From Alphaproteobacteria bacterium (GTDB taxonomy: Bacteria > Pseudomonadota > Alphaproteobacteria > UBA2966), in assembly GCA_021296255.1 (NCBI GenBank), contig JAGWAU010000003.1:1-64000 (forward strand): a stretch of 64,000 nt of DNA. Direction: 5' to 3'. Positions 1-64,000 of this stretch are shown here, in pieces. The position numbers were made by a program, and so were the translations under genes. Under the pieces are notes generated by a model that saw nothing but the letters and a program-made list of their open reading frames with translations, had not been told where the DNA came from and ran no database searches. The number at the start of each line of letters is the position of its first letter. The stretch's first letter is position 1.

Positions 1-107
1 CCACAGGCCCAAAAACCTCAACAGAAGCGGTCAATCGATGTGCTAGCAAAACCGGACAAATCCACTTGCTAGCGACAGTGGCGGGGCCTGCTTCGGTCAG
101 TTTTCGC

Positions 108-137
108 TTGCTGATCGGCGGACGTCGTGCCCATACT
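108..137 (+). promoter_or_regulatory. candidate sigma70-type promoter for the formate dehydrogenase operon
   Basis: TTGCTG (108-113) and CATACT (132-137) are separated by 18 bases and lie about 75 bases before the first gene. Upstream, the heptamer TGCTAGC occurs twice (41-47 and 67-73) as a direct repeat that could be an activator site. No gene is visible in bases 1-210. This is pattern matching only. Confidence 0.25.
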
Positions 138-210
138 TAGCGTGCTTGAGCGCCCGGACCGGCCACGGTGCCGGAGCCGGTGCAGCCACCAGTCAGGGGG
201 GTGGCTCGAC

Positions 211-777
211 ATGCAGCCGTGCGAGGCGTCGGTTCCGCTGGGGATCGTCATTCGCAAGTCGCCGGGGGTGACCCGCTGGGCCCGCTGGACGTGGAAGGTT
301 GTCGGCGTGCTGCCTGGCGCGGGTGTGGCGGACTGGCGCGAGTTGCGGCGCGAGTCGGACGTGGTGGAATATCATGCCGCAACCGTACCGATGGAACTCT
401 GGGCCTCCGATACCGAAGCTTACCGGACGGGTCTCTCGGCACGTGTCCCGGCGGTCTACGTGGTGCTCCGCGAGGCGACCGAGGCCGCCGCGGAACGGGA
501 CGTCGAAGTCCTCCTCGCCACCGCTTCCCCTTACGAGGCGCAGGACTATCTGGACAGCGGAGAGGAGATCGTCGAGCAGGTGCCGATGCCCGAAGGGCTA
601 GTCGCCTTTATCCGAGATTTCGTCGAGCGGCACCACCAGGACGAGGAGTTCGTCAAGCGCCAGCGTGGCAAACAGCGGATCGATCTCGTCGAGGACGGCA
701 AGGGCGACCGGCGCATCCGCCAGTTGTCCGACGTCTACCGCGTCCCCCGACGACCCGACGGGGAGCGGCTGCATTGA
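211..777 (+). CDS. DUF3305 protein, formate dehydrogenase accessory
   Basis: The 188-residue product has the look of the DUF3305 family, which is typically found beside DUF3306, TorD-like and formate dehydrogenase genes in proteobacteria; its biochemical role is not known. The N-terminal half carries the conserved core (PLGIVIRKSPGVTRWARW) and the C-terminal tail is basic and charged. The reading frame is open from 127, but ATG 211 follows an AGGGGG ribosome-binding site at about 192-198 and gives the family-like N-terminus. Its stop overlaps the TTG start of the next gene, so the two are probably translationally coupled. Function is assigned by context; the family call is from recognition of the sequence. 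Confidence 0.82.
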   Translation: MQPCEASVPLGIVIRKSPGVTRWARWTWKVVGVLPGAGVADWRELRRESDVVEYHAATVPMELWASDTEAYRTGLSARVPAVYVVLREATEAAAERDVEVLLATASPYEAQDYLDSGEEIVEQVPMPEGLVAFIRDFVERHHQDEEFVKRQRGKQRIDLVEDGKGDRRIRQLSDVYRVPRRPDGERLH

Positions 778-1385
778 CCGGGCCCCAGGATTTCTGGTCG
801 CGCCGCAAGGCGGCGGTGGCGGGTGAGGAACGCGCCCGGCAACGAGTCGCGGACGAGGCGCGCGCCGACGTGGCGGACCAGGTCGTGGACGAGAAGCCGG
901 ACGCCGAAGTGCTCTCCGAGCTGAACCTGCCCGATCCGGACACGTTGGGGCAGGGGGACGATTTCTCGGCGTTCATGGCGAAGGCGGTTCCCGACCGCCT
1001 ACGCAGGCGGGCGTTGAGGCGGCTCTGGGTCTCCAACCCGATCCTCGCAAACCTCGATGAACTGGTCGATTACGGGGAGGACTTCACCGACGCCGCGACG
1101 GTCGTCGAACACCTCCAGACGGCCTATCAGGTGGGCAAGGGGATGCTCGGGCACTTGCAGGCTCAAGACGAGGTGGACGAGGCGGACGCCCCGCCACGGG
1201 CGGCGGGTGAAGCGGACGCGCGCGCGGAACCGGAGGCGGTGTCGGCCGAGGCCTGCGCGGACCCTCTCGAGGAATCTCCCGCGCCGGACGACGAGGGGGA
1301 GGAGGTCACAGCGGAGCGGCGGGCCAAACGCCGTATGCGCTTTACGTTCGCGGACGCGGACGACGGTCGGGCGGAAGCGGCCTGA
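774..1385 (+). CDS. DUF3306 protein, formate dehydrogenase accessory
   Basis: The 203-residue product matches the DUF3306 pattern: a basic N-terminus (DFWSRRKAAV), the phrase LNLPDPDTLGQGDDFSAFM, a RRRALRRLW segment, and NPILANLDELVDYGEDFTD, followed by a low-complexity acidic tail rich in Ala and Glu. DUF3306 genes regularly follow DUF3305 genes ahead of formate dehydrogenase; the function is unknown. The start is inferred as TTG 774, which overlaps the upstream TGA and gives MTGPQDFWS. The frame is open back to 168, but that part only shadows the upstream gene. Acting in FDH assembly or maturation is inference from location. Confidence 0.8.
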   Translation: MTGPQDFWSRRKAAVAGEERARQRVADEARADVADQVVDEKPDAEVLSELNLPDPDTLGQGDDFSAFMAKAVPDRLRRRALRRLWVSNPILANLDELVDYGEDFTDAATVVEHLQTAYQVGKGMLGHLQAQDEVDEADAPPRAAGEADARAEPEAVSAEACADPLEESPAPDDEGEEVTAERRAKRRMRFTFADADDGRAEAA

Positions 1386-1410
1386 TGGACGGGCAGTGGG
1401 AGAAGACCCG

Positions 1411-2019
1411 ATGACGTCAGCGGAGCTCGAGACGCGCATAGCGGAGGAGGACAGGCTTCGGGCGGACCTCTACGATTTTCTCGGTAGGCTGCTAGCCGCG
1501 CCGCCGGACCAGGCGCTGCTCGATAAATCTGCAGCCCTCTCGGGCGACGAGAGCGAGCTTGGCCGGGCGATTCGGGCGCTGAGCCGGGTGGCCTCGGCCA
1601 CCACGCCCCAGGCCGCGGAAAGCGAGTACACCGCACTCTTTATAGGAGTTGGCCGGGGCGAGCTTTTGCCGTACACTAGTTACTACCTGACCGGCTTCCT
1701 GAACGAGAAGCCGTTGGCCGCGCTTCGGGACGACATGAGAATGCTTGGCATAGGTCGCTCGCCCGACGTGTACGAACCGGAAGATCACATCGCCAGCCTT
1801 CTGGAGATGATGGCGGGCATGATCACGGGTCGCTTCGGCAAACCCGTCTCAATCGATCGGTCGCGGGAATTCTTCGACAAACATATCGGCCCCTGGGCCG
1901 GCCACTTTTTCACGGATTTGGAGGGCGCGAAGAACTCGGTGTTCTATGCTCCGGTCGGTTCCGCTGGCCGCGTGTTCATGGAGATCGAGAAGGAAGCCTT
2001 TCAGATGACCGCGGGCTAG
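1411..2019 (+). CDS. TorD/DmsD-family molecular chaperone
   Basis: This 202-residue, largely helical cytoplasmic protein belongs to the TorD family of chaperones, which bind molybdoenzyme signal peptides and hold the apoenzyme until the molybdopterin cofactor is loaded. Family signatures are the N-terminal LRADLYDFLGRLLAAPPD and, near residues 69-93, EYTALFIGVGRGELLPY followed by SYYLTGFLNEKPL. ATG 1411 is the first sensible start because upstream codons shadow the DUF3306 gene. It sits 25 bases after that gene and ahead of the twin-arginine subunits, so its client is probably the catalytic subunit encoded at 2370. Confidence 0.88.
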   Translation: MTSAELETRIAEEDRLRADLYDFLGRLLAAPPDQALLDKSAALSGDESELGRAIRALSRVASATTPQAAESEYTALFIGVGRGELLPYTSYYLTGFLNEKPLAALRDDMRMLGIGRSPDVYEPEDHIASLLEMMAGMITGRFGKPVSIDRSREFFDKHIGPWAGHFFTDLEGAKNSVFYAPVGSAGRVFMEIEKEAFQMTAG

Positions 2020-2072
2020 CCCGCATTAGAACCGGCCCGCCCCGGCGGGCCACGAGAATGGAGGAGAAGCTG

Positions 2073-2261
2073 ATGGGCGAAAGAACGGAGGGCGAAACCA
2101 CCAATCGCCGCGACTTTCTGAAGCTCGCGTCGGTCTCCGTTCCGGCGGCGGCGATTGCCGCGGCGGCGGGAACGGCGGAGGCAGCGGCCCCGAAAGACGA
2201 CGGCGAGGGCATGCGCGATACCGCGCATACCCGCGCCTATTATGAAAGCGCCCGTTTCTAA
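2073..2261 (+). CDS. small twin-arginine signal protein of formate dehydrogenase clusters
   Basis: The product is a 62-residue peptide with a clear twin-arginine leader (TNRRDFLKLASVSVPAAAIAAAAG) split here as NRRDFLKLA followed by an Ala-rich hydrophobic stretch and an AEAAA cleavage-like site. About 25 charged residues would remain after cleavage. It matches the small 'formate dehydrogenase region TAT target' proteins that precede fdhA in many proteobacteria. ATG 2073 is chosen over ATG 2058 because GGAGGAG at 2060-2066 is correctly spaced for 2073. Whether it is a structural subunit or an assembly factor is unknown. Confidence 0.85.
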   Translation: MGERTEGETTNRRDFLKLASVSVPAAAIAAAAGTAEAAAPKDDGEGMRDTAHTRAYYESARF

Positions 2262-2369
2262 CGGACTCTTTCACTCCAAAATGGCCAACGGTAGCGTGAC
2301 GCCCGGCGGCTATCAGGACGACAAACCTGGCAAACCGGCACGGTCCGGGGCGCCAAGGGAGGTATCAAG

Positions 2370-5264
2370 ATGCTAAGGAAAAAGACCAACGGGGTTGCGA
2401 GACGCTCCCTGCGGACTTCGATCCTGTCCAACGTTTCGGAAACATCCGTCGACCGGCGGACGTTCCTCCGCGGCTCGGGCCTTGCCATCGGCGGGCTGGC
2501 CGCGATGGGAGTCACCGGTGGCATGGTGACCAGGGCGAGCGCGCAGCAGGCGGTCCAAGGTGCCGTCCAGGCCGTGAAATCGGTCTGTACCCACTGCTCG
2601 GTCGGCTGCAGCGTGATCGCGGAGGTTAACAACGGCGTGTGGGTCGGCCAGGAGCCCGGCTGGGACAGCCCCTTCAGCCTCGGCGCCCATTGCGCCAAGG
2701 GCGCTTCCGTGCGCGAGCACGCCCACGGTGAACGCCGTCTCAAGTACCCGATGAAGAAAGAGGGTGGTCAGTGGAAGCGCATCAGCTGGAAACAGGCGAT
2801 CGACGAGATCGGCGACGGCATGATGAAGATCCGCGAGGAAAGCGGACCCGACAGCGTCTATTGGCTGGGCTCGGCCAAGTTCAGCAACGAGCAGGCCTAT
2901 TTGTTCACGAAGTTCGCGGCCTATTGGGGCTCGAACAACATGGATCACCAGGCCCGGATCTGTCACTCCACGACCGTCGCGGGGGTTGCGAACACGTGGG
3001 GCTACGGCGCCATGACCAACTCCTACAACGACATCCACAACAGCCGTGCGATCTTCCTCATCGGGGGCAACCCAGCTGAGGCGCATCCGGTCTCGCTCCT
3101 GCATGTCCTTCGGGCCAAGGAGCAGAACAACGCGCCGCTGATCGTCTGCGATCCGCGTTTTACCCGGACCGCGGCGCATGCGGACGAGTACGTCCGCTTC
3201 CGCCCCGGCAGCGACGTGGCGCTGGTTTGGGGCATCCTCTGGCACATCTTCGAGAACGGCTGGGAGGACAAGGAGTTCATCCGCACCCGTGTCTGGGGCA
3301 TGGACCGCATCCGCGAGGAAGTGGCCAAATGGACACCGGAAGAAGTGGAGCGGGTGACCGGCGCGCCGGGTGAGCAACTCCGCCGCGTGGCCCGCACCAT
3401 GGCCAATAACCGGCCCGGTACCGTGATCTGGTGCATGGGCGGAACCCAGCACACCAACGGCAACAACAACACCCGGGCCTACTGCATCCTGCAACTGGCG
3501 TTGGGCAACATGGGCACAACCGGCGGCGGAACCAACATCTTCCGCGGCCACGACAACGTCCAGGGCGCGACCGACCTCGGCGTGCTCTCCCACACCCTGC
3601 CTGGGTACTACGGCCTTTCCGCCGGCGCGTGGGCCCACTGGGCGCGCGTATGGGGCGAGGATCTGGATTGGTTGAAGGGCCAGTTCGCCAAGATCACCGG
3701 TGCCGACGGCAAAGAAAAATCCCTGATGAACCTGAGGGGCATTCCGGTGTCCCGCTGGATCGACGGGGTTCTCGAGGACAAGGACAACATAGACCAGCCC
3801 GACAACGTCCGGGCGATGGTTCTGTGGGGTCACGCTCCGAACTCGCAGACCCGCGGCAAGGAGATGAAGACCGCGATGGAGAAGCTGGACATGCTGGTCG
3901 TCGTCGACCCGTATCCCACCGTCTCCGCCGTCCTTCACGACCGCACCGACGGGGTCTATCTGCTGCCGGCCGCGACCCAGTTCGAGACCCGCGGCTCGGT
4001 CACTGCGTCGAACCGTTCGATCCAGTGGCGCGACCGGGTCGTCGAACCCGTGTTCGAATGTCTGCCGGATCAGGACATCATGGCGAAGTTCGCCGAGAAG
4101 TTCGGCTGGGCCGACCGGTTTTTCCGCAACATCGCGATGGAGGCGGAAGACGCGCCGGTGGTCGAGGACATCACCCGCGAGATCAACGCGGGCATGTGGA
4201 CGATCGGTTACACCGGTCAGTCGCCGGAGCGGATCAAGCTGCACATGGCCAACCAGCACACCTTCAACAAGACGACGCTGCAGGCCGTGGGCGGTCCCGC
4301 CGACGGGGACTACTACGGGATGCCCTGGCCGTCCTGGGGTACGCCGGAAATGGGTCACCCCGGCACCCCCAACCTCTATGACATGTCCAAGCCCGTCTCC
4401 AAAGGCGGCCTGACCTTCCGCGCCCGGTTCGGCGTGGAACGCGACGGCGAGAACCTTTTGGCCGAGGGCGTCTATTCTGCCGGCTCGGAAATCCAGGACG
4501 GGTATCCCGAGTTCACCATGCAGATGCTGATGGATCTCGGATGGGACAAGGACCTGACGGCCGAGGAGCGGGCGACGATCGACGCCATCGCGGGCCCCAA
4601 GACCAACTGGAAGACCGACCTGTCGGGCGGTATCCAGCGCGTCGCCATCAAGCACGAATGTGCGCCTTTCGGCAACGCCAAGGCCCGCACGGTGGTGTGG
4701 AACTTCCCGGATCCGATCCCGTTGCACCGGGAGCCGCTCTATACCCCGCGGCGTGACCTGGTGGCGGATTATCCGACCTACGAGGACCGCAAGTTCTATC
4801 GTCTGCCCACCATGTACGCCTCGATCCAGAAGCAGGATTTTTCGAGGGAATACCCGATGATCCTGACATCCGGACGCCTCGTGGAGTACGAGGGCGGCGG
4901 GGAGGAGACTCGTTCGAACCCCTGGCTTGCCGAGCTTCAGCAAGACATGTTCGTCGAGATCAATCCCCGGGACGCCAACAATCTCGGCGTGCGGAACGGA
5001 GCGCAGGTCTGGGTCGAAGGTCCCGAGGGCGCCAGGGTCAAGGTCATGGCCATGGTCACGGAACGCGTCGGGGCCGGGGTTGTCTTCATGCCCTTCCACT
5101 TCGGCGGGCATTTCGAGGGAGCGGACCTGAGGCACAAGTATCCCGACGGGGCCGATCCCTACGTGTTGGGCGAAAGCAGCAACACGGCGCAGACCTACGG
5201 CTACGACTCGGTCACCCAGATGCAGGAGACGAAGTCGACTCTCTGCAAGATTTATACGGCATAA
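2370..5264 (+). CDS. fdhA: formate dehydrogenase catalytic (alpha) subunit, molybdopterin/4Fe-4S, TAT-exported
   Basis: This 964-residue DMSO-reductase-family subunit oxidises formate to CO2 and should work in the periplasm after TAT export. The twin-arginine motif is DRRTFL (Arg29-Arg30), with a likely cleavage after ASA near residue 58. Cys73, Cys76, Cys80 and Cys108 match the N-terminal 4Fe-4S site. The motif ARICHS places Cys198 where E. coli FDH-N has selenocysteine, so this is a Cys-type enzyme, with GAMTNSYNDI following as in FDH. The C-terminal dinucleotide-binding domain (about 830-964) ends normally. GGGAGG at 2357-2362 supports ATG 2370. The beta subunit starts 12 bases after the stop. 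Molybdenum versus tungsten cannot be read from the sequence. Confidence 0.95.
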   Translation: MLRKKTNGVARRSLRTSILSNVSETSVDRRTFLRGSGLAIGGLAAMGVTGGMVTRASAQQAVQGAVQAVKSVCTHCSVGCSVIAEVNNGVWVGQEPGWDSPFSLGAHCAKGASVREHAHGERRLKYPMKKEGGQWKRISWKQAIDEIGDGMMKIREESGPDSVYWLGSAKFSNEQAYLFTKFAAYWGSNNMDHQARICHSTTVAGVANTWGYGAMTNSYNDIHNSRAIFLIGGNPAEAHPVSLLHVLRAKEQNNAPLIVCDPRFTRTAAHADEYVRFRPGSDVALVWGILWHIFENGWEDKEFIRTRVWGMDRIREEVAKWTPEEVERVTGAPGEQLRRVARTMANNRPGTVIWCMGGTQHTNGNNNTRAYCILQLALGNMGTTGGGTNIFRGHDNVQGATDLGVLSHTLPGYYGLSAGAWAHWARVWGEDLDWLKGQFAKITGADGKEKSLMNLRGIPVSRWIDGVLEDKDNIDQPDNVRAMVLWGHAPNSQTRGKEMKTAMEKLDMLVVVDPYPTVSAVLHDRTDGVYLLPAATQFETRGSVTASNRSIQWRDRVVEPVFECLPDQDIMAKFAEKFGWADRFFRNIAMEAEDAPVVEDITREINAGMWTIGYTGQSPERIKLHMANQHTFNKTTLQAVGGPADGDYYGMPWPSWGTPEMGHPGTPNLYDMSKPVSKGGLTFRARFGVERDGENLLAEGVYSAGSEIQDGYPEFTMQMLMDLGWDKDLTAEERATIDAIAGPKTNWKTDLSGGIQRVAIKHECAPFGNAKARTVVWNFPDPIPLHREPLYTPRRDLVADYPTYEDRKFYRLPTMYASIQKQDFSREYPMILTSGRLVEYEGGGEETRSNPWLAELQQDMFVEINPRDANNLGVRNGAQVWVEGPEGARVKVMAMVTERVGAGVVFMPFHFGGHFEGADLRHKYPDGADPYVLGESSNTAQTYGYDSVTQMQETKSTLCKIYTA

Positions 5265-5276
5265 GGAGGCACAGGG

Positions 5277-5870
5277 ATGGCAAGAGCTAAATTTCTCTGC
5301 GACGCCGAACGCTGTATCGAGTGCAACGCCTGTGTCACCGCGTGCAAGAACGAGCACGAGGTGCCGTGGGGGATCAACCGGCGGAGGGTCGTGACGATCA
5401 ACGACGGTAAGCCGGGCGAGCGCTCGATCTCGGTCGCGTGCATGCACTGTTCGGACGCGCCTTGCATGGCCGTCTGTCCGGTGGACTGCTTCTACCAGAC
5501 CGAGGACGGCGTGGTCCTGCATTCCAAGGACCTCTGCATCGGCTGCGGCTATTGCTTCTACGCGTGTCCCTTCGGCGCGCCGCAATTCCCGCAGGCGGGC
5601 AACTTCGGATCCCGCGGCAAGATGGACAAGTGCACCTTCTGCGCCGGCGGGCCGGAGGAGACCCACTCGACTGCCGAATTCGCCAAGTACGGGCGCAACC
5701 GGATCGCGGAGGGCAAGCTGCCGCTCTGCGCCGAGATGTGCGCGACCAAGGCGCTGCTGGCGGGTGACGGTGATGTCGTGTCCGGCATCTACCGTGAACG
5801 GGTGGTGGCCCGCGGCTTCGGTACCGGTGCCTGGGGCTGGGGCACGGCCTACGGCCAAAAGGGTAGCTGA
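5277..5870 (+). CDS. fdhB: formate dehydrogenase iron-sulfur (beta) subunit
   Basis: The 197-residue ferredoxin-type protein passes electrons from the catalytic subunit to the membrane cytochrome. Cysteines suit four 4Fe-4S clusters: C13-x2-C16-x2-C19-x3-C23; C55-x2-C58-x4-C63-x3-C67; C87-x2-C90-x2-C93-x3-C97; and a later set in KCTFC and CAEMC. At 197 residues it is clearly shorter than E. coli FdnH/FdoH (about 290-300) and lacks their C-terminal membrane helix, so it must be held by its partner subunits. It has no signal peptide and presumably hitch-hikes with FdhA. AAGGAGG at 5263-5269 precedes ATG 5277. Confidence 0.93.
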   Translation: MARAKFLCDAERCIECNACVTACKNEHEVPWGINRRRVVTINDGKPGERSISVACMHCSDAPCMAVCPVDCFYQTEDGVVLHSKDLCIGCGYCFYACPFGAPQFPQAGNFGSRGKMDKCTFCAGGPEETHSTAEFAKYGRNRIAEGKLPLCAEMCATKALLAGDGDVVSGIYRERVVARGFGTGAWGWGTAYGQKGS

Positions 5871-5881
5871 GCTACCTCGAG

Positions 5882-5910
5882 CGGGGGGCGGTCGACCCGC
5901 CCCCCGTTCT
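5882..5910 (+). terminator. strong GC hairpin between fdhB and the gamma-subunit gene
   Basis: A perfect 10-bp stem (CGGGGGGCGG at 5882-5891, CCGCCCCCCG at 5897-5906) encloses a 5-base loop and is followed only by TTCTT. It lies 11 bases after the fdhB stop. The short T tract suggests partial termination or protection of the fdhAB mRNA 3' end more than full operon termination, giving more alpha/beta than gamma message. Confidence 0.6.
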
Positions 5911-5995
5911 TGATCCGCTCCCCGCTCTCGATCCGGCCACACGGACGGGCCGGTGCCCGTGGGGGAGCGTGTGGCCGGTCGCGAAGGGATTCCCG

Positions 5996-7246
5996 ATGTT
6001 GAGAACTCTGCCGATGATGAAGACGCTGCGTGCGCTTCTGGTCCTGATGCTCGCGTTGTTGCCTCTGTTGCCGGCTGCCTCCGCCGCGGAGGAGAGAGCC
6101 GTCGGCGGGAGCGAGATGCGGCGCGACGCGACCGGCGGCGCGCAGACGTTGGAGGATATCCTTGCCCGCCAGCGCGGCGAACGGATCGACGACGCATTCC
6201 GCCGCGACGCCACGGGCGACCCCGACAGTGCCGCCGCCGTGGCGGCGCAACTGGGTACACTGGGCGGCGTGTCGGACGCGGAGATCTTCCGCGCGCTCCG
6301 TTATGGCAGCGCCGATGTCACCGTGTCCGCGCAAGGACCCGCCGCCGGCGTAGTGATCCAGGACGCGGGCATGCGTTGGCTGGAGTTCCGGCGGGGTCCG
6401 CTGCGGGTCTACGGCGGCTATCTGCTCCTGGGCATGGTCGCGGTGCTGGCGCTCTACATGCTTCTGCGCGGCCGCATCCGCATCGACGGCAAGAGGACTG
6501 GGGAGACGATCCTGCGTTTCACCGCCATCGAGCGCTTCGGTCACTGGCTCCTGGCCGGATCGTTCATCCTGCTGGGCGTCACCGGTCTGATCACCCTGTT
6601 CGGACGCGCCGCGCTGATCCCGATCATCGGCAAGGAGTCCTTCGCCGCTCTCGCTTACGCCTCGAAGTGGGTGCACAACAACGCCGCTTGGGCGTTCATG
6701 CTCGCGCTGGTGATGGTATTCGTGTTCTGGGTGATCCACAACGTTCCGAACCGTACCGATCTGACATGGCTCGCCAAGGGCGGCGGCCTCTTCTCCCGGC
6801 ACAGCCACCCGCCGGCCAGGAAGTTCAACGCGGGCCAGAAGATCATCTTCTGGGTCGTCATTCTCCTGGGGGTTTCGATCTCGCTCTCGGGTCTGTCGCT
6901 GCTGTTCCCGTTCGAGCTGCCGATGTTCGCGGCGACCTTCGAAGCGCTTAACGCGCTGGGTCTGCCCCAGGCCGTCGGCCTGGGAGAGCTCCGCACCACC
7001 CTCGCGCCGCACGAGGAGATGCAGTTCGCCCAGCTATGGCATACCATCATCGCCTTCGTGTTCATGGCGATCATCATCGCCCATATCTATCTCGGCTCGG
7101 TCGGGATGGAAGGTGCGTACGACGCCATGGGGTCGGGCGAGGTCGAGAAGCAGTGGGCGAAGGAGCATCACTCGATCTGGTACGAGGAGGTGACCGGCGA
7201 AAAACCGGCCGCCACCGGCGGTTCCGCTCCGTCGCCAGCGGAATGA
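5996..7246 (+). CDS. formate dehydrogenase cytochrome b (gamma) subunit with periplasmic N-terminal extension
   Basis: This 416-residue membrane subunit should take electrons from the beta subunit through b hemes to quinone. A signal-peptide-like segment (LRALLVLMLALLPLLPAAS) is followed by a soluble region of about 100 residues and then four to five hydrophobic helices, including YLLLGMVAVLALYMLL, HWLLAGSFILLGVTGL, FMLALVMVFVFWVIH and IIAFVFMAIIIAHIYLG. Histidines in HWLLAG, HNNAAW and AHIYLG are heme candidates. ATG 5996 is preceded by GAAGGGA (5983-5989). The extra periplasmic domain matches the long FDH gamma subunits of alpha- and epsilonproteobacteria, not the short E. coli FdnI. Confidence 0.9.
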   Translation: MLRTLPMMKTLRALLVLMLALLPLLPAASAAEERAVGGSEMRRDATGGAQTLEDILARQRGERIDDAFRRDATGDPDSAAAVAAQLGTLGGVSDAEIFRALRYGSADVTVSAQGPAAGVVIQDAGMRWLEFRRGPLRVYGGYLLLGMVAVLALYMLLRGRIRIDGKRTGETILRFTAIERFGHWLLAGSFILLGVTGLITLFGRAALIPIIGKESFAALAYASKWVHNNAAWAFMLALVMVFVFWVIHNVPNRTDLTWLAKGGGLFSRHSHPPARKFNAGQKIIFWVVILLGVSISLSGLSLLFPFELPMFAATFEALNALGLPQAVGLGELRTTLAPHEEMQFAQLWHTIIAFVFMAIIIAHIYLGSVGMEGAYDAMGSGEVEKQWAKEHHSIWYEEVTGEKPAATGGSAPSPAE

Positions 7247-7247
7247 G

Positions 7248-8555
7248 ATGGCGTTCCGCACGCTCCTGACGGCCCTGCTTTTGCTCCCTTCTCTCGCCAC
7301 GGCGGGGGATTTCTTCACGCTCAAAGGCCACGGCGGTCCGATAAAGGGCATCGATGTCTCGCCGGACGGCAGCCGCATCCTGACGGCGAGTTTCGACTAT
7401 TCCGTGGGGCTCTGGCAGGGCGGTACCCCGGTCTGGCTCGAGGCGCATCGCGCAGCGGCCAACACCGTCCGCTTCGTCGATTCCGAGCACGCGGTCTCGG
7501 CGGGCGATGACTATGACATCTACCTCTGGGACCTGAACACGGGTACGGGCCGGCGTCTCGGCGGCCACGAGGGCAAGATCATCGCCCTGGCGCTGTCGCC
7601 CGACCGACGTACCGTCGCGTCCGCGAGCTGGGACCGCACGATCGGTCTCTGGTCCCTCGCCGGCGCGCCAGCGCGTTTCCTGAAGGGTCACACAGGTGGC
7701 GTCAGCGACGTGGTGTTCTCCGCCGACGGCGCCAGACTCTATTCCGCCTCGGCGGACGGCACGATCCGGGTCTGGGACGTGTCGAGCGGCGCGCAGACGC
7801 GGCTTCTTCTGAAGGGCTGGTTCGGCGTCAATACGCTCATTCTGAACGAAGCCGCGGGATGGCTGGCCTACGGGGGGGTGGACGGCACGATCCGGGTCCT
7901 GGAGGTCGAGAGCGGCGACTTGATCGCCGACTTCACCGGCGAGCGCAGTCCCATTCTCGCCATGGCGGCCGACCGGGAGTTCACGACCCTGGCGATTGGT
8001 GACGGCTATGGGTTCATCAAGGTCATCGACAGCGCGAAGTGGGTAGTCACCGAGGACTTTCGCGCGACCCTGCACGGTCCCGTCTGGGCGCTTCGCTTCT
8101 CCGCCGACGGGCGGAACATACACGCGGGCAGCCTCGACGATGCCATGTACAGTTGGCCCGTGGCGTCGCTCGGCGAGCACGAGCGCATGACGAGGGGCGA
8201 ACTGTCGTTTCTCAAGGACCCGGCGGAGATGAGCAATGGAGAACGCCAGTTCCAACGCAAATGCTCGATCTGCCACGCGCTGGATCCCGACGGACGCCGG
8301 CGCGCCGGTCCCACGCTCTTCGGGATATTCGGACGCCCCGCGGGAAGCTTGGTGAACTACAGCTATTCGCCGACGCTTCGGAATTCCGATATCATCTGGG
8401 ACGTCGGCACGATCGACGCGCTGTTCGATCTTGGTCCGGACGACTTCATTCCCGGCTCTAAGATGCCCATGCAGCGGATCACCAAGGCCGCCGACAGGGA
8501 GGACCTGATCGCGTTCCTGAGGCGCGCGACGGCGGCATCGGGAGGCAATCGATGA
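7248..8555 (+). CDS. secreted WD40 beta-propeller fused to cytochrome c
   Basis: The 435-residue product has a signal peptide (LLTALLLLPSLATA, cleavage near residue 19). Seven WD-type repeats follow, with strand ends near LWQG (55), LWDLNTG (93), LWSLAG (134), VWDVSSG (175), VLEVESG (217), VIDSAK (259) and SWPVASLG (302). A C-terminal class I cytochrome c domain has CSICH at 339-343 and KMPM with Met406 or Met408 as likely axial ligand. It begins one base after the gamma-subunit stop, so it is in the FDH operon. A periplasmic electron-transfer or docking role for the dehydrogenase is plausible inference. Family members in FDH loci have no settled function that I know of. Confidence 0.88.
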   Translation: MAFRTLLTALLLLPSLATAGDFFTLKGHGGPIKGIDVSPDGSRILTASFDYSVGLWQGGTPVWLEAHRAAANTVRFVDSEHAVSAGDDYDIYLWDLNTGTGRRLGGHEGKIIALALSPDRRTVASASWDRTIGLWSLAGAPARFLKGHTGGVSDVVFSADGARLYSASADGTIRVWDVSSGAQTRLLLKGWFGVNTLILNEAAGWLAYGGVDGTIRVLEVESGDLIADFTGERSPILAMAADREFTTLAIGDGYGFIKVIDSAKWVVTEDFRATLHGPVWALRFSADGRNIHAGSLDDAMYSWPVASLGEHERMTRGELSFLKDPAEMSNGERQFQRKCSICHALDPDGRRRAGPTLFGIFGRPAGSLVNYSYSPTLRNSDIIWDVGTIDALFDLGPDDFIPGSKMPMQRITKAADREDLIAFLRRATAASGGNR

Positions 8556-8677
8556 AAGCCATGCTGGTCGCATTTCTGGCCATCGCCGTGATCTCCGTCG
8601 GCGCGGATATCGCCCTCGACTATGTTGGTTTCTCCACCCAGGAGATCACTTCGGGACCCTCGGTCCGGCACGGCTGA
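8552..8677 (+). CDS. 41-residue single-span membrane microprotein
   Basis: This short reading frame starts at ATG 8552 inside the stop of the WD40-cytochrome gene (ATGA overlap) and ends at TGA 8675. GGGAGGC at 8540-8546 is a well-placed ribosome-binding site. The peptide is one hydrophobic helix (MLVAFLAIAVISVGADIAL) followed by a short polar tail ending VRHG. Coupling, spacing and the membrane-helix composition argue that it is translated. It might be an assembly or stabilising peptide of the FDH membrane complex, but no family is recognised. A cleaved secretion signal with a tiny mature peptide is an alternative. Confidence 0.6.
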   Translation: MKAMLVAFLAIAVISVGADIALDYVGFSTQEITSGPSVRHG

Positions 8678-8699
8678 GCCGCCGCGCCGCTTCCCTCGT

Positions 8700-10103
8700 T
8701 CACGCCGCTGGCGATTCCGGCATGACGAACGGGCAGGCCGACTCGTAGGCGCGGCTCGCGCGCAGCACCAAGTCTTCCCGATACCGCGGCCCGGCGATCT
8801 GCACCGCCGCTGGTAGGCCCTCGCTGGTGATCCCGCAGGGCACGCTCGCCGCCGGTGCCTGCGTGAAGTTGAAGGGATAGGTGAACGGGCTCCAATCCAT
8901 CCAATTCCTCATGCCGCGGCCGGCGGGCACTTCGGCCCCCGCCTCGAAGGCGGCGAGGGGCATCTGCGGCGAGATCAGCAGATCGTAGGTCTGATGGAAC
9001 AGGTTCATGTGCCGGCCCAGCGTCAGGCGCACCGTATCGGCGGCCAACGACTCGGCGACGCCCTTGTCCCGGTATTCCTCGACCGATCGCAGCAGTCCCG
9101 GATCTACCAGTGCGCGCTGCCCGTCACTCATCGTGTCGACGAGGGGCCGGAAGCGCAGGAAGTAATAGACGCCGAAGGCCTCCCGGGGGTCCTCGAACCC
9201 GGGGTCGGCCTCGTCGACGACGGCACCGAGATCGGCAAACACCTGGGCCGCTTTCTCGACGAGACCGGCGATCTCGAAGTCCACATTCGCGTACCCGAAA
9301 TTGCGCGAATAGGCGATGCGGAGGCCTTTGACGCCATCTTCGAGCCCCACCCGCCAGTCACGGGACTCACGAGGTAGGGCTGTCCAGTCCCGGGGATCGG
9401 GCTCGCCGATCACGTTGAGCATCAGCGCCGCGTCGCCCACGGTCCGCGTCATCGGCCCGTGATGGATGATCGTACCCGGCATGTTCATCGGATGGATGGG
9501 CACCCGTCCGAACGTGGGCTTGAGGCCATAGATACCGGCAAAGGCTGCGGGCATGCGGATGGAGCCGGCGCCGTCGGTGCCCACGTGCAGTGCCCCCATC
9601 CCGGCCGCGCAGGCTGCCGAGGCACCACCGCTGGAACCGCCCGGCGTCCGTTCCAGGTTCCACGGGTTTCGCGTGATGCCGGTGAGCGGACTGTCGGTGA
9701 CACCCTTCCAACCGAATTCCGGGGTCGTCGTCTTGCCGATCAGTACGGCACCGTGGGCCCGCAGGCGCGCCGTGGCTGCGCTGTCCTCGTTCCAGGGGCC
9801 GTCGGGCGAACCGGTGCGCGAGCCGCGCCGGGTCGGCCAGCCCCGGGTCAGGAGCGCGTCCTTGATCGTCGTCGGCACACCGTCGACGAGGCCCACCGGA
9901 CGTCCCGCTTGCCAGCGCGCTTCCGATTCGCGCGCGGACGCCAGGGCCGAGTCGGCATCGAGATGGCAGAAGGCGTTGACGGCCCCGTCGCACCGGTCGA
10001 TCCGCCCAAGCACCGCCTCGATCACCTCGACCGGCGACAACGTCTTGCGGCGGTAGCGGGAGATCAGCTCGGCCGCCGTCATCATCGAGAGGTCATCGGT
10101 CAT
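8700..10103 (-). CDS. amidase-signature hydrolase
   Basis: This 467-residue amidase-signature enzyme hydrolyses a carboxamide to acid and ammonia. The Ser-cisSer-Lys triad is visible: Lys81 in TTIKDALL, Ser157 in GGSSGG and Ser181 in GAGSIRMPA. ATG 10103 (MTDDLSMMT) is chosen; an upstream TTG at 10136 is possible, and GGGAGG lies 17 bases before the ATG, somewhat far. It converges on the FDH operon, its stop lying 22 bases beyond the microprotein stop. It stands alone, not in GatCAB order, so a catabolic amidase is more likely than the Glu-tRNA amidotransferase subunit. Substrate cannot be read from the sequence. Confidence 0.88.
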   Translation of the reverse strand: MTDDLSMMTAAELISRYRRKTLSPVEVIEAVLGRIDRCDGAVNAFCHLDADSALASARESEARWQAGRPVGLVDGVPTTIKDALLTRGWPTRRGSRTGSPDGPWNEDSAATARLRAHGAVLIGKTTTPEFGWKGVTDSPLTGITRNPWNLERTPGGSSGGASAACAAGMGALHVGTDGAGSIRMPAAFAGIYGLKPTFGRVPIHPMNMPGTIIHHGPMTRTVGDAALMLNVIGEPDPRDWTALPRESRDWRVGLEDGVKGLRIAYSRNFGYANVDFEIAGLVEKAAQVFADLGAVVDEADPGFEDPREAFGVYYFLRFRPLVDTMSDGQRALVDPGLLRSVEEYRDKGVAESLAADTVRLTLGRHMNLFHQTYDLLISPQMPLAAFEAGAEVPAGRGMRNWMDWSPFTYPFNFTQAPAASVPCGITSEGLPAAVQIAGPRYREDLVLRASRAYESACPFVMPESPAA

Positions 10104-10458
10104 CGAATATTCGTATGGACGCCTCCCGGTTCGCAAGGAGCAGCGTTGGCGTGACGGGGCAGGCAGATTGCAGTTTCATATCCGGCCTGTCTGCCGTCAC
10201 TCCCGTCGTTCCTTGCGCAACCTTTCAGCGGCCACCTCCTTGTTGGTCAGTGTTTTCCTTGGCGACCGTTATCGAGTCGGCTGGCTGACGAAATTCGCTC
10301 GGTATGCCCGGTCATGAGCCGGCAAGGCCCAGCCCGCGCGTGTCATCCTGCTGGCCAGCGCGACGGTTGCCGCATTCGGCGGAGGCGGTCTCAAAAAACA
10401 GGGTTGGCGCTTCGGTCACGGGTTCTCCCTGGCCAGCGACTACTTCGTCGTTCGTTCC
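10104..10458. other. 355-bp intergenic stretch with an imperfect inverted repeat and a weak minus-strand terminator candidate
   Basis: No gene is supported here. GTGACGG...CAGGCAG at 10151-10166 pairs with CTGTCTGCCGTCAC at 10187-10200 with one mismatch and a two-base bulge, near the amidase promoter. On the minus strand after the aminotransferase, CAGGG/CCCTG arms (10427-10431, 10399-10403) precede six T (complement of 10393-10398), a possible weak intrinsic terminator. Confidence 0.4.
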
Positions 10459-11838
10459 CTACGCCGCCTCCTCTAGAAACCGTGCTTCCGTGTCCGCCAG
10501 CGCACGATGGAAGCGCGCGCCGAGCTCGTCGATCTCGTCCTCCGTGATGATCAACGGCGGGGCACAGACCACGGTGTCGCCGAGCGCCCGCACGATCAGC
10601 CCGTGCTCACGGGCCCGCGACATCAGGTAGGTGCCCACCTTGAGCGCCGGGTCGAAGGGCCGCTTGCCTGCCTTGTCAGCGACCAATTCGATGCCGGCCA
10701 TCAGCCCCACGCCGCGGGCCTCCCCGACCAGCGGCCGGTCGGCGAGCGACAGGAATATCTCCTGGAAGCGTGGAGCGATGGCTTGCACGTGGCCGACGAT
10801 GTCGCGTTCTTCATAGATGTCGAGCGTCTCGAGAGCCACGGCCGCCGCCACCGGATGGCCGGAGTAGGTGAATCCGTGGCCGAACACGCCGATCTTCTCG
10901 CTCTCAGCCACCATGGACCGGTAAATGGGCTCGGGGATGAAGGTCGCCGAGATCGGCAGGTAGGCTGACGACAGCGCCTTGGCGCAACACATGAGGTCGG
11001 GCCGGAGATCGAAGGTTTCACTGCCGAACATGTTCCCCGTCCGCCCGAAGCCGCAGATGATCTCATCGACGATGAACAGCACGTCGTACTTGCGCAGCAC
11101 CGCTTGCACCTTCTCGAAATAGGTCTCCGGCGGCACGATGACGCCGCCGACCCCCATCACCGGCTCGGCGATAAAGGCGGCCACGGTCTCCGGACGTTCG
11201 TCGAGGATCAGTTTTTCGAGGTTGGCCGCGAGTCGGGCGGCGAACTCCTCTTGGTTCTCGCCGGGTTCCGCAAAGCGATAATGGTGCGGACAGTCGGTAT
11301 GCAGGATATCGGCAATCGGCAGATTGAAATCGCGGTGCAGATCCGGGATGCCATTGAGGCTCGTGGTGGCGATCGTCGTACCGTGATAGCCGTTCCGCCG
11401 CCCGATGATCTTGCGTTTCTCGGGCCGCCCGTTGGCGTTGTTGTAGTACCAGACCAGCTTGACCGCGGTGTCGTTGGCTTCGGAACCGGAGTTGGCGAAC
11501 AGGATCTTGGACATGGGAACCGGCGACAAGGAGAGGAGGCGCTCGGCGAGATCGATCGTCGTCGCGTGGCTCCGCCCGAGGAACGTCTGGTTGTAGGGCA
11601 GTTCCGCCATCTGGCGCGCCGCGGCATCGATCAGGCGCCGTTCGCTGAAGCCGAGCGACGTGCACCACAGCCCGGACATCCCCTCGATATAGGTCTTGCC
11701 GTTCTCGTCGGTGACATGCACGCCGCTGCCGTGATCGATGATGAACGGGCCCTCCTCCTCATGGGTCTTGAGGTTGGTGAACGGGTGAAGCACTGTCGCC
11801 ACGTCCCGGGCGCCGGCGGAGTTGGGTTGGCTGGTCAT
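10459..11838 (-). CDS. class III (omega-amino acid:pyruvate type) aminotransferase
   Basis: This 459-residue fold-type I PLP enzyme moves an amino group from an omega-amino acid or amine to an oxo acid such as pyruvate. Visible motifs are NSGSEAND (116-123), Asp258 in IVDEI for the PLP nitrogen and Lys287 in CCAKALS for the Schiff base. Length and motifs fit the beta-alanine/putrescine:pyruvate group. ATG 11838 has AGGAGG six bases upstream; the open frame reaching 12327 only shadows the neighbour. It follows the carbamoylase gene by 89 bases on the same strand. The pair suggests N-carbamoyl-beta-amino acid to beta-amino acid to oxo acid, but the substrate is not proven. Confidence 0.88.
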   Translation of the reverse strand: MTSQPNSAGARDVATVLHPFTNLKTHEEEGPFIIDHGSGVHVTDENGKTYIEGMSGLWCTSLGFSERRLIDAAARQMAELPYNQTFLGRSHATTIDLAERLLSLSPVPMSKILFANSGSEANDTAVKLVWYYNNANGRPEKRKIIGRRNGYHGTTIATTSLNGIPDLHRDFNLPIADILHTDCPHHYRFAEPGENQEEFAARLAANLEKLILDERPETVAAFIAEPVMGVGGVIVPPETYFEKVQAVLRKYDVLFIVDEIICGFGRTGNMFGSETFDLRPDLMCCAKALSSAYLPISATFIPEPIYRSMVAESEKIGVFGHGFTYSGHPVAAAVALETLDIYEERDIVGHVQAIAPRFQEIFLSLADRPLVGEARGVGLMAGIELVADKAGKRPFDPALKVGTYLMSRAREHGLIVRALGDTVVCAPPLIITEDEIDELGARFHRALADTEARFLEEAA

Positions 11839-11927
11839 CACGTCCTCCTGGAACACCGGTCGTCCCTCCCGGACGGGGCGGTAGAGGGGTGTCCGGTATT
11901 CCCTTCGCTCGTCGTTCTTCTTCCTTG

Positions 11928-13196
11928 CTAGGTGTCCCCGTCGGCCACGACTTCCGCCTTGGCCAGTGCGGCGTGCAGCAGCACGTTGGCGCCCGCGGTC
12001 ACGTGCTCGGGAGCGCTGTACTCGGTTTCGTTGTGGCTCAATCCGTCCCGGCTCGGGATCAGGATCAGACCGGACTGCGTCACTTCGGTCATCGGTACGG
12101 CATCGTGTCCGGCGATGATCTGCAAATCCTGACGGCCGTAGCCGAGCTCGTCGGCGGTGTTGCGCAGCAGTTCCGCGAGTTCGGGATCGAAGCTCATGGG
12201 CCCCCAGGCGAAATAGGGTTCGAGCTCGAAATCCATGTCGAGCTTTTCGCCGAGCCGAGCCAGGGCGTTTCGCAGGTCCTTTTCCATCTCGTCGATGGTG
12301 GTGTGCTCGCGATGCCGCAGATCGCAACTCACTCGAACCTCGTCGGGGATGACACCGCGGACGTTGGGGTAGACCTCGATGTGCGGCGCGTTGGAACGGC
12401 CGTCAGGCCCGTAGGCGTTGCCGACACGGTTGACTTCGAGGATCGCCTTGGCGGCGCCGACCATGGCGTCCTTGCGCCGTGCCATCGGAGTCGGGCCGAC
12501 GTGAGCGGCCATGCCCTTCACCGTGATCACGAAATAGCGCGAGGCGTAGGACCCCGTGACGACGCCAATCACCTCGCCGCTTTCCTCGAGCAGCGGTCCC
12601 TGTTCGTTGTGGGCTTCGAAATAGGCGCCGATTGGCCGATTGCCTACCTCCGCCGAACCGTCGTAGCCAATCTTCGCCAACGCCTCCCGGACGCTGATGT
12701 CGTCGGCATCCATGCGACCGAGCGCGTAGTCCACCGAGTGCGCGCCGATGAAGGCGAGCGAGCCCAGCGTCACGGGTGAATAGCGCGCGCCTTCCTCGTT
12801 GGTCCAGACGATGACCTCCAACGGCGCTCGGGTCCGCACCTCGGCGTCATCGAGCGTGCGCAGCACCTCGAGGCCGGCAATCACGCCGAAGACTCCGTCG
12901 AACTTGCCGCCCGTCGGAACCGTGTCGAGATGGCTTCCGATGCAGACGGGCGGTTGAGAGTCATCCGCGCCCGCGCGCCGCGCGAAGATGTTGCCGACAC
13001 GATCGACGGTGATGGTGCAACCCGCATCCTCCGCCCAGCGCACGAAGAGGTCGCGCGCCTCGCCGTCCTCCCGGCTCAAAGCGAGGCGTCGGGACCCGCC
13101 TGCCGGGGTCCTGCCGATCTTGCCCATCTCCATGAGGGTCGACCACAGACGGTCCGCGTCGACCGAGAGGTTCTTCATGGCTTCAGACGCTATCAC
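11928..13196 (-). CDS. M20-family hydantoinase/carbamoylase amidohydrolase
   Basis: This 422-residue zinc enzyme is of the Zn-dependent hydantoinase/carbamoylase group (N-carbamoyl-L-amino acid hydrolase, beta-ureidopropionase, allantoate amidohydrolase). Metal motifs include GSHLDTVPTGGKFDG (His89, Asp91, Asp100), TNEEGARY (Glu134-Glu135) and FEAHNEQGP. GTG 13196 has GAGGCGG just upstream; ATG 13178 (MKNLSV) is an equally plausible start with a weaker site. The aminotransferase 89 bases downstream favours an N-carbamoyl amino acid substrate. The sequence alone does not separate beta-ureidopropionase from L-carbamoylase or allantoate hydrolase. Confidence 0.87.
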   Translation of the reverse strand: MIASEAMKNLSVDADRLWSTLMEMGKIGRTPAGGSRRLALSREDGEARDLFVRWAEDAGCTITVDRVGNIFARRAGADDSQPPVCIGSHLDTVPTGGKFDGVFGVIAGLEVLRTLDDAEVRTRAPLEVIVWTNEEGARYSPVTLGSLAFIGAHSVDYALGRMDADDISVREALAKIGYDGSAEVGNRPIGAYFEAHNEQGPLLEESGEVIGVVTGSYASRYFVITVKGMAAHVGPTPMARRKDAMVGAAKAILEVNRVGNAYGPDGRSNAPHIEVYPNVRGVIPDEVRVSCDLRHREHTTIDEMEKDLRNALARLGEKLDMDFELEPYFAWGPMSFDPELAELLRNTADELGYGRQDLQIIAGHDAVPMTEVTQSGLILIPSRDGLSHNETEYSAPEHVTAGANVLLHAALAKAEVVADGDT

Positions 13197-13307
13197 GCCG
13201 CCTCAACGGAGTCAGGCACACCAATGCCCGCAGGATCCATCCACCAAAGGGTACCGCATCGGTTGCCGATGCATGGTCATGAATACATCGGGCCGCCGGC
13301 GAGGTCC

Positions 13308-13321
13308 CTCGGTGGTCTCGG
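13308..13321 (+). repeat. partial copy of a dispersed intergenic repeat
   Basis: CTCGGTGGTCTCGG is shared with the three 33-bp copies at 15197-15229, 15253-15285 and 58847-58879. The flank here (...CAGTTGAAA) only loosely keeps the right half. It lies in the divergent promoter region between the M20 gene and hyuB. Confidence 0.5.
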
Positions 13322-13408
13322 AGACCTCGGCAGTTGAAACGGAACCCGGGACACACGTTTGGCCTTGGGCTGAAACGCGGTTAGCCTTCTACCGGGAGGA
13401 AGGCCGTT

Positions 13409-15169
13409 GTGAACATCGACCCCATCGTTCTTGCGCTGACCCAGAACCGCCTCGACGATATTTCGCGGCGCATGGGTCAGGTCATGTTGCGCACGGCTCA
13501 CAGTCCGATCTTCAGCCAGTACCACGACTTCTCGAATTTCATCACCGATGCTCGCGGGACGCTTGTCAGCCAGGCGGACGGGGTTCCGATCCAGAGCGGA
13601 AACGGCGGATTTACCGTTCGCGCGCTACTCGATGCGTTCGGGGATGACATCCACGAGGGCGACGTCTTCCTGTCCAACGACCCTTATGTCGCGGGTGGAA
13701 ATCATTTGCCCGATTGGGTGGTCACCCAGCCGGCGTTCGCCGACGGCCATCTGGTCGCGTTCGCCTGCAACCGGGGGCATCAGTCGGATATCGGTGGTGG
13801 CGCTGCGGGGACGGTCAACCCCGAGGCCACGGAGATCTTTCACGAAGGGATCCGCTTGCCCCCGATCCGCATCGTGGAGAAGGGCAGGATCTGCGAAGAC
13901 GTCTGGCAACTGCTGCTGATCAATTCCCGGACGCCGCGACTGCAGGACGGAGACCTGCGGGCGATGGTGGGCTCGACCCGCATCGGTGCGGAAAGCGTGG
14001 CGGCCCTTGCCCGGGAACTCGGCGTCGATCGCACCTTCTCTTGCCTGGAGGATATTCTCGATCACGCCGACCGGCGCTTCCGCGCCGCCCTACGTACCTT
14101 GCCCGACGGGCGCTACGAGGGCCTGGAAATCACCGACAACGACTGCTTCCGATCCGTCGATATCGCCATTCGCGTGACGGTGGCGGTTGCCGGCGACAGC
14201 GTGACCGTCGATTTCGCGGGGACGGACCCGCAGATCAAGGGCTTCAAGAACAGCTCCATCGCCAATACCCATTCCGCCGTCTATCTCGCCTTCACCACCT
14301 TCTTCGACCCGGATATCCCGCGCAACGAGGGCACTTACCGGGCGATCGAGATCATCGCGCCGGAGGGCACCATCATCAATGCCCGCCCGCCCGCGCCGAT
14401 GACCATGTGCACCGTCTCGGTCGGTCACGAGATCATCCACGCGGTGTGGAAAGCGTTGGCCGAGGCCGATCCGTCACGTGCCTCGGCCGGCTGGGCCAAA
14501 AACATCCACGGAGGTACAGCGGGCGGGATCGGGACCGACCGTCCGTTCGTCATCTACCATTGGAACGCCATGGCCGGCGCCGGCGCGGTGCGGGGCCGCG
14601 ACGGCTTCAACCAGATCGGGCATCTGATCTCCCTCGGCGGACTCACGTTGCCCAACGTGGAAGGGTTCGAACAGGTTCACCCGATGACCATCCGCAAGGT
14701 CGAGTTTCGCTGCGATGCGGCAGGATCCGGCGCCTTTCGCGGCGGCACCGGCGTACATTACGAGGCCGAGGTCGTGGGGGCGTCCCAGCATTCGTTTCGC
14801 GGCGAGGGACTTGCGAGTCCGTCGGGCTACGGCGTCCTCGGCGGTGGCGACGGAGCCAAGGGCGAGATGATGATGTATCCCGAGGGCGGGAATGCCTTCG
14901 AGCCGCCTCAATACGGCGCCATGGATGTCGAATCGTTCCGCATCACCGCGTCGTCACCGGCGGGTGGTGGTTGGGGTGATCCTCTTGAGCGAGAGCGCGG
15001 ACGCGTCCTGCGCGATGTGCGGGACGGCTTGGTGAGCCGCGGCGCGGCGCACGATGTCTATGGTGTGGTGATCAACGGGGACGGCCGGTCCCTCGACGAG
15101 GCTGCGACGGAACGCCGCCGCGCCGACCTCCGCAAATCCGAGCGCGAACCCGCTCCCGCTCTGTCGTAG
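13409..15169 (+). CDS. hyuB: HyuB-type hydantoinase B/oxoprolinase subunit, stand-alone
   Basis: The 586-residue product belongs to the HyuB/oxoprolinase-beta family, which with HyuA performs ATP-dependent opening of hydantoin or 5-oxoproline rings. Family phrases include GDVFLSNDPYVAGGNHLPDW (near 87-106), NRGHQSDIGG and the C-terminal SPAGGGWGDPLERE. GTG 13409 follows GGGAGGA (13394-13400). It is unusual in having no adjacent hyuA: the M20 carbamoylase is divergent and an amidase converges downstream. It might work with a distant HyuA (for example the one at 23504 or 58923) or act on its own as acetone-carboxylase-like relatives do not. The partner is unresolved. Confidence 0.88.
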   Translation: MNIDPIVLALTQNRLDDISRRMGQVMLRTAHSPIFSQYHDFSNFITDARGTLVSQADGVPIQSGNGGFTVRALLDAFGDDIHEGDVFLSNDPYVAGGNHLPDWVVTQPAFADGHLVAFACNRGHQSDIGGGAAGTVNPEATEIFHEGIRLPPIRIVEKGRICEDVWQLLLINSRTPRLQDGDLRAMVGSTRIGAESVAALARELGVDRTFSCLEDILDHADRRFRAALRTLPDGRYEGLEITDNDCFRSVDIAIRVTVAVAGDSVTVDFAGTDPQIKGFKNSSIANTHSAVYLAFTTFFDPDIPRNEGTYRAIEIIAPEGTIINARPPAPMTMCTVSVGHEIIHAVWKALAEADPSRASAGWAKNIHGGTAGGIGTDRPFVIYHWNAMAGAGAVRGRDGFNQIGHLISLGGLTLPNVEGFEQVHPMTIRKVEFRCDAAGSGAFRGGTGVHYEAEVVGASQHSFRGEGLASPSGYGVLGGGDGAKGEMMMYPEGGNAFEPPQYGAMDVESFRITASSPAGGGWGDPLERERGRVLRDVRDGLVSRGAAHDVYGVVINGDGRSLDEAATERRRADLRKSEREPAPALS

Positions 15170-15196
15170 CCAATCCATCCTTTTGCACGATCGCAT

Positions 15197-15229
15197 TTGA
15201 ACCGACGAGATCACCGAGACCACCGAGAG
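15197..15229 (-). repeat. 33-bp dispersed intergenic repeat, inverted copy
   Basis: Read on the minus strand this is CTCTCGGTGGTCTCGGTG, six variable bases, then TCGGTTCAA. It faces the copy at 15253-15285 and the two form an inverted pair. Confidence 0.7.
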
Positions 15230-15271
15230 ACCGCGAACACGGGTCGCGCGATCCCCTGGTGGTCTCGGTGA
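15211..15271. terminator. inverted repeat between convergent hyuB and amidase genes
   Basis: A perfect 14-base arm (15211-15224, TCACCGAGACCACC) is complementary to 15258-15271 across a 33-base loop. It is formed by the two oppositely oriented repeat copies and sits between two convergent stops, so a bidirectional termination or RNA-processing role is plausible. There is no T tract in either direction. Confidence 0.5.
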
Positions 15272-15285
15272 ACCCCGTGGTCAAC
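15253..15285 (+). repeat. 33-bp dispersed intergenic repeat, direct copy
   Basis: CCCCTGGTGGTCTCGGTG, six variable bases, then GTGGTCAAC. Same architecture as 58847-58879 and as the inverted copy at 15197-15229. Confidence 0.7.
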
Positions 15286-15303
15286 AGCCAGCCGCCGAGA
15301 CGG

Positions 15304-16713
15304 TTACAGTGGCGGGAGGCGGGCGTGCCAGGCGGTGGCCTGCTGGTAGGCGTGGGCCGCGTCGATGAGGCGTTTCTCGCCGAACGGCGGTCCATGAAGC
15401 TGGAAGCCGTTGGGCAGACCGTCCCGCGTAAATCCACAAGGCACGGACAGAGCTGGCGTGCCCAGATAGTTTGCGAAGCGGATCACGCGGAGATCGGCCC
15501 GATAGCGGGCGCTGATTGCCGCCACGTCGGGAGTTGCCATCTCCTCCACCGTCGGCACCGGCCCGCCGAGCGCCGGCGTGAACAATACGTCGACTTTCCC
15601 GAATACGTCCCGTACGTGCTCTTCCAGCAACGGTGCGCGCAAGGCCTTGGCCTCGAGATACCGCGTCGCGGGAACCAGGTAGCCTTCGTCCTGGGTGCCG
15701 AGGACCTCCCGCGAAATGTCGGTGAAGCCCCGATTCAGCAGAGTGCTCATCATCATGGAGATTTCCGGCTTGATCAGGGTCTGCTGGAGGTCGTTGGCGA
15801 GGACGGCAATCGGCGTCTCCAGCTCGACGGTCTCGGCGCCGAGATCACGAAGGACAACGACCGCATCGGCGTGCAGCCGGGCGACGTCCGCGTGGACACC
15901 GTCGAAGGGCGCTCCGACCCCGATGCCGATCCTCACGCCCTTCAAATCGGCAGGTAGATCGGCGGCGTAGTCCGGGACGGGGACGTCGCGCGTGATGGAG
16001 TCTGCCGCATCCCGTCCGGCAACGGCCTTCAGCATGAGGGCGCAGTCCTCCGCCGTTTGGGCAAGGGGCCCGGGATGGTCCGCCGACCAGCTCCGCCGCG
16101 CCGCGCCATAGAGGCTGATGCGTCCCAAGGTGGGTTTGAGGCCCGTGACGCCGCACATCGCCGCCGGAATCCGGACGGAACCGCCAGTGTCGCCACCCAA
16201 GGCGCCGAGCGCCGTGCGGGACACCACCGAGACGCCCGAGCCCCCGGAGGAGCCGCCGATGGCATACCCGGCGTGCCAAGGGTTCATGCACGGGCCGAAA
16301 TGTCGGTTCTGACCGTATCCGTGGGCCGCGAGCTCATCCATGTGAAGTGCGCCGAGGTTGACCGCACCCGCTTCGTCGAGGCGCCGGACGGCGGTCGCCG
16401 TGACCGCAGCAGGCTCAACGAACATGCTGGTCCCGACCGACGTGACCCGCCCCTTCCGGTCGAAGGCGTCCTTGTGGGCCAGCGGTACCCCGTGCAGCGG
16501 CCCCCGCCAACGCCCTGATACCATCTCTCTGTCGGCGCCTTCTGCCATCTCCAGGGCGCGGTCGGGCTCAACGCTGATGTAACAGTTGAGTTTCGGTTGG
16601 AGCTCGGCGATGCGCTCAAGCATCGCCTCCGTGAGCGATCTGGACGTAAAGTCGCCCCGACGCAGCGCGGCGCCGGCCGTCGCGAGGGTGAGTTCGGTGA
16701 CTGGGACGTCCAT
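15304..16713 (-). CDS. amidase-signature hydrolase (GatA-like)
   Basis: This 469-residue amidase-signature enzyme has the full triad: Lys81 (LAHKDAF), Ser155 in GGSSGG and Ser179 in GDTGGSVRIP. It is closer to GatA-like amidases than the enzyme at 8700. No gatB or gatC is nearby, so it is more likely a free catabolic amidase, such as one for aryl, acyl or carbamoyl amides. ATG 16713 has no good ribosome-binding site. It is divergent from the SDR at 16844 with 130 bases between them and converges on hyuB. Hydrolysing a product of the hydantoinase system is inference. Confidence 0.87.
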   Translation of the reverse strand: MDVPVTELTLATAGAALRRGDFTSRSLTEAMLERIAELQPKLNCYISVEPDRALEMAEGADREMVSGRWRGPLHGVPLAHKDAFDRKGRVTSVGTSMFVEPAAVTATAVRRLDEAGAVNLGALHMDELAAHGYGQNRHFGPCMNPWHAGYAIGGSSGGSGVSVVSRTALGALGGDTGGSVRIPAAMCGVTGLKPTLGRISLYGAARRSWSADHPGPLAQTAEDCALMLKAVAGRDAADSITRDVPVPDYAADLPADLKGVRIGIGVGAPFDGVHADVARLHADAVVVLRDLGAETVELETPIAVLANDLQQTLIKPEISMMMSTLLNRGFTDISREVLGTQDEGYLVPATRYLEAKALRAPLLEEHVRDVFGKVDVLFTPALGGPVPTVEEMATPDVAAISARYRADLRVIRFANYLGTPALSVPCGFTRDGLPNGFQLHGPPFGEKRLIDAAHAYQQATAWHARLPPL

Positions 16714-16843
16714 TGAAGGTCGGTAGGCCGCAGCGGCTGGGCCGCCCAGTCATTATCAGGCCCGTTCTCCGCCTCAACAAGCAATAATCCGAGGTGGCGG
16801 GCAGGACGACTCGGGTTAGAATTCCGGCAGAGGAAGGGCGGGC

Positions 16844-17599
16844 ATGCGCGGACTGACCGGCAAGAATGCGATCGTTACCGGGGGTGGCGGCGCCATCGGA
16901 CGGGCCATCTCGCTTCGCTTGGGAGACGAGGGCTGCGGCGTGGGAGTCTTCGACATCGACGGGGAAGCGGCCGCCGAGACGGCGCACCGTATCGAGGCCT
17001 CCGGTGGCGAGGCATCGGCGCAGACCGTGGATGTCACGGACTATGCGGCGGCCAAAACGGCCCTCGAACGGTTTCGGGACGACGCGGGTGCTTGCGACGT
17101 CCTGGTCAACAACGCGGGTTGGGATCGGTACGGGGAATTCGTCGACACGGAGCCTGCCCATTGGGACCGGGTCATCGCCATCAACCTGACCAGCGCCCTC
17201 AACATGAGCCATGCCGTGGCCCCAGTGATGAAGGAGCGCGGATGGGGACGGGTGATCAACATGGCTTCGGACGCCGGCCGCGCCGGGCCGCCGGGGCATG
17301 CAGTGTATTCCGCCTGCAAGGGGGCATTGATTGCCTTCGGCAAGTCGCTGGCCAAAGAGCTCGCGCCGAACGGGATCACGGTCAACGCCATTTGTCCGGG
17401 CCCCAACGATACACCGCTGCTGGAGGAACTCATCCCAGATGCCGGCGACCGCGAGGCTCTGGCCCAAAGCAATCCCATGGGCCGCCTCGGCGTACCCGAG
17501 GACATCGTCGGCTTGGCGGCCTTCCTGGCGAGCGAGGAATCGGCCTACGTCACCGGACAGGCCATCAGTGTTTCCGGCGGCCGCACGACCCATGGATAG
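16844..17599 (+). CDS. short-chain dehydrogenase/reductase (BadH-like)
   Basis: This 251-residue classical SDR oxidises or reduces an alcohol/ketone with NAD(P)H. The nucleotide motif TGGGGAIG is at 12-19, NNAG near 89-92, and the catalytic Tyr155-x3-Lys159 is in YSACK. Asp near residue 41 (VFDIDG) at the end of the second strand suggests NAD preference. The overall phrasing resembles 2-hydroxycyclohexanecarboxyl-CoA dehydrogenase and 3-oxoacyl reductase-like SDRs. AGAGGAAGG just upstream supports ATG 16844. No acyl-CoA ring-degradation genes are adjacent, so the BadH similarity should not be taken as function. Confidence 0.88.
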   Translation: MRGLTGKNAIVTGGGGAIGRAISLRLGDEGCGVGVFDIDGEAAAETAHRIEASGGEASAQTVDVTDYAAAKTALERFRDDAGACDVLVNNAGWDRYGEFVDTEPAHWDRVIAINLTSALNMSHAVAPVMKERGWGRVINMASDAGRAGPPGHAVYSACKGALIAFGKSLAKELAPNGITVNAICPGPNDTPLLEELIPDAGDREALAQSNPMGRLGVPEDIVGLAAFLASEESAYVTGQAISVSGGRTTHG

Positions 17600-17803
17600 G
17601 AGATGGCCATGCCGAGTCGCCGGCTTCGGGGGAATCCTCCTCTCGGCGGCATTGTCGCTGGGCGTGGAGACATCCATCGCGTCGCGCCGGACAAGACTCG
17701 ATGTGACCCGTGACGCGGACAGGCCTATAGTATCTGGGCCTTAGTCGATGAGCGTGAGGCGCGATTTTTGCGTCCCGCCATCTCACACAAGGGAGGCACT
17801 ATC

Positions 17804-18883
17804 ATGGGCATGACGAACTTAGTGAGACAGGCGTGCAGTCTGGCGGTTGTCGGCGCGTTTATGGCGGCGGCCGGTCCCGCATGGACCGGCCCGCTGGACG
17901 GTCAGAAGGTCAGGATTGCCACGTGGGGCGGTCCCTGGCTCGAGTATCATCAACAAGCCATCCAGCCGAAGCTGGAGGCACTTGGCGCAACCGTCGAATA
18001 TGTCAACGCCAGCCCACAGGACAACCTTGCCAAGCTCATCGCGGCCTGGGGCCGCGGCGAGGCGCCCTTCGACACCATGGAGGTGCTCGATGCGCAATGG
18101 CATCTGATGCAGCAAGGCGACTTCATTCAGAAGCTGGACCTCGACATCATCGAGAACAAGAAGTTTCTGGCGCGTGAGGATTGGAACGAGTGGCGGACGG
18201 GCTCTTGGCTTACTCAAGAGGGCATCTGCTACATCAAGGATTATTTCGAGAAGGAAGGGATTCCCATCCCGGATACGTACACCGATCTCAGGCACCCGAA
18301 ACTCGCGAACCGCATCATCATCCCCGACATTTCTTCGGGCGCGGGACTCGCCGCCTTTGGCGGCATGGCGTCCGCCGCGGGTGGAGATGCCAAGAACATT
18401 CAGCCGGGCCTCGATCTGGTGAAGAGCATCGACGTGCTCAAGTTCTGGAAGCGGGGTGCCGAAGTCGGCGTGCTCTTCAACACCGGCGATGCGCAGGTTG
18501 GGCTTGTCTCGGCCGGCTGGTGCTCGATCTTCAAGAAGGGCGGCTCCAACACCGCGTTCGTGCATCCGAAAATCAATGCGGATCAACGTGGGGTGTCGAA
18601 AAAGGGCTGGCTGGTGGTGATCAAGGGTACGAAGGTGCCGGAGGCGGCAAACCATTACATCAACGCCTATCTCGGCCATGATTTCCAGAACCTCTACGCG
18701 CACGAGAGCGGCCTGACGCCGGTCAACGTGCCGGTGCTGGAGAAGCTGGGATCGGACGATCCGGTCGTCGCCTCGATGAAGCTTCTCAAGGCCGAGGAGG
18801 TCGCAAAGATGCTGGTCATCGATTATTCCGAGGCCGACATCTCGGATTGGTCAGAACGCTGGACGCGCTCGGTTCAACGCTGA
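17804..18883 (+). CDS. PotD-type ABC transporter periplasmic binding protein, orphan
   Basis: The 359-residue product has a signal peptide (SLAVVGAFMAAAGPAWT) and a type-2 periplasmic binding fold of the spermidine/putrescine (PotD/PotF) group: VRIATWGGPWLEYHQQAI near the mature N-terminus, then the VEYVNASPQDNLAKLIA segment. ATG 17804 follows GGGAGG (17791-17796); an upstream in-frame ATG at 17768 lacks a site. No permease or ATPase gene is adjacent, and a strong terminator closes the unit, so it is monocistronic and must use a transporter encoded elsewhere. The ligand may be a polyamine, another cation or an opine-like compound. Confidence 0.87.
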   Translation: MGMTNLVRQACSLAVVGAFMAAAGPAWTGPLDGQKVRIATWGGPWLEYHQQAIQPKLEALGATVEYVNASPQDNLAKLIAAWGRGEAPFDTMEVLDAQWHLMQQGDFIQKLDLDIIENKKFLAREDWNEWRTGSWLTQEGICYIKDYFEKEGIPIPDTYTDLRHPKLANRIIIPDISSGAGLAAFGGMASAAGGDAKNIQPGLDLVKSIDVLKFWKRGAEVGVLFNTGDAQVGLVSAGWCSIFKKGGSNTAFVHPKINADQRGVSKKGWLVVIKGTKVPEAANHYINAYLGHDFQNLYAHESGLTPVNVPVLEKLGSDDPVVASMKLLKAEEVAKMLVIDYSEADISDWSERWTRSVQR

Positions 18884-18955
18884 CGCTGTTCCATCAGACG
18901 TAGTTGGAGTCATGCCGGGAGACGGGTGACACCGCACTCGGCCAGCCGTACGAGC

Positions 18956-18990
18956 GGGAGGGTGACGGGATCACCCTCCCGGATTTTTAT
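18956..18990 (+). terminator. rho-independent terminator after the binding-protein gene
   Basis: GGGAGGGTGA (18956-18965) pairs perfectly with TCACCCTCCC (18971-18980) around a 5-base loop, followed by GGATTTTTATT. It lies 73 bases after the binding-protein stop and abuts the stop of the convergent amidohydrolase. Confidence 0.9.
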
Positions 18991-20504
18991 TCTTCAGGTG
19001 CGTGATCTAGACCGGCGCCGTACCGGTGGACGTGGTAGGGCCGCCGCGCCAGCTCCGAACAATGGGCGTCGACGGCCGCCAGGACTCGCTCGATGACGCT
19101 GCCATCCGAGGCATGCAGGCAGCCCATCCGGTCGCGCGCGGCGCTGATCTCTCGTGCCAGTAGCCCCACGTCGACACTCGTCAGCTCGCCGTTTTCGACG
19201 ATCAGCCGGCCGTCCGCCATGACAGCGTCGACGCTGGTGCCGTCCTCGACGTGCACGATCTGGTTGACGGGGTCGTTCAGCGGAATCCAGTTGATCGTCT
19301 CAAGGTCGAGGAAGACGATGTCGGCCTTGAAGCCGGGAGCGATGCGACCGATCCCGTCGATACCCAGGACCTGCGCACCGCCTTCCGTCGCAGCAAAGTA
19401 GGCTTCTTCCGTCGTCAGCCATTTCTCGGGTGCGGGCGTCTGCACCTTGGAGACGAGAGAGGCGAGCCGTACCTCCTCGTACAGGTTCTCGTTGTCGTTG
19501 GAGCGCATGCCGTCCGTGCCGACCCCGACGGTGACCTTGGCGTCGAGCAGTGCCCGGATGTCGGCCAGACCGTTGCTGAACAGCATGTTGCTGCTCGGAC
19601 AGTGAGCCACCGAACACCCATGATCGGCGAGCCGCATCATGTCGTCACGGTCGAGCCAGACGCCGTGCGCGGCCGTGAAGTTGGGTGCGAGAAGCCCGAG
19701 CGCGCCAAGATGGGCCGTGATCGATTCGCCATGCCGGTCCAGACAGGCAAGGGCCTGGATCTTGGATTCTGACACATGGCTATGGAGTCCGGTGTCGAAC
19801 TCCCGGGCGAGCCGCCCGCAAGCCATCAGCAACCCTTCCGAGCAGTGCAATGGGATGGTCGGGGCCACGGCCAAGCGGAGTCGATCACGATCGTAAGGCC
19901 AGTGGTCGAGAGCATGGCGCAGGCCGGCAATGCTTTGCTTCGCAGACGTTTTGTCGAACCCTGTCACCTGCTGGCGAAGACTCTCGGGCAACGCGCTCAT
20001 GAGTCCGGGGGTCGCCTCGAAAACCGTACGATCGGCGAGCATGGGGGCGATTACCGCGCGGACGCCGACATCCTCATAACCCTCGGCGATCGCCTGGGTC
20101 CCCTCTGCCGACGGGCTCGGCAGTCCAAGGTTGAGGTCGTAGCATGCAGTGCAGCCCTTGAGCGCCATTTCCGCCGCCGCCAGCGTGGCGGTCAATTTGA
20201 GGATCTCGTGACTGCGGTCGGCGTTGATCCACGGCAGTACGGCGAGGCTTCGTTCCAGGGCCCAGCCTTCCCCCGTGGCCTTGTCGAGGCCGTGATGCCC
20301 GTGGGTGTGGGCGTTGATGAAACCCGGGTGCAGCAGGCGTCTGCCGGCGTCGATGACCCGCGCGTCCTCTGGGGCCCCCATTCCTGGCCGGCCGATCTCG
20401 ATGATGACGTTGCCGTCGACGAGGACGTCGACGCGCTCCGCGCTGCGGGCCTCGGGGTCGAGGACACGTCCACCCCGGATGATGATTTGGCGGTGATTTG
20501 TCAT
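18987..20504 (-). CDS. metal-dependent amidohydrolase (cytosine deaminase/chlorohydrolase group)
   Basis: This 505-residue amidohydrolase-superfamily enzyme probably deaminates or hydrolyses a C-N bond in an N-heterocycle. Metal ligands appear as NAHTHGHH (His66, His68), a later His in LHSHVSESK, one in AAHGVWLDRDD, and Asp in VGVGTDG; the C-terminal IAPGFKADIVFLDLE is typical of the COG0402-type group. ATG 20504 gives MTNHRQIIIRGGRVLD. It is paralogous, in register, with the gene at 25592; together they flank the dioxygenase and hyuBA. Substrate is unknown; a cyclic ureide or triazine-like ring is a guess from context. Confidence 0.86.
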   Translation of the reverse strand: MTNHRQIIIRGGRVLDPEARSAERVDVLVDGNVIIEIGRPGMGAPEDARVIDAGRRLLHPGFINAHTHGHHGLDKATGEGWALERSLAVLPWINADRSHEILKLTATLAAAEMALKGCTACYDLNLGLPSPSAEGTQAIAEGYEDVGVRAVIAPMLADRTVFEATPGLMSALPESLRQQVTGFDKTSAKQSIAGLRHALDHWPYDRDRLRLAVAPTIPLHCSEGLLMACGRLAREFDTGLHSHVSESKIQALACLDRHGESITAHLGALGLLAPNFTAAHGVWLDRDDMMRLADHGCSVAHCPSSNMLFSNGLADIRALLDAKVTVGVGTDGMRSNDNENLYEEVRLASLVSKVQTPAPEKWLTTEEAYFAATEGGAQVLGIDGIGRIAPGFKADIVFLDLETINWIPLNDPVNQIVHVEDGTSVDAVMADGRLIVENGELTSVDVGLLAREISAARDRMGCLHASDGSVIERVLAAVDAHCSELARRPYHVHRYGAGLDHAPEE

Positions 20505-20736
20505 CGCTGTTCGCGTTGCCTCGACCGTTCGAGTCTGGGGGTCGTATAGGGTCGGATGCAAGCGTTTCGGTCGCCCACGTTCACTACGGGGAGACCGGCG
20601 ATGCCACAACGCAAAGGAATGAGCCACTAGGCCAAAGTCTCCCGGCCGCGGGCATGTGCGCGTCCCGGAGCGCGTTTGAAAAAGCTCGCGAAACCTTTAG
20701 CCTCATCGATAAGGAGGAAGCCGTCGCCGTACGCGA

Positions 20737-21834
20737 GTGAACCTCATGACAGGCAATCCGGTCCCGATCCTCGATATCGCGCCGTTCGCCATGGCGAACG
20801 CGGTGGGAAAGCGGGCGGTCGCCCGGCAAATGGATGCCGCGTGCCGGGATATCGGCTTTCTCATGATCTCGGGCCACGGGATTCTCCCAAGCCTGTTCGA
20901 TGAGGCCTTTGCCGTCTCGCGGGCGTTCTTCGACCTGCCGCTCTCGGAAAAGATGAAGTACGAACCGCCGCACAAGGAGGCGAACCGGGGGTACACGGCG
21001 GTGGCATCGCGCACCCTCGCCTACACGCTGGACGAGACCTCACCACCGGACCTCCGAGAACGTTTCGCCATTGGGCCGTTGAGCGATCACGGTGCTGCCT
21101 ATCGCGGCCAGCCAGGCGTCGCGGGCATGTATCAGCCCAATGTGTGGCCGGATCGTCCGGAATGCTTCCGGAAGATCTTCAGCCGTCTTTACCGGGAGCT
21201 TGAAGAGCTGGTCGCCCGGCTGATGGGCATCGCGGCGATTGCGCTCGACCTCCCCGAGAATTACTTCGATGAACGCATCGACCGGCATTTTTCGGCCTGT
21301 GGAACCTTCCACTATCCCGTCCCCGTGTCCGATCCGTTGCCTGGCCAGCATGGCGCGGGCGCGCACACCGACTTCGGGACACTCACCATCCTCGTCATCC
21401 GTGCCGGCGAGCGCGGGTTGCAGATCAAATCCGAGGGCGATGAGTGGGCCGATGTCGTGCCCGGTCCCGGTCAGTTCGTCGTCAACATCGGCGACATGAT
21501 GGCGCGCTGGACGAACGACCGTTGGCGCTCGACCCTCCATCGCGTCGTCAATCCACCGTTGACGGATAACGATGGCACCAGCCGGCAATCGATCGCGTTC
21601 TTCGGCAATCCCAACTACGACGCCGAGGTCCGGTGTCTGGAGGCCTGTACGGGGCGGGATAACCCACCGAAATACGCTCCTATCCTTGCCGGGCACCATA
21701 TGTACGACAAGTCGCTCAAACACGCTGCCGATGCGAATAGCCCCTCCCCCGGATCTTCGCAGCGCCGTAGGGACTTCGGCGCGGCGAAGGCCCGGGGGAA
21801 CCGATCTCGCTATTCCTCGACCTCGACGCCGTAG
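20737..21834 (+). CDS. isopenicillin-N-synthase-like 2-oxoglutarate/Fe(II) dioxygenase
   Basis: The 365-residue product has the DIOX_N region (PVPILDIAPF) and a 2OG-Fe(II) core with His210-x-Asp212 (GAHTDFGTLT), His268 (STLHRV) and Arg283-x-Ser285 for the cosubstrate. Such enzymes hydroxylate or desaturate small molecules, or make ethylene. GTG 20737 is the listed start; ATG 20746 is an alternative, and the AGGAGG at 20712-20717 is rather far from either. The last 35 or so residues are low-complexity, Ser/Arg-rich and run through a hairpin into the 3' end of the opposite hyuB (25-bp overlap), suggesting an original stop was lost. It is divergent from the amidohydrolase at 20504. Confidence 0.85.
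   Translation: MNLMTGNPVPILDIAPFAMANAVGKRAVARQMDAACRDIGFLMISGHGILPSLFDEAFAVSRAFFDLPLSEKMKYEPPHKEANRGYTAVASRTLAYTLDETSPPDLRERFAIGPLSDHGAAYRGQPGVAGMYQPNVWPDRPECFRKIFSRLYRELEELVARLMGIAAIALDLPENYFDERIDRHFSACGTFHYPVPVSDPLPGQHGAGAHTDFGTLTILVIRAGERGLQIKSEGDEWADVVPGPGQFVVNIGDMMARWTNDRWRSTLHRVVNPPLTDNDGTSRQSIAFFGNPNYDAEVRCLEACTGRDNPPKYAPILAGHHMYDKSLKHAADANSPSPGSSQRRRDFGAAKARGNRSRYSSTSTP
21755..21789. terminator. hairpin inside the 3' end of the dioxygenase frame
   Basis: CTTCGCAGCGCCG (21755-21767) pairs with CGGCGCGGCGAAG (21777-21789) with a single mismatch and a 9-base loop. It sits where two convergent genes meet, as a shared terminator would. No T tract follows on either strand. Confidence 0.5.
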
Positions 21835-23507
21835 TCGCGCCTAGCCTGTTCGCGGGTGATATAGCCGTTCTTCAGGTCCTCCAAGACCTGTTGGCGCGGC
21901 CGCGAGCGGGGATCCCCATAGCCGCCTCCCGTTGGTGTCACGAGGCGGATCCGTTCTCCCCTGTTGACGGGCACGCTCACGGCGCGCTGCCGGGCTTCCG
22001 TGCTGCCGTCGACGCGCGCGATTTGGGCCAGACTGGCAGTTCCTGGGCCGCCGCCGGCGATGCCCCAAGGTCGGAACTTGTGGCGGCCGTAGTCACCCGA
22101 GAAATGAATCCGTTCGTCGACGACCCGGTAGTCCAGGACCACGCCCTTGCCGCCGCGACGCTTGCCCGCGCCACCATCGTCGTCGTGGAATGCGTACTGC
22201 TCTACGAGGATGCCGAATTTGTTTTCCTGCACCTCGATCGGGATGTTGAAGGTCTCCCCGTCCGCGGCACAGAACTGGCCGTTCTCGCCATCCCGGTCCG
22301 CCGTGGCGCCCCAACCGCCCACCAGCGGCTGCTGCAACAGGGTGACGTTGCCGCTCGCCGGGTCGCGACCGATGAGGGTAGTGCCGCAGACCGCTGCGAG
22401 ATGGCCTGCCGGGAGGCGTTTCGGGCAATGCGGCGCCAGAGCCTTCCAGATCACTTCCGTGGCGAAGAGGACGGCCTGGTGGTACTTGCCCGTGGCCGCG
22501 GGACGCCGAGCCGAGAGAACCGTGTCCGGTGGGCAGACGATGCGCAGTGGTCGAAACGCGCCATGGTTGGCGGGCGAGGCCGGATCGGTCAGCGCCTTGA
22601 AGGCGAGCTTGACACCCGACTCCAACCCCGCCCGTCCGGTGTTGAACGGTCCCGCTACGACACCGTTGGTGCCGGTGTAGTCGGCGACGAACTCCTTATC
22701 GCTGATGGTCACCTTGCAGCGCACCGGTATCGGGTCGTCCGTGATCCCGTCGTCATCGATCCAATCCTCGGCCTCAAAGGTCCCCTTGGGGAGGTGCGAT
22801 AGCGCTGCCAATGACATCGACTCGGCATAATTCAACAGTCCGTCGACGGCTTGGCGCCAAGCGGCGTGTCCGTACTTGGAGTAGAGCTCGCGAATGCGGC
22901 GCTCGCCGATACGCGCGGCGGCAACGCTAGCCCACATGTCACCCAGCGTCTGCCGCGGTAGTCGCACGTTGACGGCCAGCAGATCGAGAATGGCTTGCAC
23001 CGGCTCGCCGCGGCAAAACAACTTGACTATCGGGATCTGTAGGCCTTCCTGGAACACCTCCGTCGAGTCCGCAGCAATCGTTCCCGGCACCTTGCCGCCG
23101 AGCTCGCTCCAGTGCCCTTTGTTGGCGGTGAACGCGATGAGTTCGTCGTCGGCGAAAACGGGCATGACCAGGCAAACGTCCGGCGTATGCGTACCGCCGC
23201 CGCAGTAGGGATCGTTCATTGCGAAGATGTCGCCAGGCTCCATGTCCCGTTCGTTGCCGAACTTGTCGATGACTTCTCGTACGGCCGACTCGAGAGTGCC
23301 GATGAACAGAGGCACACCGTTGCCCTGGACGACCATGCGGCCCGACGCGTCAGCGATGCCGACGCAGTAGTCGAGGCATTCGTAGATGACGATTCCCTGC
23401 GCGGCGCGGCCCAGGGCGATGAACATCTCGTCACTGGCCGCCTGGAGGCCGTCCCGAATGATCTCCAGGGTGAAGGGGTCGGGTTCGACGTATGAGGGAT
23501 CGGTCAT
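21810..23507 (-). CDS. hyuB: HyuB-type hydantoinase B/oxoprolinase subunit
   Basis: This 565-residue beta-type subunit of an ATP-dependent hydantoinase/oxoprolinase opens cyclic amides together with HyuA. Visible signatures are GDIFAMNDPYCGGGTHTPD, ANKGHWSELGG and the C-terminal PTGGGYGDPRSRP. Its ATG overlaps the TGA of the upstream hyuA (ATGA at 23504-23507), a clear sign of coupled translation and a complex. Its 3' end overlaps the dioxygenase gene on the other strand. It is clearly diverged from the other two HyuB proteins in the window, so the three may prefer different rings (hydantoins, N-methylhydantoin, 5-oxoproline). Confidence 0.9.
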   Translation of the reverse strand: MTDPSYVEPDPFTLEIIRDGLQAASDEMFIALGRAAQGIVIYECLDYCVGIADASGRMVVQGNGVPLFIGTLESAVREVIDKFGNERDMEPGDIFAMNDPYCGGGTHTPDVCLVMPVFADDELIAFTANKGHWSELGGKVPGTIAADSTEVFQEGLQIPIVKLFCRGEPVQAILDLLAVNVRLPRQTLGDMWASVAAARIGERRIRELYSKYGHAAWRQAVDGLLNYAESMSLAALSHLPKGTFEAEDWIDDDGITDDPIPVRCKVTISDKEFVADYTGTNGVVAGPFNTGRAGLESGVKLAFKALTDPASPANHGAFRPLRIVCPPDTVLSARRPAATGKYHQAVLFATEVIWKALAPHCPKRLPAGHLAAVCGTTLIGRDPASGNVTLLQQPLVGGWGATADRDGENGQFCAADGETFNIPIEVQENKFGILVEQYAFHDDDGGAGKRRGGKGVVLDYRVVDERIHFSGDYGRHKFRPWGIAGGGPGTASLAQIARVDGSTEARQRAVSVPVNRGERIRLVTPTGGGYGDPRSRPRQQVLEDLKNGYITREQARRDYGVEVEE

Positions 23508-25582
23508 GTCTTGAATCGGGAGTCCATGCCGTCGACGTCGATATGAAGCAGGCCGTACCGGTCAACCGTAGCCCGGGAGCCCGGCGGCAGCACGATGGTC
23601 GTATCCGATTCCTCGATTATGGCGGGCCCGGGAATGCCCGCTCCGGCACCGAGCAGGGTGCGTTCGTAAATCCGTGTTTCCAACTGGCCGTCGAGATCAA
23701 AGTCGACCGTTCGGGTGTCCCGGATTGCGTCGCTCAACGATCCATCGCTGGGGCCAAGACCGGGAATGCCGGTCTCGTTCACCGTGCCATGAGCGGCGAC
23801 GTGGAAGTTGACGGTGATCACGCCCGCGTCCAACCAGAACGTGAAGGCGCGTTCGTGCTCGGCGTGGAATTCCTGTCGCGCGCGCCGCAATGCCGCACCA
23901 TCGACGGGGCCGGCGGGGAAAGTGACCTTTACGGCGTGCTCCTGGCCGTCGTAGCGCATGTCGGCGAAACGCTCGATGTGAAGACGGTCGAGGGGCACTC
24001 CATCGGCCGCGAAGTCTTCCCGCGCGCCATGCTCCAGATCGTCGAAGACCGCCGCGATCTCTGATAGATGTGCGGCGTCCAACCGCAGCGGTCGCGTGCG
24101 CACGTAATCCCGCCGCATGTCGCAATTCAGTATTCCCCAGGCGGAGAAGACCGCCGGCCGCAAGGGGATGACCACCTTGGGAATGTGCAGGTCGCGGGCC
24201 AGGGCGACGGCGTGCATCGCACCGCCGCCGCCAAAGGCGATGAGCGTGAACTCCCGCGGGTCATGACCTCGATTGACTGAAACCAGTTTGAGCGCGTTGG
24301 TCATGTTGGCGTTGGCCAAGCGAAGGATGCCGCGCGCAGTTTCGGGATAGGCGGTGCCGAGCTTGACGCTCAGGTCTTGGAACACACGTGTCACATTGTC
24401 CATATCGGGCGTGATCTCGCCGCCCAGGAAGTAGCCGGAATCGATCCGCCCGGTGAGGAGGTGGGCATCGGTTATGGTCGGACGGTTGCCGCCGCGGCCG
24501 TAGGCCGCCGGTCCCGGCGACGCGCCGGCGCTTTTCGGCCCGACGCGAAGTTTGCCGCCTTCGTCCAGCCAGGCGACGCTGCCGCCCCCGCTGCCGATCT
24601 CGACGATGTCGATGGCGGGCAGTTTCAGGGGATAGCCCGCACTGACCCGCGTCCGTTCGATCGCATAGTCCGTGGTGATCGGGATTCGCGCGTCCTGAAT
24701 CAGCGCGCATTTCGCGGTAGTGCCGCCGACGTCCAGCGTAATCAGGTTCGATTCTCCGATCAGCCGGCCTATCGCGACTGCGCCGAGCACGCCCCCCGCG
24801 GGTCCCGATTCCAGCATCGTGATCGGCTGGTCCTTGGCGGTTTCCAACGCGGCGATGCCTCCGTTCGACTGCATGACGTAGGCGTGGCCGGAGAAGCCGC
24901 GAGATCCAAGGGCATGATCGAGCGCATCAAGGTATCGGTTGGCCACCGGGTGCGTGTAGGCCGCGAGTACGGCCGTCGACGTGCGCTCGTATTCCCGCCA
25001 CTCGCGCGTGAGTGCGTGCGAGGGGATCACCGAAACATCAGGCCACAGCTCACGGACAGCATTGCAGACAGCTATCTCATGAGCGGGTTCGGCGTAGGCG
25101 TGAAGCAGGCTGACGGCAATCGCCTTGACACTCTCCTCTCGGAACGTCGCGATGATCTCGGGTAGCTCATCGTGCGCCAACGGCACCAGAATCTCGCCTT
25201 CGTACGAAACGCGTTCCGTGATTTCCTGACGCAAAAAACGTGGGACCAGCGGCTTCGGCTTGGCGTACATGAGATTGTACAAGTCGGGCCTGTTACCCCG
25301 GCCGATTTCCAGCACGTCGCGAAATCCCCGTGTCGTGATCAAGCCCGTCCGCGCGCCCTTGCGTTCGGTTATCGCGTTGATGATCACCGTGGAGCCGTGC
25401 GCGAAAAAGGCGGTCGCGCCCAGGTCGATGTCCGCCTTCGTCAGGACGTCCTCGACGCCCCGTTCGAAATCGGGTGGCGTGCTGTGGCATTTGGCGGCCA
25501 GGGGCACGCCAGTGCTTCCAGCCCTGTCGTCGATGGCGACGAGGTCCGTGAAAGTGCCGCCGACATCGGTTGCCAGTCGCAC
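23504..25582 (-). CDS. hyuA: HyuA-type hydantoinase A/oxoprolinase subunit
   Basis: This 692-residue ATPase-fold subunit carries the actin-like phosphate motif at its N-terminus (RLATDVGGTFTDLVAID) and a second one in TLDVGGTTAKCAL near 260, then the MESGPAGGV and GSGGGS segments typical of HyuA/oxoprolinase-alpha. It activates the ring carbonyl with ATP; HyuB completes the hydrolysis. GTG 25582 is supported by GAGGAG six bases upstream. The amidohydrolase at 25592 ends nine bases ahead of it on the same strand, so amidohydrolase-hyuA-hyuB form an operon. N-methylhydantoin as substrate would fit the sarcosine oxidase found later, but is inference. Confidence 0.9.
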   Translation of the reverse strand: MRLATDVGGTFTDLVAIDDRAGSTGVPLAAKCHSTPPDFERGVEDVLTKADIDLGATAFFAHGSTVIINAITERKGARTGLITTRGFRDVLEIGRGNRPDLYNLMYAKPKPLVPRFLRQEITERVSYEGEILVPLAHDELPEIIATFREESVKAIAVSLLHAYAEPAHEIAVCNAVRELWPDVSVIPSHALTREWREYERTSTAVLAAYTHPVANRYLDALDHALGSRGFSGHAYVMQSNGGIAALETAKDQPITMLESGPAGGVLGAVAIGRLIGESNLITLDVGGTTAKCALIQDARIPITTDYAIERTRVSAGYPLKLPAIDIVEIGSGGGSVAWLDEGGKLRVGPKSAGASPGPAAYGRGGNRPTITDAHLLTGRIDSGYFLGGEITPDMDNVTRVFQDLSVKLGTAYPETARGILRLANANMTNALKLVSVNRGHDPREFTLIAFGGGGAMHAVALARDLHIPKVVIPLRPAVFSAWGILNCDMRRDYVRTRPLRLDAAHLSEIAAVFDDLEHGAREDFAADGVPLDRLHIERFADMRYDGQEHAVKVTFPAGPVDGAALRRARQEFHAEHERAFTFWLDAGVITVNFHVAAHGTVNETGIPGLGPSDGSLSDAIRDTRTVDFDLDGQLETRIYERTLLGAGAGIPGPAIIEESDTTIVLPPGSRATVDRYGLLHIDVDGMDSRFKT

Positions 25583-25591
25583 CTCAACTCC

Positions 25592-27094
25592 TCATTCGAG
25601 ATGAACGCCGTGGCGGTCCACGCGGTAGGGCTCGGCGGACAGCGCGCCACAGAACCGGCCGCCGACTTGTTCGATCTCGGCGAGAATCTCACTGTTCTGC
25701 GCTAGCAGATCCGCAAGGCGTGGCTTCAGGCGCTCGGCTTCGGCTGCCAGGGTGGTTAGGTCCGTTCCGGTGGGTCGGCCGTTTTCGACTACCAAGTGTC
25801 CTCCGATCATCACCGAGTCGACGGCGGTACCGTCCTCGACATGGACGATCTGAAGGATGGGGTCGTTCATCGGCGTCCAATTGAGGGACTTCAGGTCGAG
25901 AAAAACGATGTCCGCCTTGTATCCCGACTCCAGCCGGCCGACGTCGTGAAGCCCCAGGGTCCGAGCGCTGCCCCGTGTCGCCGCGTAGAAGGCCTCGGCT
26001 GCGACAAGGCCGTCTTGTCCGTCGGGACCGCGGACCTTGGAGATGAGAGCCGCGAGGCGCGTCGCCTCGTACATGTTTTGATGATCCGAGGCGCGCGCGC
26101 CATCCGTGCCGATACCGACGGTGAGGCCACAGTCCAGCATGCTGCGGACGTCAGCGATGCCGTTGCCGAGCCGCATGTTGCTGCCCGGATTGTGCGCCAG
26201 CGAGACGCCTTGGTCGCTGAGCCGGTGGATATCGTCCCTGTCGAGCCAAACGCCGTGGGCCACCGTCACGTTCGGTCCGAGCACGCCGATTTCGTCGAGA
26301 TGGGCCGTCAGGGTCTTGCCGAAACGTCTGACACCGGCAACGGCCTGCACCTTTGATTCGGCGAGGTGGGTGTGCAGGCCGGCATCATATTCCCGAGCCA
26401 GTGCCGCCAGCCCCTGGAAGAGTGCTGTGGTGCAGTGATGGGCGATGGCGGGAGAAACGGCCAGGCGAACCAGATCGCTCGACGGCTGCCATTGCTGAAA
26501 AAGGGCCTTCTTGTGCCCGAGGATGACATCGACGGATGCCCCTTTGCGAGCCTCCAAGTCGCCGCGTACCGCGGCTGGCAGCACATCGATGAACCCGGGG
26601 ATGGCATGGAAGATCGAGATATTCGCCACCATCGGCGCGATGACGGCGCGCATGCCGACGTCGATGTAAGCCTGTGCCACGGCCTGTAGTGACCCGAGGG
26701 TCGGCAAGGGCAGAGGCAACGGCAGATCGTAGCAGGCGGTGCATCCCTTGAGCACCATTTCCAGCGCCGCGATCTTGGTCGACAGATAGCTCGCTTCGAG
26801 GCTCAGGTCCGCGTTGACCCACGGACTGACCGTGAGGAACCGCTCCAGGGTCCAGCGGTCCGTCGTCGCCTTGTGCGCCGCATGGTAGCCGTGGGTATGA
26901 GCGTTGATCAATCCGGGGTGCAGGAGCTTGTCGGCAGCGTCGATGAGGACGGCGTCTTCCGGTGCCGCAAGATCGGGAGGTCCGATGTCCCGGATCGTAT
27001 CACCCTCGATCAGCAGGTCGGCGGGTTCCGCCTCGGGCCGGGCGCTGTCGAGCACGCGCCCGCCTCTGATGATGATCGCCCGTCCGTTACCCAT
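25592..27094 (-). CDS. metal-dependent amidohydrolase, paralogue of the 18987 gene
   Basis: The 500-residue enzyme aligns in register with the gene at 18987: His66 and His68 in NAHTHGYH, LKGCTACYDL, LHTHLAESK, VAHGVWLDRDD, VGIGTDG and SGYKADIVFLDL. By eye nearly half of the residues agree. It should be a divalent-metal deaminase or cyclic-amide hydrolase of the COG0402 group. ATG 27094 (MGNGRAIII) follows GGGGGA by about ten bases; the frame is open back to 27946 but that part shadows the divergent flavoprotein gene. Being first in an operon with hyuA and hyuB, it may supply their substrate, for example by deaminating an imino-hydantoin. Confidence 0.87.
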   Translation of the reverse strand: MGNGRAIIIRGGRVLDSARPEAEPADLLIEGDTIRDIGPPDLAAPEDAVLIDAADKLLHPGLINAHTHGYHAAHKATTDRWTLERFLTVSPWVNADLSLEASYLSTKIAALEMVLKGCTACYDLPLPLPLPTLGSLQAVAQAYIDVGMRAVIAPMVANISIFHAIPGFIDVLPAAVRGDLEARKGASVDVILGHKKALFQQWQPSSDLVRLAVSPAIAHHCTTALFQGLAALAREYDAGLHTHLAESKVQAVAGVRRFGKTLTAHLDEIGVLGPNVTVAHGVWLDRDDIHRLSDQGVSLAHNPGSNMRLGNGIADVRSMLDCGLTVGIGTDGARASDHQNMYEATRLAALISKVRGPDGQDGLVAAEAFYAATRGSARTLGLHDVGRLESGYKADIVFLDLKSLNWTPMNDPILQIVHVEDGTAVDSVMIGGHLVVENGRPTGTDLTTLAAEAERLKPRLADLLAQNSEILAEIEQVGGRFCGALSAEPYRVDRHGVHLE

Positions 27095-27196
27095 CCGACG
27101 ATCATCCCCCGTCGGCACGCCGTGGTTCAAGGCTTCCCCTTGCCGGCCGGGGACCTCTCGCGTTATCCATGATCGTCCAATACGCGTGAGGTGCGC

Positions 27197-29644
27197 ATGT
27201 CCAACGAGCTGCCGGAGCAGGCCCGGGTCGTCATCATCGGCGGCGGCGTGATCGGCTGCAGCGTCGCCTATCACTTGACCCAGGCGGGTTGGACCGACGT
27301 CGTCTTGCTGGAGCGGAAGTCCCTGACCAGCGGGACGACGTGGCATGCCGCGGGCCTGATCGGACAACTCCGCGCCACGCTCAACATGACGCGCCTCGCC
27401 CAATACACCACCGAGGTACTTCTGTCGTTGGAAGAGGAAACCGGGCAGGCCACTGGCTACAAGCAGAACGGGGCCTTGCTCGTGACGGCCGACGAAGAGC
27501 GGTTCACCGAACTCAAGCGCAACGCCTCCATGGGCCGGTGCTTCGGTCTCGAGGTGCAGGTCCTGTCCTCGGGCGAAGCCCTGGATCTGTGGCCGTTGTT
27601 GAACGCGGACGATCTGGTCGGCGGTGTCTTCATCCCGAGCGAAGGACAAACCAATCCCGTCGACACGACGTTGGCGTATGCCAAGGGCGCACGCATGCGC
27701 GGCGCGCAGATTTTCGAGAATACCAAGGTCACGGCCATACGCCAGAGCGGCGGCCGGGCCACGGGGGTGGCGACGGACGACGGCGACATCCGCGCGGAGT
27801 TCGTCGTTGATTGCGGCGGCATGTGGGGCCACGAGGTCGGCCGCATGGCGGGGGTCAACGTGCCTCTGCACGCCGCCGAGCATTTCTACATCATGACCGA
27901 ACCGATCGAGGGCTTGAGCCCCGACTCTCCCTCGCTGCGCGAGCAAGATGCGGGCGTCTACGTCAAGGAGGACGCGGGCAAGCTGCTCATCGGTGCCTTC
28001 GAGAAGGAGGCCAAGCCCTGGGGCATGGCCGGCATCCCCGAGGACTTCGAGTTCGATCAGCTACCCGAGGATTGGGATCACTTCGAGCCCATCCTGGAAA
28101 GCGCCCTGCATCGTATCCCCGTCCTTGAGGAGACGGGCGTGCAGACCTTTTTCTGCGGACCGGAGAGCTTCACGCCGGATGACCGCTACCTCCTCGGCGA
28201 GGCGCCCGAGCTCCGGAATTTCTATGTCGCGTGCGGATTCAATTCGATCGGCATCGGGTCGTCGGGAGGTGCGGGAAAGATGCTGGCCGAGTGGATCGTC
28301 AACGGCCATCCGAGCATGGACCTCTGGGAGGTCGACGTGCGCCGCATGCAGCCGTTCCAGGGGAACGCCCGATACCTCGAGGAGCGCGTCGTCGAAGGGC
28401 TCGGCCTCCTCTACGACATGCATTGGCCCTTCCGGCAATTCGTGACAGCGCGCGGCATCCGCAAGTCGCCCCTTCACGACCGACTTGCGGCGCGTCGGGC
28501 CTGCTTCGGGGAGGTGGCCGGCTGGGAGCGTCCCAACTGGTACGCGCCACAAGGGGTCGAGCCTCGGTACGAATATTCCTGGGAGCGCCAGAACTGGTTC
28601 GAGTATTCGGCGGAAGAGCATCGAGCAGTCCGGGAACGTGTCGGCCTGATCGATCAGAGCAGCTTCGGAAAAATCCTGGTTTCCGGTCCCGATGCGGAGT
28701 CGGTGCTCAACGACATCTGCGCCAACGACGTCGCGGTTCCCGTCGACCGTGTCGTCTACACGCAGTGGCTCAACGACCGTGGTGGTATCGAAGCCGACGT
28801 CACCGTGACGCGCCTCGCGGAAGACCGCTTCCTAGTCGTGACCGGGGTGGAAAGCCAGGTGCGGGATGTCGACTGGCTCAACCGCCACATTCCGGACGAG
28901 TCGCGGGCCACGGTCGCGGACGTGACGTCCGCTTACGCCGTCCTCGGCGTCATGGGGCCGAAGGCGCGGGATCTGCTGTCGCGGGTCACGAGCGCGGATC
29001 TTGCCAACGATGCCTTCCCCTTCGCGGCATCTCGAGAGATCGACATCGGCTACACGACGGCGCGCGCGACCCGCATCACCTACGTGGGTGAGCTCGGCTG
29101 GGAGCTCTATGTGCCGGTCGAATTCGCGGCCGGCGTCTATGACGAGCTCATGGCCCAGGGCCAGGATGTCGGGCTGACACCCGTCGGGTTCCACGCGGTG
29201 CACTCCCTCCGCATGGAAAAGGGGTATCGGCACTGGGGGCATGACATCAGCGACGAAGACACGCCGCAGGAAGCCGGTCTCGGCTTCGCCGTGGCACACG
29301 GGAAGAATGCGGGATTCATCGGGCGAGACGCCGTACTGCGTCAGAGGGAAACGGGTGTCAACAAACGCCTCGTCCTGTTCGCGCTGGAAGACCCGGAGCC
29401 GCTGCTCTACCACTACGAGCCGATTCACCGGGACGGCGAGATCGTCGGGTATCTCACGTCCGGCATGTTCGGCCACACGGTCGGTGCCGCCATCGGAATG
29501 GGCTATGTCGGCCACGAAGCGGGCGTCACGCGGGAGTGGATCGAGGCCGGTAGCTATGACATCGAAATCGCCGGCAAACGCTGCCCCGCCCGAGCCTCGC
29601 TAACCGCCTTCTACGATCCCGAACGCAAACGGATCTTGGCGTAG
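27197..29644 (+). CDS. dimethylglycine dehydrogenase-like flavoprotein with folate-binding GCV_T domain
   Basis: The 815-residue product has an N-terminal DAO/FAD domain ([17 protein letters not shown]), then FAO_M and C-terminal GCV_T and GCV_T_C domains. TTWHAAGL places His50 where dimethylglycine and sarcosine dehydrogenases bind FAD covalently. Family members oxidise N-methyl groups of dimethylglycine or sarcosine and pass the formaldehyde equivalent to tetrahydrofolate on the GCV_T half. ATG 27197 is preceded by TGAGGTG; GTG 27191 is possible. It is divergent from the 25592 operon by 102 bases. The exact substrate cannot be set; a secondary or tertiary N-methyl amino acid is most likely. 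Confidence 0.9.
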
Positions 29645-29923
29645 CCGGGCTGCAGCCTTTCACGGCTACCAGGCACCGCACCCGGTCGGCGAAATGCCCA
29701 GGAAACCTTCCCTCACACGTTGTGCGAACGGCGCGAATTCATCTTCGCACGCACGTACGTCAGCACTCGGAGAACCTAGGAATTCTGCGGTTCTTGACGG
29801 GTCTTTCGGAAGAATGCCCGTAGACGTGGCGCGGGCACGGGGACTGCTGTAGTCTCGGCTTTCGCACGCTGGGCCGTTCGAAGGCGCTTCGGAGGCACCC
29901 GTGGCCGGCGAGAGGGAAGACGC

Positions 29924-31228
29924 GTGGCGGACACCTACGACGCGATCATTGTCGGCGCAGGCATCGTTGGGGCGGCCACCGCTCTGGCTCTGGCACGCAG
30001 GGGCGTGAGGACTCTCGGCGTCGACAGGCTGCCGGCGGCCGGATACGGCTCGACTTCCGGTTCCTGCGCCATCGTCCGGCCCTACTATTCGACCGTCGAC
30101 GGCTGTGCCGTCGGCTGGGAGAGCCATTTCTACTGGCGGAACTGGGCGGAATTCCTGGGCACCGAAGACGAGCGCGGACTGGTCCGCTATATCAACTGCG
30201 GCTGCCTGCGTTTGAAGTCGCCTGCCAACGGGTATCTGGCAAACACTATTCGCCTGATGGATGAGATCGGCTGCCCGTATGAGGAGTGGAGCGGAGATCA
30301 GGTCCGGGAGCGCCTGCCGACGGTCGTCCTCGACAGTTTCGGTGAAACGAAGCCGGTGGACGATCCAGCGTTCGGCGACCCCGTCGGACCGCCCCTGCCG
30401 GGCGGCGTGTTCTTTCCGGACGGCGGTTATGTCAATGATCCCCAGCTCGCGACTCACAACCTGCAGCGCGCGGCCGAAGCGGCCGGCGCCGTGTTTCGCT
30501 TCAACGCCGCGGTCTCCGGGATTCGGCAGGCGGGGGGCCGCGTCGCCGGGGTCACGCTCGAAGGAGGTGACGAGATCGATGCGCCAGTCGTCGTCAACGT
30601 CACGGGACCTCATTCCCGCAAGGTAAATCGCTTGGCGGGGGTGGAGGAAGGCATGAACGTTACGACCAGGGCGCTGCGCCACGAGGTGTGCCACGTCCCG
30701 GCGCCTTCGGGTTGCGATTTCGAGGAATCCGGCATGGTGTTTTCCGACGACGAGATCGGCGTCTACATCCGGCCCGAGACCGGCAACCACCTCCTCATCG
30801 GCAGCGAGGATCCCCAGTGCGACGAGCGTCAGTGGGTCGATCCCGACGACTACAACCGCGAGTTCACCGAGCAGTGGAACGTACAAGTCATGCGCCTTGC
30901 CCAGCGCATGCCAAACCTCCGTATCCCGCAGAGCGGCGGGGGCGTCGTCGATCTCTACGATGTCACCGACGACTGGATCCCGATCTACGACAAGTCGGAC
31001 CTACCCGGGTTCTACATGGCGGTCGGCACCAGCGGCAATCAGTTCAAGAATGCCCCCATCGCCGGGGAGATGATGGCCGGCTTGATCACCGAGTGCGAAG
31101 CGGGTCGGGATCACGATCTGGATCCCGCAACATTCCACCTTCGATACACCGACCGAACGGTGAGCCTCGGCTTCTATTCCCGCCGCCGCGAGATCAACCG
31201 CGACAGCAGCTTTTCCGTGCTGGGTTAA
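29924..31228 (+). CDS. FAD-dependent amine oxidase/dehydrogenase (DAO family)
   Basis: This 434-residue DAO-fold flavoprotein opens with AIIVGAGIVGAATALALARRG and a TSGSCAIVRPYYS segment like the substrate/FAD region of sarcosine-oxidase-beta-type proteins; a C-terminal GFYMAVGTSGNQFKNAP loop closes the FAD site. It oxidises a secondary amine or amino acid. GTG 29924 is preceded by GAGAGGGA. The 279 bases between it and the flavoprotein at 27197 hold no gene. Its stop overlaps the stop of the convergent ion-channel gene (TTAA at 31225-31228). Being next to a DMGDH-like gene suggests N-methylated or betaine-derived substrates. Confidence 0.85.
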   Translation: MADTYDAIIVGAGIVGAATALALARRGVRTLGVDRLPAAGYGSTSGSCAIVRPYYSTVDGCAVGWESHFYWRNWAEFLGTEDERGLVRYINCGCLRLKSPANGYLANTIRLMDEIGCPYEEWSGDQVRERLPTVVLDSFGETKPVDDPAFGDPVGPPLPGGVFFPDGGYVNDPQLATHNLQRAAEAAGAVFRFNAAVSGIRQAGGRVAGVTLEGGDEIDAPVVVNVTGPHSRKVNRLAGVEEGMNVTTRALRHEVCHVPAPSGCDFEESGMVFSDDEIGVYIRPETGNHLLIGSEDPQCDERQWVDPDDYNREFTEQWNVQVMRLAQRMPNLRIPQSGGGVVDLYDVTDDWIPIYDKSDLPGFYMAVGTSGNQFKNAPIAGEMMAGLITECEAGRDHDLDPATFHLRYTDRTVSLGFYSRRREINRDSSFSVLG

Positions 31229-32028
31229 CGGCTTCCCTGTAGCGACCGCCGCAATCCGGCGACCTCCGCACGCAGCTCCGCCATCTCACGGCGCAGGGCC
31301 TCCGTATCCGCGCCGATGTGGGCCTCGATGTCCCGGGCTTCCTCGGTGTGCTGCGTCTGCATGGCGTCCACGATGACGCCGATGAACAGGTTGATGACAG
31401 CGAAGCTCGTCACCAGGATGAACGGCACGAAGAAGGCCCAGGCATGGGGAAATTCGACCATCACCGGCCGCACGATACCCATCGACCAGCTCTCCAGGGT
31501 CATGATCTGGAACAGGCTGTACATCGAAGCGCCGACGCTGCCGAACCATTCGTCGAAGCTCCTGCCGAAGAAATTGGTCGCCAATACCGCGGAGACGTAG
31601 AAGATCAGGGTGATCAGTCCGATGATCGAGATCATGCCCGGGATGGCGGTTATGAGCGCCTGGATCACTGTCCGCATCTGGGGCACCACCGACATCAGGC
31701 GGAGAACGCGGAGAACACGGAGCGTGCGCAACACCGCCAAGGGACCGGAGGCCGGGAGAAGGGCGATACCGACGACCAGGAAATCGAAGATGTTCCAGCC
31801 ATCCCGAAAGAACCCGAAGCCCCGCCCGAACAGCTTTGCGGCGATCTCGATCACGAACACCCCGAGCACAAGCGTATCGAACGTTCCGAGAGCACCGCCG
31901 AATTTGCCCATGACCGTGGGTGACGTCTCCAGGCCGAGCGAGATGGCATTGAGGATGATCAAAACCGTGATGAACCTTTGGGCCCGTTTGCCCTCGATAA
32001 AATCCACAACCCGTAGTCTGGTCGTCAT
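31225..32028 (-). CDS. bacterial voltage-gated sodium channel (NavBac family)
   Basis: The 267-residue product has the six-helix layout of NaChBac-type channels, which work as homotetramers in the inner membrane. The S4 voltage sensor has arginines at 101, 104, 107 and 110 (LRTLRVLRVLRLM). The pore filter is TLESWS at 177-182, the hallmark sodium-selective motif. S6 (VPFILVTSFAVINLFIGVIV, about 201-220) leads to a C-terminal coiled coil (230-262) rich in Glu, Arg and Leu for tetramer assembly. ATG 32028 begins a normal-length protein. Roles in motility, pH and salt response are known for relatives. It has no clear link to its catabolic neighbours. Confidence 0.94.
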   Translation of the reverse strand: MTTRLRVVDFIEGKRAQRFITVLIILNAISLGLETSPTVMGKFGGALGTFDTLVLGVFVIEIAAKLFGRGFGFFRDGWNIFDFLVVGIALLPASGPLAVLRTLRVLRVLRLMSVVPQMRTVIQALITAIPGMISIIGLITLIFYVSAVLATNFFGRSFDEWFGSVGASMYSLFQIMTLESWSMGIVRPVMVEFPHAWAFFVPFILVTSFAVINLFIGVIVDAMQTQHTEEARDIEAHIGADTEALRREMAELRAEVAGLRRSLQGSR

Positions 32029-32200
32029 GTCCTATCACCCGTCTCCTTGAGTTCCTGATTGATCGGACCGGGCTACCTGGGTCAGGAGACATTGCCGAGC
32101 AATATCGTCGGGCTTGACGTGCCGACCTATCCGCCGTAGCCCCCTCCGTAGCCAAGACAAGCGGGAGAGATGCCGCTGAGAGCGGGAGTTCGAGAAACGC

Positions 32201-33022
32201 TCACGCGCCGCCGCGGCGCTCCTCGACTCCAGAGTCCCGCGGACGCGTGGTCAGGATATTACCCCCGTCGACCACCAGGGTCTGGCCCGTCATGTAGCGG
32301 GCCCAGTCGGAGCAGAGATAGACGACGGCGTGGCCGATGTCCCAGCCTTCACCCTCGATCTTCAGCAACGAAGACCGGCGCCGGACCTCGCGCAGTTCGG
32401 CGTCCACGCCGTCGGTGACGACCATGGGCGTGTACATCGCCCCCGGTGCGATACAATTCACCCGGATGCCGTCAGCACCGTGGTCCACGGCCATGCCGCG
32501 CGTCAGCGCGATAACCGCTCCCTTCGACGTCGAATAGGCGGTGAGGCCACGCGGGCGCAGGGCGGAGATCGACGAGATGTTGACGATGGCGCCACCGCCG
32601 CTTTCCGTCATTGCGGGGATGGCGTACTTCGAGGTCAGGAACATGGCCTCAACATTGATCCGCATCATGCGGGCCCACCGTTCCCGGGTCTCGTCCACGA
32701 CCGTGGCCCGGCCGGCGATGCCGACGTTGTTGTCAAGGGCGTCGACCCGGCCGAACGTATCGACCGCTGCCGCGACCATCGCCGCGCACTGGGCCTCGTC
32801 CGTGAGGTCCGCCTCGTGAGCCACAGCGACGCCGCCCTCGGCTTCGATCATCTCGACGGTGCGACGGGCCAGCGCCAGGTCTCGGTCGACGACGAACACG
32901 CGCGCTCCGGCCCGGGCGAACAGGATCGCCGCCGCCCGGCCGTTGCCGATGCCGTCACCGGCCGCGCCGCCGCCGGCGACGATGGCGCATTTCCCTTCCA
33001 GGCCCAGACTTTCCTGCAGCAC
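32201..33022 (-). CDS. short-chain dehydrogenase, second copy of a tandem pair
   Basis: This 273-residue SDR has an atypical nucleotide-binding loop AGGGAAGDGIGNGR (16-29), longer than the usual TGxxxGxG, and DNNVGIAG in place of NNAG. Ser150-152, Tyr163 and Lys167 (YSTSK) form the catalytic set. GTG 33022 has AGGAGAGG at suitable distance. The C-terminal tail (TTRPRDSGVEERRGGA) is shared with its neighbour at 33038, which lies 15 bases upstream on the same strand; the two are recent-looking tandem paralogues. The substrate is unknown. Confidence 0.87.
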   Translation of the reverse strand: MLQESLGLEGKCAIVAGGGAAGDGIGNGRAAAILFARAGARVFVVDRDLALARRTVEMIEAEGGVAVAHEADLTDEAQCAAMVAAAVDTFGRVDALDNNVGIAGRATVVDETRERWARMMRINVEAMFLTSKYAIPAMTESGGGAIVNISSISALRPRGLTAYSTSKGAVIALTRGMAVDHGADGIRVNCIAPGAMYTPMVVTDGVDAELREVRRRSSLLKIEGEGWDIGHAVVYLCSDWARYMTGQTLVVDGGNILTTRPRDSGVEERRGGA

Positions 33023-33037
33023 GGTCGGCCTCTCCTG

Positions 33038-33874
33038 TTACGCCAGGGCCCCTCCGCGGCGCTCCTCGACCCCCGAGCCCCGTGGGCGCGTGGTCAGGTT
33101 CATGCCGCCGTCGACCACGAGGCACTGCCCCGTCACGTATCGCGCCCATTCCGAACAGAGATAGAGGACGGTGCGGCCGACGTCCCAGCCTTCTCCCTCG
33201 ATCCCCAACAGGGAGGCCTTGCGGCGACGCTCGCGCGCTTCGTCCGTCATGCCCCGGTGGAAAAGCCGTGGCGTATGTATAGCGCCCGGCAGGATGCAGT
33301 TGACTCGGATGCCGTCGGCGCCATGATCGACCGCCATGGCACGGGTGAGCGACATCATGGCGCCCTTCGACGTGGAATAGGCCGTCATGCCGCGCGGCCG
33401 GATGGCAGCCGTCGAGGCGATGTTGACGATGGCGCCGCCGTCGCCGCTCTCAATCATCGCCGGGACGGCGTATTTCGAGGCCAGGAAAACGCTTTCGACG
33501 TTGACCCGCATGACCTGTTCCCAGGCTTCCCGGCCCTCCTCGACAACGCTGCCCTTGCTGCTGATGCCGACGTTGTTGTCGAGGACGTCGAGGCGGCCGA
33601 ACCGTTCCATCGCGGCGGCCACCATGCCTTGGCATTCATCTTCGTGACCGAGGTCGGCCTGGTGGGCGACCGCTTCGCCGCCCTCGGCCTCGATCATCCC
33701 GACCGTGTTCTCCGCCAGATCGAGGAAACGATCGACGACCAGCACGCGGGCGCCGGCCCGGGCGAGCATGATCGCCGCCGCGCGTCCGTTGCCGATACCA
33801 TCACCCGCCGCGCCGCCGCCGGTGACGATGGCGGCCTTGCCCTCCAATCCGAGACTCTCCTTCAAAATAATCAC
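33038..33874 (-). CDS. short-chain dehydrogenase, first copy of a tandem pair
   Basis: This 278-residue SDR is paralogous to the next gene, sharing SLGLEGK, GGGAAGDGIGNGRAAAI and AYSTSKGA, and the tail TTRPRGSGVEERRGGA. About two thirds of residues agree by eye. GTG 33874 is the longest start, but GGGGAG at 33875-33880 touches it, while TTG 33865 sits about nine bases after that site and gives MKESLGLEGK, matching the paralogue's N-terminus; the TTG start may be the true one. Both SDRs and the luciferase-like gene at 33917 are on one strand and may be co-transcribed. Confidence 0.87.
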   Translation of the reverse strand: MIILKESLGLEGKAAIVTGGGAAGDGIGNGRAAAIMLARAGARVLVVDRFLDLAENTVGMIEAEGGEAVAHQADLGHEDECQGMVAAAMERFGRLDVLDNNVGISSKGSVVEEGREAWEQVMRVNVESVFLASKYAVPAMIESGDGGAIVNIASTAAIRPRGMTAYSTSKGAMMSLTRAMAVDHGADGIRVNCILPGAIHTPRLFHRGMTDEARERRRKASLLGIEGEGWDVGRTVLYLCSEWARYVTGQCLVVDGGMNLTTRPRGSGVEERRGGALA

Positions 33875-33916
33875 TCCCCGTATGCCGGAAATGAGACCGT
33901 CGATGATCGTCCGGAC

Positions 33917-34924
33917 CTACCTGAAATCCGGAATGACGCGTTCGGCGATAGTTAACAGGTTCGCGCCGTAGTCCACCAGGGCGGCCGCGGCGGCGGGCAT
34001 GCGGATGGCGTATTGGTCTCCGCCGCTGGCTTCGATTGCGCGCAGGCGTTCGATGCAATGCCCGGCATTGCCCACGATGCCGACCCGGTCGAACAGCTCG
34101 TCGGGAAACAGATCGGGATCGAGCGCCGCCCGACCGTGCTTGAGCGCTTCCAGCAGCCGCGTTCGGTGATCTTCGTCGACTCCCATCATCGCCCGTAGAT
34201 CCCGATGGAAGGCGCACACGGTCATCGCCATGATTCGGCGCAGATGATCCCGGGTTCTGGTGGCATCGTCAGTCACGATCGTCGTGATCCAGGTCACCAC
34301 GGTGACGTCGTCCGCAGACCGTCCGGCCTCGGCTGCTCCTTGGGCCACCGCCTTGAGACAAGCGTCAATGGCGTCGGGGTCAGTGATGTCGGCCAGGATC
34401 AAACCGTCCGCCATCCGCCCTGCCAGCTTGAAGCCTTCAAACGCCGTAGTCGCCAGGTAGATCGGCACGCGATGCCCTACCTCGAACTCGAGCCGCACGT
34501 TCCGGATCGCGAACGCCGGGGTTTCGACGGACACCTCCCGACCAGCGAGAAGATCACGTATGGCTCCGATGGCCGTCTCCACGATGGGCAGGAAGGGCGT
34601 GCGCACGGCGCCCAAGCGGTCCCGCAATCCGCCGACCTCGCCGGCACCGAGTCCGAGGATGAACCGTCCGTCGCTCAAGTTCGCCAGCGCGCCAGCGGCG
34701 CGGGCGATCTGCACGGGATGTCGCGTGTACGGGTTGGTGACGGCGACTCCGAGTCGGATTCGAGAGAGCGTGGTGGCGAGGCTCGCGAGGGCTACGAACG
34801 GGTCGGGATGGAATCCCTGGTCAGGGACGTAGGCTGCGTCGAAGCCCCATCCTTCGGCTTGTCCGATCAGTCGGGCAAAGCCTTCAAGGTCCGAAGTGGG
34901 TACCAGTCCGAATGCGAATTCCAT
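33917..34924 (-). CDS. luciferase-like (LLM class) flavin/F420-dependent oxidoreductase
   Basis: This 335-residue protein of the bacterial-luciferase TIM-barrel superfamily shows FAFGLVPTSDLEGFARLIGQ at the N-terminus, RIRLGVAVTNPYTRHPV and NLSDGRFILGLGAGE. Family members use FMN or F420 in oxygenation or hydride transfer; which one cannot be told here. ATG 34924 (MEFAFGLVP) is chosen, with a weak GGTGA site; the longer frame to 34987 adds a non-homologous stretch. It is divergent from the broken cupin gene and lies upstream of the tandem SDRs. Confidence 0.85.
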   Translation of the reverse strand: MEFAFGLVPTSDLEGFARLIGQAEGWGFDAAYVPDQGFHPDPFVALASLATTLSRIRLGVAVTNPYTRHPVQIARAAGALANLSDGRFILGLGAGEVGGLRDRLGAVRTPFLPIVETAIGAIRDLLAGREVSVETPAFAIRNVRLEFEVGHRVPIYLATTAFEGFKLAGRMADGLILADITDPDAIDACLKAVAQGAAEAGRSADDVTVVTWITTIVTDDATRTRDHLRRIMAMTVCAFHRDLRAMMGVDEDHRTRLLEALKHGRAALDPDLFPDELFDRVGIVGNAGHCIERLRAIEASGGDQYAIRMPAAAAALVDYGANLLTIAERVIPDFR

Positions 34925-35050
34925 GGACGTTTCACCGGGCACGGTGCTTGGGTTGCACTGCCGATTCTGCAGCGGATGTTTCGTCAATATGGTTGAATGG
35001 TGCGGCCAATGTTACCGGAATTGGCCCTCAGGGGCGGAAGGAGATGCGCG

Positions 35051-35432
35051 ATGGCCAGAGAGAACCCCCTCGATACGTCCATGCGGCACATCTTTGCGAC
35101 CGGTGGTCAGGAGTTTCTCCCTTACGAACGGGACGGCAAGAGCATCCCAGGCATGAGCTGGTTTCCGCTGAGCGCAGACGCCAAGCTCGGTCGCGGCGGA
35201 CGCTATCTCCTCAAGCTCGACCCGGGCACGGAGGGGCCTCTTCACCAGCACGGCGGCTACGATGAGTTCTTCGTTCTCGAAGGAAGCATTATCGATAGCG
35301 ACGGGATCCGGGATCCGGATCGGACCGGGCGACTACGTGATGTACGAACCGGGGACCACCCACTTCACCGATACGCCTGAAGGTTGCTTGGTGCTGGTCA
35401 CCAAGGTCGACAATAGCGAGTTGCTCGATTAA
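35051..35432 (+). pseudogene. cupin-domain protein, frameshifted by a 7-bp tandem duplication
   Basis: ATG 35051 follows GGAAGGAG (35036-35043). The first 85 codons encode a cupin half with PLHQHGGYDEFFVLEGS. The frame then slips at 35303-35316, where GGGATCC is repeated twice in tandem. As written, translation ends at 35380 in an unrelated tail (…TGDHPLHRYA). Removing one 7-bp unit restores IGPGDYVMYEPGTTHF and an ending at TAA 35430, giving a complete 124-residue single-domain cupin. This is therefore a recent disruption or, less likely, a sequence error. The lyase gene at 35482 follows by about 50 bases. Confidence 0.82.
35303..35316 (+). repeat. 7-bp tandem duplication GGGATCC x2
   Basis: Two adjacent copies, 35303-35309 and 35310-35316, followed by a related GGATCGG. 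One copy too many for the cupin reading frame. Confidence 0.85.
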
Positions 35433-35481
35433 GCCGAGACGCCGCAAGGGCCATCTCCAGGATACATGGGGGGAGAAAGTG

Positions 35482-36306
35482 ATGAGCGATACAAGCGTCT
35501 ACAAGTGTTTCCGGGCGCTTCACGAGCGGGATGGCATCTTCGTCATCCCCAATCCCTGGGATGCCGGCACGGCCCGCATCCTTGCTTCCATGGGGTTCGA
35601 GGCTCTGGCCACGACGAGCGCCGGACTGGCATTTTCCCTCGGAGTCAATGACGGCGCGGTGCCGCGGGAACAGACCCTCGCGAACTGCCGCGACATCGTC
35701 GAGGCGACCGATCTGCCCGTTTCCGCCGACCTGGAGAAGGGATTCGGCGACTCGCCGGAAAGTGCCGCCGAGACGGTTCGCGCGGCGGCCATGGCGGGGC
35801 TGGCCGGCTGCTCCATCGAAGACTTCACCAACCGCAACGACCGGCCGCTCTACGAGTTCGCGCTCGCCGTCGACAGGATCGAGGCCGCGGTGGAGGCCGC
35901 ACGAAGCCTTCCCCATGACTTCATCCTCACGGCGCGGTGCGAGAACTTTCTGCGGGGCAATCCCGATCTCTCCGACACCATTGCGCGATTACAGGCGTTC
36001 GAGCAGGCGGGAGCCGATGCGCTCTATGCGCCGGCGCTTCCCGATCTGGAGACCATTCGAACAGTCTGCACGTCGGTGGGACGGCCGGTCAACGCGTTGA
36101 TGGGAACGCCCGGTGCGACCTACAGCATCAGCGAACTCGCCGAGGCAGGCGTGCGTCGAGTCAGTATCGGCTCCGCGGCCTCCCGCGTGGCACTGGGCGC
36201 CCTCATGAAAGCAGCCCGGGAAATTCGCGAGGCGGGAACCTTCGACCTCATGACCGAGGGAGCTACCTTCGCGGAGCTGAGCGAGATCTTCACGGCATTC
36301 GAATAA
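35482..36306 (+). CDS. isocitrate lyase/PEP mutase-family lyase
   Basis: This 274-residue TIM-barrel enzyme belongs to the isocitrate lyase/PEP phosphonomutase superfamily. The N-terminal FVIPNPWDAGTARIL, the catalytic-loop segment PVSADLEKGFGDS and FILTARCENFL are typical of the oxaloacetate-decarboxylase/2-methylisocitrate-lyase-like subgroup. Such proteins cleave C-C or P-C bonds in small oxo acids with Mg2+. GGGGGGAGAAA (35467-35477) precedes ATG 35482; GTG 35479 is also in frame. A specific reaction cannot be assigned. It may have been co-transcribed with the cupin gene. Confidence 0.87.
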   Translation: MSDTSVYKCFRALHERDGIFVIPNPWDAGTARILASMGFEALATTSAGLAFSLGVNDGAVPREQTLANCRDIVEATDLPVSADLEKGFGDSPESAAETVRAAAMAGLAGCSIEDFTNRNDRPLYEFALAVDRIEAAVEAARSLPHDFILTARCENFLRGNPDLSDTIARLQAFEQAGADALYAPALPDLETIRTVCTSVGRPVNALMGTPGATYSISELAEAGVRRVSIGSAASRVALGALMKAAREIREAGTFDLMTEGATFAELSEIFTAFE

Positions 36307-36427
36307 GCCTGTCCGCGGCTTTCGTTCGCAATCGGTGTCGGGCCGTCGAGCGGCGTGCATAGGCGACCGTTTGCATGGCCGCGACCGATGCGCATACTGG
36401 GCGCGCCTCAAAGCGGAAACCGACCCC

Positions 36428-38014
36428 ATGCGCGACTTTCACCGACCCGGGCGATCGACGGTGCGCTCGCTCAACGCCATGGCGGCGACGTCGCACCCGG
36501 CGGCGACCTTGACCGCAGTCGACGTTCTTCGGGCTGGCGGCAACGCCGTCGATGCCGCAGTCGCCGCCGCAGCCGTTCTCGGCGTCGTGGAGCCGCACTC
36601 CACCGGAATCGGCGGCGACTGTTTCGCGCTCTTCGCGCCGCACGGGACGACCGACATCATCTCCATCAACGGATCGGGCTGGGCGCCGGCGGCCGCGGCG
36701 GCGGAATGGTATCTTGACAATGGCTTTACGGGTATTCCGTTGTTCAGCCCTCATGCGGTTACCGTTCCGGGTGCGGTCGATGCCTGGTCGCGGTTGCTCG
36801 CGAACCACGGCACGATGGGATTCGACGAAGTCCTGCAGCCGGCAATCGACTACGCCGAACACGGCTATGTCGTCCACGGCCGCGTCGCCCAGGCCTGGGC
36901 GGCGAACGTGGAAAAACTCGCGCGGGATCCGACATCGGCCAGCGTTTTCCTGCCGGGAGGCAAGCCGTTAGCGGAAGGCGACGTTCATCGCCAGGAGATG
37001 CTGGCAGAAACCATGAAGATCATCGTTCGGGACGGGCGGGACGGCTTCTATACCGGCACCGTCGCCGAGGACATCGTGACCTACCTGAATTCGCTCGGAG
37101 CGATGCATACCCTCGAAGACTTCGCGGCGCACGAGTCGGAATACACTACGCCGATCAAGGGCAGATACCGCGGACTCGATGTCTATCAGGCGCCCCCCAA
37201 CAACCCGGGCGTTACCGCCCTGCTGATGCTTCACATCATCGAGGGCTTCGACCTTGCGGAACTCGATCCGCTCGGTGTCGGGCGATTCCACCTTGAGGCG
37301 GAGGCAGCGCGCCTTGCCTACAACGTGCGTGAGACCGACGTCGGAGATCCGGCCTTCGTCGATGTCCCGCTCGACAGGCTCCTGTCGACGGAATTCGCCG
37401 CAGAGCTGCGCGCCGAGACCGATCCCGCCAGGGCCATGGACCTGAAGTCGATCCGGCCGCCCACGGCCCCAGATACGGTGTACCTCTGCGTCGTCGACTC
37501 GGACCGCAACGCAATCTCGTTCATCAATTCGCTGTCCTACGCGTTCGGGACCGGGCTGCTCACCCCCAACACCGGGGTGATGCTGCAGAACCGGGGCTCC
37601 GGTTTCCGGGTGGAGTTGGGTCATCCGAACTGTATCGCGCCGAGGAAGCGGCCGCTCCACACCATCATGCCGGGCATGCTGGCGGAACGGGAACGCGTGC
37701 TCATGCCCTACGGTGTAATGGGCGGCCAGTTTCAGCCTACCGGCCACACCCACCTTCTCACCAATATCCTGGATTACGGCATGGACGTGCAGGCAGCCAT
37801 CGATTGTCCCCGCGCCTTCCATTTCGGCGACAAATATCTGCTCGAGCACGGCATCGGCGAGGACGTCGAGCGGGGCCTCCAGGCGCTGGGCCACGAGACA
37901 GAACGGGTGGCCATGCCCCACGGCGGGGCGCAGGCGATCTGGATCGACTGGGACCGCGGTACGCTGGCCGGCGGCTCCGAGCCGCGCAAGGACGGCTGTG
38001 CGCTCGGGTACTAG
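36428..38014 (+). CDS. gamma-glutamyltransferase family Ntn-hydrolase
   Basis: This 528-residue member of the gamma-glutamyltranspeptidase family is normally cleaved autocatalytically into two chains. The large-subunit phrases VLRAGGNAVDAAVAAA, PHSTGIGGDCFALF and NNPGVTALLML are present. The expected nucleophile Thr lies at 350 in PDTVYLCVVD; the usual family context is TTHxSVVD, so the neighbourhood is altered. No signal peptide is visible, unlike classic periplasmic Ggt, so it is probably a cytoplasmic YwrD-like enzyme. ATG 36428 is chosen; the ORF extends to 36335 without support. Gamma-glutamyl amides of amines are plausible substrates given the context. Confidence 0.87.
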   Translation: MRDFHRPGRSTVRSLNAMAATSHPAATLTAVDVLRAGGNAVDAAVAAAAVLGVVEPHSTGIGGDCFALFAPHGTTDIISINGSGWAPAAAAAEWYLDNGFTGIPLFSPHAVTVPGAVDAWSRLLANHGTMGFDEVLQPAIDYAEHGYVVHGRVAQAWAANVEKLARDPTSASVFLPGGKPLAEGDVHRQEMLAETMKIIVRDGRDGFYTGTVAEDIVTYLNSLGAMHTLEDFAAHESEYTTPIKGRYRGLDVYQAPPNNPGVTALLMLHIIEGFDLAELDPLGVGRFHLEAEAARLAYNVRETDVGDPAFVDVPLDRLLSTEFAAELRAETDPARAMDLKSIRPPTAPDTVYLCVVDSDRNAISFINSLSYAFGTGLLTPNTGVMLQNRGSGFRVELGHPNCIAPRKRPLHTIMPGMLAERERVLMPYGVMGGQFQPTGHTHLLTNILDYGMDVQAAIDCPRAFHFGDKYLLEHGIGEDVERGLQALGHETERVAMPHGGAQAIWIDWDRGTLAGGSEPRKDGCALGY

Positions 38015-38202
38015 GGCACCCTCTTCAGAAAGTCGATCTGACGCGTAATCGTCTTCTGGAACAGATTACCGGGACCCTACAGGGGGCCGAAGCGGCCGCC
38101 AAATCCCATTTTCACGTGCGCCTGCCACGAACCAAACGGAAACCGTTCGTCTACAATGGCCGATGGATACGATTTGGCTGAACGAGCGGGGGGATTGCCG
38201 TC

Positions 38203-38751
38203 ATGCAAGAATCACTGCAACGACTGATCGATCGCGAGGAGATTCGCGACCTGATGGCGCGCTATGCCCGTGCTGTCGACCGAGCGGACTGGGAGGGAGT
38301 GCGGAGCGTCTATCACGAGGACGCCCACGACGATCACGGCGACTACAAGGGCGACGTGGACGGCTTGATCGACTTCATTCGGGAACGGAACGGGCTTCTG
38401 TTCCAGAGCGTGCATTTCTTGGGAAATTGCCTCATCGAATTCGCCGGTTCCGATGTCGCCGTGGTCGAGACCTATTTCGTGACGGCCCACACGTTGGGGC
38501 CCGAAGCACAGGAGGCCTACGGTACGGGAGACGGCTCACAGCCCATGCAAATGTCCCAGTTCGGGCGCTATGTCGATCGCGTCGAGCGGCGGGATGGCGC
38601 CTGGCGGATTGCCGATCGCGTCGTCGTCTTCGAGGCGCTGAGGTTGCAACGCAGCGATATCCCACCGCTCAAACCGGAATGGGCGGAATTACAGCGAAAC
38701 CGGAACGATCCGATTTTTTGCATGCGTGCCGAGGCTGGCCTAGCCCCATGA
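38203..38751 (+). CDS. SnoaL-like/NTF2-fold protein
   Basis: This 182-residue NTF2-fold domain of the SnoaL_4 type shows the helical start IDREEIRDLMARYARAVDRADW and then VYHEDAHDDHGDYKG. Such proteins are small hydratases, dehydratases, isomerases or partners of dioxygenases; His and Asp in DDHGDYKG could be catalytic. ATG 38203 follows GGGGGGA. It lies 108 bases before a hydratase gene on the same strand. The 188 bases before it hold no gene. The specific function is not known. Confidence 0.8.
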   Translation: MQESLQRLIDREEIRDLMARYARAVDRADWEGVRSVYHEDAHDDHGDYKGDVDGLIDFIRERNGLLFQSVHFLGNCLIEFAGSDVAVVETYFVTAHTLGPEAQEAYGTGDGSQPMQMSQFGRYVDRVERRDGAWRIADRVVVFEALRLQRSDIPPLKPEWAELQRNRNDPIFCMRAEAGLAP

Positions 38752-38859
38752 CCGACGGCGGCCGAACTTCGTGACGTGGCGCGAAAGGGGTCGGGCCATG
38801 GGTATGGTGAGGTTTCATCTTGATGGATCGGCTCCGTCAGACGAATCGAACGACCAAGC

Positions 38860-39660
38860 ATGACCCTCGACGAAACCCGGATTACCGCTGCGGCAGACTT
38901 TATGGCTCAGGCCCGCCTCAGCGGTAGGCCAACCCCGGCGCCGCCGGCTCATCTCACGCCGCGGACGGAAGCAGAGGGCTACGCGATCCAGACGGCCTTG
39001 CACGGGCTCCTTCAAGAGGCGGGACACGGCCGACCGGCGGGGCACAAGATCGGTTGCACCACGCCGGTCATGCAGGCGTTTCTGGATATCGATCACCCGT
39101 GTGCCGGCGAGGTGTTCGGCAGCATGACCTTTCACGAGAGCGTCGAACTGCCGTTGTCGCGGTTCCATCGGATCGGCGTCGAGTGCGAGATCGCGGCCCG
39201 ACTCGGCGCCGATCTCTTGGCCGAGCGGGCACCCTATTCGCGTGACGCAGTGGGCGAAGCGGTTTCGGCTCTCATGGGTGCGATCGAGTTGGTCGATGAT
39301 CGTTACGAAGATTACTCGGTCCTCTCCGCGCCGGTTCTCATCGGGGACGATTTTTTCAACGCCGGCGTCGTTCTCGGAGCTGAGCAAACCGACTGGCGCG
39401 ACCTGGATCTGAAGGCGATCCGCGGTACGCTCTGGATCGATGGCGAGGAGCGCGCGTCGGGTCTCGGCGCCGACATTCTCGGCGACCCGCTCGAAGCCTT
39501 GGCGTGGCTTGCCAACCACCGGGCCGGTATGGGCAGGCCCTTGCGTGCCGGAACCTTCGTCATGCTGGGGAGTGTGGTTCAGACGGTGTTCTTCGATACG
39601 CCGGCATCGGTCATGGTGGACTTGACCGGTCTCAGTCAGGCCAGAGTGCGGTTCACCTGA
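38860..39660 (+). CDS. 2-oxopent-4-enoate hydratase/fumarylacetoacetate hydrolase-family enzyme (MhpD-like)
   Basis: This 266-residue enzyme of the MhpD/XylJ hydratase-decarboxylase group hydrates 2-oxo-4-enoates or decarboxylates 4-oxalocrotonate with a divalent metal. Matching segments are GHKIGCTTPVMQAFLDID, the metal-site VECEIAARLG and AIELVDDRYEDY. ATG 38860 gives the standard length. In meta-cleavage pathways the enzyme acts after a ring-cleaving dioxygenase; none is in this window, so it may serve another oxo-acid route. It converges on nothing and precedes the cyclase gene by 189 bases. Confidence 0.86.
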   Translation: MTLDETRITAAADFMAQARLSGRPTPAPPAHLTPRTEAEGYAIQTALHGLLQEAGHGRPAGHKIGCTTPVMQAFLDIDHPCAGEVFGSMTFHESVELPLSRFHRIGVECEIAARLGADLLAERAPYSRDAVGEAVSALMGAIELVDDRYEDYSVLSAPVLIGDDFFNAGVVLGAEQTDWRDLDLKAIRGTLWIDGEERASGLGADILGDPLEALAWLANHRAGMGRPLRAGTFVMLGSVVQTVFFDTPASVMVDLTGLSQARVRFT

Positions 39661-39849
39661 AGATGGGAGGCTTGGCTGATCGTACAGGCCGTCACCGCAA
39701 AGGCGGGTGAGATCTCGGGCCGTGTTCGATTGTGGCTTCCGCAAGGATTCAAGGTACGAAGTCCAGGCCGTAAATTACGGGGGGTTTGCCGTCCGCCAGT
39801 GCGTAGACCGAGCGCTGTCACGAAACTCAACACCCTCGAGGGAAAGATC

Positions 39850-41244
39850 ATGTCCGACGACACGGCAACGAGACGCTTCCGGGACGGCGTCCCGCCGCGA
39901 CGCGGCGGCCTGAGCGAAGAACACCTCGCCCGGGCCGATTCCTTCATCCGGGAAGCATTGACCGAAAACAAGCGTCAGGGACTCGTTCTGGCGGTCCGCG
40001 CCCGATGGGTCGCGCTGGCTGTCGTCGCCGTGTGGCTGCCGTTCTTCAACTTCAGATGGGAGGTGCTCTACTACGAAGCGGCCGTGGTCGTCTTCGCGCT
40101 CATCGGCTGGGCGCAGCTGCGCGCGGGCAGGGTCGCTGCGTCCCAGCGGGAGCTCTTCTTGATATTTCTGGACTTGGCCCTTCTGACGTTCCTCATCGTC
40201 GTTCCCAATCCGTTCAGAGAGGAGACCTGGCCGACCGCCTTCCAGTATGAATTGGGGGATTTTGCATGGTTCTACGTGTTTCTCGCGGCGGGAGCGATGG
40301 CTTATTCCTGGCGAACCATGTTCGCTTTTGGCTTCTGGACCACGGCGTTGTGGCTTGGAACACTTGGGCTGGTCGTCCTGTACGGCGACGAGATCCCTGA
40401 ACTGTCGCAAAATCTCGTCGCCGCATTCGCCGGCTACGACAGAATAGTGGAGAGAATTGATCCCAATGATCCGCGGGTAGCCGACCGCATACGGGAAACC
40501 ATCATCTTCCTGATCGTCGCCGGAACCCTCGCGGTCAACGGGTACCGCAACAATCGGCTGATCCTTCAACAAGCGAATGTGGCGCGCGAGCGCGCCAACC
40601 TCGCACGCTATTTCCCACCCACCATCGTCGATCAGATGGCCGAACGGGATCAGCCGCTGGGAGTGGTGCGCTCGCAGGACGTCGCGGTGATGTTCGTCGA
40701 CATCGTCGGATTCACCGGCTTCGCCGCGGAACGATCACCGGAAGAGGTGGTGGCGTTGCTGCGCGAATTCCATGGCCGTTTGGAAACGACGGTGTTCGAG
40801 CACCAGGGGACCCTGGACAAGTTTCTCGGCGATGGACTCATGGCGACCTTCGGCACACCAGAACCGGGACCGCACGACGCCGTTAATGCCCTGCGCTGTG
40901 GTCGTGCCATGCTGGCCGACCTCGAGGAATGGAACAGCGAGAGACTCCACGCCGGCGCCGAGCCAATCAGGACCTCCATCGGGCTCCACTACGGTCCCGT
41001 CGTGCTCGGCGACATCGGCTCCGAGCGCCGTCTTGAATACGCCGTTCTCGGAGATACCGTCAACGTCGCCAGCCGATTGGAAGCCCTCACGCGGACCCTC
41101 GGCGTCGGGATGGTGACGAGCGACGATCTGGTGGCCGCCGTACGGACGGATGCCGATGCCGACGACCTGCTGGCAGGCCTGGACAGCGTAGGATTGCAGC
41201 AATTACGGGGACGGGACGAACCGATCAACGCCTGGACGGGCTAG
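39850..41244 (+). CDS. membrane-bound class III adenylate/guanylate cyclase
   Basis: The 464-residue product has five to six membrane helices between residues 48 and 230 (for example VALAVVAVWLPFF, AAVVVFALIGWA and LALLTFLIVV), a linker and a C-terminal cyclase domain. Metal Asp284 (FVDIVGFTGF) and Asp328 (DKFLGDGLM) are both present, with Lys324 consistent with purine recognition, and LGDTVNVASRLE supplies the conserved Asn-x3-Arg. It should make cAMP (cGMP cannot be excluded). GAGGGAA (39838-39844) precedes ATG 39850; the open frame to 39730 is unsupported. It converges on soxG with about 100 bases between them. Confidence 0.9.
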   Translation: MSDDTATRRFRDGVPPRRGGLSEEHLARADSFIREALTENKRQGLVLAVRARWVALAVVAVWLPFFNFRWEVLYYEAAVVVFALIGWAQLRAGRVAASQRELFLIFLDLALLTFLIVVPNPFREETWPTAFQYELGDFAWFYVFLAAGAMAYSWRTMFAFGFWTTALWLGTLGLVVLYGDEIPELSQNLVAAFAGYDRIVERIDPNDPRVADRIRETIIFLIVAGTLAVNGYRNNRLILQQANVARERANLARYFPPTIVDQMAERDQPLGVVRSQDVAVMFVDIVGFTGFAAERSPEEVVALLREFHGRLETTVFEHQGTLDKFLGDGLMATFGTPEPGPHDAVNALRCGRAMLADLEEWNSERLHAGAEPIRTSIGLHYGPVVLGDIGSERRLEYAVLGDTVNVASRLEALTRTLGVGMVTSDDLVAAVRTDADADDLLAGLDSVGLQQLRGRDEPINAWTG

Positions 41245-41348
41245 CGCCCGTCACGGCCTCGGGGACCTCCGCCCTCACGTCAAAGGCTGTGTCCCGTATC
41301 CATCCCGACGAAGCCACCGTCTGCCGCAGCGCGCCCGGGCCGGCCAAC

Positions 41349-41867
41349 TTATCCAGTGACCCGGCGAAGGCACGCCTCCACGTAGTCCGCGTAGCTACGC
41401 TCCACGAACACGACGAACGAAGTGCCGGCGGACATGCATTCCGTGAGGGCGGTGGTGCCGAAGAACTCGGTGTAGCTGGTGCTGCCGTCGGGAAACGTGC
41501 CGGGGCTGAGGTCCAGCGGCGTGGCCTGCGACATGACGTCGAGGGCGTCCGGGCCGGCGATAGAGAAACGGACGTAGGCATCCGAAACGTCGACTACCGA
41601 GACATTCAGGGGCATCGTGTCGCCCGCCGGGAGGGCGGGGGACGCCACGCCGGGGGAGCCGGCCGGGAGCCCGTGTTCCTCGCGCAGGAGCCAGCGCTCC
41701 GGCCCCACCCAGTACACGGCCCGAGCGTCGCTCACCCTGACCGTGTTCGGCCGCACGGGCACTGCCGTCCGCAGGCGCTTGAAGAGGGTGTCGGCACCCC
41801 CTGCGGGACCTCGTAGGTCGAACAGCGTGCAGCCCGGCCGACGCGAGACCTCTACCCGGTAGGACAT
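41349..41867 (-). CDS. soxG: heterotetrameric sarcosine oxidase gamma subunit
   Basis: This 172-residue SoxG subunit is the small folate-side subunit of sarcosine oxidase. Its family shows a GCV_T-like half: VYWVGPERWLL, then a VVDVSDAYVRFSIAGPDALDVMSQ segment. ATG 41867 lies one base before the soxA stop and AGG precedes it, so it is the last gene of soxBDAG. It is required structurally with SoxA in known enzymes. Confidence 0.9.
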   Translation of the reverse strand: MSYRVEVSRRPGCTLFDLRGPAGGADTLFKRLRTAVPVRPNTVRVSDARAVYWVGPERWLLREEHGLPAGSPGVASPALPAGDTMPLNVSVVDVSDAYVRFSIAGPDALDVMSQATPLDLSPGTFPDGSTSYTEFFGTTALTECMSAGTSFVVFVERSYADYVEACLRRVTG

Positions 41868-41868
41868 G

Positions 41869-44817
41869 TCAGCTCCGCAGCCTCTCGCCCGCGGGATCGT
41901 AAAACACCGGCTTCGTCACCGCTGCGCGCACGACGTCCTTCTTGACGCGGATCGAGACCGTCTGGCCTATCCGCGCGCGGCCGTCACGCAAGAGCGCGAG
42001 GGCCACGGACCGGCCTCGCGCCACACTCATGACGCAGGCCGAGACGAATCCCTCGCTCGCTTCCTTCCGCCCGTCGGGGGTGATGGGGCTTCCCTCGGGC
42101 ACGATCTCGTGCGGGTCTGCGGTCAGCAGGCCCACGAGCTCGCGGCGCGGCCCGCCGCTGGCGCGGCGGATCTCAAGGGCGCGCTTGCCGATGAAGTCGG
42201 GTTTATTGCCGGAGACGATCCAGCCCAGCCCGAGGTCGTACGGGTCGGCCGTGCCGTCGACCTCATGACCCGGGGACAGGAAGCCCTTTTCGACGCGCAG
42301 CAGGTGGTTGGCTTCCGATCCGATGGGGGTGATGCTGAACGCCTGTCCCGCTTCGATCAAAGACTCCCATAGCTGGAGCCCACCGCCAGCGGGGACGTTG
42401 ATCTCGAAACTGAGTTCGCCGGTGTAGCTCACCCGGAACATGCGTGCCGGGAGGTTGGCGACCCGGCCCACGCGCATGCTCATGAAGGGGAAGTCATCGC
42501 CGTCCAGGTCAATATCGGTGCCGACCGTCCGCATGAATTCGCGGGCCGTCGGTCCGCAGACGGTGGCGTTGGCCCAGTGCTCGGTGACGGGCGTGACCGC
42601 CACCCGCCAGTCGGGCCTGTCGGTCTGGAGAAGCCCCTCCAGCATCCGGTAGACCATGTCGGCGTTGGCGGTCGACGTCGTCATGAGATAGTGGTCATCG
42701 GCCAGCTTGAACGTGACGCCGTCGTCCAGGATCAGACCGTCGTCGCTCAGCATGATCCCGTAACGACCCCGGTCCGGTCCGAGATCGTCCCAGTCGTTGG
42801 TGTAGACGAAGTCGAGGAGTTTCACCGCGTCCGGGCCGCGGATGTCGAACTTTCCGAGGGGCGAACCGTCATATATGCCCAGACCGTTGCGGACCGCGGC
42901 TGCCTCGCGGGTTACGGCCTGCTCCATGGTTTCCCCGGCCCGGGGGTAGAATCCGGGACGCCGCCAGCGGGCTCCCGCCTCGTACATCACCGCGCCCCGT
43001 TCCTTGTGCCAGCGGGTCATGGGCGTGTGCCGGTAGGGCAGGAGCAGCGATCCCGGCCGATGCCCGGCGACGGCGCCGAACTCGACGGGTACGTACGGCG
43101 GCCGGAAGGTCGTGGTTCCGACGGCGCCCGGGTCGTCCCCGTTCAGCGCGGCGAGCAGCCCGATGGCGTTGACGTTGCCTGTCTTGCCCTGATCGACGCC
43201 CATGCCGGCCGTGGTATAGCGCTTGGCGTGTTCGACAGCGCCGAAGCCCTCGCGCACGGCCAACTCCAGATCGGATACGGTGACGTCGTTCTGGATGTCG
43301 ACGAAGGCCTTCTTTACCGATCCGAAGGACTCGACGCCCCAGTATGCCTCGATTCGATAGGCTGGGTCCGATACCACCGGCAGGTCCGTGGCGGCGGGCG
43401 CGAAGCCGCAGCGCTCCGCCGCGGCGTGGCCGGCGTCACGGCCTTCCGCCAGGCAGCTGCCGAGACCGAAGGCGCCGTTGGCGCTGCCCGCGGGAATGGT
43501 GCCCTGGCGCGCCTCGCCGGGCACGAAGGCCGCCAAGTTCGGGTCGTAGCGCAGTCTACCCCGTGACTGGGAATAGAGATGAACGGTCGGGTTCCAGCCG
43601 CCGGAGGTACACAGGAGATCGCAGTCGATTGTCGTTTTCCGACCGTCTCCGCGGGAGGCGATTCGCACCGCCCTGAGGTGCCTCCCGCCCAGGGCCTCCT
43701 GCACGACCGCCCCGGTGTGCACGACGATCCCGGCGGAGCTGGCGCGCTTCAGGAGCGAGGCGGGGATTTGCGGGCGCACGTCCACGAGTCCGCGTACCGC
43801 GATCCCGGCGGCGTGCAGATCGAACGCCGCGTGCCAGGCGCTGTCGTTGTTCGTGAACACGACCGTGCTCTTGCCCGGGCGCACGGCGTAACGGTTCACG
43901 TAGCAGCATGCCGCCGACGCCAGCATGACTCCGGGCCGGTCGTTGTTCGCGAACACCATGGGGCGCTCGATGGCGCCCGTGGCGATCACGACCTGCCGGG
44001 CACGGACCCGCCAGGTACGCTGAAAGACGTGTGCCGGGCACGGGCCGCGCTCGGTTACCATGACGAAGTTGTGCTCATGGTGGGCCCACGCCGTCGCATC
44101 GCTTAAACAGCGCACGGTGCCCGTCGCTTCGAGGGCCGCAGCGATATCCTTCAACCAGTCGGACGCCGGGCGGCCGTCGACGAGATCCCCGTCGGCATGA
44201 AGGCGGCCGCCGATCGCGGTATCGTCGTCGACCAGCAGAACGCGCGCGCCGCTCCGTCCGGCGGCCAGAGCCGCCATCAGGCCCGCCGGTCCCGCCCCGA
44301 TCACCAGTACGTCGCAGTGATGGAAACGCGTCTCATAGCGGAGATGATCCGGTTCGGACGTGGGCGCGCGGCCCAGGCCGGCGGCGCGGCGGATGGCCGG
44401 CTCGAACAGATGCCAGTTCGGCCACATGAAGGTCTTGTAGTAGAAGCCGGCAGGCAGGAGCCGCGAGAAGACCTGGGCGATGGCGCCCACGTCGAAGTCG
44501 GGCGAGGGCCAGCAGTTGACGCTCGATGCCGCGAGGCCGGCGGAGAGAGGGACCCTGGTGACCGGCCAGTTCGTCGCGTCTTCGCCGCCGGAGAGTTGGA
44601 CGAGTGTGGCCGGCTCCTCGTACCCTGCGCCCTGAATGCCGCGCGGCCGGTGATATTTGAAACTTCGCCCCGTCAGGCTAATCCCGTTGGCCAACAGGGC
44701 CGACGCCAGGGTGTCGCCCCGGTATCCGGTATACGTCCGGCCGTTGAAGGTGAACCGAAGGGGGCTGTCACGGTCGATCAGCGCGTCGGGCGCCGAACCG
44801 CGATCAACGCGGCTCAT
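41869..44817 (-). CDS. soxA: heterotetrameric sarcosine oxidase alpha subunit
   Basis: This 982-residue SoxA subunit holds the NAD site and the tetrahydrofolate site that captures formaldehyde from sarcosine. An N-terminal 2Fe-2S-like domain of the HCP/ferredoxin type shows TFNGRTYTGYRGDTLASALL; a dinucleotide-binding motif VLVIGAGPAGLMAALAAGRSG is near 170; the C-terminal half is a GCV_T-fold folate domain (FDIRGPDAVKLLDFVYTND onward). ATG 44817 follows GGTGAGG; ATG 44829 is in frame four codons upstream. It overlaps the soxD 3' end by 14 bases. The order B-D-A-G is the standard one. Confidence 0.93.
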   Translation of the reverse strand: MSRVDRGSAPDALIDRDSPLRFTFNGRTYTGYRGDTLASALLANGISLTGRSFKYHRPRGIQGAGYEEPATLVQLSGGEDATNWPVTRVPLSAGLAASSVNCWPSPDFDVGAIAQVFSRLLPAGFYYKTFMWPNWHLFEPAIRRAAGLGRAPTSEPDHLRYETRFHHCDVLVIGAGPAGLMAALAAGRSGARVLLVDDDTAIGGRLHADGDLVDGRPASDWLKDIAAALEATGTVRCLSDATAWAHHEHNFVMVTERGPCPAHVFQRTWRVRARQVVIATGAIERPMVFANNDRPGVMLASAACCYVNRYAVRPGKSTVVFTNNDSAWHAAFDLHAAGIAVRGLVDVRPQIPASLLKRASSAGIVVHTGAVVQEALGGRHLRAVRIASRGDGRKTTIDCDLLCTSGGWNPTVHLYSQSRGRLRYDPNLAAFVPGEARQGTIPAGSANGAFGLGSCLAEGRDAGHAAAERCGFAPAATDLPVVSDPAYRIEAYWGVESFGSVKKAFVDIQNDVTVSDLELAVREGFGAVEHAKRYTTAGMGVDQGKTGNVNAIGLLAALNGDDPGAVGTTTFRPPYVPVEFGAVAGHRPGSLLLPYRHTPMTRWHKERGAVMYEAGARWRRPGFYPRAGETMEQAVTREAAAVRNGLGIYDGSPLGKFDIRGPDAVKLLDFVYTNDWDDLGPDRGRYGIMLSDDGLILDDGVTFKLADDHYLMTTSTANADMVYRMLEGLLQTDRPDWRVAVTPVTEHWANATVCGPTAREFMRTVGTDIDLDGDDFPFMSMRVGRVANLPARMFRVSYTGELSFEINVPAGGGLQLWESLIEAGQAFSITPIGSEANHLLRVEKGFLSPGHEVDGTADPYDLGLGWIVSGNKPDFIGKRALEIRRASGGPRRELVGLLTADPHEIVPEGSPITPDGRKEASEGFVSACVMSVARGRSVALALLRDGRARIGQTVSIRVKKDVVRAAVTKPVFYDPAGERLRS

Positions 44818-45076
44818 GATCCTCACCATCGAAGAGCGGCCGGATGTCGTGTGTCAGCGTGTCGCGCTCAAGGAAGAACCAGAGACCACAGCCGCGCTGG
44901 TGCCACCATCGCTCCACCAGGGGTCCCGCCGGATTCGGAGAAACGGTGACGTAGTCGACCCAGGCCTCGTCGGACAGCGTTTCCGGCCGCGCCGGCCGCG
45001 CCTTTTCGTACGCGCCGCCGCAGAAGAACTCGCTCTCGTGCCGATCTCCGCACCAGGGACAGGGAATGGTCAGCAT
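44804..45076 (-). CDS. soxD: heterotetrameric sarcosine oxidase delta subunit
   Basis: This 90-residue SoxD subunit binds zinc through CPWC (6-9) and supports complex assembly. CPWCGDRHESEFFCGGAYEKA is the delta signature, split here as CPWCGDRHESEF and GGAYEKARPARP. ATG 45076 is chosen; the open frame back to 45358 shadows soxB. Spacing from soxB is about 40 bases and its stop overlaps soxA. Confidence 0.92.
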   Translation of the reverse strand: MLTIPCPWCGDRHESEFFCGGAYEKARPARPETLSDEAWVDYVTVSPNPAGPLVERWWHQRGCGLWFFLERDTLTHDIRPLFDGEDHEPR

Positions 45077-45117
45077 CGTCTTCTCATATCGAACTGCCGG
45101 GCTCGTCGGCCAGCGAT

Positions 45118-46371
45118 TCACCGCGTCGATGTCGTGCCGGACTCGAGGATGAACTCCAGGCGCTCGAAGCGCTTCAGTGAGAACGGCTCGATCAGGGGGT
45201 GCGGCCGGCCGGTGGCGATGAGGTGGGCGAGCGTCAGGCCGCCGACGGGCACCGCCTTGAAGCCGCCCCACCAGCCCGCGCTGACGAAGAGGCCAGGGAT
45301 ATCGGTGGCGGAGACGATCGGGCTGGCGTCGTGGGCGAAATCCAGGCACCCGCCCCATTGCCGTAACAGCTTCAGGCGCTTGAAGCTGGGGAAGAGATCG
45401 AGCATGGCTGCCGCGGCGTCTTCAAAAACCGCTTCCTTGATGCCGCGGCGGAAAGATTGCTGCGGATCGGTCTCGCCTCCGACGACCAGTTCGCCCTTGT
45501 CGGATTGGCTCAGATAGACGCCGATGTCCGGGCAGTTCACGACCACGTTGATGAGAGGCTTGACCGGCTCGGACACGAAGGCTGACAGGTTGTAGGACTT
45601 TAGCGGCAGGCGGAGCCCCGCCGTCTCCGTGATCGTGGTGGTATGGCCCGACACGGCAACTGCGACCTTGTTCGCCCGAATCGTCCCCCTTTCCGTCTCC
45701 ACGCCAGAGATCCCGCCGTGCGGCCCCCGCAGCAGGGATCTGACCGGCGTGTTCTGATGAAGCGCGACCCCGTAACTGTCGGCGGCGCGTGCCAGTCCCC
45801 AGGCAACCGCGTCGTGACGGGCGACGGCGGCATCCGGATGCACCATGGCGGCGATGATGGGCATCCGGGCATCCGGGCCGCCGCCGGTGAGTGGCGGAAT
45901 TCGGCGGCGGACTTCCGCGACGCTGATGCGCCTGTAGGTGGACCCGTGGATGTCCATTGCCAGCATGCGCCGCGTCAGGTCGCGCAGCCTCGGGTATGTC
46001 TGGACCACGTCGATCATGCCGCGCTGGCTGAACATGAGGTTGTAGTTCAGTTCCCGGCTCAGTCCCTTGTAGAGTTCGACCGACTTCGCGAAGAACGGGA
46101 TGCTCTCGTCGCGCAGGTAGTTGGACCGTATCGTAACGGTGTTGCGGGCGATGTTGCCGCCGCCGAGCCAGCCGCGGTCCAGCACTGCGACGTCGGTCAC
46201 GCCGTGATTGTGGGCGAGGTAGTAGGCCGCCGCCAGTCCGTGCCCTCCGGCCCCGACGATGACGACGTCATAGGCATCCCTGAGTGGCGGAGATCGCCAG
46301 ACCCGTTGCCAATTGCGATGGAAGCCGAGGGCATTGCGCGCCAATGAAAAGATCGAATACCGCTGTCTCAT
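45118..46371 (-). CDS. soxB: heterotetrameric sarcosine oxidase beta subunit
   Basis: This 417-residue SoxB subunit is the catalytic FAD/FMN subunit that oxidises sarcosine to glycine and a formaldehyde equivalent. The N-terminus YSIFSLARNALGFHRNW is typical of the family, followed by the FAD motif VVIVGAGGHGLAAAYYLA and TIRSNYLRDESIPFF. GWWGGFKAVPVGG near the C-terminus closes the flavin site. ATG 46371 starts the soxBDAG unit. It follows the ABC transporter ATPase gene by 78 AT-rich bases on the same strand, so a transporter-oxidase operon is likely. Confidence 0.94.
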   Translation of the reverse strand: MRQRYSIFSLARNALGFHRNWQRVWRSPPLRDAYDVVIVGAGGHGLAAAYYLAHNHGVTDVAVLDRGWLGGGNIARNTVTIRSNYLRDESIPFFAKSVELYKGLSRELNYNLMFSQRGMIDVVQTYPRLRDLTRRMLAMDIHGSTYRRISVAEVRRRIPPLTGGGPDARMPIIAAMVHPDAAVARHDAVAWGLARAADSYGVALHQNTPVRSLLRGPHGGISGVETERGTIRANKVAVAVSGHTTTITETAGLRLPLKSYNLSAFVSEPVKPLINVVVNCPDIGVYLSQSDKGELVVGGETDPQQSFRRGIKEAVFEDAAAAMLDLFPSFKRLKLLRQWGGCLDFAHDASPIVSATDIPGLFVSAGWWGGFKAVPVGGLTLAHLIATGRPHPLIEPFSLKRFERLEFILESGTTSTR

Positions 46372-46449
46372 GTTTCAGATTTATATAACCCTTCAGCATG
46401 ATAACACTGCGCAAATGAAGAAATTTTTATAATGAAAACGTGTCGCGCT
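46372..46449 (-). promoter_or_regulatory. AT-rich gap before soxB, possible internal promoter
   Basis: This gap is markedly more AT-rich than the surroundings. Read on the minus strand it contains TTATATAA about 20 bases before the soxB ATG and a TTGCGC about 20 bases further upstream, loosely promoter-like. An internal promoter would let soxBDAG be expressed without the transporter. Confidence 0.3.
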
Positions 46450-47205
46450 TCAGTGGGACAGGATCTGGCTGAGGAAGAGCTTGGTGCGCTCGGTCTCGGG
46501 ATCGGAGAAGAATCGATCAGGCGGTGCCACCTCGACGATTTCTCCCGAGTCCATGAAGACCATTCTGTCGGCGACCTGTCTCGCGAACCCCATTTCATGG
46601 GTGACGCACACCATCGTCATCCCGTCTTGCGCCAGTTCGACCATCACCTCCAGCACGCCCGAGATCATTTCAGGATCCAGCGCGGAGGTCGGCTCGTCGA
46701 ACAGCATCAGCTTGGGCTGCATGCAGAGCGCGCGGGCGATGGCGACGCGCTGCTGCTGGCCGCCCGACAACTGGCTCGGGAACTTGTCCGCCTGTTCCGC
46801 GATGCGAACGCGCTCGAGATACTGCATGGCGCGCTCATCCGCCTCGTTCTTCGAAAGGTTGAGGTTGCGAATGGGGCCGAGAGTCAAATTGCGCCTCACC
46901 GACAGATGAGGAAAGAGGTTGAAGTGCTGAAACACCATGCCCACTTCGCGGCGAATCAACTCGATGTTCTTCGTGTCATCGGTCAGTTCGGTTCCATCGA
47001 CGAAGATGTGTCCGGCCTGATGCTCCTCAAGGCGGTTCACGCAGCGGATCATCGTCGATTTCCCGGATCCGGACGGTCCGCACACGACGACCTTCTCGCC
47101 GGAACGGACCTGTAAATCGATGTCGTATAGTGCGCAGAAATTACCGAACCATTTGCCGACACCTTGCATTTCGAGCATGTAGCGGTCTCCGCCGGACTCG
47201 CTCAT
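46450..47205 (-). CDS. polar amino-acid ABC transporter ATP-binding protein
   Basis: This 251-residue ABC ATPase is of the GlnQ/AapP type. Walker A is GPSGSGKST (near 45-53), the Q-loop is [13 protein letters not shown], the signature [15 protein letters not shown] and Walker [15 protein letters not shown]. It powers the two permeases upstream. ATG 47205 follows GGAGGGCAGG; the frame open to 47343 is unsupported. It is the last transporter gene before soxB, suggesting that the cargo may be sarcosine or another N-methyl amino acid, an inference from position. Confidence 0.92.
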
Positions 47206-47239
47206 CGTGACCTGCCCTCCGATCTTGTGCCGACGGGGC

Positions 47240-48148
47240 TCAGCGCCTGTCCTGCGGCATTGATGTTTCCCAGCGCCTGAACAGCACGGCGAAAACGTAA
47301 CACACGACGAAGTACATAGCCCCCACGACAATCCACGTTTCAAAGACGCGTGTGGTGGTCGCGGCCACTTCGATCCCGGAAAAGGTGAGCTCCTGGACCG
47401 ATATCAGAGCCACGATCGCCGAGTCCTTGACCAGAGTGATGAACTGCCCGGCCAGAGGCGGCAATATCTTCCTGATGGCCTGGGGCAAAATCACGTCACG
47501 CATCACGTTAAAACGTGACAAGCCGATCGCCCGCGCACCTTCCCACTGGCCTTTGTCTATCGATTGAATTCCGGCCCGCACGATCTCAGTGATGTAGGCT
47601 CCTTCGAACATGGCAAGGCAGATCACGCCGGCCAAAAAGTTGCCGAACAGTCCGATCGGACTGAAAAACAGGCCGATCACTTTCTGAGTGGTTGGTGACG
47701 CTTCGCGGGCGAATTCCTCGACGCCCAACAGCGGCATGATCTGACTGCTGATGAAAAAGTAAAAGACGAAAATGAATACGAGGGGAGGAGTGTTCCGGAT
47801 CAGCTCGACGTACAACCTGGACATCATCCGCAAGAACAGATCGCCGCTGACACGGCAAAGCCCCATCAGCAACCCGATAACCGCGGCGACGATGGTGCCC
47901 CAAAATGCGAGGCGCAGGGTCATCATCAGGCCCTCGACCAGCAGGTTCACCATCCAGGATCCGGTTTCGGGGTCGGTCGTGACGATGAAATTGAGCACCG
48001 GCTCCCAATCCCAGTCGTAGACAAGAACGTAGTCGACGCGATAGACGACGTAGGCGAAGAGCAGGATCACCAGCGTGATGACCCCCACGTCCAGCTTCTG
48101 AATTGGCCGCCTACGCTCGGCCGGCGGTGGCGAGCGATCCACCGTCAT
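47240..48148 (-). CDS. polar amino-acid ABC transporter permease 2
   Basis: This 302-residue permease has five to six membrane helices and the HisM/GltK-type signature [20 protein letters not shown] with the EAA-loop motif, then [17 protein letters not shown]. The N-terminus includes a leader helix [22 protein letters not shown] at nine bases supports ATG 48148. It should pair with the permease at 49096. Confidence 0.9.
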
Positions 48149-48167
48149 ATCGATGACTCCCTTGCGG

Positions 48168-48199
48168 TCACCCCCGACAGCCCAGACTGTCGGGGGTGA
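48168..48199. other. perfect stem-loop between binding-protein and second permease genes
   Basis: TCACCCCCGACAG (48168-48180) and CTGTCGGGGGTGA (48187-48199) form a perfect 13-bp stem with a 6-base loop. On the minus strand no T tract follows. Sitting 12 bases after the binding-protein stop, it probably protects that part of the mRNA and raises binding protein over permease, as at malE-malF. Confidence 0.65.
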
Positions 48200-48211
48200 T
48201 CTCCTCTACCG

Positions 48212-49045
48212 CTACTGCTGCTCGACCCGGCCGGCCCATTCCTGGGTGGCGAACCAGAAGTCGTGACGCTCCTTCAACCAGCCGTTGCTCGTGTGAACGC
48301 GGATCCAGTTGCTGAAGAAATTGATGGCATCCGGATCACCTTTGCGAAGCGCAAACGCCTCGTCGCCCCGGGTCAGATTTTCTTCGGTCGGCATGAAAAG
48401 CTTCCCAGGGTGCTTCTGCATCCAGAAACGAGGCTTTGGAGCGGAGGTAATGAAGGCGTGTGCCTTGCCGTTGACCACTTCCTGAAACGCCTGAGCGTCA
48501 TCATCGAACCGCCGGAGGCTGGCCTTCGGAAAGAGTTCCTGAGCCGCCGTACAGGGCGTGGCGCCGCGGCGACAGGCAATGGTTACCTTCGAGCTGTTGA
48601 ATTCGTCCACGCTCATCCCGTCCGCGAGCGCCTTGCTGGCCACCATTTGCTGGCCCGAATGGGCATAGGGAATCGTGAAGTTGACCGTCAAGTTCCGCCC
48701 CGGCGTGATCGACATACCGCCGATGATCACGTCGAACTTCTTGGCGATCAACGCGGGAATAATTCCGGACCAGGCCGTCGGAACGAACTCGATCTCGACA
48801 TCCATATCCTCCGCCACTTGCTTCGCCACGTCGATCTCGAAGCCGATCAGGCTACCGTCCTTGGCGCGCATGGCCCAAGGCACGAACGTCGACATGCCGA
48901 CACGCATGACCCCGCGTTTCTTAATTTCCTCGATGACGCTGGCACCCGCGAGATCCTGTTGCGTGTCGGCCTTGGCCGGGCCGATGAAACCGAGAGCGAC
49001 CACCGCTGTGATGACCGCGTTTCTAAACAGCTTTGTAGATATCAT
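48212..49045 (-). CDS. polar amino-acid ABC transporter substrate-binding protein
   Basis: This 277-residue periplasmic protein of the bacterial extracellular solute-binding protein family 3 has a signal peptide (VITAVVALGFIGPAKA) and the phrases RGVMRVGMSTFVPWA, LIGFEIDVAKQVAED and FDVIIGGMSITPGRNLTV. ATG 49045 follows GGGAGG eight bases upstream; the open frame to 49474 overlaps the permease gene and is unsupported. It lies between the two permease genes in the operon. The ligand cannot be read; adjacency to soxBDAG suggests a small N-methylated amino acid. Confidence 0.9.
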   Translation of the reverse strand: MISTKLFRNAVITAVVALGFIGPAKADTQQDLAGASVIEEIKKRGVMRVGMSTFVPWAMRAKDGSLIGFEIDVAKQVAEDMDVEIEFVPTAWSGIIPALIAKKFDVIIGGMSITPGRNLTVNFTIPYAHSGQQMVASKALADGMSVDEFNSSKVTIACRRGATPCTAAQELFPKASLRRFDDDAQAFQEVVNGKAHAFITSAPKPRFWMQKHPGKLFMPTEENLTRGDEAFALRKGDPDAINFFSNWIRVHTSNGWLKERHDFWFATQEWAGRVEQQ

Positions 49046-49095
49046 GCGATTAACCTCCCTTGCATTGTGAGGACTCTGGGGTTGTACATTACGCA

Positions 49096-49941
49096 TCACC
49101 GGTGCCGCTTCATGAGGTGTTCCAGCCATGACACGAAGAACGAAAGCGACACGGTAATCACCAAATAAATGGCGGCGACCGTGAACCAGATTTCGAACGC
49201 CATGAAGGTTTCCGAAATGATGTTCATTCCCTCGGTCGTCAAATCTGCCACGGCGATCACACTGACGATTGCGGAATGCTTGATGAGCGATATCAGCAGT
49301 CCGGTCATCGGTGGAAGGATCAGGGGTATCGCTTGCGGCAGTAAGATGAAACGCAGGCGGTCGAGTTTGGTAAATCCAAGAGCGTCCGAGCCTTCGTACT
49401 GCCCCCTGGGAACCGACTGGAGGCCCGCCCGGATGATCTCGCTGGCGAAGGACCCCTCGAAAAAAGAAAGACATAGAACTCCGGCCCAGAATCTGTCGAT
49501 TTCCAGGATCGGTGCCAGCACGTAGTAGAACAAAAACAGCTGGACCAGCAGCGGCGTGTTACGAATACCCTCGAGGTAGACCGTCGCCAGAAAACGTCCG
49601 GACGCCGAGTTCGACAAGCGCAGGAGTGCGGTCACCATGCCGATCGCGATGGAGAGAAACACGCTCCAGACCGCCATTTCGAGGGTTACGCCGAGGCCCC
49701 GCAGCAGGGGGCCGAAGATGAACTCGCCGTCGACGATCCGGTAGATGTAGCGGTCCACCCGGTACCATTGCCAATTGTATTCCATCGCCTGGGCGCCGCT
49801 GTAGATGAGCCAAGTCACCCCGCCCAGCAGCACGGCAAGCTGTACTAGGCTGAAGAGGGGGGACTTTCGGGAAAGCAACGGTGTTCGCGCGTGCGGCGGT
49901 GGCAATCGCCTCGACCCGACGTGTGTCCCGACAATCGTCAT
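49096..49941 (-). CDS. polar amino-acid ABC transporter permease 1
   Basis: This 281-residue inner-membrane permease of the GltJ/HisQ type has helices such as LAVLLGGVTWLIYSGAQ and the EAA region FASEIIRAGLQSVPRGQYEGSDA, split here as EIIRAGLQSVPRGQYEG, then LPQAIPLILPPMTGLLI. ATG 49941 has GGGGCAGAG upstream; GTG 49944 is possible. It is the first gene of the transporter operon and is divergent from the LysR gene by 200 bases. Confidence 0.9.
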   Translation of the reverse strand: MTIVGTHVGSRRLPPPHARTPLLSRKSPLFSLVQLAVLLGGVTWLIYSGAQAMEYNWQWYRVDRYIYRIVDGEFIFGPLLRGLGVTLEMAVWSVFLSIAIGMVTALLRLSNSASGRFLATVYLEGIRNTPLLVQLFLFYYVLAPILEIDRFWAGVLCLSFFEGSFASEIIRAGLQSVPRGQYEGSDALGFTKLDRLRFILLPQAIPLILPPMTGLLISLIKHSAIVSVIAVADLTTEGMNIISETFMAFEIWFTVAAIYLVITVSLSFFVSWLEHLMKRHR

Positions 49942-50141
49942 CACTCTGCCCCATGCAGGATCGGCCCATGGTATCGCCCTGATTTTTCATAATCAAGAGT
50001 GCCGAAATTTTGATATCTCATTACGAAATATTATATTTAGGGCACGATTCGCTCATACCCGGATATTCTCGGCGGCGCTCGGTCGTCGCCGAACGAGGTC
50101 GTGCGGCTCCGTTAACCTCGGACGAACAGGGGGTACTCCGA
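49942..50141. promoter_or_regulatory. divergent LysR/ABC-transporter control region
   Basis: The 200 bases between the transporter operon and the lysR gene include an AT-rich stretch (about 50005-50040) with ATAT-N11-ATAT, a T-N11-A-type LysR half-site pattern, and TATTATATTT resembling a -10 element. This is the expected place for autoregulation and operon activation. Confidence 0.4.
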
Positions 50142-51068
50142 ATGATATCGCTCCGCCAAGTCGAGGCCTTCCGTGCCGTGATGATCACCGGGACCGCGAC
50201 CCGGGCCGCCGGCGTCCTTTCCGTGTCCCAGCCGGCCGTCAGCCGAATGATCGCCGAGCTGGAGGCCGAAATCGGGTTCAAGCTTTTCGAGCGCGCCAAT
50301 CGGCAACTGATCCCGACCGCGGAAGGAGAGGCCTTTTACGAGGAGGTCGATCGCGCGTTCATCGGTCTCGATCAGATCTTCCGAACCGCGGAAGCCATTA
50401 GGGAGTACGGAACGGGCCACGTCAGCCTAGTGACGATCCCCAGTCTCGCGAACTCCTTGGTGCCTGAAGTGGTCCGCCGGTTCTCCGGCACCAATCCCGA
50501 CGTGCTCGTGTCCTTGGAGGTCCAGCCTTCGCAGCGGGTCTTCGAGCGGATCGTTTCGCGGCAATGCGATATCGGCCTGTGCACCCTGCCTGTCGACAAC
50601 ACCGCGATCGAGTCCCGGCCCCTCGCGCGGCTTGAGGCGGTATGCGTCCTGCCGCGGGATCATTCCCTGACCGCGAAGACGACCGTGGCCGCCCGCGACC
50701 TGGAAGGGGAGGTCTTTGTTTCCTTCAAGACGGATTCGATCTTCCGGCACATGGTCGACGAAGTCTTTGAGACTGCCGGTGTACGCCGGGTCCTGAAACT
50801 GCAGGCGCGAACGATGGCGGGAATCCTGGGTCTGGTCGGGCAGGGCCTGGGTGTATCCGTCGTCGGACCCCTGCTGCCGGAGGCCGGCGCGCATCGGGAT
50901 TTCACGGTCCGGCCCTTCGAGCCGGCCATTCCGATAGACTTGGCGCTGCTCCGTCCGGCGCACAAGCCGTTGTCCCGAATTGCGCAGCGGTTCGCCGAAC
51001 TTCTGGAGGCCTGCCTGGAGGAATCGCTGGATCCGCCGCGCCGGCGGCCTCAACGCTCGATCAGATAA
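50142..51068 (+). CDS. LysR-family transcriptional regulator
   Basis: This 308-residue regulator has the winged HTH at the N-terminus (ISLRQVEAFRAVMITGTATRAAGVLSVSQPAVSRMI, the core being TRAAGVLSVSQPAVSRMI, about 20-37) and the LysR substrate domain with LVTIPSLANSLVPEVVRRF. ATG 50142 follows AGGGGG; the open frame to 50010 is not needed. It is divergent from the transporter-sox cluster and very likely controls it, with sarcosine or a related amino acid as inducer by inference. Its 3' end overlaps the convergent deaminase gene by 19 bases. Confidence 0.9.
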   Translation: MISLRQVEAFRAVMITGTATRAAGVLSVSQPAVSRMIAELEAEIGFKLFERANRQLIPTAEGEAFYEEVDRAFIGLDQIFRTAEAIREYGTGHVSLVTIPSLANSLVPEVVRRFSGTNPDVLVSLEVQPSQRVFERIVSRQCDIGLCTLPVDNTAIESRPLARLEAVCVLPRDHSLTAKTTVAARDLEGEVFVSFKTDSIFRHMVDEVFETAGVRRVLKLQARTMAGILGLVGQGLGVSVVGPLLPEAGAHRDFTVRPFEPAIPIDLALLRPAHKPLSRIAQRFAELLEACLEESLDPPRRRPQRSIR

Positions 51069-51517
51069 CCGCCCGCCTTGCCCCGCATCGCGGCGCATTC
51101 GGCCTCCCGGACACCCGTGAGCAGCTGGAGATCGCTCTTGGTGAAGTCAATCATGCTCTCGACCGTATAGTCACCGAATCGTGTGATGCCGAGGGCCATG
51201 TGGCGGGCCCCGAGCACGAGCCGATCGATGCCCGACTCGTGGATGGCCCAAAGGCACATGGGACAGGACTCCGCCACGGAATAGAGGGTTGCGCCGGCCA
51301 AGCTGGCTCGGCCCAGTCGCTTGCAGGCGTCGCGGATGGCGTCGACCTCGGCATGCAACAGCGGGTTTTTGTGAGTTGCGGTCCAGTTGCGGCCGCGCCC
51401 GACGACCTCACCGTCGAGGACGATGATGCTCCCCACGGCAATGTTGCCGGCGTCGTGTGACACCTGCGCCTCGTCCAGGGCCAAGCCCATGAAATGGTCG
51501 TGGTCCAGGTCCGCCAT
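51050..51517 (-). CDS. CMP/dCMP-type nucleoside/guanine deaminase
   Basis: This 155-residue zinc deaminase of the cytidine-deaminase superfamily has the HAEVDAI motif (catalytic Glu) and ESCPMCLWAI supplying the two Cys ligands. The set is typical of guanine and other nucleobase deaminases (tRNA-adenosine deaminase excluded by context and length). AGGAGG eight bases before ATG 51517 supports it. It follows the luciferase-like gene by 26 bases on the same strand, so the two are co-transcribed. The natural base is unresolved. Confidence 0.88.
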   Translation of the reverse strand: MADLDHDHFMGLALDEAQVSHDAGNIAVGSIIVLDGEVVGRGRNWTATHKNPLLHAEVDAIRDACKRLGRASLAGATLYSVAESCPMCLWAIHESGIDRLVLGARHMALGITRFGDYTVESMIDFTKSDLQLLTGVREAECAAMRGKAGGYLIER

Positions 51518-51543
51518 AGCATATCCTCCTGATTGGTGCGGTA

Positions 51544-52443
51544 TTACCGCTTCAGCTTCGGGATCATCTCCGTCGCGATCCGTTCGAAGATGAGCATCTC
51601 CCGCTCGACCAGTGGGTAATGCAGCACGATTTCGGTGATCCCGATGTCGATGACCCGTTCCACCTTCTCGGCGAAGGCGTCGGTCGACGCATAATAGCCG
51701 ATGGCGCCGCCGCTGTTCCGGGCGTCCTGATCCAGAACCACGTAGGAGCGCCGGATGGTGGCCGGGTCGCGGCCGATCGCGGCGCAGTGCTCGTCGAGGA
51801 GTTCCATGCGGTCCCTCGTTTCCCGGAGCTGCTTCTCAAAGGTCTCCGCGAAGCTGAGGCTGTTCCAGATATCGGCGTAACGAGCCGCATGCTTGATCAT
51901 GACGGGACCCATGGCGCCAATAGCGATCGGCGGGCGTGGTTTCTGGATCGGCCGGGGGATCATCACGGCGTCCGTGATGGCGTAGTACGCGCCCCGGTAG
52001 GTCGTGGTCTCGTTGGTCAACATCAGGTCGACGATCTCGACGTATTCCTTCAGGCGCGCCACGCGCTCCGCGTAGCTCCAATTCGGAATGCCGATCATGT
52101 GGTAGGCAGGATCCTCGATGAGGCCCGTGCCGATTCCGACGACCAGCCGGCCTTGGGAGATCTGGTCCACGGTCAGCGCCTGGCGCGCCAACATGGCCGG
52201 GTTGCGAAACGGGATCTGGGTGACGTAGGTGGCGATCTTGATTCGCGAGGTCTCGCGCGCTGCCGCCGCCAGCACCGTCCATCCTTCCAGCCATGGAATC
52301 GAAGGGTTGCGCCAGTCGACGAAGTGATCCGCCGTAGCCACGAGGTCAAAGCCGAGCGCCTCCACGTGTCGAAACCGCGCCGACAGCTCATCCCATGGCG
52401 CGTTGGGTAGCAGCAGAACCTGGAACTGCAGGTCGCGAGCCAC
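51544..52443 (-). CDS. luciferase-like (LLM class) flavin-dependent oxidoreductase
   Basis: This 299-residue luciferase-superfamily enzyme starts at a GTG (52443) with VARDLQFQVLLLPNAPW. Typical segments are LGFDLVATADHFVDW, IKIATYVTQIPFRNPAMLA and ISQGRLVVGIGTGL. It sits eight bases after the OYE gene stop and ahead of the deaminase, so OYE, LLM enzyme and deaminase are likely one operon. It could oxygenate an N-heterocycle as RutA does to uracil, but no other Rut gene is present. The start is less sure, since the ribosome-binding site is weak. Confidence 0.85.
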   Translation of the reverse strand: MARDLQFQVLLLPNAPWDELSARFRHVEALGFDLVATADHFVDWRNPSIPWLEGWTVLAAAARETSRIKIATYVTQIPFRNPAMLARQALTVDQISQGRLVVGIGTGLIEDPAYHMIGIPNWSYAERVARLKEYVEIVDLMLTNETTTYRGAYYAITDAVMIPRPIQKPRPPIAIGAMGPVMIKHAARYADIWNSLSFAETFEKQLRETRDRMELLDEHCAAIGRDPATIRRSYVVLDQDARNSGGAIGYYASTDAFAEKVERVIDIGITEIVLHYPLVEREMLIFERIATEMIPKLKR

Positions 52444-52451
52444 GGAGCCGT

Positions 52452-54422
52452 CTAGATCTGCCGGGCCACGCGGTGGCCGTCGACTACGGCCAGCTCGATG
52501 TCGCGCGGCTGGTAGCAGTCGCCGATGGCACGAACGTCGGCGTGCCGCCCGTGAAGCTCGTGGTACAGCCCATCGTCCGCCCGCCCGCCGGCGGCCATGA
52601 CCACCGTGTCGATACCGTCGATCGTACGCGGCTCCCACGAGACGACGTTGTAGACGTCGACGGCGTTTTCCGTGATCTCCCAGACGCCCGTAAACGGCGT
52701 CAGCGTCACCCCCTTCCGCATCAAGCGTTCGAGCTGGACGTGCCAGGCGGGGACCGGCATGTTGCGGCCGACGTATTCGAGGCCCGTGACGATCTCGACC
52801 TGACGGCCCCGATCCGCAAGGTATTCGGCCACAGTGGGCGCCTCGGCCCGACCCAGGGTGTCGACCACGAGGACCCGCTCGCCGATTTCGGCGTTGCCGA
52901 GCAGCACGTCGCGGCTGCTCAGTACGTGTTTCTGGCCGGTGCCGATCACGTCCGGCATGAAGGCCGTCGAACCCGTGGCTACGACGACGGTGTCCGGGTT
53001 TTCCGCCAGCACGTCGTCAGGCCCCGCCTCGTGTTGCAGCCGGACGTCGACGCCCACTTTTTCGAGCTGGCGTTCGAAAAAATGAATGATCTGCTCGAAG
53101 ATTTCCCGAGCTGGCGTCCGCATCACGAGATTGACCTGACCGCCAATCCGCTGGCCCGTCTCGAAGACCACGACGTCGTGGCCTCGCTCCGCCGCGATAC
53201 GCGCGGCCTCGCAACCGGCCGGGCCGGCGCCTACGATCACCACCTTCTTCTCCGTTTCGGCCGGCCGCAGCTCGGACCACTCGCGCTCGCGTCCGGTCAC
53301 CGGGTTGTAGATGCAGCCGACGCCCATGCCGATGTAGATGTGTCCCACGCAGCTCTGGGTGCAGGCGATGCAGGTGCGGATATCGTCGGCGTGGCCGTCG
53401 CGGGCCTTGTTGGCCCAATGCGCGTCGGCAATCAGCGCCCGCGCCATGCCGATGACGTCGGCCTTGCCCTCCGCGATCATGTTGTCCGCCAACGCCGGGG
53501 AGTCGATGCGCCCCGTGCCGACAACCGGCAGCGTGGTCGCTTCCTTGAGACCCGCCGGCAGATAGGCGAATTGTCCAGGCTTGTAGTAGTGGGGCGGCCA
53601 GTGTTCCCGACCGCTTCGCGGGCTCGGCACGATGCCCTGCCACATGTTGAAGTAATTCACCTTGCCGCCGGCTTCGACTAGGCTGGCGACCCGCTTGTAG
53701 TCCTCCAGTCCCAGGCTGTAGTCCACGAGGTCGTCGTAGAAGCGGATTCCCAGCAGGCGCTCGGGCCCGAGTTCGCCGCGCACCACGTCGATTACTTCAT
53801 CGAGAAACGTCATGCGTTCCTCGAGCGTTCCACCACCATACTTGTCATCCCGCCGGTTGGCATATTGGCTGAGAAAGTTGGCGAACAGGAAATCGAGGCC
53901 CACGGCCAGCTCTACGCCATCCATCTCGCCACGGACGACCCGCCGTGTCGCCGTGGCGAAGGACTCGACGACCTCTTCGACTTCCGCGGTGGACATCGCA
54001 TGGGGCACCAGTTGGGGGGAGGAAAAGTCGGGCGCCGGCACGGCCGACGGCGCCTCGATGGTGCGCTGCAGATAGGCTGCACCATCCGAGACCCGGCGTC
54101 CGCGATGTCCGAGCTGCGCCAACATAGGCACGCCGTACGCGTGCGTCGCTTCCGAGAACTTTCCGTAGGCTGCGGTGATCCTCTCGTCGTAGTTGGCCAG
54201 CGACAGGGCCGCGTCGCCGTCGTACCGGGTGACCGTGAACCCCGTGACGATGATGCCCACGCCTCCCTTGGCACGTTCGCGGACGTAGTCGACGTAACGG
54301 TCGGTCGGGATGCCGTCGCCGGTTTGAAAATGGGCCGCGTGGCCGGTGTTCATGATCCGGTTCTTGAGGGTGTACGTCCCCACTTTCAGCGGGGCGAACA
54401 GACTCGGGAACGGTTCAGCCAT
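52452..54422 (-). CDS. old-yellow-enzyme family iron-sulfur flavoprotein (TMADH/DMADH/2,4-dienoyl-CoA reductase type)
   Basis: This 656-residue protein has an N-terminal OYE TIM barrel with FMN (FAPLKVGTYTLKNRI, QLGHRGRRV), a 4Fe-4S cluster segment RTCIACTQSCVGHIYIG with a last Cys after GMGVGC, and a C-terminal FAD/NAD half (VVIVGAGPAGCEAARIA). This three-part design is that of trimethylamine/dimethylamine dehydrogenase, stachydrine and N-methylproline demethylases and 2,4-dienoyl-CoA reductases. ATG 54422 has GGAGGGAGGAC just upstream. The family and the sox context favour an N-demethylase, but a dienoyl or enone reductase is possible. Confidence 0.88.
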   Translation of the reverse strand: MAEPFPSLFAPLKVGTYTLKNRIMNTGHAAHFQTGDGIPTDRYVDYVRERAKGGVGIIVTGFTVTRYDGDAALSLANYDERITAAYGKFSEATHAYGVPMLAQLGHRGRRVSDGAAYLQRTIEAPSAVPAPDFSSPQLVPHAMSTAEVEEVVESFATATRRVVRGEMDGVELAVGLDFLFANFLSQYANRRDDKYGGGTLEERMTFLDEVIDVVRGELGPERLLGIRFYDDLVDYSLGLEDYKRVASLVEAGGKVNYFNMWQGIVPSPRSGREHWPPHYYKPGQFAYLPAGLKEATTLPVVGTGRIDSPALADNMIAEGKADVIGMARALIADAHWANKARDGHADDIRTCIACTQSCVGHIYIGMGVGCIYNPVTGREREWSELRPAETEKKVVIVGAGPAGCEAARIAAERGHDVVVFETGQRIGGQVNLVMRTPAREIFEQIIHFFERQLEKVGVDVRLQHEAGPDDVLAENPDTVVVATGSTAFMPDVIGTGQKHVLSSRDVLLGNAEIGERVLVVDTLGRAEAPTVAEYLADRGRQVEIVTGLEYVGRNMPVPAWHVQLERLMRKGVTLTPFTGVWEITENAVDVYNVVSWEPRTIDGIDTVVMAAGGRADDGLYHELHGRHADVRAIGDCYQPRDIELAVVDGHRVARQI

Positions 54423-54510
54423 GAGTCCTCCCTCCACGATGGGGGCCGAGTCGCAGCCCTCCGTCTCGAAGTCTACGGCAAACGCGCGAGGGGGTAACAG
54501 CCGTCCGACG
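54394..54510 (-). repeat. leader-plus-start region duplicated at 56061-56174
   Basis: This segment covers the OYE gene's first codons and about 90 bases of its leader. It aligns with 56061-56174 at roughly three of four positions by eye, with the core CTCCACGATGGGG, CCGAGTC and CAAACGCGC shared exactly. Confidence 0.6.
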
Positions 54511-54585
54511 ATGAGAAGCTCACCCGCCGGGTGTAGGAGCAGTCCTTCGATGCCGAGACCGATGCCAGGAATTTTCGGCGTCCGG

Positions 54586-55548
54586 TCAGGTGTCCAGAAC
54601 GAGTCGGGCGACCTCTTCGGGCCTGTCGAGTTGGACGTAGTGGCCGGCGGACTCGACCAGCCACAGCCGCACATTGGGGATCAGGTGGCCGAGCTCGTGA
54701 GCCAATGCCGGGTTGAGATAGGGATCCTCGGTGCCAAAGATGATCTTCGTCGGCACCTCAAGATGGCGAAGCTGGGCAACGCGCCTCGCCCGCGCCTGCA
54801 CCTCCGCAGTCCATACCCCGGTCAGGCCGAAGAATGCCGGCCTGATGCCGAGTGCCTGATGCGAGAAGATCGGCAAGTACTGGTCGCGGATCTCCGAGTC
54901 GGCGAAGAACGCTCCGACCTGCCCGGCATGGCCGTCCCGCCACAACGAGTCGCTTCGCTTGGCGCCGAAGATCAGAAGGTCACGTCTCAGGCCGAGCGTC
55001 GAGAACCGTTTTATCGACGGCGGCATGATCCGCTTCTCCGACGGGGCGTAGAGCGTGTTCAGCAGGATGAGCTCGACCGTCCGGTCCGGATTGTCGATCG
55101 CATAATCGATGCCGGGAAGACCCGATGCGTCGTGCACCATCAGTCGGACCCGCCGCAAACCGAAATAGGCGATCACCGCTTCGAGGTCACGCCGCAGGCT
55201 GGCGACGTCGTAGCGGTGGTCTTCCGGTTTGTCCGAATTACCCCAACCGAGGAAATCAAAGGTGATCACGCGGCGTTTCTTGGCCAGCAGCGGCGCGAGA
55301 CGGTCATAAAGATGGAGACTATCGGGAAAGCCGTGCATCAGGATGTAGGGGGCATCGGAAGTCTCGATATCGTCCGGCGCGAACTCGCGAGCGTGCAGCG
55401 TGAACCCGTCGCGCGGTACGGTGTGGATGATCTGCTCGTGCTCTTGCCGGAACGCCGCATCGTAGGCCGCGTATTGCGAGGAGAGGTCGACGCCGCTAGT
55501 ACAGCCGACGAGCAGCGTCGCAACCATTCCAGTCCACGAGTTTTTCAT
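54586..55548 (-). CDS. lipoprotein alpha/beta hydrolase with Asp nucleophile (haloalkane dehalogenase/epoxide hydrolase type)
   Basis: This 320-residue alpha/beta hydrolase carries an N-terminal lipoprotein signal with LVGC (Cys16 lipidated), so it should be membrane-anchored. The nucleophile region MVHDASGLPG puts Asp140 in place of Ser, as in dehalogenases and epoxide hydrolases; HGFPDS forms the oxyanion site, DFLGWGNSDKP follows, and ESAGHYVQLDRP gives the catalytic His with Asp in FGTEDPYLN. A usual GxSxG elbow is absent. ATG 55548 is divergent from the HxlR gene with a palindromic site between them. The substrate is unknown. Confidence 0.87.
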   Translation of the reverse strand: MKNSWTGMVATLLVGCTSGVDLSSQYAAYDAAFRQEHEQIIHTVPRDGFTLHAREFAPDDIETSDAPYILMHGFPDSLHLYDRLAPLLAKKRRVITFDFLGWGNSDKPEDHRYDVASLRRDLEAVIAYFGLRRVRLMVHDASGLPGIDYAIDNPDRTVELILLNTLYAPSEKRIMPPSIKRFSTLGLRRDLLIFGAKRSDSLWRDGHAGQVGAFFADSEIRDQYLPIFSHQALGIRPAFFGLTGVWTAEVQARARRVAQLRHLEVPTKIIFGTEDPYLNPALAHELGHLIPNVRLWLVESAGHYVQLDRPEEVARLVLDT

Positions 55549-55566
55549 TTCAGAAAGTCCTGTTTA

Positions 55567-55592
55567 TATAGTGACTATAAAATAAATAGTCA
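55567..55592. promoter_or_regulatory. palindromic operator candidate between hydrolase and HxlR genes
   Basis: TATAGTGACTATA (55567-55579) is a perfect 6+1+6 palindrome. TGACTA (55572-55577) also pairs with TAGTCA (55587-55592) across 9 bases. The region is strikingly AT-rich and lies between divergent genes, the normal setting for an HxlR-family operator. Confidence 0.55.
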
Positions 55593-55673
55593 ATTGGTTG
55601 TTATGGATCAAGATGCTAGAGTACCTTCTGATTGGATTCGCTCGCCGTGGCGCGACCGGCGTCCATATTGATC

Positions 55674-56009
55674 ATGGCGATGATCTCCAAGCGTAATCTG
55701 CATTGCCCGGTCGCACGGTCGGCGAGCGTGGTCGGCGATCGTTGGACCCTCCTGATCCTGCGCGATCTGTTTCAATCGGGCGTTTGTCGGTTTCAGGAAC
55801 TTCTCCGATCGCTTGAGGGTATCGCGCCCAACACGCTGTCGGCGCGACTGAAAACGCTCGAAGCCAAGGGGGTCGTTGAACGGCGGTTCTACGAGCAACA
55901 CCCGCCGCGCGCGGAATACCTGCTGACCGAAAAGGGAAGAAAGCTCGGTCCGGTCATCCGTGCGCTGTACGAATGGGGGGAGAAACACGGCCCCAAGACC
56001 TCGGCATAG
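55674..56009 (+). CDS. HxlR-family (DUF24) winged-helix regulator
   Basis: This 111-residue HxlR-type DNA-binding protein shows the family core HCPVARSASVVGDRWTLLILRDL (the Cys is a possible redox sensor), then GIAPNTLSARLKTLEAKGVVERR and YLLTEKGRKL, the wing. ATG 55674 or ATG 55680 may start it; an upstream open frame to 55632 is unsupported and no strong site is seen. It is divergent from the lipoprotein hydrolase and probably represses that gene. Inducers of such regulators are usually electrophiles or substrates. Confidence 0.88.
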   Translation: MAMISKRNLHCPVARSASVVGDRWTLLILRDLFQSGVCRFQELLRSLEGIAPNTLSARLKTLEAKGVVERRFYEQHPPRAEYLLTEKGRKLGPVIRALYEWGEKHGPKTSA

Positions 56010-56060
56010 GTTCCGCCGCTCGCGATCGCGCGTCAGGTTTATGTCTCCGGATTCCGCGCG

Positions 56061-56174
56061 GCGAACGGGCCGGGAAACGGTTTAGCCGTGAGGTCCCCTC
56101 CACGATGGGGCCGAGTCACGGCTCTCCGCTTCGACGTTCGGAGCAAACGCGCAAGGGGATGAAACCCGTCCCGC
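56061..56174 (-). repeat. degenerate copy of the OYE leader and first codons
   Basis: Matches 54394-54510. On the minus strand the OYE start ATG is replaced by ACG and the following codons read AKPFPGPFA, close to AEPFPSLFA of the OYE enzyme, before a stop. It is therefore a remnant of an OYE paralogue 5' end rather than a mobile repeat, lying in the 180-base gap after the ketopantoate-reductase-like gene. Confidence 0.6.
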
Positions 56175-56189
56175 CGCGAGGCGAGACGG

Positions 56190-57173
56190 TTAGCCTGGAT
56201 AGCAGCCGGCCTCCCGGGCGCGGCGGACCACAAGGGCGTGAACGAGGGCGATGGTCGGAGTCGGAACGCCCACCAGGCGTCCGAGTTCCACGACAGAGCT
56301 CACCAGTGCGTCGATCTCCATGGGGCGGCCCTGGTCGAGGTCCTGGAGCATGGACGTGCGGTGGGCACCGACCTCTTCGGCGGCCTTGATGCGGGTATCG
56401 ACGTCCATCGGGAACTCGGCGCCGAGCGCCTCGCCGACGGCCCGGCCCTCCTCCATCATGGCCCGCAGCAGGTCGCGGCAGCCGCGATCGGTCGCCAGGT
56501 TCTCCAGCGTCGCGTCGGTCAGAGCGCTCACCGGGTTGAAGGACAGGTTGCCCCACAGCTTCATCCAGATCTCGTTGCGTATCTTCGGCCTTATCGGCGA
56601 CTTGAGGCCGGCCGCGATCATCGCTTTGCTCAGTTGGAGGGCGCGTTCCGATCGACTGCCGTCGGGCTCGCCGAGCGGCATGCGGTTGCCGTAGGAATGT
56701 TTGATGACGCCGGGCTGCTGGATTTCCGCCGAGGTCCAGACGACGCAGCCGACAACGCGTTCGGGGCCGATATGCGTCCATTGGCGGTCGTCGGGGTCGA
56801 CGCAGGCGATGCGATGATCTTCGTAAGGACCTTCGAGCTTATGGAAGTACCACCAGGGGATGCCGTTGACGACCGGCACGACGACGGTGTCGGGACCGAG
56901 AAGCGGTGCCATGCGATCCGCGACCAGCGGCACGGAATGCGCCTTGAGCGCGATCAGGACGTAATCCTGGATACCGGCTTCCACCGGGTCGTCCGTGCAC
57001 CGTGGCCGCGCGATGAACTCGTCTCCGTCGCCGGTGACGAGGGTCAGTCCATGCTGTTTCATGGCTGCGAGGTGCGGCCCCCGCGCGATCAGCGTGACGT
57101 CGAGACCCGCGCGGGACAGCAAGGCGCCGACATGTCCCCCGATGGCGCCGGCTCCGAAGATACAGATCTTCAT
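56190..57173 (-). CDS. ketopantoate reductase-like (ApbA/PanE family) dehydrogenase
   Basis: This 327-residue NADPH-dependent 2-oxo acid reductase of the PanE fold has ICIFGAGAIGGHVGALL at the N-terminus, NGIPWWYFH and the catalytic-type segment KIRNEIWMKLWGNLSFNP with a conserved Lys. The length fits PanE. ATG 57173 overlaps the stop of the upstream ligase (ATGA), so the two are co-translated. In this context it may reduce a 2-oxo acid other than ketopantoate; no panB or panC gene is near, so pantothenate synthesis is not supported. Confidence 0.88.
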   Translation of the reverse strand: MKICIFGAGAIGGHVGALLSRAGLDVTLIARGPHLAAMKQHGLTLVTGDGDEFIARPRCTDDPVEAGIQDYVLIALKAHSVPLVADRMAPLLGPDTVVVPVVNGIPWWYFHKLEGPYEDHRIACVDPDDRQWTHIGPERVVGCVVWTSAEIQQPGVIKHSYGNRMPLGEPDGSRSERALQLSKAMIAAGLKSPIRPKIRNEIWMKLWGNLSFNPVSALTDATLENLATDRGCRDLLRAMMEEGRAVGEALGAEFPMDVDTRIKAAEEVGAHRTSMLQDLDQGRPMEIDALVSSVVELGRLVGVPTPTIALVHALVVRRAREAGCYPG

Positions 57174-58705
57174 TGGACGGCCACGATGGTTTTGGTTAGC
57201 GCGAGCTGCTCGGCGAGGCCGATGCGCTGCAGCTTGCCGGTCGCGCCCTTGGGTATCTCGTCGAGGAACACGACGGTGCGGGGAACCTTGAAGGCGGCAA
57301 GCCGCTCCGCGGCAAAATCGCGCAACTCTTTTTCGGTCAGCGACCTGCCCTCGCGCAGCACGACGGCTGCCGCGACGTCCTCGCCCAGTTTTCCGTGCGG
57401 CACTGCGAAGGTGACGGCCTGGGCCACCGCGTCGTGACCCGTCAGGACCTCGTCGACCTCGCGTGGCGAGATCTTCTCGCCACCGCGGTTGATGATCTCC
57501 TTCAGCCGGCCGGTGATGGTGAGATATCCGTCTTCGTCAAAGAAGCCCAAGTCTCCCGTCCGGAACCAGCCGTCGGTAAAGGCGCCGGCGTTCGCCTCCG
57601 GGTTAGTCTCGTAGCCGGTCGTGACGTTGTCGCCCCTGATGGCGACCTCGCCCTGGGCACCCTGGGGCTGGAGCGCGCCCGCCTCGCCGAGGATGGCGAT
57701 CTCGGGGCCGGCGGGCAGCCCGACCGAACCGGGTTTGCGCGGTTTTGGCGGCAGGGGATTCGAGGCCATCTGGTGCGCGGCTTCGGTCATACCGTAGGAC
57801 TCGATAACGGGAACACCGAAGACCTCTTCCAGCTCCGCCATGACCTGCGGCGGCAGCGACGCGCTGGACGAGCGAATGAGGCGTAGCCTGGACCGCCCAA
57901 TGATCTCTCGATTGCGCTCGGCGCGTGCCAGGATTGCTTGGTGCATGGTGGGCACGGCGGTGTACCAAGTCGGACGGACCTCGTCGAGCCAGGAGAAAAA
58001 TCCAAGAGCATTGAACCCAGGCGGACAGTGGACCGAGGCACCCGCCGACAGGCTTGCGAGGACGGCGGCCATCAGCCCGTGAATATGGAACAGGGGCATG
58101 ACGTTGAGGCAACGGTCCTCCGGATCCAAGGACAGCGTCGCCGAGATGTTCTTGGCGGATGCGCATGTGTTGGCGTGGCTGAGCGGTACGATCTTGGGCC
58201 GCGAAGTGGTGCCGGACGTGTGAAGCACCAGCGCGATGTCTTCTGCGGCCGCGTCGGCATCGCCGGAGGGTTCATCGACGGCCTCGCCCCTCAGGTCGAA
58301 CAGTCCCGCGGCCTCCGTCGAGCGGGTCGTAAGCCGCAGCACACCCACCCCAAGGCGTTCCGCCACCGCGGTCGCGGGTGAGTCGCCATCGGCGTCGACG
58401 ATCAATGCCTTCGCATTGAGATCGCTAAGGTAGAACTCGAACTCCTCGTCGCGATAAGCCGGGTTCAGGGGTGCCGTCGTCGCGGCGGCGGCCACCGACA
58501 CGAAGGCGCTGGCCATGTCAGGTCCGTTGGGGAGCACGATGGCCACCCGGTCATTGCGGCCGATGCCGAGGCATCGGAGCGTCCCAATGGTCTTCCGCAC
58601 GTGTTGCCGCAAGCCGTCAAAGCCGAGGTCCGGGGTTTCGGGAGCGCCGATCGCGGTATGGGCTCCGGCGCCGCGCGAGAGGAGTTTCAGGATCGTATCT
58701 GACAT
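57170..58705 (-). CDS. AMP-forming acyl-CoA ligase, oxalate-CoA ligase (Pcs60/AAE3)-like
   Basis: The 511-residue ANL-superfamily ligase adenylates an acid and forms its CoA thioester. ATP motif HTSGTTSRPKIVPLSH, the acceptor region SYGMTEAAHQMASNPLPP and the late RTGDLGFFDEDGYL and KATGK-like GATGKLQR are present. The stretches around the pore (MPLFHIHGL, WYTAVPTMHQ) and SNPLPP are like the oxalate-CoA ligases Pcs60/AAE3, so oxalate or another small dicarboxylate is a candidate substrate. ATG 58705 is chosen; upstream codons to 58879 lie in the repeat-containing gap. Its stop overlaps the start of the PanE-like gene. Confidence 0.88.
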   Translation of the reverse strand: MSDTILKLLSRGAGAHTAIGAPETPDLGFDGLRQHVRKTIGTLRCLGIGRNDRVAIVLPNGPDMASAFVSVAAAATTAPLNPAYRDEEFEFYLSDLNAKALIVDADGDSPATAVAERLGVGVLRLTTRSTEAAGLFDLRGEAVDEPSGDADAAAEDIALVLHTSGTTSRPKIVPLSHANTCASAKNISATLSLDPEDRCLNVMPLFHIHGLMAAVLASLSAGASVHCPPGFNALGFFSWLDEVRPTWYTAVPTMHQAILARAERNREIIGRSRLRLIRSSSASLPPQVMAELEEVFGVPVIESYGMTEAAHQMASNPLPPKPRKPGSVGLPAGPEIAILGEAGALQPQGAQGEVAIRGDNVTTGYETNPEANAGAFTDGWFRTGDLGFFDEDGYLTITGRLKEIINRGGEKISPREVDEVLTGHDAVAQAVTFAVPHGKLGEDVAAAVVLREGRSLTEKELRDFAAERLAAFKVPRTVVFLDEIPKGATGKLQRIGLAEQLALTKTIVAVQ

Positions 58706-58846
58706 AATTGCCGGAGTCGTACGCGGTATCCCCGCATGATGGTCAGGCGATTGCACTCGATCCCGTCGGTACAGGCAAGCCCCGCAGAAATCGAACAACC
58801 ACGGCTGTTCGAGTAGAGCTTGAACATCACCACCCGCGGGTCGGAC

Positions 58847-58879
58847 CTCTCGGTGGTCTCGGTGCCCCCAGTGGTTCAA
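58847..58879 (+). repeat. 33-bp dispersed intergenic repeat
   Basis: CTCTCGGTGGTCTCGGTG, six variable bases, then GTGGTTCAA. Same order and spacing as 15197-15229 (minus) and 15253-15285, about 43 kb away. It lies in the 217-base gap between the ligase and hyuA. Confidence 0.7.
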
Positions 58880-58922
58880 ATACCATGTTGCCGAGGATGC
58901 GCGCCGCTGATTGGACGTTCGG

Positions 58923-61019
58923 CTATGTCCCTTTGGTCAAATCGACGACGAGGTTGTAACGCTCGTCGACGCGCGCGGTGGCGCCAATGCCGAGCAAGCA
59001 AGTCGATTCCCGCTCCTCAATCAGGGCCGGCCCCTCCACCGCGTCACCCGGCACGAGCGTGTACCGGTCGTGGGCCGGGCAATCGAAGAAGTCGTCAGCT
59101 TCGGGGAAATACGCCCTGCGGTTGCGCTTTCTTGCCGCCCGTTCGCCGGTCTCGACTCCGAGGAATGCCGGCATGCCGGAGTCTTTCGGTTCGGGCGCCC
59201 GTGCCTCCACCTTCCAATTGACGATTTCCAGGCGCTCGTCGAGACCGGGGATGGCGAAGATCTCCTGGTAGCGCGCGCCGAAGGCGTCGGGAATGGCATC
59301 CCGCATGACCACGGGATCAGCTTCGTTCGGCAGGGTGACTTCGATCTCGAATCCCTGGCCTTGGTAGCGGATGTCAAGGCGATGGATGATCGTTACGTTC
59401 GCGGCAGCGACGCCCGCGGCTCGGATCAGGCCGACGGCCTCGTCGGCCAGAGGCCGGGAGTGGCGTTCGTACCAATCGTCACCGAGCGCGTCGACGAAGG
59501 TAAGATTGGAGCGGGCGACGTCGAACGAGAGCGGGCATACGAGCAGGCCCAGCGCCGACATAACCCCGGCCGCCGGCGGAAAGATCACGCGAGGCACCTT
59601 CAACTTGGCGGCAATGCTGTGGGCATGGATGGGACCGGAACCGCCGAACGCGATCATGGTACAGCCCCGGTAGTCGAACCCCCTCTCCGCCGCGTGCACC
59701 CGGAACGCCCGCGCCACGTCTTCGTTGATGGTTTCGTGGATTCCCCAGGCCGCCCGAACCACCGAGACGTCCAGAGGATCGGCCACGTGCGAGGCAATCG
59801 CTCTTTCGGAAGCCCGTGGATCGAGTCGCATCTCGCCACCGAGAAAAAAGTTCGGATCGAGATAGCCGAGTACCACGTTGGCGTCGGTGAGAGTCGCCGC
59901 CTCGCCTCTCTGCCCGTAGCACGCAGGGCCCGGATCGGCGCCGGCGCTGCGCGGCCCGACACGAATCATGCCACGGCCGTCGATCTCGGCAATGGATCCG
60001 CCACCCGCGCCGATTTCGATCATGTCGATGACGGGAATCTTGATGGGGACGCCGCTTCCCGGCTTGAACTCGTGAACCCGCGCCACCTCGAGTTCGTAAG
60101 TGCGGAGCGGCGAACCGGCGCGCACCAACGCTCCCTTCGCTGTCGTGCCTCCCATGTCGAAGGACAGGACGTCGGGGAGGTCTAGGGCGGTGCCGTGACG
60201 CGCCGACATCAGGGCGCCCGCGGCGGGCCCCGATTCCATCATGCGGACGGGGAAACGCCGCGCCGTATCGGGTGTCACCATACCGCCATTCGACGCCATC
60301 ATGGTGATGCGACCGGTAAAGCCCAAGGCGCCGAGTTCGCGTTCGATATGCCTCAAATACCTGTCGAGCACGGGCTGAGTGAAGGCATTGGCCGTGGCCG
60401 TGGTCCAGCGTTCGAATTCACGCCAGTGTGGAAACACCTCCGCCGACGTCGAGACGAACAGATCGGGAAACGCGACTTGGATGGCGTCGCGCACCGCAAG
60501 CTCGTGGGTCGGGTTGAGGTAGGAATTGATGAAGCAGACCGCAAGCGCCCTGATATCGTGGTCGGTAACCAGCTCCGCCACGCCCGACTTGGCCTCCTCG
60601 AGATCAACGGCCCGCTCGACGCTGCCGTCGAACAGGATACGTTCGTCGACCTCGCGCCGCAGCGCCCTCGGCACCAGCGGGTCGGGAAATCCGGGTGTCA
60701 GGTCGTAGAGGTCATAGCGCCGTTCCCGACGCATATCGAGGATGTCGCGGAAACCTTGGGTGACGAGCATACCGGTGGGAGCGCCCCGGCGCTCGATGAC
60801 GGCATTCGTGACGAGCGTGGTCCCGTGAACGACGGCCTGGACGTCGGCCAAGGCCACGCCGCTGTCGGTCAACAAGTCCTGGAGACCCTCGATGACGGCC
60901 CGAGAGGGGTCCCGAGGCGTGGTCAGCCGCTTGTGGATACCGACGATGCCGCTACCCTCGGTGAAGAGCGCGAAGTCCGTGAACGTTCCGCCGATGTCGA
61001 CTCCAACCCGATAGGTCAT
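58923..61019 (-). CDS. hyuA: HyuA-type hydantoinase A/oxoprolinase subunit
   Basis: This 698-residue HyuA subunit shows YRVGVDIGGTFTDFALF at its N-terminus, LSFDMGGTTAKGALV as the second phosphate motif and MMESGPAAGALMS. It activates a cyclic amide with ATP for opening by HyuB. ATG 61019 is preceded by a 35-base gap after hyuB, with its partner at 61055 upstream. Together with the class IV aminotransferase at 62760 it forms one minus-strand operon. It is distinct in sequence from the HyuA at 23504, so the two may handle different rings. Confidence 0.9.
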   Translation of the reverse strand: MTYRVGVDIGGTFTDFALFTEGSGIVGIHKRLTTPRDPSRAVIEGLQDLLTDSGVALADVQAVVHGTTLVTNAVIERRGAPTGMLVTQGFRDILDMRRERRYDLYDLTPGFPDPLVPRALRREVDERILFDGSVERAVDLEEAKSGVAELVTDHDIRALAVCFINSYLNPTHELAVRDAIQVAFPDLFVSTSAEVFPHWREFERWTTATANAFTQPVLDRYLRHIERELGALGFTGRITMMASNGGMVTPDTARRFPVRMMESGPAAGALMSARHGTALDLPDVLSFDMGGTTAKGALVRAGSPLRTYELEVARVHEFKPGSGVPIKIPVIDMIEIGAGGGSIAEIDGRGMIRVGPRSAGADPGPACYGQRGEAATLTDANVVLGYLDPNFFLGGEMRLDPRASERAIASHVADPLDVSVVRAAWGIHETINEDVARAFRVHAAERGFDYRGCTMIAFGGSGPIHAHSIAAKLKVPRVIFPPAAGVMSALGLLVCPLSFDVARSNLTFVDALGDDWYERHSRPLADEAVGLIRAAGVAAANVTIIHRLDIRYQGQGFEIEVTLPNEADPVVMRDAIPDAFGARYQEIFAIPGLDERLEIVNWKVEARAPEPKDSGMPAFLGVETGERAARKRNRRAYFPEADDFFDCPAHDRYTLVPGDAVEGPALIEERESTCLLGIGATARVDERYNLVVDLTKGT

Positions 61020-61054
61020 GAGATCAGGACCGTCCGAACCTCTTGATCGAGTGG

Positions 61055-62755
61055 TCAGGCCCGGCGGCGCGCGGTCCGCGCGGCTGCGTCAACCTCGACG
61101 CCGTAGGCCTCCCGCGCGCATTCCACGCTAACGTAACCTTCGAGGACATCTTCCAGGACCCGTTCGGGGTCGCGGTCCTTGGCGGCGCCGAACCCGCCGC
61201 CGCCCGCCTCCATGATGCGCACGCGGTCGCCCGGTGCCATCAGATAGCGGTCCTTGGGATGCAGGGGCTTGCCGTTCGCTTCGAAACGGGTAGGGCGGCC
61301 ATCGGCGCCACCGTGGTATCCCCGTGCCGGAAAGTCCGTCCGGTATCCCATCGGAAAGACGGTCAACGTGTTGCCGCTGTCGTTGCGGATTACGACTTCC
61401 TGGCCCAGGCCGCCCCGGGTGCGGCCGCCGCCGCCGCTGTCGGGAAGGAACGCCTTGCGTTCGACCGTCATGCTGGTCAGCGCCTCCCAGATCTCCACGG
61501 GCACGACCCCGATGGTGGTCGGCGTCGAGGTGGTCTCGGCGCCGTCCGCCTCCCTGACGCCGCCTACGCCCCCCGTCGCCGTGAAGATGTCCGAGATCTC
61601 GCGGCCGTTGCGGTGGACGCCCTGAACGGTAAGGTGACCGACCATGCCGCTCTCGGCCTGCACCACATCGGGAATGGCCTGCTCGAAGGCACCGAAAACA
61701 AGGGACGGGATGAAGTGCACCACGAGGTGCCGGCCGGCCGTGGGCGACGGTGGCCGGGCGTTGAGGATGCACCCCTCCGGGGCTTTGATCGAGACCGGAG
61801 CGAGAAACCCCTGATTGTTGGGGATGTCTCCCGCCATCAGGCACTTGAGCGCGAAATAGGTCCATGCGGAGGTGATGTTGAGGGCACAGTTGATCCCGCG
61901 GCTGACGGACGGCCCGGTGCCGTCGTAGTCGATCAGCAGGTGGTCCCCGTTCACCGTGATGCTGCAGGCAAGTCGCACGGATTCGTCGAATCCTTCGATG
62001 TCCACCTGGTTCCGGTAGACTCCGTCGGGAATACCCCGGATGCAGTCGCGCATTGAGCGTTCCGACTGCCTGCGAATGGCGTGGGAGAGCGAGCTCAGAT
62101 CGTCGAGGCCGGTCTCGTTCATGAACTCCACGAGCTTCTGGCCGCTCACCTCGTTACAGGAGACGTTGGCCATGATGTCTCCCACGACCTGCTCCGGGAC
62201 CCGGACGTTCGCGCGGATGAATTCGAACGCCAGCTCGTTCGGTTCGCCCGCTTGCATCAGCTTACAGGCTGGAATTCGCAGACCCTCCTGATAGATGTCC
62301 GTGGCGGCGGCGGTGTAGCCGATGCCACCGATATCGGGCAGGTGCGAGATGCTCATGGTGTAGCCGACGATGCGCCCGTGGCGGAACGCCGGTCGCATGA
62401 CACAAATGTCGAAATAGTGGCCCGTGCCCTGCCAGGCGTCGTTGGTCGCGATCGCGTCACCCGGGTTCAGGGTCTCGGGCGGGTGGCGCTCGAGAATGTG
62501 GCGCAGAGTAGCCGGCCCGGTTCCGGTAAAGGAAGGCAGGCTCTTGGTCCCTTGGGCGATCGAGTTTCCATCGGCATCGAACAGGATGGCGGTGAGATCG
62601 AGACACTCTCGTAGGATCGTCGAAAAGGACGACCGCAGCATCGCCGAAACGCCTTCGTCGGTGATCGAGATCAGGCGATCCCAGAGAATACCTAGGGTAA
62701 CGGGATCGAGGGGCGCGTCTGTCGTCTGCTGCAGCGGTTCCGCGGTTTGCATCAT
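61055..62755 (-). CDS. hyuB: HyuB-type hydantoinase B/oxoprolinase subunit
   Basis: This 566-residue HyuB subunit pairs with the HyuA 35 bases downstream. Recognisable segments are GDAIATNDAWQGTGHYFDI, SHLPDIGGIGY, and the C-terminal EAGGGGFGAAKDRDPERVL. Two ATGs start it (62755 and 62752); the longer open frame to 62902 runs into the aminotransferase gene and is unsupported. It begins four bases after the aminotransferase stop, so translational coupling is likely. Its order (hyuB before hyuA) is the reverse of the pair at 21810-25582. Confidence 0.9.
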   Translation of the reverse strand: MMQTAEPLQQTTDAPLDPVTLGILWDRLISITDEGVSAMLRSSFSTILRECLDLTAILFDADGNSIAQGTKSLPSFTGTGPATLRHILERHPPETLNPGDAIATNDAWQGTGHYFDICVMRPAFRHGRIVGYTMSISHLPDIGGIGYTAAATDIYQEGLRIPACKLMQAGEPNELAFEFIRANVRVPEQVVGDIMANVSCNEVSGQKLVEFMNETGLDDLSSLSHAIRRQSERSMRDCIRGIPDGVYRNQVDIEGFDESVRLACSITVNGDHLLIDYDGTGPSVSRGINCALNITSAWTYFALKCLMAGDIPNNQGFLAPVSIKAPEGCILNARPPSPTAGRHLVVHFIPSLVFGAFEQAIPDVVQAESGMVGHLTVQGVHRNGREISDIFTATGGVGGVREADGAETTSTPTTIGVVPVEIWEALTSMTVERKAFLPDSGGGGRTRGGLGQEVVIRNDSGNTLTVFPMGYRTDFPARGYHGGADGRPTRFEANGKPLHPKDRYLMAPGDRVRIMEAGGGGFGAAKDRDPERVLEDVLEGYVSVECAREAYGVEVDAAARTARRRA

Positions 62756-62759
62756 CGGG

Positions 62760-63707
62760 TCAAGTGCCGTAGTCGATCGGCGTGATGTACGCCGGATCCT
62801 CGTGCTTGGCCCAGTACAGATCATCGAGCCGGCGAGTCGTTTCTCGGGGCATGCCGTTGGCGATGGTACGGCCGTTGACCTCGGTGATTCCAACGACTCC
62901 ACCCGCGGTGGTACAGAGAAACGCCTCGTCGGCGCTCAAGAGGTCTTCCACGGAGATGGTGCCGAGGCGAGCGGGCAGGCCGATGTCCTCGCACAGCTCG
63001 AGCACGACCTTTCGCGTGACGCCCTCGAGCACGCCCGTGCCCGGTGAGGTCGCCCGACCGTCCCTGATGACGAAAACGTTGAACCCGAGGCCCTCGGTGA
63101 TGTTGCCGTGCATGTCCGGCATGACCACCTGATCGGCACCGGCGTCGTAGGCCTCGAATATTCCGCTCACGAAATCCAGTCTGTTGTAGTTCTTGATGGT
63201 AGGGTCGATGCACTCCGTCGGGATGCGCGGCGTCGAAGCCACGTGAAGGTGCATGCCCCGCGCACGCTGCTCTTCCGTCATGAAAAAGGTGTAGGGGACG
63301 GAATAGACGAACAACTGGTTCAACGCGTCTCGCGGGTTGCGGGAGAATGAGGGCGGCTGCAGGCCGCGCGTGCATACCATTTTCACGAACGCGTCGCGCA
63401 GGCCCGGACGCCGGGCGCATTCGGTCATTACCTCGATCAGCCCGTCCCGGTCGAACGGCATGGTGAGCCGCAACTTGGCCATCGAGGAAAGGAACCGGTC
63501 CACGTGATCGTCTAGGCGGAAAAAGGCGCCCTTGAAGACGCTGGCCACGTCGTACGTGCAGTCGCCACGCACGAAGCCCCAATCGAGCAGCGAAAGCTTG
63601 GCTTCCGACAGGGGCTGGAACTCACCGTTCACCCATGCGATCCCGGGAATCTCACCGGCGGTCTCCGGGGGCGTATTGTCCTGGTTCAATTGGGCGGCAA
63701 CGCTCAT
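62760..63707 (-). CDS. class IV PLP aminotransferase (D-amino acid/(R)-amine type)
   Basis: This 315-residue fold-type IV PLP transaminase shows the catalytic Lys in TIKNYNRLDFV and the phosphate loop HGNITEGLGFNVFVI, and ends normally. The phrases SLLDWGFVRGDCTYDV and GVLEGVTRKVV are like the D-amino acid and (R)-selective amine transaminases rather than classic BCAT. ATG 63707 (MSVAAQLN) is chosen; upstream codons are not needed. It leads the operon with hyuB and hyuA, so it may transaminate an amino acid released from a cyclic amide, especially a D-amino acid. That link is inference. Confidence 0.87.
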   Translation of the reverse strand: MSVAAQLNQDNTPPETAGEIPGIAWVNGEFQPLSEAKLSLLDWGFVRGDCTYDVASVFKGAFFRLDDHVDRFLSSMAKLRLTMPFDRDGLIEVMTECARRPGLRDAFVKMVCTRGLQPPSFSRNPRDALNQLFVYSVPYTFFMTEEQRARGMHLHVASTPRIPTECIDPTIKNYNRLDFVSGIFEAYDAGADQVVMPDMHGNITEGLGFNVFVIRDGRATSPGTGVLEGVTRKVVLELCEDIGLPARLGTISVEDLLSADEAFLCTTAGGVVGITEVNGRTIANGMPRETTRRLDDLYWAKHEDPAYITPIDYGT

Positions 63708-63799
63708 GACGTCAATCCCGTGGATCGGAGTGCACGCACCCCGCAATGTACTACGATGTCGGAGAGGTTGGGCAAGCGGCGCTTCATCGTCGGTCGCGG

Positions 63800-64000
63800 T
63801 TAGCCGTATTCGATCTTCACGGCCCTGCCCGTTTTCGCCGACTCGTACGCGGCGATGATCATCTCGGAAGCCCGGCGGCCGTCGAGATAAGTACAGGGCG
63901 GCGGGCTACCGGTCACCATGGCGTCTACGAATGCGGACGCGACGTTCTTGTGGAACGTCGGCGTGTCTTTCTTGAACTGGGGCACGGTGTCCGAAACGGT
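63800..64000 (-). CDS. Gfo/Idh/MocA oxidoreductase, C-terminal end (runs off the window)
   Basis: The last 66 codons of a gene that enters from the right edge are present. The end GRRASEMIIAAYESAKTGRAVKIEYG is typical of Gfo/Idh/MocA dehydrogenases, in which GxxAxxxIxAAYxSAxTG is the usual C-terminal helix. The catalytic and NAD regions lie outside the window. The reading frame is open to base 64000. It is on the same strand as the aminotransferase-hyuBA operon, with a 92-base gap. Confidence 0.75.
   Translation of the reverse strand, partial: TVSDTVPQFKKDTPTFHKNVASAFVDAMVTGSPPPCTYLDGRRASEMIIAAYESAKTGRAVKIEYG

Follow-up and report, generated by a model that had tools for sequence, protein, structure and literature searches.

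A 7-bp tandem duplication has probably inactivated a small cupin gene in an alphaproteobacterial draft genome

In an alphaproteobacterial draft genome, of which we analysed a stretch of 64,000 nucleotides (the window), a spontaneous tandem duplication of 7 bp has quite probably inactivated a small single-domain cupin gene (ChrR-cupin-like, Cupin_7). In the assembly the gene carries an excess of exactly 7 bases, the reading frame changes there and both halves of the gene are conserved; presumably the duplication is also present in the living population and the gene has lost its function. As far as can be told this is no new biological system: mutations of this type are ordinary, and the assembly may possibly have slipped. 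A real duplication would offer a clear view of an accessory gene at an early stage of its loss, or of a knock-out that can be reversed, and the three-base microhomology flanking the repeat makes the likely cause readable. The features referred to below are as follows.

35037–35042, forward strand: purine stretch resembling a Shine-Dalgarno sequence, immediately ahead of the ATG (by eye)
35051–35432, forward strand: disrupted cupin gene, whole extent (ATG at 35051, original stop at 35430–35432)
35051–35305, forward strand: N-terminal half, 85 codons read in frame 0, carrying metal-binding motif 1, HxH (Pfam Cupin_7 match and alignment)
35302–35318, forward strand: perfect period-7 tandem with one 7-bp unit in excess (repeat scan, Markov controls, alignment of relatives)
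35306–35380, forward strand: out-of-frame tail of the present product, with premature stop TGA at 35378–35380 (translation, codon usage)
35310–35432, forward strand: C-terminal half, shifted to frame +1, carrying motif 2, PGTTH (ORF list, half-gene search, alignment)
35479–36306, forward strand: intact PEP mutase/isocitrate lyase family gene, the downstream neighbour (ORF list, family match)

The cupin motifs HxH...E and G...PG..H bind metal, and here they do not share one frame, motif 1 being read in frame 0 and motif 2 in frame +1. The frame-0 product has 109 aa, ends at the stop at 35378–35380 and passes the Pfam Cupin_7 (PF12973) cut-off with 27.7 versus 27 bits; all five intact relatives scanned match Cupin_7, at 45.5–61.8 bits. 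The HxH motif is present in this product and the GD...PG-x-x-H stretch, which shares a frame with the first half in the placed relatives, is missing from it, so that the 109-aa protein lacks the C-terminal half-barrel. The conserved stretch that the initial annotation had placed downstream is there: IGPGDYVMYEPGTTHF is read in the +1 frame, which ends at the stop at 35432. A PDB sequence search gave no match at E≤0.1, and in NCBIfam neither the cupin half nor two relatives matched a family.

To compare the gene with its relatives, the two halves were used as separate queries against 385 genomes of the class. Counting the gene's own genome, the first half was matched in 17 of these at E≤1e-8 and the second half in 12 at E≤1e-3. 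The comparison set of 19 relatives consists of the 18 places outside the own genome found by the first-half search and the same-genus L003; L015 and seven weaker places (L008–L014, of which one lies in the own genome) were left out. Both halves lie in one ORF in 16 of the 19, while the second half found no match in L007, L027 and L029, which hence could not be placed. In all 16 placed relatives the junction spacing is zero, with a single codon serving both as the end of the first half and as the start of the second; the window has two separate junction codons (35303–35305 and 35310–35312), 7 nt apart. The excess is therefore exactly 7 nt, and the gene has exactly one unit too many. We infer the state before the duplication from this protein spacing, the closest homologue, L003, being only 51% identical. 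The doubled heptamer occurs in 4 of the 77 loci examined, all four of them copies of this same place, and in no locus from other genomes.

A codon-usage model trained on 2,193 codons from seven neighbouring genes prefers frame 0 to the left of the repeat (17.8 versus −38.4 and −68.3 in the other frames) and frame +1 to its right (11.7 versus −31.7 and −32.3), and a six-frame Viterbi path over 352 kb of the own genome sets the switch at 35313. Together with the 16 placed relatives, this upholds the one-unit excess behind the earlier proposal that removing one copy restores the cupin. A frame switch by itself is not unusual in this draft genome: across the 352 kb, the stop of the old frame lies more than 30 nt downstream in 21 of 79 same-strand direct switches. 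The window holds two same-strand switches with the old frame open for more than 30 nt, one in the cupin gene and the other a 35-nt overlap near 8518. Codon usage also marks mid-gene switches elsewhere in the draft (L046:1602, L047:10851, L050:4145 and L060:11977); no perfect tandem run of non-triplet period is listed within 100 bp of any of these, which may represent additional frameshifts or genes that overlap.

The repeat itself, CGGGATCCGGGATCCGG at 35302–35318, is a perfect period-7 tandem with 10 consecutive matches, laid out as CGG-GATC-CGG-GATC-CGG, in which a 7-base unit is repeated and CGG (3 bases) recurs at each edge. The doubling of GGGATCC at 35303–35316, reported in the initial annotation, was confirmed; the sequence there is GGGATCCGGGATCC, which occurs once in the 64-kb window and once in the whole own genome (4.25 Mb). 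Because the period-7 match spans 35302–35318, the register is arbitrary, and GGGATCC, CGGGATC and others are equivalent units. No other period-7 run in the window has at least nine matches. By chance, runs of at least 10 arise at a mean of 0.145 per second-order Markov copy of the window, with at least one in 28 of 200 copies; the run alone is weak evidence and unremarkable. What goes beyond chance is its position, where the two cupin halves change frame. A wider survey took in the window and 20 further stretches of the own genome (352,321 bases, including 8,365 N) and found 16 perfect tandem runs with a period of 4–15, a run of 10 or more and no less than one full period; nine of these have a period not divisible by 3. 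At 45859–45878, a perfect period-8 tandem with 12 matches, longer than the period-7 run in the cupin gene, sits in an intact 417-aa ORF of the sarcosine oxidase beta family on the minus strand; a tandem run alone therefore need not break a gene.

The CGG on both sides of GATC would permit a 7-base strand slip in replication, by which the unit would be copied twice, and slippage at CGG is the presumed cause of the duplication. The extra unit puts everything past codon 85–87 out of frame, brings in a premature stop 52 bases early and removes the second half-barrel with its histidine motif. A DNA hairpin at the repeat was considered as a cause and rejected as unexceptional (z −1.2, 27 of 200 shuffles as good).

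The age of the break was assessed by neutral simulation on the sequence of the cupin gene, in substitutions per site. The initial annotation had called the break very fresh on the grounds that the downstream part is intact; that argument is weak, given that this part stays free of stops in 86% of runs at 0.05 and in 60% even at 0.2 substitutions per site. When runs had jointly to be free of stops upstream and downstream, keep the conserved residues and keep a perfect repeat, 54% passed at 0.01, 28% at 0.02, 3.8% at 0.05 and 0.1% at 0.1. Of 21 conserved columns, defined by an identity of at least 85% among 17 relatives (the set without L007 and L027), the gene keeps 19, and the two departures (D for E, T for S) are common to its closest relative, L003. 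Since 19 of 21 columns and the perfect repeat are kept, a recent origin is likely, and on the assumption of neutral evolution after the break the age is at most about 0.05 substitutions per site; a very fresh break is possible.

It is unlikely, though with a chance that deserves to be taken seriously, that the extra unit arose as an error of sequencing or assembly and the organism itself carries an intact gene. The genome is a draft of 136 contigs with an estimated contamination of 4.22, and an intact gene would agree with the otherwise good conservation of the cupin gene and with its intact neighbours. However, the perfect repeat spans just 17 bp, and assemblers rarely invent perfect repeats that are, like this one, shorter than the usual reads or k-mers. 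Among the nine non-triplet tandem runs in the 352 kb, only that of the cupin gene lies within 100 bp of a listed switch (by eye); the other eight are away from listed frame switches, and the assembly therefore has no general habit of such breaks.

Other readings accept the extra unit and leave the gene some activity. A mixed population, in which two-unit and single-unit alleles coexist with slow reversible slippage between them, is very improbable: the doubled unit is absent from every relative among the 77 loci examined, and two units plus 3 bp, 17 bp in all, do not make the many-unit array of a contingency locus, whose repeats are usually far longer. Perfect units with a 3-bp microhomology can nevertheless in principle lose one unit, and precise loss of a 30-bp tandem duplication restored BP3410 of Bordetella pertussis (PMC8546581); short duplications in ssp1 of fission yeast are reversible (PMC13207564). 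That CGG-GATC-CGG acts as a reversible off-switch, with the 7-bp unit gained and lost by microhomology slippage and the cupin on in some cells, is a very long shot. We give hardly any credence to continued expression of the gene by ribosomal frameshifting or as two pieces, even though both frames are open across the repeat and a 56-aa ORF has an ATG at 35262. All 16 placed relatives use a single frame and none needs frameshifting, which would moreover put extra residues in a turn where 0 of 16 relatives has an insertion; no slippery signal was recognised by eye at the cupin gene, and the 56-aa ORF starts before the frame change, in sequence with a frame-0 coding signal.

The downstream surroundings of the gene are intact and comprise the PEP mutase/isocitrate lyase family gene, a SnoaL-like gene and a gamma-glutamyltransferase gene; the opposite strand upstream carries a luciferase-like oxidoreductase gene and two SDR genes. 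At 32201–33874 the minus strand has two SDR genes side by side (273 and 278 aa), which look alike and are perhaps an old tandem duplication. At 41869–46371, sarcosine oxidase alpha and beta family genes have between them a small 184-aa ORF with a CPWCG motif, putatively delta-subunit-like. Some neighbours of the relatives were scanned in seven genomes (G085, G176, G002, G048, G393, G308 and G275) and include no shared partner, and neither of the two same-genus genomes has a match to the downstream PEP mutase gene at E≤1e-20. Within the family a cupin match is found in three of seven genomes, own included, one of the three being weak; the gene is accessory and sporadically distributed. At the DNA level it matches one place only in its own genome. 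A backup paralogue was sought there and none is close, the one further match being weak (35%, C65). Plasmid records yielded no match and named genomes a single distant one; a promoter and terminator scan found nothing.

The gene resembles ChrR-cupin-like single-domain cupins (Cupin_7, PF12973) in that its halves align to relatives matching Cupin_7 and keep HxH and PG-x-x-H; unlike them, it is split over two frames. The loss of genes through short tandem duplications, sometimes reversible, has been described before, and the cupin gene is another instance: exactly one unit is in excess at the frame break, +7 nt against all 16 placed relatives. Duplications of 26–116 bp have been described in lrp (PMC6786866, accessible part), and tandem-repeat copy number is treated in Mycobacterium tuberculosis (PMC12817950, accessible part). 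In B. pertussis, the manganese exporter gene BP3410 is inactivated by a 30-bp tandem duplication, and the available portion of that report reports both function and reversal (PMC8546581), whereas the cupin gene is known from sequence alone. The duplication there is a multiple of three and the 7 bp in the cupin gene shift the frame, yet in both a gene that is otherwise whole carries a short perfect tandem duplication (PMC8546581). Microhomology-mediated tandem duplications, such as those in ssp1 of fission yeast, are described as reversible in the accessible text of a review (PMC13207564). Unlike ssp1, a eukaryotic gene whose duplications are described as reversible, the cupin gene is represented by one assembled allele, and its microhomology spans only 3 bp; the two are alike in a unit bounded by short microhomology, a premature stop and potential reversibility (PMC13207564).
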